From: Carboxylicivirga caseinilyticus
Lineage (GTDB): Bacteria; Bacteroidota; Bacteroidia; Bacteroidales; Marinilabiliaceae
Assembly (NCBI GenBank): GCA_025499705.1
Contig: JAFMVE010000055.1
Location: forward strand, 1 to 35,217
Direction of reading: 5' to 3'
Length of the DNA: 35,217 nt
Part shown: positions 1-35,217 of the stretch, piece after piece
Position numbering within the stretch: position 1 is the stretch's first letter
Layout: each line of letters opens with the position of its first letter
The notes under the pieces: generated by a model
Seen by the model: the letters and a program-made list of their open reading frames with translations, nothing else
Databases searched by the model: none
Told to the model about the DNA's origin: nothing
Translations under genes and position numbers: made by a program

Positions 1-32
1 CCTTTTAGGGGAGGTTTGGTGGGGTATAATGA
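1..32. repeat. Fragment of GC-rich intergenic repeat at left edge
   Basis: The first ~30 bases are G-rich, with AGGGGAGG and GGTGGGGT blocks, and stand out from the AT-rich surroundings. Read on the minus strand they give an ACCCC...AAACC...CCCCT pattern that resembles the last ~35 bases of the window (ACCCC..AAATCCCCT) in the opposite orientation. I infer a dispersed intergenic repeat cut by the window edge. The match is imperfect, and copy number elsewhere cannot be seen from here. Confidence 0.4.
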
Positions 33-112
33 AAGTAAAGTTACAATTTGAAAGATTCCTTATTTGCAGAATCACTTTTTGGACACCCTCTTTTATTCGA
101 TTATATCTTCTG

Positions 113-2044
113 TCAGAATTTTTCGTAATCATCGTAGTCTCTTCCTAATTCAATATTGTAACCCACTTCGTGTGCTACTTCTTTTTTAGGTTGTTTTGGC
201 GCCACCTTTTTCCCAACTTTCATCGATGGTTTAACCTTACTTACTTCCTTATCTTTTTGATTTGCTTCTGCATTATTTTCTCCGCTAAACACCAATATAG
301 ATTTACTTAACTGCACTGATAGGGTATCTAATTTTGTGGCAGCTTCTCTGATTTGCTCTGCATTGGCAGCGTTACGTTGAGTAACATTATTTAGCTGTTG
401 AATAGCATTATTTATTTGTTCTACTCCTGTCACCTGCTCCATCGAAGCCAAAGTTATTTCCTTCACTAACTCAGCTGTTTTTTGAATTTCGGGAGTAATA
501 ACATCCAATTTTTGTGTGGCTTCTTTTGACGAATCAAGGGTGTCGACCGATGATTTGGTTATTTCTACAGCCGCAGCCTGACTTCTTTCTGCCAGTTTAC
601 GCACTTCTGCAGCAACAACAGCAAATCCACGTCCTTCCTGACCTGCTCTGGCAGCTTCAACAGCAGCGTTTAATGCAAGGATATTTGTTTGAAAGGCAAT
701 ATCACTGATTACATTAATTTTCTCGGTAATCTCATTTATATTTTTGGCAGCAACTTTTGATGCCTGGTTACTCGCCTGAATACCTAAGGATGCCTTGCTG
801 GCAATTTCTTCTGTTTGCTTTGAATTATCTGTATTCTGCTGAATATTGGCATACATTTCTTCCATTGATGAAGAAACTTCCTCGGCCGAAGACGCCTGTT
901 GTGTAGCTCCTTCTGCCAGTTCAACAGCTCCGCTATTTAGTTTTTCACTGGCTTTAATAATTTCCTGAGATGAAGAAGTCACTTCATAGATTACAGTTTT
1001 AAGAGTTTCAACCATGGTATTTAAAGCTCTTGAAAGCGCACCTACCTCATCGTTACTGTTGGCAATAAACTCAACTGATAAATCGCCCTTCGCCAGTCTT
1101 TGTGCCTTTTCAATTCCTTCTTCAATTGGTTTAGAAATAGCCTTTGAAAGAACATAAACAAGAAATAGAAATAATACAAATACAACCACCAGGGCATAAA
1201 TCAAAAACTGCTTTTGAAGCGAAACAATGGTTGAATTGTCATCACCCAATTTCATCATCAGATCAAGACCAACATCAGAAGTAGCACCAGTATCCCACAT
1301 AATATTTTTTGCCAGCTCAAACCTTTTCAATTCAAGTAGTTTAACTTCTCTTAAATCTGTTAGATAATCAGTTAAAGAATTTAAAGCTATTTGAAGCTGA
1401 TCATCAAAATCGCTACTATAACTACCATTCGTTTTTTTCTTTATTGAAGTAAGAATCTCCTGCTGTTCTTCCAGTGAACGATAGTCCTGTTTGTTATCAT
1501 CAATCACCAACTGACTAACGAAATCGTTAATTAAAGCAGCTGTTTTATAGGTAGTAGTACCAACTCCTCCAGCCTCTTCTTTTAAGTTCTGACCTGCTTC
1601 AATAAATCGATCCATAGCAGCATTGGAAATGGCTTGTTTCTCGAAAAATTGACTGGTGACTTTCTTATATTGGATAATATTATTTTCAAGTACCGACATA
1701 TCGATACCCTTCTCTAACATAACATTTCCTTTTCCTTGTAATACGGCTATCAGATTATCTAAAGCTGAATACATTCGGGCGTAACTGGCATCAGCACGAT
1801 CGCGAAAATAAGTTTCACCTGTAAATTCAAAACTTCGTGAATATTCTCGGGTTTCTTTCCAGTATTTGTCGAGTTTTACTGATTCCCGAACAATAGGAAT
1901 ATATGTACTTGTCAACGATGAAGTACCATTATCAACTTTTTGTAAATTATACAATATAACTACTCCAAGTATCAATACAACGGCCATTATTACCGCAAAC
2001 CCACTGCCAATCTTGGCACGGATTTTAAGATCTTTCCAACTCAT
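113..2044 (-). CDS. Methyl-accepting chemotaxis protein
   Basis: Transmembrane chemoreceptor of 643 residues that would signal to CheA/CheW. A short cytoplasmic N-terminus leads into TM1 (about residues 14-33), a largely helical periplasmic sensor region (about 34-280), TM2 (about 281-301), a HAMP linker (about 302-352) and a long coiled-coil signalling domain. The conserved hairpin tip is recognisable from [19 protein letters not shown] followed by [18 protein letters not shown]. The ~245-residue sensor is longer than a single four-helix bundle and could be a double helical bundle (HBM-like), which is an inference. The Lys-rich tail ends in YDDYEKF and has no obvious CheR-docking pentapeptide. 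The gene diverges from a sugar-binding lipoprotein 130 bases away, so that protein may present ligand to this receptor. Confidence 0.95.
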
Positions 2045-2146
2045 ACAGATTATTTTAATAGATAGCTTCCTTGGGTTTAAATATGGGAAAATTTATGTCT
2101 TTAATGAAATTTTTTATCGACAAAATATTACTTTTATCTGCTGAAA

Positions 2147-2154
2147 TACCTTAG
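2147..2154 (+). promoter_or_regulatory. Possible -7 box of the binding-protein gene
   Basis: TACCTTAG matches the Bacteroidota -7 consensus TAnnTTTG at seven of eight positions. It lies 20 bases before the ATG of the sugar-binding lipoprotein, in the 130-base divergent interval shared with the chemoreceptor gene. No convincing -33 element was found. Confidence 0.3.
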
Positions 2155-2174
2155 AACATAAATATACGCACGTT

Positions 2175-3170
2175 ATGAAAATCCAAATTATTCTGGCAGC
2201 TTTCTTAATATTTCTTTCTGGTTGCTCTAAAAATGAGAACTATAAAATTGGCTTTCTTTATTCATCTGAAGTAACAAAACGATTTGTTATTGAAGGAAAT
2301 TATTTCAAAGAAAGAGCTTCAGAACTAGGTGCAGAAGTTATGATAGACAATGGTAACGGTAATGAGGCTGTGCAGTATGACAAAGCAGTGGAAATGTTTG
2401 ACTCTGGTATTGATGCACTGGTTCTTATCGCAATTAATGCTAACACAGCAGCATCCATTGTTCGTGAAGGACAAAACAGAGGTGTTAAGGTAGTTGCATA
2501 CAACCGGATCATCTTTAATTGCGAACCCGATCTATACATTTCAGGCGACACCAAACAATTAGGCCAGTTAATGGTAAATGAAGTTTTGAAGAAAAGAAAA
2601 GATGGTAAGGTAATCATCCTTGGTGGTGACAAATATGACCGCAATGCGATTGGATTGCAAAATTCAATAGATGAAGAAATTAAACCTTACGTTGAATCCG
2701 GTGCCTTTGAGATTTTATATAAAACATACATTGAAGAATGGAGCGATAAAAATGCAGAATATGAAATGAAACAATTCATCTCATTAAGCCATGAAAAACC
2801 AGATATTGTTTTTGCCGGTTTCGATGGAATGGCTGATGCAGTAATCAAAGTTCTGGAAGAAAATGATATGATGGATGGTGTTTTAATTACTGGTCAGGAT
2901 GCTGAAATTACCGGTGTAAAAAATATTATTGCAGGTAAACAATTGATGACAGCTTATCACCCGTTGAAATTGAATGCTTATACTGCTGCAGAATTGACAA
3001 TAGACATGTTGAATGGAAAAAATATAGACAAAGAAAAATTAAGTTATACTTTTAATGGTTCTATTGAAGTACCTACCATTAAAATTCCTTCAATAGCAAT
3101 TACCAAAGAAAACATTGATAAAGAGTTAATAGAAACCGGAGTTTACAAAAAACAAGAAGTATATAACTAA
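2175..3170 (+). CDS. Periplasmic sugar-binding lipoprotein (XylF/RbsB-like)
   Basis: Predicted lipoprotein of 331 residues. The signal peptide ends in lipobox LSGC with Cys17. The mature part has the two-lobe Peripla_BP_4 fold of xylose/ribose-type binding proteins: a KIGFLYSSEVTKR first strand, an EAVQYDKAVEMFDSGIDALVL segment where sugar binders count off the n-minus-one domain, VAYNR..., and a VLITGQDAE motif typical of XylF-like proteins. No ABC ATPase or permease gene lies nearby; instead the neighbour is a divergent chemoreceptor. The role is therefore more likely ligand sensing, or delivery to an unlinked system, than dedicated ABC import. Its stop codon overlaps the convergent PfkB kinase stop by four bases (CTAA read both ways). 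Confidence 0.85.
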   Translation: MKIQIILAAFLIFLSGCSKNENYKIGFLYSSEVTKRFVIEGNYFKERASELGAEVMIDNGNGNEAVQYDKAVEMFDSGIDALVLIAINANTAASIVREGQNRGVKVVAYNRIIFNCEPDLYISGDTKQLGQLMVNEVLKKRKDGKVIILGGDKYDRNAIGLQNSIDEEIKPYVESGAFEILYKTYIEEWSDKNAEYEMKQFISLSHEKPDIVFAGFDGMADAVIKVLEENDMMDGVLITGQDAEITGVKNIIAGKQLMTAYHPLKLNAYTAAELTIDMLNGKNIDKEKLSYTFNGSIEVPTIKIPSIAITKENIDKELIETGVYKKQEVYN

Positions 3171-4117
3171 TTAATAGTTTCTATTCTTCTTTTTACTTTT
3201 TCATGTAGTTTTTTGCTGAAGTCGCTATGAATGTAATTATCCAAGCGCATACACACTTCGGCAGAAAACTCTATTCCGTATGCAGCCACATGCATCCAGT
3301 CTTCTTTAGACAGATATAAATCTTTAGATTTAATAATATTAAAATCAAGAAAAGCCTTAATCATACCTGCATTAAAATTATCACCGGCACCTATTGTACT
3401 AACAGGCTCTATAACCGGAACTTTATAATGTCGGTAATGATTTTCACCAAAAGCATATACTCCATTTTTATTGGCTGTAATAATTAAGTTATTACAGTAT
3501 TGGGCTACCTGTGAATAAACCTCTTTAGGATCATTAGTTCCGTATATATTCACAAAATCTTCATCACTTCCCCTGACTAAATCAGCCAATTGTAAATTCT
3601 CCTGAATAATTGGCAATAGTAATTCTCTGTTTTCCAGATGATGACTCCTGAAATTAGGATCATAAATGATGATAGCACCAGCTGATTTTGCTTTATGAAG
3701 ATATTCAAGTAAACGAGGACGAATAACCGGATTTAATCCAAAAAAAGAACCAAAAACTAAAATATCACCAGGAGTAAAATCAGGTATTTCACCTACCAGT
3801 CTTTGCTTTGGATAGTCTTTGAAGAATTCATATTCGGCATCATTATTCTCATTAAGAAATGCCAGTGCCAAAGCCGATTTACCTTCATCGAAACGACAGA
3901 TATAATCAGTATTAAGCTGATTTTCTTTGAGAAATTCCATAATCATCTGCCCCAAACGATCTGTTCCAACTTCACTAATAAAATAAGAGGATACATTCAT
4001 ACGAGCCAAAGAAACCATAGTGTTTAATGCACTTCCTCCGGCTTTTGCAGCAACAGGTTGATTATCTTTAAAAATCATATCCATTACTGTTTCCCCTAAT
4101 CCAAAAACTCTCCTCAT
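3167..4117 (-). CDS. PfkB-family carbohydrate kinase (fructokinase-like)
   Basis: Ribokinase/PfkB-fold sugar kinase of 316 residues, expected to transfer phosphate from ATP to a sugar or sugar-like alcohol. The N-terminal signature GGSALNTMVSLARMN and the C-terminal signature IGAGDNFNAG are both present; Asp246 of GAGD is the catalytic base. The lid and substrate positions do not allow a firm choice among fructose, ribose and other substrates. It lies downstream of an ISOC-type hydrolase, a phosphomannomutase-like enzyme and a SIS isomerase on the same strand, but a terminator-like hairpin separates it from them. Its expression therefore probably depends on readthrough or on a promoter not recognised here. 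Confidence 0.88.
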   Translation of the reverse strand: MRRVFGLGETVMDMIFKDNQPVAAKAGGSALNTMVSLARMNVSSYFISEVGTDRLGQMIMEFLKENQLNTDYICRFDEGKSALALAFLNENNDAEYEFFKDYPKQRLVGEIPDFTPGDILVFGSFFGLNPVIRPRLLEYLHKAKSAGAIIIYDPNFRSHHLENRELLLPIIQENLQLADLVRGSDEDFVNIYGTNDPKEVYSQVAQYCNNLIITANKNGVYAFGENHYRHYKVPVIEPVSTIGAGDNFNAGMIKAFLDFNIIKSKDLYLSKEDWMHVAAYGIEFSAEVCMRLDNYIHSDFSKKLHEKVKRRIETIN

Positions 4118-4135
4118 TCCCGATACTCTTTAATT

Positions 4136-4165
4136 AAAAAAGCCACTCCTATAATGGAATGGCTC
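4136..4165 (-). terminator. Rho-independent terminator after the ISOC-type hydrolase gene
   Basis: On the minus strand an imperfect hairpin pairs AGCCA with TGGCT and, after one mismatch, TCC with GGA around a six-base loop. A run of six T follows on that strand. It lies 20 bases beyond the hydrolase stop and ends about 18 bases before the PfkB kinase ATG, which leaves little room for a promoter between them. Confidence 0.6.
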
Positions 4166-4184
4166 TAATATAATTCAATTAATT

Positions 4185-4727
4185 TTATTTCACCAACTTA
4201 CTGATGGTTTTAAAGACATCTGAACCTGCATAACGACATAGTTCGAATAACAACGATTCGTATGAAGTTATAATAACTCCTTCCTGTCTCATGCGTTCAA
4301 TTGCATTCTGTTTATTCGCTAATGTACGCGAGCTAACACAATCTTCAACAACAACCGGATGATAACCTCTCTCCAGCAAATCTATGGCAGTTTGTAAAAC
4401 ACAAATATGTGTTTCCATACCCGCTAAAATAACAAACCGCTTTCCTGTCAATTCAGTTTTTTCCATCAATTTTGGTTCATCACAACAGCTAAACGCCATT
4501 TTTTCGATATGCGGATCTGTAGCAATTAGTTTTTCAATGGGTTCAATTGTTTCTCCCAAACCTTTCTTGTATTGCTCACTTACTACAACAGGTACTTCCA
4601 AAGCTTGCAATCCTTGAATTAATATCTCCACATTTTTTGCTAATTGCTCATGCTCATATATGTGAGGAAATAATCTTTCCTGGATATCAACAATCATAGC
4701 AACAGCATTATCTTTCAACACACGCAT
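4185..4727 (-). CDS. Isochorismatase-fold cysteine hydrolase (ISOC1/2-like)
   Basis: Small hydrolase of 180 residues with the isochorismatase/nicotinamidase fold. The catalytic triad is readable: Asp14 in MIVDIQ, Lys76 in EKMAFS and Cys109 in METHICVLQTA. The VVVSEQYKKGLGET and VEDCVSSR segments match the ISOC1/ISOC2 and YcaC-like branch more than true isochorismatases or nicotinamidases. The physiological substrate of that branch is not established, so none is assigned. The ATG lies two bases past the phosphomannomutase-like stop, so the two genes are almost certainly co-transcribed and probably translationally coupled. A terminator hairpin follows. Confidence 0.88.
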   Translation of the reverse strand: MRVLKDNAVAMIVDIQERLFPHIYEHEQLAKNVEILIQGLQALEVPVVVSEQYKKGLGETIEPIEKLIATDPHIEKMAFSCCDEPKLMEKTELTGKRFVILAGMETHICVLQTAIDLLERGYHPVVVEDCVSSRTLANKQNAIERMRQEGVIITSYESLLFELCRYAGSDVFKTISKLVK

Positions 4728-4729
4728 AA

Positions 4730-6250
4730 TTATCTATTTTTTAACACACTAAAGTTAAGGTATTTATATTCATCAAAAAAACCTATGAGTTGCTCAGCAA
4801 TGGCATCAACTCCTCCCACAACATCTGACTCAATATTAAGAGGTATAACTGGATCGTGAAGTGATAGCCGAAGTAAAAACCATCCTTTCTGAATCTCATC
4901 AGTACATGATACTCTTATTCCTTCGTAATTATCAGGTAAGATCTTCCAGTCATCCTTAGCATCCGCAAATTTACCCAGATCACGGATTACTTTTTCACCA
5001 TATTCTTTAAAATCTTCGGTTTCAATTTTTATCCTGAACTCTTTACTCTCAGCCGGCTTTGGCAACGCTTCAATCAAGGTAGACAGCTGTTTCCCATCCT
5101 TCTTCAAACGTGCCATTTTAATCAGAATTTTGGTAACAAGATAGGCTCCATCATCCAAAAAATAATTCTCTTTTAAAGCTGCATGTCCCGATGTTTCAAT
5201 GGCCAGCCAGGATTCTTTACCTGTTTCATTTAAACGAACAGACTCATTGATAACATTTTTATACCCTCTTTTAAATCTGTGATGCTTGGCTTTTAAATAA
5301 TCATTAATAAACCACGACAAACCATCTGACGTGATGGAATCAGTAACGACTACTGAACCCGGATGTTCTTCATTAATAATCGCGGCTGAAAGGGCAACAA
5401 GTTCATTCCTGTTTACGGGATTTGCATTATTATCCACAATGGCAGCTCTGTCAACATCTGTATCAAAAATAATTCCCAGATCAGCTCCAGTCTCTTTTAC
5501 AGCTTTACAAATTGATTGCATGGCCTGCTCATCTTCGGGATTAGGAATATGATTTGGAAAATTACCATCAGGTTCCAGAAACTGGCTGCCATTAATATCG
5601 GCACCCAACTCTTTCAACACTTTATGAGCATAAAATCCACCGGCCCCATTACCCGCATCCAGTACAATTTTAAAGCCTGAAAGAGGTTGGTTGTAATTTT
5701 GATTATCGTTTACCTCTTTTTTTATTTTTTCTGCAAGTATTTTAGAATAAACATCAATAAAATTAATGTCCTCTATAATTCCAACAGAATTATCTGAAAG
5801 ATATGTTTCAGAAGCGGCAATATCCAGAATCTCGGAAATATCAGCTTTTTCGAGGCCTCCTCTAGAAGTAAAAAACTTCAATCCATTGCGATTAAAAGGA
5901 AGATGACTTGCGGTTAACATCACACCTCCATCGGCCAGATATGGTTCTGTAACGGTTGTCATAAACATTGCAGGTGTTGATGCCAGATCACAATCCATAA
6001 CATCAGCTCCCTGATCCGAAAGTCCCTTAATAAATGATGCTTTCAGTGCTGGACCCGAAAGACGAGAATCCATTCCCACAGCAACCTTTAACCTTTTACC
6101 ATCATTTTGCTTTTTAAGCCAGGTAAAAAAAGCCTTTGCTAACTGATAAACAACCTTTTCATCCAGGTTTACATTCTCTCCTGGCACACCTTCCAGTGCA
6201 ACTCCTCTGATATCGGAACCATTCTGTAAACTCTTCCAGTTAAATTCCAT
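4730..6250 (-). CDS. Phosphomannomutase/phosphoglucomutase-family enzyme
   Basis: Alpha-D-phosphohexomutase of 506 residues, which would interconvert sugar 1- and 6-phosphates through a phosphoserine. Visible elements are the N-terminal VAVGMDSRLSGP, the active-site loop TASHLPFNRNGLKFF with Ser115 as phospho-acceptor, the metal loop DTDVDRA, and the sugar loop ETSGHAALKE. The usual loop reads TASHNP and GExSGH, so Leu replaces Asn and Thr-Ser replaces the common pair. The long 500-residue form with TASHLP is, from memory, frequent in Bacteroidota. Seven bases separate it from the upstream SIS isomerase gene and two from the downstream hydrolase, so all three form one operon. Substrate (mannose, glucose or other) is not resolved. 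Confidence 0.9.
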   Translation of the reverse strand: MEFNWKSLQNGSDIRGVALEGVPGENVNLDEKVVYQLAKAFFTWLKKQNDGKRLKVAVGMDSRLSGPALKASFIKGLSDQGADVMDCDLASTPAMFMTTVTEPYLADGGVMLTASHLPFNRNGLKFFTSRGGLEKADISEILDIAASETYLSDNSVGIIEDINFIDVYSKILAEKIKKEVNDNQNYNQPLSGFKIVLDAGNGAGGFYAHKVLKELGADINGSQFLEPDGNFPNHIPNPEDEQAMQSICKAVKETGADLGIIFDTDVDRAAIVDNNANPVNRNELVALSAAIINEEHPGSVVVTDSITSDGLSWFINDYLKAKHHRFKRGYKNVINESVRLNETGKESWLAIETSGHAALKENYFLDDGAYLVTKILIKMARLKKDGKQLSTLIEALPKPAESKEFRIKIETEDFKEYGEKVIRDLGKFADAKDDWKILPDNYEGIRVSCTDEIQKGWFLLRLSLHDPVIPLNIESDVVGGVDAIAEQLIGFFDEYKYLNFSVLKNR

Positions 6251-6257
6251 AGACCTA

Positions 6258-6869
6258 TTATTTTATACCGGCTGCCTTTCTCGATTTATCACCCAGATAT
6301 CCTCCATGATGACGCTTTGCATAATCAGCATTGGTAAAATTGATTTTTTTCATCAGCAAAACAACCAAAATATCACCAATCACCGTCATAGTGGTAGTAG
6401 ATGTGGTTGGGGTCAAACCTAGCGCACAAACTTCTGTTGGATTTCCGGTACTGATGCAAACATCAGATTCCTGCGCCAAAACAGACTCTGTATTACTGGT
6501 TATTACAATAATTTTAATATTAGGACGAAGACCACGGGCTAAATCAATTAGTTCAATTATCTCACGTGTTTTTCCGGAATTGGATATCATCAGCATAACA
6601 TCGTTTTCCTGCACAACTCCTAAATCGCCATGTTGAGCTTCGCTTGGATGCAAAAATACTGCTGGTGTTCCGGTTGAACTAAAGGTGGTGGCCATATTAA
6701 TTGCAATCTGACCGGCTTTACCCATACCAGTTGTTATAAGCTTACCTTTTTGCTCATGAACCTGGCTATAAATAAGATTAACGGCTTTTTCAAAATCATC
6801 GGTTGCCGGAATATTCTGTATCGCTTGCGCTTCATGTTGTAAAAGCGCCTTAACTTCCTCTAGAATCAT
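6258..6869 (-). CDS. SIS-domain sugar-phosphate isomerase (KdsD/GutQ-like, no CBS)
   Basis: Single SIS domain protein of 203 residues. TTGMGKAGQIA, FSSTGTPAVFLHPSEAQHGD, ISNSGKTREI and LGLTPTTSTTTM follow the arabinose-5-phosphate isomerases KdsD/GutQ closely, and HHGGYLG replaces their HPGGALGR. The enterobacterial enzymes are about 320-330 residues because two CBS domains follow; these are absent here, and the protein ends naturally just after the SIS fold. The likely reaction is ribulose 5-phosphate to arabinose 5-phosphate, feeding Kdo, but another ketose/aldose pair is possible given the sugar-kinase and mutase neighbours. It is the first gene of the operon with the mutase and hydrolase. 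Confidence 0.85.
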   Translation of the reverse strand: MILEEVKALLQHEAQAIQNIPATDDFEKAVNLIYSQVHEQKGKLITTGMGKAGQIAINMATTFSSTGTPAVFLHPSEAQHGDLGVVQENDVMLMISNSGKTREIIELIDLARGLRPNIKIIVITSNTESVLAQESDVCISTGNPTEVCALGLTPTTSTTTMTVIGDILVVLLMKKINFTNADYAKRHHGGYLGDKSRKAAGIK

Positions 6870-6888
6870 ATATTGAATTTTTTCAAAA

Positions 6889-6896
6889 CAAAGGTA
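6889..6896 (-). promoter_or_regulatory. Promoter -7 box for the SIS-PMM-hydrolase operon
   Basis: On the minus strand the sequence reads TACCTTTG, an exact match to the Bacteroidota -7 consensus TAnnTTTG, 20 bases before the SIS isomerase ATG. A short hairpin near 6917-6934 followed by CTTTTG could be a weak terminator for the upstream Dus gene. The -33 element is not clear. Confidence 0.5.
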
Positions 6897-6942
6897 TTAT
6901 TTTAGTTTGCAAAAGACCATGTCAAATGGCATCCTAATTTAT

Positions 6943-7878
6943 TTATATTAAATCAAAAGCCGGATTAATCCAATCCTTATAACTTTCAATGTTATTATAC
7001 TTCTTCAGTTTCCTGAAATGGCGTTTGCCTTCTGTTGAAGATGATAAAGGATAAAACCAAAAATCATTAAAATAGTTAAAAGCCTGATTCCAGTTTAATG
7101 CATTCTTCATAACCAAATCAAAATAAACCTGATGAAACAACCTAAATCGCTCACCTTTTTGCTTTTCATCTAATAAATTAATGATTGAAGGATCTCTTAA
7201 CATACCACGCCCCAACATCACTGCTTTTATATCCGGAAATCGATTATAAATATCTTGAATATCATCATTTGTTATAAGATCACCATTTGCAACTAACGGA
7301 ATATGAGTATTATCAAACATTCTCTCAAAATCAATCCAATTGGGTTGGCCATTATATTTTTGCGTTACTAAACGAGGATGAATGATGATTTCGTGTATTG
7401 GAAACTTATTTAAGACTTGCAGAATTTCTAAGCCCTGATCGGAATGATTCAGTCCAGCACGCATTTTAATGGATAACCTCACATGAAGGTCCTTACTGAA
7501 AAAATCACTTAATAGTTGCTCAACCAAATAAGGCTCTGACAACATACCTCCTCCCTTTTGCCTTTTTACAAGCATTGGAAACGGACAACCCATATTTATG
7601 TTTACTTCATCAAAACCAAGTTTACTTACCTTTTGCGTAAAATCAATTAAAAATTTCGAATTATTGCTTGCAACCTGAGGAACCAAAACACAACCTGCAT
7701 TTATCACCTGATCCAGTTCAGGTAATAGTTGTGGATCAGAAAAGCTATCTTTCTCTTCCTCAAAAAAAGGCGTAAAATACTTATCTACAACCGAATAAAC
7801 TTCATTTAAAGCTCTTCTGTAAAACACATTCGTATACCCTTGTAATGGAGCCAGATATATAGGTTTTATTGAATTCAA
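6943..7878 (-). CDS. tRNA-dihydrouridine synthase
   Basis: FMN-dependent TIM-barrel enzyme of 311 residues that reduces specific uridines of tRNA to dihydrouridine using NADPH. The N-terminal YLAPLQGYTN holds the FMN phosphate region, NINMGCPFPMLVKRQKGGG carries catalytic Cys98, IKMRAG carries Lys138, and GDLITNDDI plus AVMLGRGMLRDP form the C-terminal FMN-binding turns. Overall it looks closest to the DusC-like or short bacterial Dus branch; the exact tRNA position cannot be decided from sequence alone. It is oriented with the downstream sugar operon but separated by 73 bases and a recognisable promoter, so its linkage to that operon is probably loose. It diverges from the DeoR gene. Confidence 0.93.
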   Translation of the reverse strand: MNSIKPIYLAPLQGYTNVFYRRALNEVYSVVDKYFTPFFEEEKDSFSDPQLLPELDQVINAGCVLVPQVASNNSKFLIDFTQKVSKLGFDEVNINMGCPFPMLVKRQKGGGMLSEPYLVEQLLSDFFSKDLHVRLSIKMRAGLNHSDQGLEILQVLNKFPIHEIIIHPRLVTQKYNGQPNWIDFERMFDNTHIPLVANGDLITNDDIQDIYNRFPDIKAVMLGRGMLRDPSIINLLDEKQKGERFRLFHQVYFDLVMKNALNWNQAFNYFNDFWFYPLSSSTEGKRHFRKLKKYNNIESYKDWINPAFDLI

Positions 7879-8030
7879 AACACAAAATTGTTTTTTAATA
7901 GATTGTAAAAATATTGAAATTTTAAAAAGCCTTCTTATTACCTTGATTAATCTTAGTTGGCACTGATATCATTATAAGAAAATTTAGTTATTTTGTGGAA
8001 ATAAGTTTTATCGAAAGAAAACGAAACGAA

Positions 8031-8813
8031 ATGAATGACTTCGATCCAAATACAACAGTCGGCCGACGCGGACTTATACTTAAGATATTAGATGACAGAG
8101 GACAGGTTAACGTACATGAACTTAGTGAACAATTTAATGTAAGCGAGGTAACTATACGAAACGACCTTACTCAGCTCGAGCACAAGAATTTGTTGATACG
8201 TGCCAGAGGTGGAGCCATTAAAACGGACAAGGTTAATCTTGAAATAAAACTCTCAGACAAAAAAATACAACATTCAAAAGAAAAAGAAGCCATTGGTAAA
8301 AGGGCTGCCAGATTAATTGAGGACGGCGACACAATTGTTTTGGATTCCGGAACAACGACTAAAGAAGTAGCGAATCATCTTCTTAGATTCAAAAATCTTA
8401 CTGTTATAACCAACGCATTAAACATTGCAGCTCCTTTAGCTGAAATGGAACACATCAATATTATTATGCCGGGAGGTGTGATGCGTAAAAAATCTCTTTC
8501 ACTGGTCGGCTCTATAGGTCAGAATAATCTGAAAAATTTCTTTAGTGATAAACTATTTATTGGTGCAGATGGAATTGATGCTCAACTGGGTATCAGCACA
8601 CCACATATCGAAGAAGCTGCCTTGAATCGCACTATGCTTAAAATGGCCAAAAAAGTTATCCTGGTTGCTGATTCCAGCAAGTTTAAAAAACGAAGCCTGG
8701 CAATTATTGGTCAACTCACCGACATAGACGTAATTGTTACTGACAGAGGATTAGCTGAAGACGATTACGAAAAACTAATTAACGCTGGTATTGAAGTAAT
8801 AATAGCCGATTAG
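8031..8813 (+). CDS. DeoR-family transcriptional regulator
   Basis: Sugar-responsive DNA-binding regulator, about 260 residues from the preferred ATG at 8031. A GTG at 7995 would add 12 residues, but the A-rich stretch before 8031 is a typical Bacteroidota start context, and DeoR proteins normally begin just ahead of the helix-turn-helix. The N-terminal winged helix runs through HELSEQFNVSEVTIRNDLTQ, the second-helix signature of the family. The C-terminal DeoRC domain has DSGTTTKEVANHL and FIGADGIDAQLGIST, which bind a sugar phosphate effector. It faces the Dus/SIS/PMM/kinase strand and is the obvious candidate regulator of that sugar-phosphate group, although no operator was identified. Confidence 0.9.
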   Translation: MNDFDPNTTVGRRGLILKILDDRGQVNVHELSEQFNVSEVTIRNDLTQLEHKNLLIRARGGAIKTDKVNLEIKLSDKKIQHSKEKEAIGKRAARLIEDGDTIVLDSGTTTKEVANHLLRFKNLTVITNALNIAAPLAEMEHINIIMPGGVMRKKSLSLVGSIGQNNLKNFFSDKLFIGADGIDAQLGISTPHIEEAALNRTMLKMAKKVILVADSSKFKKRSLAIIGQLTDIDVIVTDRGLAEDDYEKLINAGIEVIIAD

Positions 8814-8872
8814 GAAAGATTTTGAACATACCCAATGGTTATAATGTTAAAACTGTATAAACCTTAGCATAT

Positions 8873-9646
8873 ATGATCATTATAATTTCACCTGCCAAAA
8901 CACTTGATTTTGAAACAAAGGTTCCGGCAACCTCAAATACAGATATACGTTTCCCAAAGGAAGCCACTGCATTGGTAAAACAGCTGAAGAAATTAAAACC
9001 AGCTGCATTATCAGAATTGATGAGTATAAGTTCGCCTCTGGCAACGCTTAATCATCATCGTTTTCAGCTTTGGCAACACCCATTTAATGAAGCAGAAACA
9101 AGAGCGGCCTTATTTGCCTTTAAAGGAGATGTTTACACCGGAATAGATGCTTACTCATTAAATACAAATGAGGTGGATTATGCCAATTCACACCTTCGTA
9201 TTTTATCCGGATTATATGGTTTGCTTCGTCCTTTGGATAACATTATGCCTTACCGCCTTGAGATGGGCACAAAGCTTGAAATCAGTTCAAAAAAGAATCT
9301 TTACGACTTCTGGGGCGATAAAATCACCAAGCTTCTTCTGAAAGATATGAACGAAAATAAAGAAGAAGTCTTGATTAATCTGGCATCCAATGAATATTTT
9401 AAGTCAATTGACCGAAAGAAACTAAAAAAACAAATTGTTACACCCGTTTTTAAGGATCAGAAAAATGGTGAATATAAGGTAATTAGTTTTTTTGCAAAGA
9501 AAGCCAGAGGATTAATGACTCGTTTCATCATTCAGAACCGAATTGAAAATCCGGATGATCTGAGAGCATTTGATCTGGATGGATATTATTATCATCAGGA
9601 TTTATCTAAACCAGATATGCCAACGTTTGTACGTGACCACCCATAA
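8873..9646 (+). CDS. yaaA: Peroxide stress protein YaaA (DUF328)
   Basis: Protein of 257 residues that matches the YaaA/DUF328 family along its length: MIIIISPAKTLDFET at the start, then ALFAFKGDVYTGIDAY, LRILSGLYGLLRPLD and the C-terminal FFAKKARGLMTRFI. In E. coli YaaA is induced by hydrogen peroxide through OxyR and lowers intracellular free iron, limiting Fenton damage. The molecular activity is not fully settled; a DNA-binding function has also been proposed for the fold. It is 59 bases downstream of the DeoR gene, probably a separate unit. No promoter with an exact -7 box was found. Confidence 0.93.
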   Translation: MIIIISPAKTLDFETKVPATSNTDIRFPKEATALVKQLKKLKPAALSELMSISSPLATLNHHRFQLWQHPFNEAETRAALFAFKGDVYTGIDAYSLNTNEVDYANSHLRILSGLYGLLRPLDNIMPYRLEMGTKLEISSKKNLYDFWGDKITKLLLKDMNENKEEVLINLASNEYFKSIDRKKLKKQIVTPVFKDQKNGEYKVISFFAKKARGLMTRFIIQNRIENPDDLRAFDLDGYYYHQDLSKPDMPTFVRDHP

Positions 9647-9683
9647 TCCATTTATTTGGATTTAGAGTTGATCCGTTAATTTT

Positions 9684-9710
9684 TTTGTATTAACTTTTAG
9701 TCAATACAAA
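9684..9710. promoter_or_regulatory. 27-bp near-palindrome upstream of an unknown gene
   Basis: Arms TTTGTATT and AATACAAA, continued after one A/C mismatch by ACT and AGT around a TTT centre, form an almost perfect inverted repeat 37-63 bases upstream of the ATG at 9747. No T-run follows on either strand, so it looks more like an operator or an mRNA leader hairpin than a terminator. Confidence 0.35.
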
Positions 9711-9746
9711 TATGAATTAGGAGACAAATTATTAAAACACACATCT

Positions 9747-10460
9747 ATGAGTCAAAACAAATTAATTCTCCAGCGATATGGTAACTTACTAAAAGAGGAA
9801 TCTTTAGTAACCATGAATGACAAGATTCTTCCAAACACCTTTGTATTGGAAGCTCCGGAACCCTTCCCTGGATATTTTGGCTACTACAGTGATATCCCTT
9901 CTGATTCTAAACCTTTATATTTATACCTGGTTTTAAAACAGCTCTATACACTGGAAGAAATTACACGTGCCACCCAAAATATTAAGCATTATTTTGGCAC
10001 CGATTTTAATGCAGCTGCTGGTACTGTAAATATTTATAATAAAATGTTTCATGTAATTAGAGTTAGACACTTGGATAGTTTTGATCAGATAGCAGATTTA
10101 CAACAAGGCTACCTTGATCAAGGAATAGAATTCAAGAAGAAACCTAAAAACATTGAAGGGAAAGCAATCATCCGGTTGAAAAAGTTTTTTATGCTTGAAG
10201 AAATAGAAGATGGAGTTTATTTCGATTTAGACGAGAAAGATCATGGCTACTTTACAATACCTTACAAATTAACCTGGAAGTTATTTGAAGATATTACCCG
10301 AAAAGCCAAGCATAACTGGGATCATAGTGTGTTTGATGCTGCGATTGGACACATACATGCCGATTTTGGTATCAGAGATATAATAAGGATTTACAACCCT
10401 AATATTGATCGAAATTACCTATTAGAAATACGTAAGATTTATCTCGACAGAATTAAATAA
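9747..10460 (+). CDS. Hypothetical cytoplasmic protein
   Basis: Protein of 237 residues that I do not recognise. It has no signal peptide and no membrane segment. It begins MSQNKLILQRYGNLLKEESL, contains aromatic-rich FPGYFGYYSDIP, and a central segment resembling a nucleic-acid or ligand-binding alpha/beta fold (IEGKAIIRLKKFFMLEEIEDG). Two conserved-looking His patches occur near the end (KHNWDHSVFDAAIGHIHADF). It is monocistronic: a long leader precedes it and a strong terminator follows 20 bases after its stop. Codon usage looks like that of its neighbours. Function is unknown. Confidence 0.8.
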   Translation: MSQNKLILQRYGNLLKEESLVTMNDKILPNTFVLEAPEPFPGYFGYYSDIPSDSKPLYLYLVLKQLYTLEEITRATQNIKHYFGTDFNAAAGTVNIYNKMFHVIRVRHLDSFDQIADLQQGYLDQGIEFKKKPKNIEGKAIIRLKKFFMLEEIEDGVYFDLDEKDHGYFTIPYKLTWKLFEDITRKAKHNWDHSVFDAAIGHIHADFGIRDIIRIYNPNIDRNYLLEIRKIYLDRIK

Positions 10461-10480
10461 TTATTGAATATCAGATATAG

Positions 10481-10513
10481 ATACCCGTTTCTTTTGATTC
10501 GGGTATTTTTTTT
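10481..10513 (+). terminator. Rho-independent terminator
   Basis: ATACCCG (10481-10487) pairs perfectly with CGGGTAT (10500-10506) around a 12-base loop, and a run of eight T follows. It ends the transcript of the unknown gene at 9747. Confidence 0.8.
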
Positions 10514-10615
10514 AGACTATTTGGTCGAATTTTTCTAAAATTTAACATTAAAAGGTAAACCAAATCCTATTCTTTTACCTTTATTTACATGTAATATTCA
10601 TATATCAAATCAAAA

Positions 10616-11386
10616 ATGTTTAAACCTAGTAAACATCTGAATCTTATTCATGCTGCTTTTGCTCTGCTTTTGGTATCATCCTTTAGCTGTCAAAACAGTA
10701 GCTACCAATCACAAAAAGTGGAATCACAAACCATCTATTTGGATGATTCTTTCAAAGAGGATCAATCAGTGGTTGATTTTATAGCCCCTATTAAGGACAG
10801 CATAGACATTCAAATGAATCAGATAATTGGTTATGCTGCAAGAACTTTGGACAAGAATTTACCCGAAGGATTGTTAACTAATTTTGTATCAGATCTGATA
10901 TTGGAAGAATCCAGAGCTGTCTGCCAGAATAATGATAAGAAACTTCCTCAGCCGGATATGGCCTTAATGAATCACAAAGGTCTCAGAACCATCATTGAAG
11001 AAGGTCCGGTAACCGTTAATAACATCTTTCAATTAATGCCTTTCGAGAACGAAATTGTGTTGGTTACCTTAAACCGCGAACAAACAATTGAGTTTTTGGA
11101 TTACATAGCAAGTGAAGGCGGTGATGGAATAGCCGGTGCTACATTTACTATTAAAAATGGCAAAGCTTCAAACATAAAAATTAATGGTCAACCCCTTAGC
11201 AGAGAAAATTATGTTGTAGCAACTTCTGATTACCTTTCTAAAGGAGGCGACCATTATGATGTTTTCAAGAAGGGAACTGTAACAGAAACCAAGGTTAAGT
11301 TACGTGATATGATTATTGATCATATTAAGAAACTCGAAGCCAACAATCAAAAAATTGACGCTAAACTGGATAACCGAATCAAATGA
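10616..11386 (+). CDS. 5'-nucleotidase C-terminal domain lipoprotein
   Basis: Predicted lipoprotein of 256 residues with a hydrophobic leader and Cys25 after VSSFS. The mature part corresponds to the C-terminal, substrate-binding domain of UshA-type 5'-nucleotidases: LTNFVSDLIL, LMNHKGLRTIIEEGPVT, NIFQLMPFENEIVLV, GDGIAGATF and ATSDYLSKGGDHYDVF. On its own it lacks the metallophosphoesterase domain; that is supplied by the next gene, whose ATG overlaps this stop by four bases. In most bacteria both domains are in one polypeptide with the catalytic one first, so here the order is reversed and the enzyme is presumably assembled from two envelope-located subunits. Confidence 0.9.
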   Translation: MFKPSKHLNLIHAAFALLLVSSFSCQNSSYQSQKVESQTIYLDDSFKEDQSVVDFIAPIKDSIDIQMNQIIGYAARTLDKNLPEGLLTNFVSDLILEESRAVCQNNDKKLPQPDMALMNHKGLRTIIEEGPVTVNNIFQLMPFENEIVLVTLNREQTIEFLDYIASEGGDGIAGATFTIKNGKASNIKINGQPLSRENYVVATSDYLSKGGDHYDVFKKGTVTETKVKLRDMIIDHIKKLEANNQKIDAKLDNRIK

Positions 11387-12297
11387 TGAAACACGACAGA
11401 CGTAAATTTATTAAACAGATTGGTGCCGGTACTATAGCCATGGCTGCTGTTCCGCAACTTTATTCATGTTCAGACAAAGAAGTTCGTTTAACCATTTTAC
11501 ATACCAATGATGTTCATAGTCAAATTGAACCATTACCGGCTAATCATCATGAATATCCTAATGGTGGCGGCTACGCCAAGCGGGCAGCTTTAATAAGTAA
11601 GATAAGGCAGGAAAGCGAGCATGTTTTATTACTTGATTGTGGCGACATATTTCAGGGCACACCTTACTTTAACTTTTTCAAAGGTGAGCTGGAATTAAAA
11701 CTTATGAGCAAAATGGGCTACGATGCAGCAACCATCGGAAACCATGAGTTTGATAACGGAATAGAAGAACTGGCAATTCAATTAAAAAAGGCCTCCTTTC
11801 CTTTTGTGTGCAGCAATTATACCTTTGACAATACACCTCTTGAAGGAATGACCTTGCCATACCTGGTAATTAACAAAGGATCATTAAAAATTGGTATAGT
11901 AGGCTTAGGTATTGAGTTGGATGGTTTAGTTACCAGTGATCGATTTGGAAATACAAAGTACATAGATCCAGTTGAAGTGGCTAATAAAACTGCTCAATTA
12001 CTGAGAGAAAAAGAGAACTGCGATTACATTATTGCATTATCACATTTAGGTTTCGAATACAAGGATGACAAAATATCGGATATAAAATTGGCAGAAAACA
12101 CTTCAGAGATTGATATGATTTTAGGTGGCCATACTCATACTTTCATGAAAGAACCTACCTTTGTAAAAAACAAGCTGGGTAAAGAAGTTGTCATAAATCA
12201 AATGGGTAAATCAGGCATTTTTCTTGGTCGCCTCGATGTTTCTTTTTCTAAAGGCTCTACTCAACCTACTGTAATTAATAAATTATATCATGTCTGA
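11383..12297 (+). CDS. 5'-nucleotidase-type metallophosphoesterase (catalytic domain)
   Basis: Exported metallophosphoesterase of 304 residues. The leader has a twin-arginine motif, RRKFIKQ, and a hydrophobic stretch ending at LYSC, so it may be a Tat-exported lipoprotein. The dinuclear metal site is complete: Asp43 and His45 in HTNDVH, Asp88 in CGDIFQG, Asn120-His121 in GNHEFDNG, then LSHLGF and GGHTHTF. It corresponds to the N-terminal catalytic half of UshA/5'-nucleotidase; the substrate-binding half is the upstream gene. Likely substrates are extracytoplasmic nucleotides or nucleotide sugars. A second ATG directly follows the first, so the start could be three bases later. Confidence 0.93.
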   Translation: MMKHDRRKFIKQIGAGTIAMAAVPQLYSCSDKEVRLTILHTNDVHSQIEPLPANHHEYPNGGGYAKRAALISKIRQESEHVLLLDCGDIFQGTPYFNFFKGELELKLMSKMGYDAATIGNHEFDNGIEELAIQLKKASFPFVCSNYTFDNTPLEGMTLPYLVINKGSLKIGIVGLGIELDGLVTSDRFGNTKYIDPVEVANKTAQLLREKENCDYIIALSHLGFEYKDDKISDIKLAENTSEIDMILGGHTHTFMKEPTFVKNKLGKEVVINQMGKSGIFLGRLDVSFSKGSTQPTVINKLYHV

Positions 12298-12844
12298 AAA
12301 ATTAATCTTATCTGATAGTGCCATTGATCAACTTTGTGAACAACACAAAGAGGACCCTCATTTTTCAACAATTGCGTTACCACGTTTACGATTACTAAAT
12401 AAACTTCAGGTATTTTTTATTGATGAAGCCCGATTGATATGGGAGATCGTATATTCCCCTATCAATAAAGCCACAAACTGTGTAAGAATTCACTTAAACG
12501 ATCCTAATGAAAGATTTGCCTTTTATTACGAGATACCTTTAATGCAACGCTTTGACTTACATTTATACCTGGGCAATAATACATTTAACTTCTTCGAAGC
12601 ACATCCTTTATTGATTGAAAAGAAAGTAATTGAAAAGGATGAATTTGATGTAAAAGCTACGAATCATACACTACCACATCTTGATTTAAATGTACCCAAA
12701 GCAAGATTTGAGAGGCCTTTACTTGAAGAAGATATTACCCTTGACAGCGTGCGTGAATCGCAAATATACTCTAATGTTTCTAAAGCATTTTTAAAGTTCA
12801 ATGAAGGCCTTTTCAATATTATAAACGCCCAATGGATGTTATAA
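12290..12844 (+). CDS. Hypothetical protein coupled to split 5'-nucleotidase
   Basis: Protein of 184 residues that I do not recognise. It has no signal peptide, no membrane helix and no obvious catalytic motif, so unlike its two upstream partners it should be cytoplasmic. Its ATG lies eight bases inside the metallophosphoesterase gene, which points to translational coupling in one three-gene operon. The sequence is rich in aromatic and acidic residues (FAFYYEIPLMQRFDLHLYLG). A strong terminator begins immediately after the stop. Confidence 0.78.
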   Translation: MSEKLILSDSAIDQLCEQHKEDPHFSTIALPRLRLLNKLQVFFIDEARLIWEIVYSPINKATNCVRIHLNDPNERFAFYYEIPLMQRFDLHLYLGNNTFNFFEAHPLLIEKKVIEKDEFDVKATNHTLPHLDLNVPKARFERPLLEEDITLDSVRESQIYSNVSKAFLKFNEGLFNIINAQWML

Positions 12845-12871
12845 AAAAACCCCGCCAGAAGCGGGGTTTTT
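12843..12871. terminator. Bidirectional terminator
   Basis: CCCCGC (12850-12855) pairs with GCGGGG (12861-12866) around CAGAA, flanked by an A-run on the left and a T-run on the right. The A/T flanks make it usable from both strands, which fits the convergent three-gene 5'-nucleotidase operon and Lrp/AsnC gene on either side. Confidence 0.9.
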
Positions 12872-12891
12872 CATATATTTTAAACTATAGT

Positions 12892-13356
12892 TTATTCAAT
12901 CGGCAATTGACGTTTAAAACTCTCATCAAGAGAAATAATAGTTTCAGTAGCAGAAATACCTGCAATCGACTGTAATTTATCGTGCAATATTCTTTTCAGA
13001 TGCTCATTACTTTTTGCATAAATTTTGATAAAGATAGCATACTGACCAGTAGTATAATGACACTCAACAATTTGTGGGATATCCTCCAACATCTTCACCA
13101 CTTTATCAAACAAACTTGCTTTTTTAAGAAAGATACCCATAAAAGCACAAGTATGATATCCAATTTTTGTTGGGTTGATGATAAACTCAGAACCTTTAAT
13201 TACACCCATATTCATTAAACGTTGAATACGCTGATGAATAGCGGCGCCTGACACCTTACATTCCCTGGCTACTTCCAAAAAAGGAATACGTGCATTTTTG
13301 GTAATCAGTGATAAAATCTTCTTATCTAAGCTATCGATTTGTGAATTGCTCTCCAT
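12892..13356 (-). CDS. Lrp/AsnC-family transcriptional regulator
   Basis: Protein of 154 residues, the usual length of the family. The N-terminal helix-turn-helix runs IDSLDKKILSLITKNARIPF then VARECKVSGAAIHQRIQRL, and the C-terminal RAM/ACT-like effector domain follows (GYHTCAFMGIF to ETIISLDESFKRQLPI). Such proteins assemble as octamers and respond to amino acids. Which amino acid is not readable. A short inverted repeat, TGACAATTGTTA at 13365-13376, sits just before the ATG and could be an autoregulatory site, though this is weak. The gene is alone on its strand, bounded by terminator-like hairpins. Confidence 0.93.
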   Translation of the reverse strand: MESNSQIDSLDKKILSLITKNARIPFLEVARECKVSGAAIHQRIQRLMNMGVIKGSEFIINPTKIGYHTCAFMGIFLKKASLFDKVVKMLEDIPQIVECHYTTGQYAIFIKIYAKSNEHLKRILHDKLQSIAGISATETIISLDESFKRQLPIE

Positions 13357-13556
13357 ACTAAATATGACAATTGTTAGAATTTGTAAATAAAATTACACTT
13401 TCATTGATAATTTGGTACGAAAATAATCTATATAAATTTAATATCCAATGAAATTGGTTTCAAATCTTAATTACTTTCATAACATCAGTAACAAATAATA
13501 ACCACTCACCCCTAATTCAAACCTCTCTTTTTCAAAATATTAATAATTCAATTGCA

Positions 13557-13574
13557 AAAAAAGAGCATTCTCTA
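13557..13574 (-). terminator. Weak terminator after MscS gene
   Basis: On the minus strand AGAG-AATG-CTCT forms a four-base-pair hairpin followed by seven T, about 35 bases beyond the channel stop. The stem is short. The rest of the 251-base interval 13357-13607 holds nothing else that I recognise. Confidence 0.35.
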
Positions 13575-13607
13575 ATGATAATTTATAAGCACTTATTTAA
13601 ATCAACA

Positions 13608-14891
13608 TTAACTCATTGGTAACGTTCCCGAACTGGGGAATTGATAAACTTTTAATTCAAATTCAGGTAAAACAGCCAAGATATGATCCATAATATCAGC
13701 TTGTATCGATTCGTAATTGGCCCATGCCTGATCGTTACTAAATACATAAAATTCAATTGGTAAACCCTTTTCAGTCGGTTGCAGATGACGAACCAAAAAA
13801 GTCATTTCATTGTGTATCTTAGGATGATTATGCAAATACGATTCAAGGTATTTCCGGAATAATCCAATATTGGTTAGTCTTCGGCCATTTACTAAAACAC
13901 TCTCGTCAATCTTATTCTCCTTGTTATAATTTTCAATCTCTTCCTGTTTTAATTCAATATATTCCTTTAGAAAGTGAATTTTTTTAAATCGATCCAGCAT
14001 TTCTTTAGAACAAAACTTGACACTGCTCATATCAATATTTACAGCACGTTTAATCCGTCGGCCACCGGAATCTTCCATTCCTTTCCAGTTCATAAATGGA
14101 TGCGAAACCATTTCATAAGTAGGAATTGTTGTTATTGTTTTATCCCAGTTTTGGATTTTCACAGTATTAAGAGAGATATCCAAAACGGTTCCATCAGCAT
14201 TATGAGATGGCATACTAACCCAGTCTCCTACCCTGACCATCTTATAAGCAGAAAGTTGAACACTGGCTACTAATCCCAGGATTGTATCTTTAAATATCAA
14301 TAATAACACAGCTGCAATGGCACCTAAACCGGTAAATAAAGCTCCCAGCTTAACATTGAACACAATTGACACCACAACCAATACTCCAATAAAGTATCCA
14401 ATGATCTGGGCAACCTGAATGTATCCTTTAATTGGTCTTTCCTGGGCATAATCATGCGATTCGTAAATATCCATGATAGCACTGAAAAATGCTGTCAGAC
14501 TCCACACAAAAACCACAACCAGGTAAATCATAATTCCTTTATGAACCAATTCACCTATCTGCGGAAAATCGTTGAAAACAATACCATTAAAAACATACAA
14601 TACAAATGCAGGAGCCAAATGAGATAATCGTTGAAAAACCTGTCGATCCACAAAAAAATCATCATTCTTCGATTTGGTCTTTCTAATAATTCTTTCAATG
14701 GCCTTAATAATGTAATATTTGGTAAGCTTATTAACCAGATAACTGATCAACAATACAATAACTGCCAATACAATAACTTTCAGAAGTAAACCGGACGTAT
14801 CCGATAATCCCAAACTGGTAAAATACTTATCAATCCAACTATTAATTATATTATCAAATTCGATGGTTCCTTGCGTTTCTGTCGCTTCCAT
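13608..14891 (-). CDS. MscS-family mechanosensitive channel (YbdG-like)
   Basis: Membrane protein of 427 residues. Several hydrophobic segments precede the pore region: about 40-60, 95-110, 120-140, 160-185 and 190-215. The pore helix GALFTGLGAIAAVLLLIFKDTILGLVASVQL is followed by the MscS beta domain VRVGDWVSMPSHNADGTVLDISLNTVKIQNWDKTI, in which a VGDWV and an NWD signature are recognisable. The extended C-terminal cytoplasmic domain and the short five-helix architecture match the YbdG (MscM-type) branch rather than E. coli MscS itself. It would protect against hypo-osmotic shock. It diverges from the M64 peptidase gene across 69 bases. Confidence 0.92.
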   Translation of the reverse strand: MEATETQGTIEFDNIINSWIDKYFTSLGLSDTSGLLLKVIVLAVIVLLISYLVNKLTKYYIIKAIERIIRKTKSKNDDFFVDRQVFQRLSHLAPAFVLYVFNGIVFNDFPQIGELVHKGIMIYLVVVFVWSLTAFFSAIMDIYESHDYAQERPIKGYIQVAQIIGYFIGVLVVVSIVFNVKLGALFTGLGAIAAVLLLIFKDTILGLVASVQLSAYKMVRVGDWVSMPSHNADGTVLDISLNTVKIQNWDKTITTIPTYEMVSHPFMNWKGMEDSGGRRIKRAVNIDMSSVKFCSKEMLDRFKKIHFLKEYIELKQEEIENYNKENKIDESVLVNGRRLTNIGLFRKYLESYLHNHPKIHNEMTFLVRHLQPTEKGLPIEFYVFSNDQAWANYESIQADIMDHILAVLPEFELKVYQFPSSGTLPMS

Positions 14892-14960
14892 TATTTACTC
14901 TTTTATTCTTGATTTATGGTTTAAAACTGTATTTTTAAAATTTCTGATAAAAATAGATCA

Positions 14961-16241
14961 ATGCAAAAACTATTAGTAAATATCATTATCTTTTTTGGAA
15001 TGACAAGCTGTTTAACAGCTCAATCCTTTTTTGATAAACATTTTGAAGATAAATCAATGCGAATTGATTTAATACTTGCCGGCAATAAACAAAATCAAAC
15101 GGTATATATAACCGAATTAAAGAAAGAACCCTACTGGGGCGGTTCTAAGAACAATCTGAAAGATCAGTTCAATTATGGAGAATATCGCTTTTTCATTATC
15201 GATGAAAACACAAGCGACACCTTGTATTCAAAAGGTTTCTGTACTCTGTTTGAAGAATGGCGCAGTACCGAAGAGGCTAAACACATTAACAAAGCTTTTT
15301 ACCAAACTGTGACTTTTCCTTATCCCAAAAATGAATTCACATTTATTTTGAATGAACGTCACCGGGATGGCAGCTTTTCAACAATGTTGACCCAAAAGAT
15401 TGATCCATCTGATGTGAATATCAGACAAACACAAACCGGAAAATACGAGGTCGCTCAGATCATCAACAACGGTCCATCCCATCAAATGGTTGATCTTTTA
15501 TTTATCGCTGAAGGATATCAGGCAGATGAAATGGACAAATTCAAAAAGGATGTAAAAAAACATGCTGATTATCTATTGAAACAGTCTCCATATCTTGAGA
15601 ATAAAGAAAAGTTTAATTTTTGGGCAGTTTGTTCGCCTTCTCAGGAAAGTGGTCCCAGCGAACCCGAAAAAGGCGTTTGGAAAGAAACGGCTGTTCAAGC
15701 TGCTTTCAACACCTTCTATGTTGACAGATACCTGGAGTCGACTAATGTAAAAGCAATTCGTGATATTGCAGCAGAAGCACCTTATGACCACATTGTAGTT
15801 CTGGTTAATTCGAAGCGATATGGAGGAGGCGGTATTTATAATCATTTCTCTTTAGGAACATCAGATAATTATCTGGCCCACGAGGTGATGATTCATGAAA
15901 TAGGACATGGCCTGTTTGGTCTGGCTGATGAATATTACACATCAGATGTAGCGTATCAGGATTTCTTCAACCTGAAAGTAGAACCCTGGCAACCCAACAT
16001 TACTACTTTAATTGATTTTAATTCGAAATGGCAATCGATGCTTTCATCACATACTCCTGTGCCGACGCCAGCCGATTCAGAATTTGAAAATACAACCGGT
16101 GTTTTTGAAGGAGGCGGTTATGTTTCAAAAGGTGTTTATCGCCCCGCCATCAACTGTAGGATGAAATCAAATGAAGCCAAAGGTTTTTGTGAAGTCTGCA
16201 AAAATGCAGGCGATAAAATGATAAAATTTCTAACTCAATAA
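14961..16241 (+). CDS. Secreted M64-family metallopeptidase
   Basis: Exported zinc peptidase of 426 residues. The signal peptide probably ends at CLTAQ-S (about residue 21). An N-terminal beta-rich domain (about 25-150, M64_N type) precedes the catalytic domain, which holds HEIGHGLFGLADEYY with His312, Glu313 and His316 and the family-typical LADE just after. The C-terminal part contains CRMKSN...FCEVCK, a cysteine pattern seen in this family. The founding member, a clostridial enzyme, cleaves IgA, but most Bacteroidota homologues are general exported proteases of unknown target. The aldo-keto reductase gene starts seven bases after the stop and probably shares the transcript. Confidence 0.92.
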   Translation: MQKLLVNIIIFFGMTSCLTAQSFFDKHFEDKSMRIDLILAGNKQNQTVYITELKKEPYWGGSKNNLKDQFNYGEYRFFIIDENTSDTLYSKGFCTLFEEWRSTEEAKHINKAFYQTVTFPYPKNEFTFILNERHRDGSFSTMLTQKIDPSDVNIRQTQTGKYEVAQIINNGPSHQMVDLLFIAEGYQADEMDKFKKDVKKHADYLLKQSPYLENKEKFNFWAVCSPSQESGPSEPEKGVWKETAVQAAFNTFYVDRYLESTNVKAIRDIAAEAPYDHIVVLVNSKRYGGGGIYNHFSLGTSDNYLAHEVMIHEIGHGLFGLADEYYTSDVAYQDFFNLKVEPWQPNITTLIDFNSKWQSMLSSHTPVPTPADSEFENTTGVFEGGGYVSKGVYRPAINCRMKSNEAKGFCEVCKNAGDKMIKFLTQ

Positions 16242-16248
16242 ATACAAA

Positions 16249-17247
16249 ATGAACTACATAGCAGCTAACAACCGATATGAAACAATGATTTATAATCGTT
16301 GCGGACGCAGTGGTTTGAAATTACCCGCCATCTCATTGGGTCTGTGGCATAATTTCGGATCTGCCGATGTTTTTGATAACTCGCGCTCGATACTGCTTCA
16401 TGCATTCGACAACGGTGTGACTCATTTCGATCTCGCTAATAATTACGGACCTCAACCCGGTTCAGCAGAAGAAACCTTAGGTCGTGTATTAAAAAGTGAT
16501 CTAGGGAGCTATCGCGATGAATTGGTAATATCATCCAAAGCAGGGTATTACATGTGGGAAGGACCATATGGAGAATGGGGATCGAAGAAGAACCTGATTG
16601 CCAGTCTGAACCAAAGCCTGAAAAGAATGGGATTGGAATATGTTGATATTTTTTATCACCATCGTCCCGATCCGGACACTCCTCTTGAAGAAACCATGGC
16701 TGCACTTGATTTAATTGTTCGTCAGGGTAAGGCTTTATATGTCGGTTTATCGAATTATACGGCTGAACAAACACAAAAAGCAGAATCGATATTGCGTGAT
16801 TTAGGTACCCCATGTTTAATTCATCAACCGCGATATCACATTTTTGATCGATGGGTTGAAGGTGGATTACTGGATGTATTGGATAAGAGAGGAATTGGCT
16901 GCATTCCGTTCTCACCATTAGCACAAGGCCTGCTAACAGACCGTTATCTGAAAGGAATACCTGAAGACTCAAGAATGGCTAAAGCCCATTTTTTGAAAGA
17001 ATCGATGCTAACCGATGTGAAACGTAAAGCCATTACTGAACTTAATGCAATGGCTCAACAACGCGGACAATCGTTGGCACAAATGGCTATTGCCTGGTTA
17101 TTGAGTCATAAAACAGTTACTTCAGTGCTTGTTGGAGCTTCATCTACCAACCAATTAGACAATAACCTGGCTGCTTTAAATAATATTGAGTTTACAGCCG
17201 AAGAACTTGAAAAGATTGAGACAATATCAAAACCCGTTTGGGCATAA
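16249..17247 (+). CDS. Aldo/keto reductase, YghZ/Gpr-like
   Basis: NADPH-dependent aldo-keto reductase of 332 residues. The catalytic tetrad is visible: Asp61 and Tyr66 (HFDLANNYGP), Lys97 (SSKAGYYMW) and His138 (DIFYHHRPD). GPQPGSAEETLGRVL and QSLKRMGLEYVDIFYHHRPD follow E. coli YghZ (L-glyceraldehyde 3-phosphate reductase, methylglyoxal detoxification) very closely, so this branch of AKR14 is favoured. The first methionine used here is followed by a second at residue 13, MIYNRCGRSGLKLP, which is where YghZ-type proteins align well; the true start may be that codon (16285). A terminator follows directly. Confidence 0.92.
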   Translation: MNYIAANNRYETMIYNRCGRSGLKLPAISLGLWHNFGSADVFDNSRSILLHAFDNGVTHFDLANNYGPQPGSAEETLGRVLKSDLGSYRDELVISSKAGYYMWEGPYGEWGSKKNLIASLNQSLKRMGLEYVDIFYHHRPDPDTPLEETMAALDLIVRQGKALYVGLSNYTAEQTQKAESILRDLGTPCLIHQPRYHIFDRWVEGGLLDVLDKRGIGCIPFSPLAQGLLTDRYLKGIPEDSRMAKAHFLKESMLTDVKRKAITELNAMAQQRGQSLAQMAIAWLLSHKTVTSVLVGASSTNQLDNNLAALNNIEFTAEELEKIETISKPVWA

Positions 17248-17261
17248 GTCGAATTGAAATC

Positions 17262-17299
17262 AAAAAAGCTGCCTCATATTATTTGAAGGCAGCTTTTTT
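17262..17299. terminator. Strong terminator after aldo-keto reductase
   Basis: AAAAAAGCTGCCT (17262-17274) is perfectly complementary to AGGCAGCTTTTTT (17287-17299) around a 12-base loop, giving an A-run on one side and a T-run on the other. It would work in both directions. The IS3 element is inserted 12 bases beyond it. Confidence 0.88.
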
Positions 17300-17311
17300 A
17301 ATATTTTCCAT

Positions 17312-17337
17312 TGTCTAGTCCTGAAATAGCGTTACAC
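17312..17337 (+). repeat. IS3 left terminal inverted repeat
   Basis: Twenty-six bases starting TGTCTAGTCC and ending GTTACAC. It matches the reverse complement of 18678-18703 at about 20 positions, including the CTAGTCCT and CGTTACA blocks that are likely transposase contacts. Confidence 0.85.
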
Positions 17338-17350
17338 AAAAAGTAAAGCT

Positions 17351-17785
17351 ATGAAAGAAGAAACTAAAGCAAAGTATGTTAAGCGCACACAGAAAGACTA
17401 CTCTATGTCTTTTAAATTACATGTTGTTCAAGAAATTGAACGAGGTGATTTAGGTATAAAAGCTGCGACCAGAAAGTATGGAATTCAAGCCCATAGTACT
17501 GTTACTAACTGGCTCAGAAAATATGGTAACTTTGATTGGGAGAATCAAACACCATCGTATATGCCGAAATCAAAAGATCAAAAAATACTAGAGTTGGAAC
17601 AAAAAATTAAACTTTTAGAGAAGCAAAAAGCTTTTCTGGAACACCAGGCCGAGCGGGCCGACAAAAAAGCTATATTCTTTGACATGATGATTGATATGGC
17701 TGAGAAAGAGTTTAATATCCCAATACGAAAAAACTCCTTACCCGAGGAATCGAATACTTTAAAACATCGCAAAAAGAAACAATAG
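17351..17785 (+). CDS. IS3-family transposase OrfA
   Basis: DNA-binding part of the transposase, 144 residues. An N-terminal helix-turn-helix (about 15-55: SMSFKLHVVQEIERGD, IKAATRKYGIQ, TVTNWLRKYG) recognises the inverted repeats. A leucine-zipper-like coiled coil (about 75-105, KILELEQKIKLLEKQKAFLE) mediates multimerisation. The tail overlaps the orfB frame by about 70 bases. Translated alone, it usually acts as a repressor of transposition in this family; when ribosomes slip at the TTTAAAA heptamer it becomes the N-terminus of the OrfAB transposase. Confidence 0.93.
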   Translation: MKEETKAKYVKRTQKDYSMSFKLHVVQEIERGDLGIKAATRKYGIQAHSTVTNWLRKYGNFDWENQTPSYMPKSKDQKILELEQKIKLLEKQKAFLEHQAERADKKAIFFDMMIDMAEKEFNIPIRKNSLPEESNTLKHRKKKQ

Positions 17786-18648
17786 TTTCTACCTGTAGAT
17801 TACTCGGGGTAAGCCGACAGGTTTATTATAGAGCTAAACAAAGTTCATCAAGGCGTCAACAACGAGCTGAGGAAGTCATCAAGCTTGTTCAATCTGTTCG
17901 TGTCAGAATGCCAAGGTTAGGTACTCGCAAACTTTATAAGGTTCTTTACGAACCATTGCGGGAGCTTCATGTAGGGAGAGATACATTATTTGCCATAGTA
18001 AATGCCAACCATATGTCCATTAAACCAATACGAAGTTATCGAACAACAACCAACTCGCACCATAGATTCCGTAAGCATAAGAACCTAGTGTCCGAAATGA
18101 CTATCTCTCGGCCCGAGCAGGTTTGGGTATCAGACATAACCTATATTGGCAACAGAGGCAATCATCATTATTTGTCATTAATAACTGACGCTTACTCTAA
18201 AAAAATCGTAGGCTATAATTTATCTGACAACCTAAATGTTGAGGGTGCATTAGATGCTTTAAAGAAGGCCATAAAAAAACGAAAATATGAGAAAGAGCCG
18301 CTAATACATCATTCAGACAGAGGTATTCAATATTGTAGCAATCAGTATCAAAAGCGATTGAATAAGAGTAATATATTAACTAGTATGACTGAATCTTATG
18401 ACCCATATGCTAATGCCATTGCAGAGCGTGTTAATGGAATTATAAAAGGGGAATTTGAACTAGAGAAATATGCTCATAATAGTAAAGTCCTAAAGGCACT
18501 TGTGGCAGAAAGTATTGAGACATATAATAAATTAAGACCTCATTTTTCATGTGGCATGCTTACGCCAGAACAAATGCACGAACAACGAAAAGTAAAAATC
18601 AAGAAGTACAGCAAAAAATTAGTCCCCAAGGGTACCCTTGGGGACTAA
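17716..18648 (+). CDS. IS3-family transposase OrfB (read by -1 frameshift)
   Basis: Catalytic domain of the IS3 transposase, in the -1 frame relative to orfA. The frame is open from 17716 but its first ATG is at 17908, inside the conserved domain. Translation almost certainly comes from slippage near 17758-17764; just downstream the frame reads IVSTCRLLGVSRQVYYRAK, the standard start of the OrfB region. The rve-type integrase core carries VWVSDITYI, HHSDRGIQY and AERVNGIIKGE. The three acidic residues, at 76, 137 and 173 counted from the 17908 ATG, give the DD(35)E spacing. The last codons and stop lie inside a perfect 26-bp palindrome. Confidence 0.9.
   Translation, partial: YPNTKKLLTRGIEYFKTSQKETIVSTCRLLGVSRQVYYRAKQSSSRRQQRAEEVIKLVQSVRVRMPRLGTRKLYKVLYEPLRELHVGRDTLFAIVNANHMSIKPIRSYRTTTNSHHRFRKHKNLVSEMTISRPEQVWVSDITYIGNRGNHHYLSLITDAYSKKIVGYNLSDNLNVEGALDALKKAIKKRKYEKEPLIHHSDRGIQYCSNQYQKRLNKSNILTSMTESYDPYANAIAERVNGIIKGEFELEKYAHNSKVLKALVAESIETYNKLRPHFSCGMLTPEQMHEQRKVKIKKYSKKLVPKGTLGD
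17758..17790 (+). promoter_or_regulatory. Programmed -1 ribosomal frameshift signal
   Basis: TTTAAAA at 17758-17764 is phased T TTA AAA in the orfA frame, the canonical X XXY YYZ slippery heptamer. Ten bases downstream a perfect hairpin pairs AGAAAC (17775-17780) with GTTTCT (17785-17790) around AATA. A further 6-bp stem (ACCTGT/ACAGGT, 17791-17822) could add stimulation. The -1 frame continues directly into orfB. Confidence 0.8.
18621..18646. repeat. 26-bp perfect palindrome over transposase stop
   Basis: AGTCCCCAAGG - GTAC - CCTTGGGGACT reads identically on both strands. It encodes the last residues of OrfB (VPKGTLGD), and the first base of the TAA stop is its last base. No T-run follows. 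As RNA it would form a very stable hairpin at the 3' end of the transposase message. Confidence 0.85.
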
Positions 18649-18677
18649 CAAGAATGTTATTATTTTAGTCCAATAAT

Positions 18678-18703
18678 CTGTAACGGTTATTTAGGACTAG
18701 TCA
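18678..18703 (-). repeat. IS3 right terminal inverted repeat
   Basis: Read on the minus strand it starts TGACTAGTCC and ends CGTTACAG, matching the left end. It is followed directly by the CAT target duplication. Confidence 0.85.
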
Positions 18704-18753
18704 CATTCTTAATTATTGAAAAGGTAATCTTTAATCTGTAGGAATGAAATTCT

Positions 18754-21303
18754 TTATTGGATTATTAATTTATATGTATCGCTCACCTCGTCAGAGCTAA
18801 CTGAAAGAATATAAATTCCTTTTTCCAATGTAGAACTATTTAATTTCAATTCTGAACTTTTTGTTTGGGTACTAACCATTAAGCGTCCACCTAAACTGTA
18901 TACATTCAGATAAACATCCTTTCCCTCTTCGTTGCTAAACGTGATTTTAACCTCATCACCAGATATAGCAGGATTTGGATAAACAGAAAGGTTTTGACTT
19001 ATCTTTGTGTTCTTCTCGATTGAAGTTGGGATTGTAATGTTTGATAAAGTCTCATCCCATTGATACCAGCGAACATTCCAGTGTGCTCTTTCTTTTATTC
19101 CATCAACAAGTTTCAATCGATAATCGAAATGTGATTTTCTTGTTTGCTCTCCTTCGTAAATAAAATCAGTATTACAAATCACGGCAAAAACAACATCATT
19201 GGCTGCAGGCTTATCAATATTCAATGTACATTCTCCACCAAATACAGGTTCTCCATACACAACCGACCCATCAGTAGCTCTGTAACACAGTTGGCAACTC
19301 ATATTATTCCCTATTGGTCTAAAATCGACTGTAACCTTATCTGCATTTACAATTAAAGGAATTTGATTGGCACCCGACCATCCAGGAGTTGTTCTGTATT
19401 CAGGTGTAAGCAATCCGGTACCATCGTCTGATGTTTTAGCATATGGTGTTGCATACCAAACCTCAGGATTTAACCATGAAGGTTGCCATTCAGCTTGTAT
19501 ACTACCTCCAAAATTAGCGTCCAACAGATTACGACATGCTCCCGACCATGGGCCTATATCCAACATTGCCTGTTTAGCCCTGTATTCCATAATCAATCGC
19601 CTTGTTTGATATTCGCCTAAGGTATCAGCTATCCCCTCTAAAACCCTATTCTCACAGTATCTCCATATCCAGGCCACACTATGATCACCAAAAATCTGAC
19701 TGAAGATTACCGGAAACAGGTTTCCATATTGATTACCTCCTAGCAAGTTACGCCAGGTACAAATTTGCTGATCCCCATCAAACATATTTACACCTTCTGC
19801 CGATGGCCCACCAAAACTATCATCCTGCAGCCAGCCAGAGTAGCACTCAATAGGCATGAATGGTGCAATTAAGGCGCCTGCATTCAAGAATCCCATAGAC
19901 AAATAATCTCCTGACTTCTGTGATTCCATTTCCTGCTGTAACCAGGTATTTCCACCCTCGTGAAACCATGCTGCATTTTTAGCTCCAGGTAAATCAGCCA
20001 ACACTGCATGAATTCCTTCGTGTATCATTGCACCCATTTGTCCCTCACGATCTCCGTATGTACATGCTGGATCGAATGAGTAAACCGGATAATAAGAAGC
20101 TAAAACCATTGGCCAACTTTGCCCTTGATAATCGATACTTCCCATCCAGCCACCTAAGGCTGTATTATCGGCATTATCAGTGCATAAACCAGATCCAAAT
20201 AGATAGATCGCACTTCTGTATCCGTTTTTTGCCCTTTTATCAGGTGGCCATCCCATCACATCCCTGAAATAAGCAAAATCCTGATTGAATCGATCTAACA
20301 TTGGAGTAATAGCTGCTTCTGTAATTTCATCACGGGCATTGGGCCCCCAAACAAATGTCCACCATCCTGAGGACTGGCGACCGGCCACATTTGCACAATC
20401 ATCCAAATCCTGTGTTGGCATTTCCAATTCAGGATATTCATCCTTAAAATCGTAATAAATAGGAGGATCATAAGCCGGCCAATTATAAGCCGAACCATTA
20501 TTACCAGAACTCACTGTAAGATTAACTCGACTCTGAGAATAACCCCCACAATCATTAATACACACAATCTCATATGCTCCCGACTGATTCAATTCAACAT
20601 TCCCCAGATAGATATTATCGACACCAGAAGCTATAAAACCATCAGGACCAAACCAGTATATTTCAGCTTCTTCTGCAACCTGGGCTGTAATGGTAACATC
20701 ATCACCAACCGTAACAATAATATTCGATAGTTGTACCTGTTCGCCATCGTTCACCTGTACTGAAGCAATAATCTCAGAAGCTGCACAAGGAGCTTCATCA
20801 GAGGCAAACACCTGCCATTCAATAATACCTGTAGAAGTATTACTTTTCATGGTAATACGAATTTTATTCGCCCAAACTCCCATTGAAAGAGAATTATTGA
20901 TATTCAAATCAATTCCGATCTGACCAGCATGTATCCAGTTTACGCCATTCCAGTATTCAATATATGCATCAGTTGGCTTAGAAATTCCACCTCCATCAGA
21001 CCACCAAAACACAGAAGTGGATTCAATATTAATTGCTGTTGGCCACTCATATTGCACCCAGTTATAGGTATTATAAAAAGATTCACCATTCCAGTTACCA
21101 TAAGCTCCTGCAGCAGGCTTAGCTGTTGAACTGGTTGATGAAACACCATCGTTAACAGCACCTAAAGTCTCCCATGGCGATACATGTGATGTGGAAACAG
21201 TTGCCTCCAAAGCTCGGTTAGTTATTGTTTGTGCCCTGGAACTTTCCGTCCAAAGAAACAAGAAAAGTAAGAATAGATTAAAAAAAGTACTTTTTAGCTT
21301 CAT
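18754..21303 (-). CDS. T9SS-exported putative zinc metalloprotease, multidomain
   Basis: Secreted protein of 849 residues. A Sec signal peptide ends near SSRAQ-T (25). Residues about 28-168 look like an F5/8 type C (discoidin-like) carbohydrate-binding fold: WVQYEWPTAINIESTSVFW, YIEYWNG, IRITM. Residues about 185-266 look Ig-like (YWFGPDGFIASG, SGAYEIVCIND). The central domain (about 275-650) contains HEGIH with His428, Glu429 and His432 and, 17 residues on, FHEGGNTW with Glu449 as a possible third zinc ligand, suggesting a gluzincin-type protease of no family I can name firmly (DUF6055-like is possible). Residues about 772-849 are a type A T9SS sorting domain (SVYPNPAISGDEVKI). The gene ends toward the IS3 element. 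Confidence 0.85.
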   Translation of the reverse strand: MKLKSTFFNLFLLFLFLWTESSRAQTITNRALEATVSTSHVSPWETLGAVNDGVSSTSSTAKPAAGAYGNWNGESFYNTYNWVQYEWPTAINIESTSVFWWSDGGGISKPTDAYIEYWNGVNWIHAGQIGIDLNINNSLSMGVWANKIRITMKSNTSTGIIEWQVFASDEAPCAASEIIASVQVNDGEQVQLSNIIVTVGDDVTITAQVAEEAEIYWFGPDGFIASGVDNIYLGNVELNQSGAYEIVCINDCGGYSQSRVNLTVSSGNNGSAYNWPAYDPPIYYDFKDEYPELEMPTQDLDDCANVAGRQSSGWWTFVWGPNARDEITEAAITPMLDRFNQDFAYFRDVMGWPPDKRAKNGYRSAIYLFGSGLCTDNADNTALGGWMGSIDYQGQSWPMVLASYYPVYSFDPACTYGDREGQMGAMIHEGIHAVLADLPGAKNAAWFHEGGNTWLQQEMESQKSGDYLSMGFLNAGALIAPFMPIECYSGWLQDDSFGGPSAEGVNMFDGDQQICTWRNLLGGNQYGNLFPVIFSQIFGDHSVAWIWRYCENRVLEGIADTLGEYQTRRLIMEYRAKQAMLDIGPWSGACRNLLDANFGGSIQAEWQPSWLNPEVWYATPYAKTSDDGTGLLTPEYRTTPGWSGANQIPLIVNADKVTVDFRPIGNNMSCQLCYRATDGSVVYGEPVFGGECTLNIDKPAANDVVFAVICNTDFIYEGEQTRKSHFDYRLKLVDGIKERAHWNVRWYQWDETLSNITIPTSIEKNTKISQNLSVYPNPAISGDEVKITFSNEEGKDVYLNVYSLGGRLMVSTQTKSSELKLNSSTLEKGIYILSVSSDEVSDTYKLIIQ

Positions 21304-21358
21304 ATTACATAGATTTATTAGTTAAGAAAACTGATTTAATCGATTGTAGATTCAGTTT

Positions 21359-21366
21359 CAAAACTA
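21359..21366 (-). promoter_or_regulatory. -7 box of the T9SS metalloprotease gene
   Basis: On the minus strand TAGTTTTG matches TAnnTTTG exactly. It lies 56 bases before the ATG, giving a leader of about 50 bases. No good -33 element at the usual distance. Confidence 0.4.
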
Positions 21367-21743
21367 TGTATTGAAATACCTCTGACTATATCACATATAT
21401 TTATTTTACTGGCACAGATGTTTAGTAAGCTTAGAAACTAAAACGGATAAAATTAAGAAGCATGTAACAATTAAATGTTGAATGCCTTAACTCAAACCCA
21501 GTTTTTTCATTTCATAATGAACAACTTACAAATAAAACCTCCATTTCCTCTGATGTAAAGCAATACAAAAACAAGGACTAATACTGTTACATTCTCATCA
21601 TTGGAAACATATAAATTAATCATCTTTGAGATTGTATACCTTTGTAAAATATCAGCTACACCTATATCAAATAACAATAAATCCATTTATTGCTCTATAA
21701 TTTTACAGATTGTTATTTCAGGGATATTCTATCTTACATTTTA

Positions 21744-21773
21744 TTGCTAAAGAATAATTATTCTTTAATTTTG
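21744..21773 (+). promoter_or_regulatory. Bacteroidota-type promoter
   Basis: TTG at 21744-21746 (-33) and TAATTTTG at 21766-21773 (-7, exact TAnnTTTG) are separated by 19 bases, the same spacing as the attenuator promoter at 31741. The predicted start of transcription is near 21779, about 20 bases before the ATG at 21801. Confidence 0.7.
21748..21767. promoter_or_regulatory. 20-bp perfect palindrome in promoter spacer
   Basis: TAAAGAATAA and its reverse complement TTATTCTTTA abut with no gap. It fills the space between the -33 and -7 elements and overlaps the first two bases of the -7 box, the position expected for a repressor operator. Confidence 0.6.
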
Positions 21774-21774
21774 A

Positions 21775-21791
21775 CTTGTAAAGTTTACAAG
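21775..21791. promoter_or_regulatory. 17-bp palindrome at transcription start
   Basis: CTTGTAAA-G-TTTACAAG, perfect eight-base arms with one central base, lies across the predicted transcription start and ends nine bases before the ATG. It is a different sequence from the upstream palindrome, so two regulators or one operator plus an mRNA hairpin are possible. Confidence 0.6.
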
Positions 21792-21800
21792 CGATACAAC

Positions 21801-22523
21801 ATGGAATATTTAAAAGCAGCTTACTCATTAATTTCTTTAATCAAGGAAACCAACTTAACTATTTTGGCTAGTACAGATAAGCTTGTTAAAACGCCCAATT
21901 ACATGTTTATCAAAAACAATGATTCTATTGTGCAGGAGGTTAAAATGACTGCTTTTTGTAACGAATTTGTTAATAACACTCTTAGAAATATTCCTTCGCA
22001 GGCTTTTGTAATGACTGATATTGCCACCATGGATGTTAAAGGACAAAAGCTTACATATGTTCTTTATAAAGGTTATCATTCTAAAATAGAAAAAGGTCTG
22101 GTTTTCTACCAGTTAATCAATCAAGAGACATTCGAACCAATAGAATCTCTTCAGTTCAGTAATGTGGAGGACAATATTTTTTATCAGATTAAAGCTCCAC
22201 AAAAAGAAGAAAGTTCGTGTAATGCGATGGAAACGGATAAAGAAATTAAAGGAGGCAAAAGCATTGTGTTTTTCATTGGTCATATGGATGAAGAACGCTT
22301 AATTTACGATATCCAACGCCTAATATTTGACACTGTTAACAACGTTAAAAATCACACAAAACTTCATTTCGAATTTATTATCAATATTTCTCGGTTTGGA
22401 GGAAAACCTTCTGCCGACTTATTATCCAAGGTAGAAGCCATTGATGAATTCACACAAAAAAACCTTTACCCTGAATATCCCAATGTTACATTTACTTTTG
22501 AATTTGAGAACGAAGAAAAATAA
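21801..22523 (+). CDS. Hypothetical protein with tightly controlled promoter
   Basis: Protein of about 240 residues that I do not recognise. The start at 21801 is chosen because the only longer frame begins with TTG upstream of a clear promoter. There is no signal peptide and no membrane segment, and the charge distribution is that of a soluble cytoplasmic protein. Residues near 130-150 form a polar, low-complexity linker (KEESSCNAMETDKEIKGG) separating an N-terminal alpha/beta part (about 1-130) from a C-terminal part (about 150-240) beginning IVFFIGHMDEERL. Codon use resembles the neighbours. It lies 198 bases before the repeat-protein/kinase operon on the same strand, so a role in that pathway is possible but only inferred. 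Confidence 0.75.
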   Translation: MEYLKAAYSLISLIKETNLTILASTDKLVKTPNYMFIKNNDSIVQEVKMTAFCNEFVNNTLRNIPSQAFVMTDIATMDVKGQKLTYVLYKGYHSKIEKGLVFYQLINQETFEPIESLQFSNVEDNIFYQIKAPQKEESSCNAMETDKEIKGGKSIVFFIGHMDEERLIYDIQRLIFDTVNNVKNHTKLHFEFIINISRFGGKPSADLLSKVEAIDEFTQKNLYPEYPNVTFTFEFENEEK

Positions 22524-22721
22524 GCTTCTCACTATCAATTCAGATGTTTTTGATTCTGTTATCTAGTTCGCATTTTATTTAGAATTGAGTAACCTCACCC
22601 TTATTTTGCAATTGACTACATAAAATCAACAATTCACTTCATTGCATTTTTATTAGGTGTTTATTGGTTTTAATATTGCTTTATCAAATATTGATTAAAA
22701 GTAAAATTTAAACTAAATAAT

Positions 22722-24482
22722 ATGAACCGGACATTTACCAAACAATACAAGGTTAAGAGCCTATTGGTTTTTGCTCTGCTGTTTTCCACCATTTTTGGTG
22801 AAACTTTAAAGGCAGACGAAAAGCCAGCAAAAAAAACAAAAGTTTTTGTTTATGAAGATGGAAACTTCACTATTTCATCCGTATCTGAAGATTTTCCATT
22901 TGATCTGAAATATCAGGGCATTATTGAAATATCAAGCGATGATAAAATGATTAATTCAATCTCTCCTGGTGGATTTGTAGAAATTAATAAAACTGCATTT
23001 GGAAACAATCGTCGTCTGTTCATTCATGCTGATGACAACAGCAAGCTTACCTATGAGTATTATGTGGGCAAAACAAAAACTTCTTTTGAGCCTGAAGGTA
23101 AAAAATGGTTAGCAGAGATTCTGCCTGATATAGTTGCCAAGAGTGATTTAGGAATAGAATCACGAATACATCGAATCTATAATAAGGAAGGATTAGATGC
23201 TGTTTTTGAAATGATTGAAAACAGATCATCAACACGTAAATCACGCACTGAATGGTCATTCTTCAGCATGGAAACTGTTACGGTAAGCGGTAAATCAAAA
23301 ACCAATGCCTTAAAAACTCTGATCTTCGATAATCAACTTAAAAATCAAGACCTTCGAAGGGTAATTGACGAAGTAGGTGATATCAGATCGAACAGTACTA
23401 AAGGAACTCTATTACGTTTCATTCTTGAGAATTATAAACTAAACACAGAACAGGCAGCAGCTTTATTGGAAGCAGTTTCAACTCATGAATACAATACAGA
23501 ACGTGGTTCAACGCTACGTATGTTCAATGCTAATTATTCAGATGATTTCATTATACGAAAAGCTTATTTCGACATTATTGATGATATGGAAATTAATTCT
23601 GAAAAAGGAAATGTATTGAAAGATCTGATCAGGAAAAAAACACTGTCGAACGATACATGGATTAGTCTTTTGAATGTTGTTTCTGATTTCTCATCTGAAA
23701 GAGAAAAAGGTGCTGTTCTTCTTTTTGCACTTCCTTATATTCCTAAAGACAATGGTGTAATGGCTGAGTTCAGAAGTGTTTTGGATGATATGTCGGACAG
23801 TTACTATGTTTTGAAAGGAGAAATTACCACCGCCATGCTTGAATCAGGTCTTTCGACCGGCAACCAAAAACCTGACAAAGGATCTCTTTTAAGCTATTTG
23901 AGAACCGCTGAAAACATATCTTCAAACAGTCAGCGAGGACAGATTCTGCGAAAAGCAAATCGCTTATTTATCAACGATGATGAAGTGATAGATGCCTATT
24001 TCGCAGTATTGAACAGCATGGACAGCGAAATGGAGGTTTATAATATAATGCTTGATTTATTGGACAAGAACAAGCTTAATGAAAAAGCAATGTACCGATT
24101 ACTACGACAAACCAGCAATCTGGTTCCTGATTTCCAGCATGGTGCAGGAGCCATACTTCGCCAGGTAATTCAGCAGTTTCCATTAACCGACAGCAACTAT
24201 AATCAGTTCTTCCAGATTATTGAACGAATGGATCAGAACTCAACTATTGAAGAGCTTTTGAGAATGGTTATAGATCACCCTGTTTTAAATGATAAACTAT
24301 TGATTAAAGTGATGGAATGTAATCAGCGAATAGAAGTTGATGTTGAGAAAGCAGCCATATTGGTTCGTATCAGTCCTCACATTCCGGGCAAAGACTCATC
24401 TGTTCAATACATCTTTCAATCAATGACCAAAGAACTTGAATCGGAATATGAAAAGAACAGAGTTTTAAAAACTATCCGCTAA
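22722..24482 (+). CDS. Exported helical-repeat protein, first gene of signalling operon
   Basis: Exported protein of 586 residues with a signal peptide ending near residue 31 (FSTIFGETLKA). A beta-rich module (about 38-120) contains INSISPGGFVEINK. From about residue 195 to the C-terminus the sequence resolves into about eleven tandem repeats of roughly 34 residues with the pattern N-D-x-x-hydrophobic...YF-x-V-hydrophobic...M-x-S-x-x-E-K-G-x-V-L-R-x-L; examples are YFDIIDDMEINSEKGNVLKD and LLNVVSDFSSEREKGAVLL. This suggests an all-helical HEAT-like solenoid. From memory, similar SPGG modules and EKxxVL repeats occur in bacterial BlaR1/anti-sigma-type envelope proteins; not verified. It is followed after nine bases by a LytS-type kinase and is a plausible periplasmic input or partner. 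Confidence 0.85.
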   Translation: MNRTFTKQYKVKSLLVFALLFSTIFGETLKADEKPAKKTKVFVYEDGNFTISSVSEDFPFDLKYQGIIEISSDDKMINSISPGGFVEINKTAFGNNRRLFIHADDNSKLTYEYYVGKTKTSFEPEGKKWLAEILPDIVAKSDLGIESRIHRIYNKEGLDAVFEMIENRSSTRKSRTEWSFFSMETVTVSGKSKTNALKTLIFDNQLKNQDLRRVIDEVGDIRSNSTKGTLLRFILENYKLNTEQAAALLEAVSTHEYNTERGSTLRMFNANYSDDFIIRKAYFDIIDDMEINSEKGNVLKDLIRKKTLSNDTWISLLNVVSDFSSEREKGAVLLFALPYIPKDNGVMAEFRSVLDDMSDSYYVLKGEITTAMLESGLSTGNQKPDKGSLLSYLRTAENISSNSQRGQILRKANRLFINDDEVIDAYFAVLNSMDSEMEVYNIMLDLLDKNKLNEKAMYRLLRQTSNLVPDFQHGAGAILRQVIQQFPLTDSNYNQFFQIIERMDQNSTIEELLRMVIDHPVLNDKLLIKVMECNQRIEVDVEKAAILVRISPHIPGKDSSVQYIFQSMTKELESEYEKNRVLKTIR

Positions 24483-24491
24483 ATTAGAGGA

Positions 24492-25595
24492 ATGCTTATG
24501 TCCGGATCAATCTATTCTTCGAAGAAGCTATTAATACAAGCGTTGGTCAGCACCCTATACGGGGTGCTGATTTACAGCTATCTGATATTCAGCGAACGAG
24601 GCGATCTTAGTTCTTTCGGAAACGATATGGATACACTTTCGTTATTCATAATAACTTCCTGGATAATTTTTGGAGTCTTCTCATTAGTTACAACAGGACT
24701 AAATCTGTATAAGAGCTGGAACAACGGCACCAGTTCCCGGTTTTTCATTCAGTTTGTGGCTAACACCCTTGTTGCGCTGGTTATTTTATTATTGAGTTTA
24801 TATATTTTTATCCTGCTCAAACATCCCGATAAGTCCTTGGGAATTTTTCTTTCTGAATCGGGTGATGTCACTCTCAAATTCATCATTCTGTTTGTTATTT
24901 CCAATGTAGTATATATTCTCATTAATCTTTATCAATACTCGTACACCAGCTTTATTCAGGCTAATATCGAAAGCGAAAAGATGATAAGGGAAAGGCTTAA
25001 ACTCCAATATGAAATTCTTAAAAGTCAGCTAAGTCCGCACTATTTATTTAATACACTTAATACTATTGCATCGCTGCTTCATCGCGACATAGCCACCACT
25101 GAGAGTTTTGTAAGAAGATTTGCACATACATTTAACTATATTCTAAAAAGTCATCAAAAAGACCTTGTATTGGTAAAAGATGAATTGGATTTTATTGATG
25201 CTTATTATTTTTTACTACAGATTCGATTTGAAAATGCACTGGATCTTTCAGTGCAGATTGATGACAGTGTTAAGCAAACATTTATTCCTCCCATGACCCT
25301 GCAATTACTAGTTGAGAATGCCGTTAAACACAATCATTTTGATGAAGATAAACCACTGAATATAAAAATTGAGTCGGACAAAAACTCTTTACGTGTCAGC
25401 AACAATTTTGAACGAAAGCCAGGTTTTATAGAGGTCGATAATCAGATTGTTAAAAAACCCAACCATCACGTTTCGCATAAAGTGGGTCTTGAAAACATAA
25501 AAAAACGTTACTCCTATTTCACCAGACATGAACTAATAATAGACCGAGACAATTATTTTACAGTCCAACTACCATTAATAATGAATCATTTATAG
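24492..25595 (+). CDS. LytS/YehU-type sensor histidine kinase
   Basis: Membrane kinase of 367 residues of the His_kinase (PF06580) class that pairs with LytTR regulators. Four hydrophobic segments (about 13-33, 49-70, 84-107, 127-147) form the sensor, with no large extracytoplasmic domain. The phospho-acceptor is His183 in SQLSPHYLFNTLN. The ATP-binding domain is complete: LLVENAVKHNHF (N box) and HKVGLENIKKRY (G box). An AGAGGA Shine-Dalgarno-like stretch is seen before the ATG, unusual in this phylum. It is the only kinase of the pair with a full set of catalytic residues, so it should be the phosphate donor for the operon's response regulator. Confidence 0.93.
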   Translation: MLMSGSIYSSKKLLIQALVSTLYGVLIYSYLIFSERGDLSSFGNDMDTLSLFIITSWIIFGVFSLVTTGLNLYKSWNNGTSSRFFIQFVANTLVALVILLLSLYIFILLKHPDKSLGIFLSESGDVTLKFIILFVISNVVYILINLYQYSYTSFIQANIESEKMIRERLKLQYEILKSQLSPHYLFNTLNTIASLLHRDIATTESFVRRFAHTFNYILKSHQKDLVLVKDELDFIDAYYFLLQIRFENALDLSVQIDDSVKQTFIPPMTLQLLVENAVKHNHFDEDKPLNIKIESDKNSLRVSNNFERKPGFIEVDNQIVKKPNHHVSHKVGLENIKKRYSYFTRHELIIDRDNYFTVQLPLIMNHL

Positions 25596-25628
25596 CCATT
25601 TAATTTATGATTCATTAATTTTAATCGA

Positions 25629-26723
25629 ATGAAGAAAAACAGCACCCTTAATAAATGGCTACGCTTTCTGTTACCTGTCCCGACAGGAATTGTTGCTTAT
25701 ATACTTATTTTACTGGTTTTTGACACTTTGGATGAACTGGGAAGTCATTTCTTTAGCAATGAAGTTGCCATAACTATTTTCTTCTCTTTTATCCTCCTCG
25801 AAATTCAAAGAACGGCTTTGATATTTCTCGACAAAAAATTTCCAATTAAAATTATTAACCGCCATGAGGATGAATCAGAAAACACCGAAACACCCACAAA
25901 AACACCGGGAGCATCCACAAGAATCATAATCATTCCTCTACTTTCCCTTCTTGTTTCCATTATTGTAATATCAACACTGGTAATATTATATTACATCTAT
26001 ATTATCGGATTTAAAGATTTTAATCTTGAGTTAATTGCTTTCAACGGGGTGTTTGGTATAATTTCAATGGTTTATGCAATAATACATGTAAGTACTTCCT
26101 TCTTAGCTGTTAATAAGCAAATCAATTACATACGCGAGAAAGAACTTCGTAAAAGCCTGGAACACGATTTGGAAAATTACAAGCTGCAGATTAATCCACA
26201 ATTGCTGTACGATAGCCTTGAAAACCTGATCTCAATTGTTAAGCATGATAAAAAGATGGCTGAAAACATTATCAATCATCTTTCGGGAATATACCGTTAT
26301 ATTTTGGATACCAGACACATTGAACTGGTTAGTGTAGCTGAAGAATTAAGAAACCTTAACTCATTGATTTACATTTTAAACATTAAACACAACGGAGCCA
26401 TCAGAATTACAGATAGTTTGGATGAAGAATGCAATTGCAAACAAATGGTACCCGGAACCATATCAACCCTGTTGACCGAAATATGTAACCGATCCATCAT
26501 TAATAAATATCAGCCATTAGAAGTAAATCTCATCAGTTCAAATGAGAAACTTCAATTCAAGGCTACCAATCATCCCAAAATTAATTTGGAAAGCATAAAT
26601 CATTGGAACATCAACCACCTCAACAGGGCTTATGATTATTTTAGTTCGGAAAGACCTGAGATAATTGATAATGATACGGAGATAAAAATTAGCATACCAC
26701 TTTTTGAAATTGAAGAGGAATAG
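25629..26723 (+). CDS. LytS-like pseudokinase (degenerate histidine kinase)
   Basis: Membrane protein of 364 residues with the same layout as the preceding kinase: four hydrophobic segments (about 14-32, 47-66, 99-124, 135-157), a coiled linker and a PF06580-like domain. The key residues are lost. The phospho-acceptor motif reads LQINPQLLYDSLENL, with Gln191 where His should be. The N box reads LLTEICNRSIINKY instead of LVENAVKH, and the glycine-rich G box is missing. The frame is open and conserved in length, so it is a maintained gene and not decay. It probably acts as a regulatory heterodimer partner or scaffold for the active kinase. Its stop is three bases before the response regulator gene. 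Confidence 0.85.
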   Translation: MKKNSTLNKWLRFLLPVPTGIVAYILILLVFDTLDELGSHFFSNEVAITIFFSFILLEIQRTALIFLDKKFPIKIINRHEDESENTETPTKTPGASTRIIIIPLLSLLVSIIVISTLVILYYIYIIGFKDFNLELIAFNGVFGIISMVYAIIHVSTSFLAVNKQINYIREKELRKSLEHDLENYKLQINPQLLYDSLENLISIVKHDKKMAENIINHLSGIYRYILDTRHIELVSVAEELRNLNSLIYILNIKHNGAIRITDSLDEECNCKQMVPGTISTLLTEICNRSIINKYQPLEVNLISSNEKLQFKATNHPKINLESINHWNINHLNRAYDYFSSERPEIIDNDTEIKISIPLFEIEEE

Positions 26724-26726
26724 ACC

Positions 26727-27497
26727 ATGAGAGTACTAATAATAGAAGATGAAAAACCAGCAAGTGAGATACTTGTGAGATTATTGCAGCGCTACGATTC
26801 AAATATTCACATTGAAAACATTCTTGAATCTGTTCAAAAATCGGTTGAGTGGTTACAAAACCCTTTGAATAATGTGGATTTGATTTTCATGGATATTCAC
26901 CTTTCTGATGGATTAAGCTTTGAAATATTCAATAAAGTACAGGTTAATATTCCGGTAATTTTTACAACTGCCTACAACGAATACGCTATTCAGGCTTTCA
27001 AAGTAAACAGCATCGATTATTTGTTAAAACCAATCAATTACGATGATTTATTTCACAGTCTCGAAAAACTGGAAAGTCTTCGTCAAAACCTATCTTCGGC
27101 TAGTCAACGATTAAAATTGGAAGAGCTTAATGAAGCATTATTGCATTACAGAAAAACCTATAAAGAACGCTTTATGGTAAAACTGGGTGAACGAATAAAA
27201 TCGGTCACAACCAATAAAATAGTTTTATTCTATGCCGAAGGTCGTACTGCTTTTATTCTTACCGAAAAAGGAAATCGTTATATTATCGATTACAAACTGG
27301 AGGAACTGGAAGATATGTTGAATCCAGCTGAATTCTTTCGTATCAGTCGATCATTCATTGTCAATATAAATAAAATACAGGAAGTACTGGTTCATTCGAA
27401 CAGCCGTCTGAAGATTAAACCTGATGTTGAATTTGATCGTGAGATCATTGTGAGTCGCGAAAAAGTAACAGCCTTTAAAAGTTGGTTTAATGGATAA
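26727..27497 (+). CDS. LytTR-family response regulator
   Basis: Response regulator of 256 residues. The receiver (about 1-120) has acidic Glu7-Asp8 (IIEDEK), phospho-acceptor Asp56 (IFMDIHLSDG), Thr in FTTAYNEYA and Lys in DYLLKPI. The C-terminal LytTR DNA-binding domain (about 150-250) shows VKLGERIKSV, IVLFYAEGRTAFI, YKLEELEDML, FFRISRSFIVN and a terminal region ending VSREKVTAFKSWF. Such regulators bind direct repeats; none was identified here. It starts three bases after the pseudokinase stop, so all four genes from 22722 should be one transcript. Likely targets include its own operon or the palindrome-controlled gene, neither demonstrated. Confidence 0.95.
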   Translation: MRVLIIEDEKPASEILVRLLQRYDSNIHIENILESVQKSVEWLQNPLNNVDLIFMDIHLSDGLSFEIFNKVQVNIPVIFTTAYNEYAIQAFKVNSIDYLLKPINYDDLFHSLEKLESLRQNLSSASQRLKLEELNEALLHYRKTYKERFMVKLGERIKSVTTNKIVLFYAEGRTAFILTEKGNRYIIDYKLEELEDMLNPAEFFRISRSFIVNINKIQEVLVHSNSRLKIKPDVEFDREIIVSREKVTAFKSWFNG

Positions 27498-27640
27498 TGC
27501 CTGACTTTTAGATCAGTAGACTCTTAGAGATTAGTACTATTTAATTCCAGACTTATGCTACATTTTTTTAGCCTCCTAATGACTGATAAACTACTGCCTG
27601 CTGCCTTGTTTCTTATGGACTAAATATAAAACTATTTACC

Positions 27641-27648
27641 TACCTTTG
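27641..27648 (+). promoter_or_regulatory. -7 box of the ABC-F gene
   Basis: TACCTTTG, exact match to TAnnTTTG, 19 bases before the ATG at 27668. No good -33 element at the usual spacing. The 170-base interval after the response regulator gene contains no clear terminator. Confidence 0.5.
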
Positions 27649-27667
27649 CAGCCTCAAATAGCTGATC

Positions 27668-29536
27668 ATGATTAATTATTTATCTGCCGAAAACATTACC
27701 CAGCATTGGGGCGACATATGCTTATTCGAAAATATCAATATAGGATTATCCGAAGGTCAAAAAGTAGCACTGATTGCCCGTAATGGAGCCGGTAAAACCA
27801 CCCTTCTGAATATTTTAGCAGGTAAAATGCCTTCCAATGAAGGAAATGTAATTCTTCGAAATGGTATTACATTGGGTTATCTTAGTCAGGATCCATATCT
27901 CAATCAGCAACACACAGTTATTGAAGAAGTATTTAATACCGAAAGTGAAGTTGTTCAAACGATTAAAGCCTATGAACAGGCCATCGAAAAGAACGATCAG
28001 GAAATGATGGGCACGCTGATAGAAAAGATGGATGCTCTGCAAGCCTGGGATTATGAGCAGCGAATCAAACAGATTCTGTCGGAATTAAAAATCACAAAGT
28101 TCGATCAGCCTGTATCTGAACTATCAGGTGGTCAGCGTAAGCGAGTTGCTCTGGCGAGCATTTTGATCTCAGAACCTAATCTATTAATATTGGATGAGCC
28201 CACTAACCACCTCGATCTGGAAATGGTTGACTGGCTGGAGCAATACCTTTCAAAGTCGAAAGCTACTTTGTTAATGGTTACTCACGACCGCTATTTCCTC
28301 GATCGTGTTTGTAATGAAATAATTGAGCTGGCTGATCAGAATATTTATAAATACGAAGGCAATTACTCCTACTTTTTACAAAAACGTCAGGAGCGTATTG
28401 AGACTCAACAGGCAGAAGTAGAAAAAGCCCGTAACCTGCTGCGACGAGAGCAGGAATGGATGAATCGAATGCCACAGGCTCGCGCTACAAAAGCTAAATA
28501 CAGGATTGATGCTTTTTATGATTTGAAGGATAAAGCTTCGCAGAACCTGAATGAACAAAACCTTGAAATAGGTATAGGACAGGCCCGACTGGGCAAAAAA
28601 GTGGTCAACCTGCATAACATCTCCAAATCATTTGATGACAAAAAACTCATCGAAGACTTTAGCTATAAATTTGCACCATTTGAGAAGGTTGGTATTGTTG
28701 GCAAAAACGGAACCGGCAAATCTACCTTCCTGAATATTTTAACAGAAACACTTCAACCCGATACAGGTGAAGTTGAAAAAGGTGAAACCGTTATTTTTGG
28801 ATATTATCGTCAGGAAGGAATTAAAATAGACGAGAGTAAAAAAGTAATAGATGTGATCTCCGAGATTGCAGATGATATTTCATTGGGCAATAACCAACGT
28901 ATGTCAGCAGCTCAGTTTTTACGTTACTTCCTCTTCCCTAACGAAATGCATCATGTATTTGTTAGTAAACTTAGTGGCGGTGAGAAAAAGCGTCTGTTCC
29001 TGATGACTGTTTTAATGCGTAATCCTAATTTTCTGATTCTGGATGAGCCTACCAACGACCTGGATATATTCACTTTAAATGTACTCGAAGATTATCTTCA
29101 GAATTTCAAAGGATGTGTAATCATTGTATCGCACGACCGTTACTTTCTGGATAAAGTTTGTGATCATTTATTCGCTTTTGAAGGTGAAGGAAAAATAAAG
29201 GACTTCCCGGGTAATTATTCCGATTACCATGACAATTCAAAAAAAGAACAACGCGAAAAGGTCAAAACCGAAAAAAAACCAAAGCCAGAAGCAAATACAC
29301 AAACCAAAGACAAACCTAAAAAACTTAGCTACAAAGAAAAACGAGAATTAGAATCTTTAGAGACAGAGCTGGAGGAACTTGAACAGAAAAAAGAAGAGTT
29401 ACAAAACATTTTAAATTCAGGAACGCTAGGACCAGATGAATTGGTAGAAAAATCTGAATTACTGGGCCAAACAATGGAATTCATAGAAGAAAAAGAAATG
29501 CGTTGGCTTGAATTGAAGGAAATTGAAGAAATGTAA
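27668..29536 (+). CDS. ABC-F family ATPase (Uup-like)
   Basis: Soluble protein of 622 residues with two ABC ATPase domains and no membrane segment. Domain 1 has ARNGAGKTTLL (first Gly of Walker A replaced by Ala), SGGQRKRVALAS and LLILDEPTNHLD; domain 2 has GKNGTGKSTFL, LSGGEKKRLFL and FLILDEPTNDLD. The inter-domain linker is helical and arginine-rich, and a C-terminal coiled coil (about 540-622, KLSYKEKRELESLETEL) matches the ABC_tran_CTD of Uup. ABC-F proteins act on the ribosome as translation factors; Uup is also linked to precise excision of transposons in E. coli. Which role applies is not readable here. Confidence 0.93.
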   Translation: MINYLSAENITQHWGDICLFENINIGLSEGQKVALIARNGAGKTTLLNILAGKMPSNEGNVILRNGITLGYLSQDPYLNQQHTVIEEVFNTESEVVQTIKAYEQAIEKNDQEMMGTLIEKMDALQAWDYEQRIKQILSELKITKFDQPVSELSGGQRKRVALASILISEPNLLILDEPTNHLDLEMVDWLEQYLSKSKATLLMVTHDRYFLDRVCNEIIELADQNIYKYEGNYSYFLQKRQERIETQQAEVEKARNLLRREQEWMNRMPQARATKAKYRIDAFYDLKDKASQNLNEQNLEIGIGQARLGKKVVNLHNISKSFDDKKLIEDFSYKFAPFEKVGIVGKNGTGKSTFLNILTETLQPDTGEVEKGETVIFGYYRQEGIKIDESKKVIDVISEIADDISLGNNQRMSAAQFLRYFLFPNEMHHVFVSKLSGGEKKRLFLMTVLMRNPNFLILDEPTNDLDIFTLNVLEDYLQNFKGCVIIVSHDRYFLDKVCDHLFAFEGEGKIKDFPGNYSDYHDNSKKEQREKVKTEKKPKPEANTQTKDKPKKLSYKEKRELESLETELEELEQKKEELQNILNSGTLGPDELVEKSELLGQTMEFIEEKEMRWLELKEIEEM

Positions 29537-29566
29537 TTATGTATTCTACCATTGGGTGTAATTACT

Positions 29567-29574
29567 TATATTTG
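29567..29574 (+). promoter_or_regulatory. -7 box of the sensor kinase gene at 29591
   Basis: TATATTTG, exact match to TAnnTTTG, 16 bases before the ATG. The -33 element is unclear. Confidence 0.45.
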
Positions 29575-29590
29575 CATCAATTAACGACTT

Positions 29591-31657
29591 ATGCCCAAAA
29601 GACTTTTAACCATAATATTGCTATGTTTGCTCATAATCGGCCAAACAGTTACTGCAGATAACGAGAATAGCATTGCTCGCGAAATTAAAGTCGGAGTTTA
29701 CCATAATCCACCTCTCATTTTTTCTGATTCAACAGGCAAGGCAAAGGGTATTTTTATTGATATACTGGAACATATTGCCATCGAAAAAAACTGGAAACTT
29801 AATTACTTCAATTACACTTTAGAAGAAGCACTCATTGCAACGCAAAATAACCTGATAGATATTGCGCCCTGCATCGCCTATTCAAAAGAAAGAGAAAAAA
29901 CAATACGATATTCCAAAGATCCGATCTTTATTAATTGGGGAGTTATATACACTGGTCTGGAAAATACAATCCGTGATATTTCAGAAATGGAAAATGTAAA
30001 ACTGGGGATTGAGAAAGGAGATATACATGGGGCTGCTTTTATCAAACTTCTAAAGGACTTTAACATTCATACTGAAATATTTAATTATGCCGATCAGAAG
30101 CAATTAGTTGAAGCCATAAAAAAAGAAGAAGTTGAAGCTATTGCCATCAATAAAGTGTTTGGTTTCAATGTCAATTTAAAAAAAGAATTAAGAGAAACAC
30201 CCATACTTTTCAATCCTGTTCATCTCAATTTTGCTACCAGTCGTGAATCTATTGAGTTGATAAATGAACTTGATACTGAGATAAGTAGATTCCTCACTCA
30301 ATCACCTGAAGTTTATCATTCCATTATCGATCGATGGATGTTAGCTCCAATTGAAAAAGAGAAACCACTTTGGCTAAAAGTATTTTTATTCGTTATCGGT
30401 TCAATTATTAGTCTTCTCGTTGTTTATTTAATATTTCTAAGAGTTAGAATAACCAACAATAATAGGGCACTTAAAAAAGAGCTTAAACTCAGAGCCGCTA
30501 ACGAGAAACTTATAGCCCAATTAGTTAATGAGAAGGAATTAATATTAAACAGCATTGATGAACAGGTTGTTTTTGTTGATCCAGCATACCGGGTTCTTTG
30601 GGCAAACAAAGCATACAAAGAAAAAACAATCAAAACATTTGATAATCAGCTAGGACAAAAATGTTTTGAAATAGTATATGGTAATAAGAAACCTTGTGAA
30701 TTCTGTCAGATTGAAAAAAGCAAAATATCCAATAACACAGAGGTTTTAGAATATTTTGATGAGCAAAACCAAAAATATTACCGTACTAAAACCAGCCCAG
30801 TGTATGATGGTGGAACCTCACCAATAGGTTTTGTAAAGGTTATAAGCGATTTTACAGATAAGAAAAAAAATGAAGAAGAATTGATTGCAGCCAAGGAGAA
30901 AGCTGAAGAATCGGACTTTATGAAATCGACCTTTTTAGCCAATATGTCACATGAAATTCGAACTCCCATGAATGCCATTATTGGGTTCTCAGAGCTTTTA
31001 GAAGATAATGATCTGACCAATGCTCAAAAAAACAACTATCTGAATATTATTCAATCCAATGGTCAGCATCTGCTGCAACTGATTTCTGACATACTGATAT
31101 TTTCTCAATTGGAAAGCGGACACATCGAACTCCAATATTCCAGTTTTAACATTACAGAAGTATTGAAGGAAATCTATCAACAATTTAAAAGTGAAAAAGA
31201 GAAACTCGATAAACCTGATCTTGAGATTCTTTTATCCATTGATAAAATTGAAAGTAACACAAGCCTGCATTCCGATAATATCAGACTTAAACAAATTATC
31301 TTTAACCTGATGACCAATGCTCTTAAATTCACCGAGAAAGGCAGTATTACATTAGGAGCCTATATTAATGAGAACATGCTTGTGATTTACGTTAAAGACA
31401 CAGGTATTGGTATCCCGAAAGATCAACAAGCAAAAATCTTTCATCGATTCCTGCAGGTAGAGAATCCGCATCTTAAGAAAGCAGAAGGAACCGGATTAGG
31501 TTTAACCATTTCCAGTGATCTGATAGATTTATTAGGAGGTAAAATTGAAGTAAAATCAAAAGTAGATGTTGGCAGTACATTTACAATTTACCACCCTATT
31601 TACCGGGAAGAATCCTCTAACAGTATAAAGCAAAAACAAAAAACAGGGATTCAATAA
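29591..31657 (+). CDS. Sensor histidine kinase with SBP_bac_3 sensor and PAS domain
   Basis: Kinase of 688 residues resembling the sensor part of BvgS/EvgS-type proteins. A signal peptide (about 1-22) is followed by one extracytoplasmic solute-binding domain of the SBP_bac_3 type (about 33-250: VGVYHNPPLIFSDSTGKAKG, NLIDIAPCIAYSKERE), a TM helix (about 263-287), a coiled linker and a PAS domain (about 310-430) that holds CFEIVYGNKKPCEFC, a Cys pattern found in some redox or metal PAS domains. The HisKA box MSHEIRTPMNAIIGFSELL has His454, and HATPase motifs are complete: NLMTNALKFT, DTGIGIPKD, GTGLGLTIS. No receiver domain and no neighbouring regulator are present, so the partner is encoded elsewhere. 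Confidence 0.93.
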   Translation: MPKRLLTIILLCLLIIGQTVTADNENSIAREIKVGVYHNPPLIFSDSTGKAKGIFIDILEHIAIEKNWKLNYFNYTLEEALIATQNNLIDIAPCIAYSKEREKTIRYSKDPIFINWGVIYTGLENTIRDISEMENVKLGIEKGDIHGAAFIKLLKDFNIHTEIFNYADQKQLVEAIKKEEVEAIAINKVFGFNVNLKKELRETPILFNPVHLNFATSRESIELINELDTEISRFLTQSPEVYHSIIDRWMLAPIEKEKPLWLKVFLFVIGSIISLLVVYLIFLRVRITNNNRALKKELKLRAANEKLIAQLVNEKELILNSIDEQVVFVDPAYRVLWANKAYKEKTIKTFDNQLGQKCFEIVYGNKKPCEFCQIEKSKISNNTEVLEYFDEQNQKYYRTKTSPVYDGGTSPIGFVKVISDFTDKKKNEEELIAAKEKAEESDFMKSTFLANMSHEIRTPMNAIIGFSELLEDNDLTNAQKNNYLNIIQSNGQHLLQLISDILIFSQLESGHIELQYSSFNITEVLKEIYQQFKSEKEKLDKPDLEILLSIDKIESNTSLHSDNIRLKQIIFNLMTNALKFTEKGSITLGAYINENMLVIYVKDTGIGIPKDQQAKIFHRFLQVENPHLKKAEGTGLGLTISSDLIDLLGGKIEVKSKVDVGSTFTIYHPIYREESSNSIKQKQKTGIQ

Positions 31658-31740
31658 TATTTACTCAGCATTTACAAACTATTAGTAAAACATAAGCAAA
31701 ACTTACTATTTAATTTTTTTAGTATTTTCTTACTCTCGAT

Positions 31741-31770
31741 TTGGTAATCTAAATTTATTCTCTACATTTG
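31741..31770 (+). promoter_or_regulatory. Promoter of the aromatic operon
   Basis: TTG at 31741-31743 and TACATTTG at 31763-31770 (exact TAnnTTTG) with a 19-base spacer. Transcription should start near 31776, about 18 bases before the leader peptide ATG. Confidence 0.7.
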
Positions 31771-31793
31771 TAGCACGAAAAAAACAGAGAACA

Positions 31794-31865
31794 ATGGCTC
31801 ACAACTTTTTTTATAGCTTTTATTATTTCTTTTTTAGCAGACTAAAAGAGGTGGGCACGCTATAA
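31794..31865 (+). CDS. Phe/Tyr-rich attenuator leader peptide
   Basis: Short reading frame of 23 codons with ATG at 31794 and TAA at 31863-31865. The peptide begins MAHN, then FFYSFYYFFF (six Phe and three Tyr in ten codons), then SRLKEVGTL. It is too short and biased to be an ordinary gene. It sits between a good promoter and a strong terminator in front of phenylalanine/tyrosine biosynthesis genes. The composition matches the logic of the E. coli pheL leader: slow decoding of Phe or Tyr codons stalls the ribosome and prevents termination. The G-rich codons near its end (GAG GTG GG) are the antiterminator strand. The sequence, frame and pairing are all directly readable; the regulatory behaviour is inferred. 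Confidence 0.9.
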   Translation: MAHNFFYSFYYFFFSRLKEVGTL

Positions 31866-31902
31866 GACATTCAGAATAGTAAAATATATAGAAACCCGCC
31901 TC
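31848..31902 (+). promoter_or_regulatory. Antiterminator pairing of the Phe/Tyr attenuator
   Basis: GAGGTGGG (31848-31855) can pair with CCCGCCTC (31895-31902) over eight base pairs with one G-U. This uses most of the 5' arm of the terminator, so the two structures exclude each other. A ribosome stalled on the Phe/Tyr codons (31806-31835) leaves 31848-31855 free, while one at the stop codon covers it. Confidence 0.75.
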
Positions 31903-31918
31903 GTAAGGCGGGTTTTTT
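31892..31918 (+). terminator. Attenuator terminator before prephenate dehydratase
   Basis: AAACCCGCC (31892-31900) pairs perfectly with GGCGGGTTT (31907-31915) around TCGTAA, followed by a T-run to 31918. It lies between the leader peptide and the first structural gene, only 20 bases before its ATG. Confidence 0.92.
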
Positions 31919-31938
31919 CATATACTGACTTAAACACA

Positions 31939-32838
31939 ATGAAACAAAAGAAAAAAATAGCAATACAGGGATGGCCGGGAGCAAATCACGAGATTGCCGC
32001 AAAAGCGTACTTCGAGGATGATAAATTAGAAGTAATACCGTGCCTTACCTTTCCGGACTTGTTTCAGACATTAAAAGAAGATAGGTCGATTTATGGAATT
32101 ATTGCTATTGAAAATACATTGGTAGGTAGTTTATTACCTAACTACACCATGCTTAAAGACAGTGACCTGCTTATTATTGGTGAGTACAAATTGCGTATCA
32201 AGCACCAGTTAATGGCATTACCCGGGCAAAGTATTGAAGATATCCGCGAGGTACATTCTCACCCTATGGCATTAGCGCAGTGTGAGGAATTCTTTAAAGC
32301 ATACCCTCATATTAAATTAATCGAATCGGAAGATACAGCCTTAAGTGCCAAGCGTATTTCGGAAGAAAAAATAACAGGCATTGCTGCCATAGCTTCTGAA
32401 CTGGCGGCAAGCATGTATAAACTAAATATAATTGCCAGTGGTATTGAAACCAATAAACGCAATTACACCCGCTTTTTAGTTATTACCGACAGAGCATTGA
32501 CTGAAACGGATGAACTTTTGGCACAAAACAGAATCAATAAAGCATCATTGGTTTTTTCATTGCCTCACGACGAAGGAAGCCTGTCGAAAGTTTTGACTGT
32601 TCTGAGTTTTTATAACATCAACTTAACCAAAATACAATCCTTACCTATCGTAGGACAAGAATGGGAATATTTATTTTATGTTGATGTTACATTCAATGAT
32701 TACAAACGCTATTTACAATCGTTGGATGCTATACGACCTTTGTGCAAAAAACTAAAGATTCTGGGCGAATACGAAAAAGGTAAACAATCATACCCTATTC
32801 AAAACGGTAATACAGTAGAAACAGCCAACCATGAATAA
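31939..32838 (+). CDS. pheA: Prephenate dehydratase
   Basis: Monofunctional prephenate dehydratase of 299 residues, converting prephenate to phenylpyruvate in phenylalanine synthesis. The catalytic domain (about 5-185) shows IAIQGWPGANHEIAAKAYF, IIAIENTLVGSLLPNY and the TRF motif at 177-179 (NYTRFLVIT). A C-terminal ACT domain (about 203-280) has EGSLSKVLTVLSFYNINLT. The Phe-binding ESRP motif found in enteric enzymes is replaced by QSLP, so feedback inhibition may be altered; this would shift weight onto the leader attenuator. There is no fused chorismate mutase, which is instead on the third gene. The next gene starts eight bases inside this one. Start chosen at the ATG after the attenuator. 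Confidence 0.95.
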   Translation: MKQKKKIAIQGWPGANHEIAAKAYFEDDKLEVIPCLTFPDLFQTLKEDRSIYGIIAIENTLVGSLLPNYTMLKDSDLLIIGEYKLRIKHQLMALPGQSIEDIREVHSHPMALAQCEEFFKAYPHIKLIESEDTALSAKRISEEKITGIAAIASELAASMYKLNIIASGIETNKRNYTRFLVITDRALTETDELLAQNRINKASLVFSLPHDEGSLSKVLTVLSFYNINLTKIQSLPIVGQEWEYLFYVDVTFNDYKRYLQSLDAIRPLCKKLKILGEYEKGKQSYPIQNGNTVETANHE

Positions 32839-34000
32839 TATACAACCAGCTGATAGAATCAATCAGGTAGAAGAATACTACTTCTCTATCAAACTAAAAG
32901 AGCTTGATAAATTAAGAAAAGAAGGCAAGCCAATTATTAACCTGGGAATCGGTAACCCTGATATGGCTCCTGCTCCTTCAGTTATTGAAGAGATTTCGGA
33001 ACAAAGCAAAGTCCCTACCAATCATGGCTATCAAAGTTATGTTGGCATACCTGAACTGCGGGAAGCATTCAGTACTTGGTATGAGAGATATTACGGTGTA
33101 AAAGTTGACCCAGGAACAGAAGTTTTGCCATTGATGGGATCTAAAGAAGGCATTATGCACATTACACTTGCTTTCCTTAATCCGGGCGATGGAGTTTTGG
33201 TTCCTAATCCGGGATATCCAACCTATGCTTCGGCCAGTAAAATTGCCCAGGCAACTTTGATTCCTTATGATCTGGATGAAAACAAAGGCTGGTTGCCCAA
33301 CCTGGATGAGCTTGAAAAACTGGATTTAAGCAATGTTAAGCTGATGTGGATTAACTATCCGAATATGCCTACCGGAGCCAATGCCAATACTGACTTTTTC
33401 AAGAAAGTAATTGCCTTTGGAAAGAAGCATAACATTGTTATCTGTAATGATAACCCATACAGCTTTATCCTGAATGATTCACCCCAAAGTATATTATCCA
33501 TTGAAGGTGCCAATGACATTGCCATTGAGCTTAACTCACTGAGTAAATCTCATAACATGGCCGGATGGCGTGTAGGAGCTGTATTCTCTAATCCAACTTT
33601 CATTCAATATATTTTAAGAGTGAAAAGTAATATGGATTCAGGAATGTTTAAACCTCTTCAGCTGGCAGCTGTTAAAGCTTTGGAACTTGATAGCAACTGG
33701 TACCAAAGTGTTAATCAAGAGTATAAACAACGAAGAGTACTGGTTCAGGAAATAATGGATATTCTGGAATGCACCTACGATACTAATCAAACCGGAATGT
33801 TTGTTTGGGCCCGCATTCCTGAGAAATATAAAGATAGTGGGGAACTATCGGATAAGATCCTTTACGGAGTAGATGTATTTATAACTCCGGGTCTTATATT
33901 TGGTGAGATAGGTAACCGATACATTCGAATCAGCCTTTGCACCAAGCAAGAAGTATTAAAAGAAGCAAAACAAAGAATAGAAAAAATCATAAAACAATAA
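32831..34000 (+). CDS. PLP-dependent aromatic/prephenate aminotransferase
   Basis: Fold-type I (class I/II) aminotransferase of 389 residues. PLP residues are readable: Lys239 in NSLSKSHNMAGWRVG (Schiff base), the Asp207 and Tyr210 pair in CNDNPY, NYPNMPTGA, and a C-terminal arginine in NRYIRISLC. The sequence resembles the LL-diaminopimelate/alanine/aspartate aminotransferase group, but its position between prephenate dehydratase and DAHP synthase-chorismate mutase points to transamination of phenylpyruvate, hydroxyphenylpyruvate or prephenate. The specificity is an inference from context. It overlaps pheA by eight bases and is two bases from the next ATG, so all three genes share one attenuated transcript. 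Confidence 0.9.
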   Translation: MNNIQPADRINQVEEYYFSIKLKELDKLRKEGKPIINLGIGNPDMAPAPSVIEEISEQSKVPTNHGYQSYVGIPELREAFSTWYERYYGVKVDPGTEVLPLMGSKEGIMHITLAFLNPGDGVLVPNPGYPTYASASKIAQATLIPYDLDENKGWLPNLDELEKLDLSNVKLMWINYPNMPTGANANTDFFKKVIAFGKKHNIVICNDNPYSFILNDSPQSILSIEGANDIAIELNSLSKSHNMAGWRVGAVFSNPTFIQYILRVKSNMDSGMFKPLQLAAVKALELDSNWYQSVNQEYKQRRVLVQEIMDILECTYDTNQTGMFVWARIPEKYKDSGELSDKILYGVDVFITPGLIFGEIGNRYIRISLCTKQEVLKEAKQRIEKIIKQ

Positions 34001-34002
34001 CC

Positions 34003-35100
34003 ATGGAAAATAAACTGGATTTACTACCATTGGAATTACCAGGTGTTAAACTGGAGCGTCCTATTTTAATTGCCGGACCATGTAGTGCCGAAACAGAAGA
34101 TCAAGTGCTTACCACAGCCAAACAATTAGCTGCTCAGGGAGTAAAAATATTCCGCGCAGGAATATGGAAACCACGTACTCGTCCGGGAGCTTTTGAAGGT
34201 GTTGGAACCGTTGGTTTGCCCTGGTTGAAGAAAGTGAAAGAAGAAACAGGTATGTTTGTTAGTATTGAGGTTGCTACAGCTCACCATGTTTACGAAGCTT
34301 TAAAGTTTGGTGTAGATATGCTTTGGGTAGGTGCCCGTACAACAGCAAACCCTTTTGCTGTGCAGGAAGTAGCAGATGCATTAGCAGGTGTGGATATTCC
34401 GGTACTGGTAAAAAATCCTGTGAATCCTGATTTGGAATTATGGATTGGAGCATTGGAACGTATCAATCAGGCAGGAATTAAGCGTTTGGGTGCTATTCAC
34501 CGTGGATTCAGCACATACGATAAAACAAAATACCGTAACAACCCTGAGTGGCAGATTCCAATTGAGTTACGTCGTCGTATTCCTGAATTACCTATTATTA
34601 CTGACCCCAGCCACATATCTGGTAAAAGTGGTATGATTGCTGAAGTATCACAGGAAGCAATGGACCTTAACTTCGACGGTTTGATCATCGAATCGCATAT
34701 GTGTCCTGAAAAAGCCTGGAGTGATGCCAGCCAGCAGGTAACACCTGATCATCTGAAACAAATCATGACTGATCTGGTAGTGCGTCAATCTGCTATTGGT
34801 GAAAAGCCACGTGTAACGCTGGATGAATTACGTAAGAAAATAGACTTGCTTGACCAACAATTATTGGAAACATTAAGCTCAAGAATGAAGATTTCTGAGG
34901 CGATTGGTAAATACAAATACGATAACAATATTACGATTCTTCAAACTCGTCGTTACGATGAGATTATGAATAAACGTCGTGATCAGGCTACAGATAATAA
35001 CCTGAATCCTGAATTTGTTGTGAAAGTATTTGAACATATTCACGAAGAGTCAATCAATCGTCAGAATATTATTATGAATAAAGAATTGGCGAAAAAATAA
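34003..35100 (+). CDS. Bifunctional DAHP synthase - chorismate mutase
   Basis: Fusion protein of about 365 residues; the ATG at 34003, two bases after the aminotransferase stop, is preferred over an ATG at 33937 that would add a basic tail overlapping that gene. The N-terminal domain (about 1-265) is a type I-beta 3-deoxy-7-phosphoheptulonate synthase: ILIAGPCSAETEDQV, KIFRAGIWKPRTRP, GADM-like VDMLWVGARTTAN, ITDPSHISGK and IIESHMCPEKAWSD, including metal-binding Cys, His and Glu positions. The C-terminal domain (about 275-350) is AroQ-type chorismate mutase: LDELRKKIDLLDQQLLETLSSRM and AIGKYK. The order DAHPS then CM is found in Bacteroidota such as Porphyromonas. Chorismate mutase binding may let prephenate control the first step. 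Confidence 0.95.
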   Translation: MENKLDLLPLELPGVKLERPILIAGPCSAETEDQVLTTAKQLAAQGVKIFRAGIWKPRTRPGAFEGVGTVGLPWLKKVKEETGMFVSIEVATAHHVYEALKFGVDMLWVGARTTANPFAVQEVADALAGVDIPVLVKNPVNPDLELWIGALERINQAGIKRLGAIHRGFSTYDKTKYRNNPEWQIPIELRRRIPELPIITDPSHISGKSGMIAEVSQEAMDLNFDGLIIESHMCPEKAWSDASQQVTPDHLKQIMTDLVVRQSAIGEKPRVTLDELRKKIDLLDQQLLETLSSRMKISEAIGKYKYDNNITILQTRRYDEIMNKRRDQATDNNLNPEFVVKVFEHIHEESINRQNIIMNKELAKK

Positions 35101-35134
35101 ATCAAACGAGGCTGGAGTAGTGCAAAAACTAAAC

Positions 35135-35217
35135 ATCAAAACAACGTTAGTTTCAATTTGTAATAAAATATCATTTTATGTCACCCCTAAATCCCCTGAA
35201 GGGGACTTAAGCCTCCC
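35135..35217. repeat. Hairpin and GC-rich intergenic repeat at right edge
   Basis: An ATAAAAT/ATTTTAT hairpin (near 35163-35179) is followed by ACCCCTAAATCCCCTGAAGGGGA and a C-rich end. The TCCCCT/AGGGGA arms form a small stem. The sequence resembles the left window edge in inverted orientation. No gene starts after the DAHP synthase stop, and a downstream operon gene such as tyrA, if present, lies outside the window. Confidence 0.4.

Follow-up and report, generated by a model that had tools for sequence, protein, structure and literature searches.

Here we describe a short control region ahead of pheA in Carboxylicivirga caseinilyticus that is very probably a ribosome-mediated leader-peptide transcription attenuator, one that would sense charged tRNA-Phe together with charged tRNA-Tyr and control an operon of pheA, an aminotransferase gene and a gene for DAHP synthase/chorismate mutase. 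In the window, by which we mean the whole stretch of DNA that was analysed (35,217 nucleotides), and in related sequences, the region displays a leader frame under coding constraint, a terminator, an alternative pairing with compensatory changes, a fitting spacing between these parts, and an agreement between leader codons and operon content. The mechanism itself is of a kind already known, that of classical ribosome-mediated attenuation, and the switch found here is a well-supported member of it; what is new is how widely it occurs in the class, its combination of Phe and Tyr in one run, and the rewriting of the codons in operons that have been split. Such a switch would be a concrete and testable control mechanism for the way in which a major phylum makes its aromatic amino acids, would serve as a natural experiment in which leader codons are linked to operon products, and would offer an approach to the question of transcription-translation coupling in Bacteroidota. 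The features of the locus are as follows.

31740..31770, forward strand: promoter-like site of the Bacteroidota type, called from sequence, with TTTG at 31740-31743, a 19-nt spacer and TACATTTG at 31763-31770
31794..31865, forward strand: leader ORF of 23 codons, from ATG to TAA, MAHNFFYSFYYFFFSRLKEVGTL
31799..31804, forward strand: strand 1, GCTCAC, with a possible pairing partner, GTGGGC, at 31851-31856
31806..31835, forward strand: regulatory codons FFYSFYYFFF, leader codons 5-14, nine of the ten being Phe or Tyr
31848..31855, forward strand: strand 2, the antiterminator strand GAGGTGGG, within the leader frame, with its partner at 31896-31903
31892..31918, forward strand: intrinsic terminator (3:4) with U-tract, AAACCCGCCT-CGTA-AGGCGGGTTT and a T-run
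31896..31903, forward strand: strand 3, CCCGCCTC, partner of strand 2, made up of the terminator 5' arm (31896-31901) and two loop bases
31939..32838, forward strand: pheA, prephenate dehydratase, first gene of the operon (Pfam PDT PF00800, E 2e-56)
32831..34000, forward strand: class I/II aminotransferase gene (Pfam PF00155, E 2.8e-58), in a gene order shared with relatives
33937..35100, forward strand: DAHP synthase/chorismate mutase gene (Pfam PF00793 and PF01817), listed from a TTG, its real start probably lying further in

When the sequence and its list of open reading frames were read again, the coordinates that a sequence-only reading had given for the leader, the terminator and the rival strand proved correct to the base. 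The 3' end of the terminator is 20 bases from the pheA start at 31939, and on the other side an upstream kinase-like ORF stops at 31657. Among named PheA proteins the nearest comes from Carboxylicivirga linearis (93% identity), and in a same-genus genome (G002, locus L216) the next gene of the operon carries a PDH_N (prephenate dehydrogenase) domain by Pfam. The promoter had been described as TTG-19-TAnnTTTG, and TTTG-N19-TACATTTG is indeed present at 31740-31770; the site is assigned by a consensus, shared with that reading, which we take to be that of Bacteroidota. From this motif, transcription would start a few bases past 31770, on the 5' side of the leader ATG. A similar signal recurs among the relatives described below: 86 of 127 loci carry TANNTTTG on the 5' side of the Phe/Tyr run, where mononucleotide shuffles lead one to expect 8.5, and in 62 of those 86 TTG or TTTG stands 17-21 nt ahead of it.

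In the mechanism that we propose, a shortage of either Phe or Tyr would slow the ribosome trailing RNA polymerase on the Phe/Tyr run, and its leading edge would halt just before 31848, leaving strand 2 exposed; strand 2 would then bind strand 3, no terminator would form, and the operon would be transcribed. When Phe and Tyr are both ample, the ribosome would instead be found at the stop codon and would cover strand 2, so that the 3:4 terminator forms and transcription stops near 31918. In the organism's own family, a leader left untranslated would also favor termination through pairing of strands 1 and 2. The stalling of the ribosome, its coupling to the polymerase, tRNA as the signal and the act of termination are steps that we infer from the anatomy of the region and from established knowledge of attenuators. 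Folding of 31848-31905, the RNA that a ribosome on the last Phe codon would leave free while strand 4 is absent, gave the 2:3 antiterminator at -17.0 kcal/mol; once strand 4 was added, the terminator was preferred at -22.0 kcal/mol. Since the antiterminator comes first and the terminator wins when strand 4 is available, the switch would be kinetic, like classical attenuators. The unconstrained fold of the whole leader contained a shortened terminator hairpin and neither the 1:2 nor the 2:3 pairing. If the mechanism operates as proposed, then in leaders at least the ribosomes of Bacteroidota keep close enough behind RNA polymerase to govern whether it terminates. Among the matches listed in the literature search (titles and abstract openings), nothing settles the question of such coupling for Bacteroidota; flavobacteria have been reported to be without Shine-Dalgarno sequences (PMC9723704).

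Homologues of pheA came from relatives, a named collection and a spread of the phylum. For the last, 392 genomes were searched, 337 of them had pheA, and 94 of these, picked from the places listed, were examined. After identical upstream regions had been merged and loci with fewer than 200 nt ahead of pheA excluded, 153 loci were kept, and a leader was called wherever a short ORF held at least six Phe/Tyr per ten residues. By this rule 127 of the 153 loci have a leader rich in Phe and Tyr ahead of pheA. It is there in all 30 loci of the own family and all 16 of the same order, in 61 of 64 of the same class and in 5 of 25 from the phylum's other classes. Of the 18 named loci 15 have it; the remaining three are a contig of Flavobacteriales and two loci that belong to other phyla. 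By the same rule none was found in three of the 64 same-class loci and in 20 of the 25 of other classes. At a stricter threshold of at least eight Phe/Tyr per ten, 89 of the 153 upstream regions still carry such a frame. Three loci of the same class, L152, L165 and L175 (family f35), have an aminotransferase gene and tyrA behind pheA and no Phe/Tyr leader, and a DAHP synthase gene was not seen there within about 6.5 kb.

These numbers bear on the simplest alternative, in which a constitutive terminator of the upstream kinase-like gene happens to lie beside a T-rich ORF that arose by chance. In its favor, the region is rich in T and the end of the upstream ORF, at 31657, is nearby. Against it, only 4.4% of 765 dinucleotide-shuffled upstream regions reach six of ten and none reaches eight, a promoter-like site stands between the upstream ORF and the leader, and the arrangement is conserved across families and orders, so that we give the explanation practically no credence. 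A control of 180 stretches of 400 nt at hisG (30 loci, both strands, three stretches each) yielded ten that reach six, two that reach seven and none that reaches eight.

At the nine Phe/Tyr codons of 32 aligned sequences (A1), chosen from among the family members and the named loci close to them, the first position is T in 284 of the 288 cells, with gaps counted; T or A fills the second in 285 of 288, and T or C the third in 287 of 288. This pattern is that of Phe/Tyr coding and not of a mere T-rich tract; to judge by the alignment, the leader frame is under a near absolute Phe/Tyr coding constraint. The choice among synonymous codons is another matter, as a strong preference was not found when the runs (TTT 486, TTC 187, TAT 261, TAC 160) were compared with pheA itself (TTT 1019, TTC 463, TAT 730, TAC 519). 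Trp was considered as a sensed amino acid and dropped: although 40 of the 127 leaders have Trp in the run or just ahead of it, it makes up only 2.0% of residues, and its presence, judged by eye, does not track the aro genes of the operon.

Behind the run, a terminator-like hairpin is found in 126 of the 127 leader loci, two of them doubtful (L080, at -2.1 kcal/mol and probably mispicked, and L179, 210 nt away); the hairpin of the window itself has an energy of -17.2. Pairing was tested in 125 loci, with L149 (terminator not found) and L179 left out and L080 kept. The 2:3 pairing of the window spans 8 bp with one G-U, has a duplex energy of -16.7, and gives p 0.005 against 200 dinucleotide shuffles; across loci, 107 of 125 pairings are better than such shuffles at p<=0.05, 67 of them also at p<=0.01, and the other 18 fall short of p<=0.05. 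Among the loci there are 110 distinct arm-plus-loop sequences, and when the terminator arms were reassigned randomly among loci, the mean pairing energy went from -15.4 kcal/mol within loci to -10.1 (sd 0.26), but taken one by one, a locus's own arm ranks in the best 5% of unrelated arms at 74 of 125 loci, and in the best 1% at 12.

In the 107 loci, strand 2 (plus one flanking base) starts a median of 9 nt past the last Phe/Tyr codon, the middle half lying between 7 and 12, and this onset, compared with the size of a stalled-ribosome footprint, is consistent with the edge of a stalled ribosome. The leader stop codon lies 6 to 48 nt past the run, with L025 alone at 114; where the stop codon comes late, a ribosome resting on it would leave strand 2 partly uncovered. 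In L006 the reading frame at the end of the leader shifts while the RNA strand is kept, which places the constraint there on the RNA and not on the peptide.

Among the 32 relatives, 95.7% of the cells of the 2:3 pairing are paired, as against 43-61% when the strands are slid by 1-3 columns, and the corresponding figures for the 3:4 terminator are 94.1% and 31-64%. Double changes that preserve pairing occur in 15 cells of 2:3, 13 of them the same A-U/G-C exchange, and at five of the ten pairs of 3:4. Only two pairs of 2:3 changed on both sides, and many shuffles did as well on this measure and on the number of pair types (94 and 107 of 500); for 3:4 the corresponding shuffles matching the pair and pair-type counts were 4 and 151; the shuffle tests do not take out the relatedness of the loci. 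The sequence-only reading had made its case depend on whether frame and alternative pairing are conserved in relatives, and both turned out to be conserved across the class Bacteroidia, together with the spacing and with compensatory changes. Its attenuator interpretation gains support from the conservation, in that class, of frame, terminator, antiterminator and spacing.

The pairing of strands 1 and 2 is more local. In the 32 relatives 80.2% of its cells are paired (39-53% in slid versions) and double-sided changes occur at three of its six pairs, the counts of changed pairs and of pair types being not above shuffles (242 and 258 of 500). Across all loci it reaches p<=0.05 in 27 of 125, and on that count a general 1:2 hairpin is not supported, though the pairing is visible in the own family.

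A terminator and a rival pairing are common to all devices of this sort, and a riboswitch, a T-box or a protein-bound RNA could govern the terminator in the same way, with the ORF incidental. We regard this as extremely unlikely, because no Rfam family, T-box and known riboswitches included, matched the window at gathering score, because the leader is under the near absolute Phe/Tyr coding constraint described above, and because the interval between strand 2 and the terminator is short and poorly conserved.

In 126 of the 127 leader loci at least one of the genes for an aminotransferase, prephenate dehydrogenase or DAHP synthase lies behind pheA (some loci being cut short), and all 126 runs at these loci contain both Phe and Tyr. 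The reference proteins behind these assignments were named by eye, and Pfam agrees for those put to it; for the aminotransferase, DAHP synthase, aroA and aroC proteins taken from other genomes, the name is the one given by eye. Genomes in which the operon is split were picked by eye among the 67 with a pheA match, of 149 genomes of the order; G565, whose weak match sits where a contig ends, was not taken into the set, and G477 (L217), at a contig end with an aminotransferase gene still behind pheA, enters no count. This gave nine split genomes with pheA apart from DAHP synthase, and behind these nine pheA genes an aminotransferase, a prephenate dehydrogenase and a DAHP synthase gene were not found. 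A Phe-rich leader is kept at five of the nine (L101 FFTHFFFFF; L199 FRFFFFFAFFF; L203 FFFFFF; L204 FFFFFF; L202 YFDFVFGFLF), and the same run rule gave no leader at L200, L201, L205 and L206. Four of the five lone-pheA runs (L101, L199, L203, L204) have no Tyr, as against none of the 126 other leaders (Fisher's exact test, 4e-7, for five loci from four families and uncorrected for relatedness). The run of L202 has one Tyr, and outside the runs L199 has two Tyr after its run and L204 one near a possible start.

The separated DAHP-synthase operons give the other half of the comparison. Nine such loci were read, from eight of the split genomes (all except G463), and a Phe/Tyr leader precedes eight of them, always with Tyr, as in FGYYAFYYYFFY at L207 and FAYFYYYFYF at L208; at the ninth, L212, no leader was assigned. 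Of the four lone-pheA loci tested, three show a rival pairing at p<=0.01, with L202 as the exception (p 0.095); of the eight DAHP-synthase loci, seven do so at p<=0.05, the exception here being L211 (p 0.269). At L199, where the T-run is interrupted, the hairpin (-17.0 kcal/mol) and the rival duplex (-18.5) were computed without shuffles. The split aminotransferase/tyrA/DAHP-synthase operon of L211 carries, ahead of the aminotransferase gene (5569-5753, minus strand), two tandem Phe/Tyr-rich ORFs, each followed by a hairpin and a T-run (the second by eye), and the first of these ORFs has no significant rival pairing.

Leader composition, then, tends in these sequences to follow operon content, and the mixed Phe and Tyr sensing that had been read from the single locus finds support in the split operons, in which most runs ahead of a lone pheA contain no Tyr. 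Sensing of more than one amino acid is known from the ilv and thr leaders of E. coli. We think it probable that a dual-sensing Phe/Tyr attenuator is ancestral to Bacteroidia and that its codons were rewritten when operons were rearranged, lone pheA genes gaining Phe runs and separated tyrA/DAHP-synthase operons keeping Tyr (and sometimes Trp).

The same comparison weighs on a further alternative, in which the hydrophobic Phe/Tyr peptide itself arrests the ribosome as a nascent chain in response to some free metabolite, after which the same RNA switch acts. The run is dense and very hydrophobic, and such an arrest would produce a stall position and an RNA switch of identical appearance. The order of Phe and Tyr, the interruptions of the run and the end of the peptide are all variable, however, the leader end of L006 is shifted in frame with the RNA strand unchanged, and the mostly Tyr-free runs of lone pheA fit sensing by codon and tRNA; we therefore allow nascent-chain arrest a slim chance, and retain attenuation by charged tRNA.

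Leaders of this type are not confined to pheA in this genome, in which the regions upstream of hisG and trpE were inspected singly. Ahead of hisG (1348) in L218, at 1070-1258, are two tandem His-rich leaders, MANRIHHHHHLNLQVR and MNYNRHHKFHHLHTNPQG, each with a terminator-like hairpin behind it (the first found by script, the second by eye), and 13 of 14 same-genus hisG loci have two His-rich ORFs, L239 having one. Ahead of a trpE-like gene (1447) in L248, at 1288-1350, is a short ORF with a Trp-Trp pair (MNLITKNTGWWHHLYLSTRG), followed by a strong terminator-like hairpin. Bacteroid-trp RNA (RF01692) is located before trp genes and is likely an attenuator; it had no gathering match in the window and none in the organism's own genome at E<=0.001. 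Despite this, the Trp-Trp ORF and its hairpin are, from their arrangement, likely a Trp attenuator. The His and Trp-Trp leaders with their terminators were counted in favor of the attenuator reading at pheA.

Several known systems resemble the one described here. In Bacteroides thetaiotaomicron, a putative attenuator before pheA>hisHb>aroAIbeta-aroQ>tyrA is listed in a table taken from Merino's database (PMC1173090, Table 7); this is an attenuator predicted for the same kind of operon in the same phylum, and the table entry, unlike the present analysis, gives no leader peptide, codons or sensing model (PMC1173090). Long 5' UTRs of the same species hold sORFs reminiscent of leader peptides (PMC7366714). 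In Flavobacterium psychrophilum, leader-peptide attenuation ahead of amino-acid operons has been suggested on strong clues, and conserved 5' elements were reported at pheA and hisG; the pheA element recurs in other Flavobacteriaceae and has no match in Rfam (PMC9723704). These are, as here, structured 5' transcript regions ahead of amino-acid operons; the account of these elements names no Phe/Tyr codons, rival pairing or wider family, in contrast to what we find (PMC9723704). Bacteroid-trp RNA is likewise a cis-regulatory RNA of Bacteroidetes (PMC2864571). The novelty that the sequence-only reading had implied is lowered by these precedents (PMC1173090, PMC9723704). No description of a Phe/Tyr leader in Bacteroidota appeared among the matches listed (titles and abstract openings, with few subscription journals), which is weak evidence of absence.

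A further likeness is to the Phe_leader system, whose biology is that of the pheL/pheA attenuator of enteric bacteria. A permissive Rfam search of 31700-31960 (261 bases) gave Phe_leader (RF01859) as its best match, at 39.2 bits and E 2.2e-5 against a gathering score of 55. This sub-threshold match covers 31798-31921 at full model length, and both shared descent and convergence are possible. Like the enteric attenuator (RF01859), the region has a Phe-rich leader peptide, a terminator, a rival pairing and pheA downstream; unlike it, the region mixes Tyr codons into the run, has DAHP synthase in the operon, and bears a promoter-like site of the Bacteroidota type.
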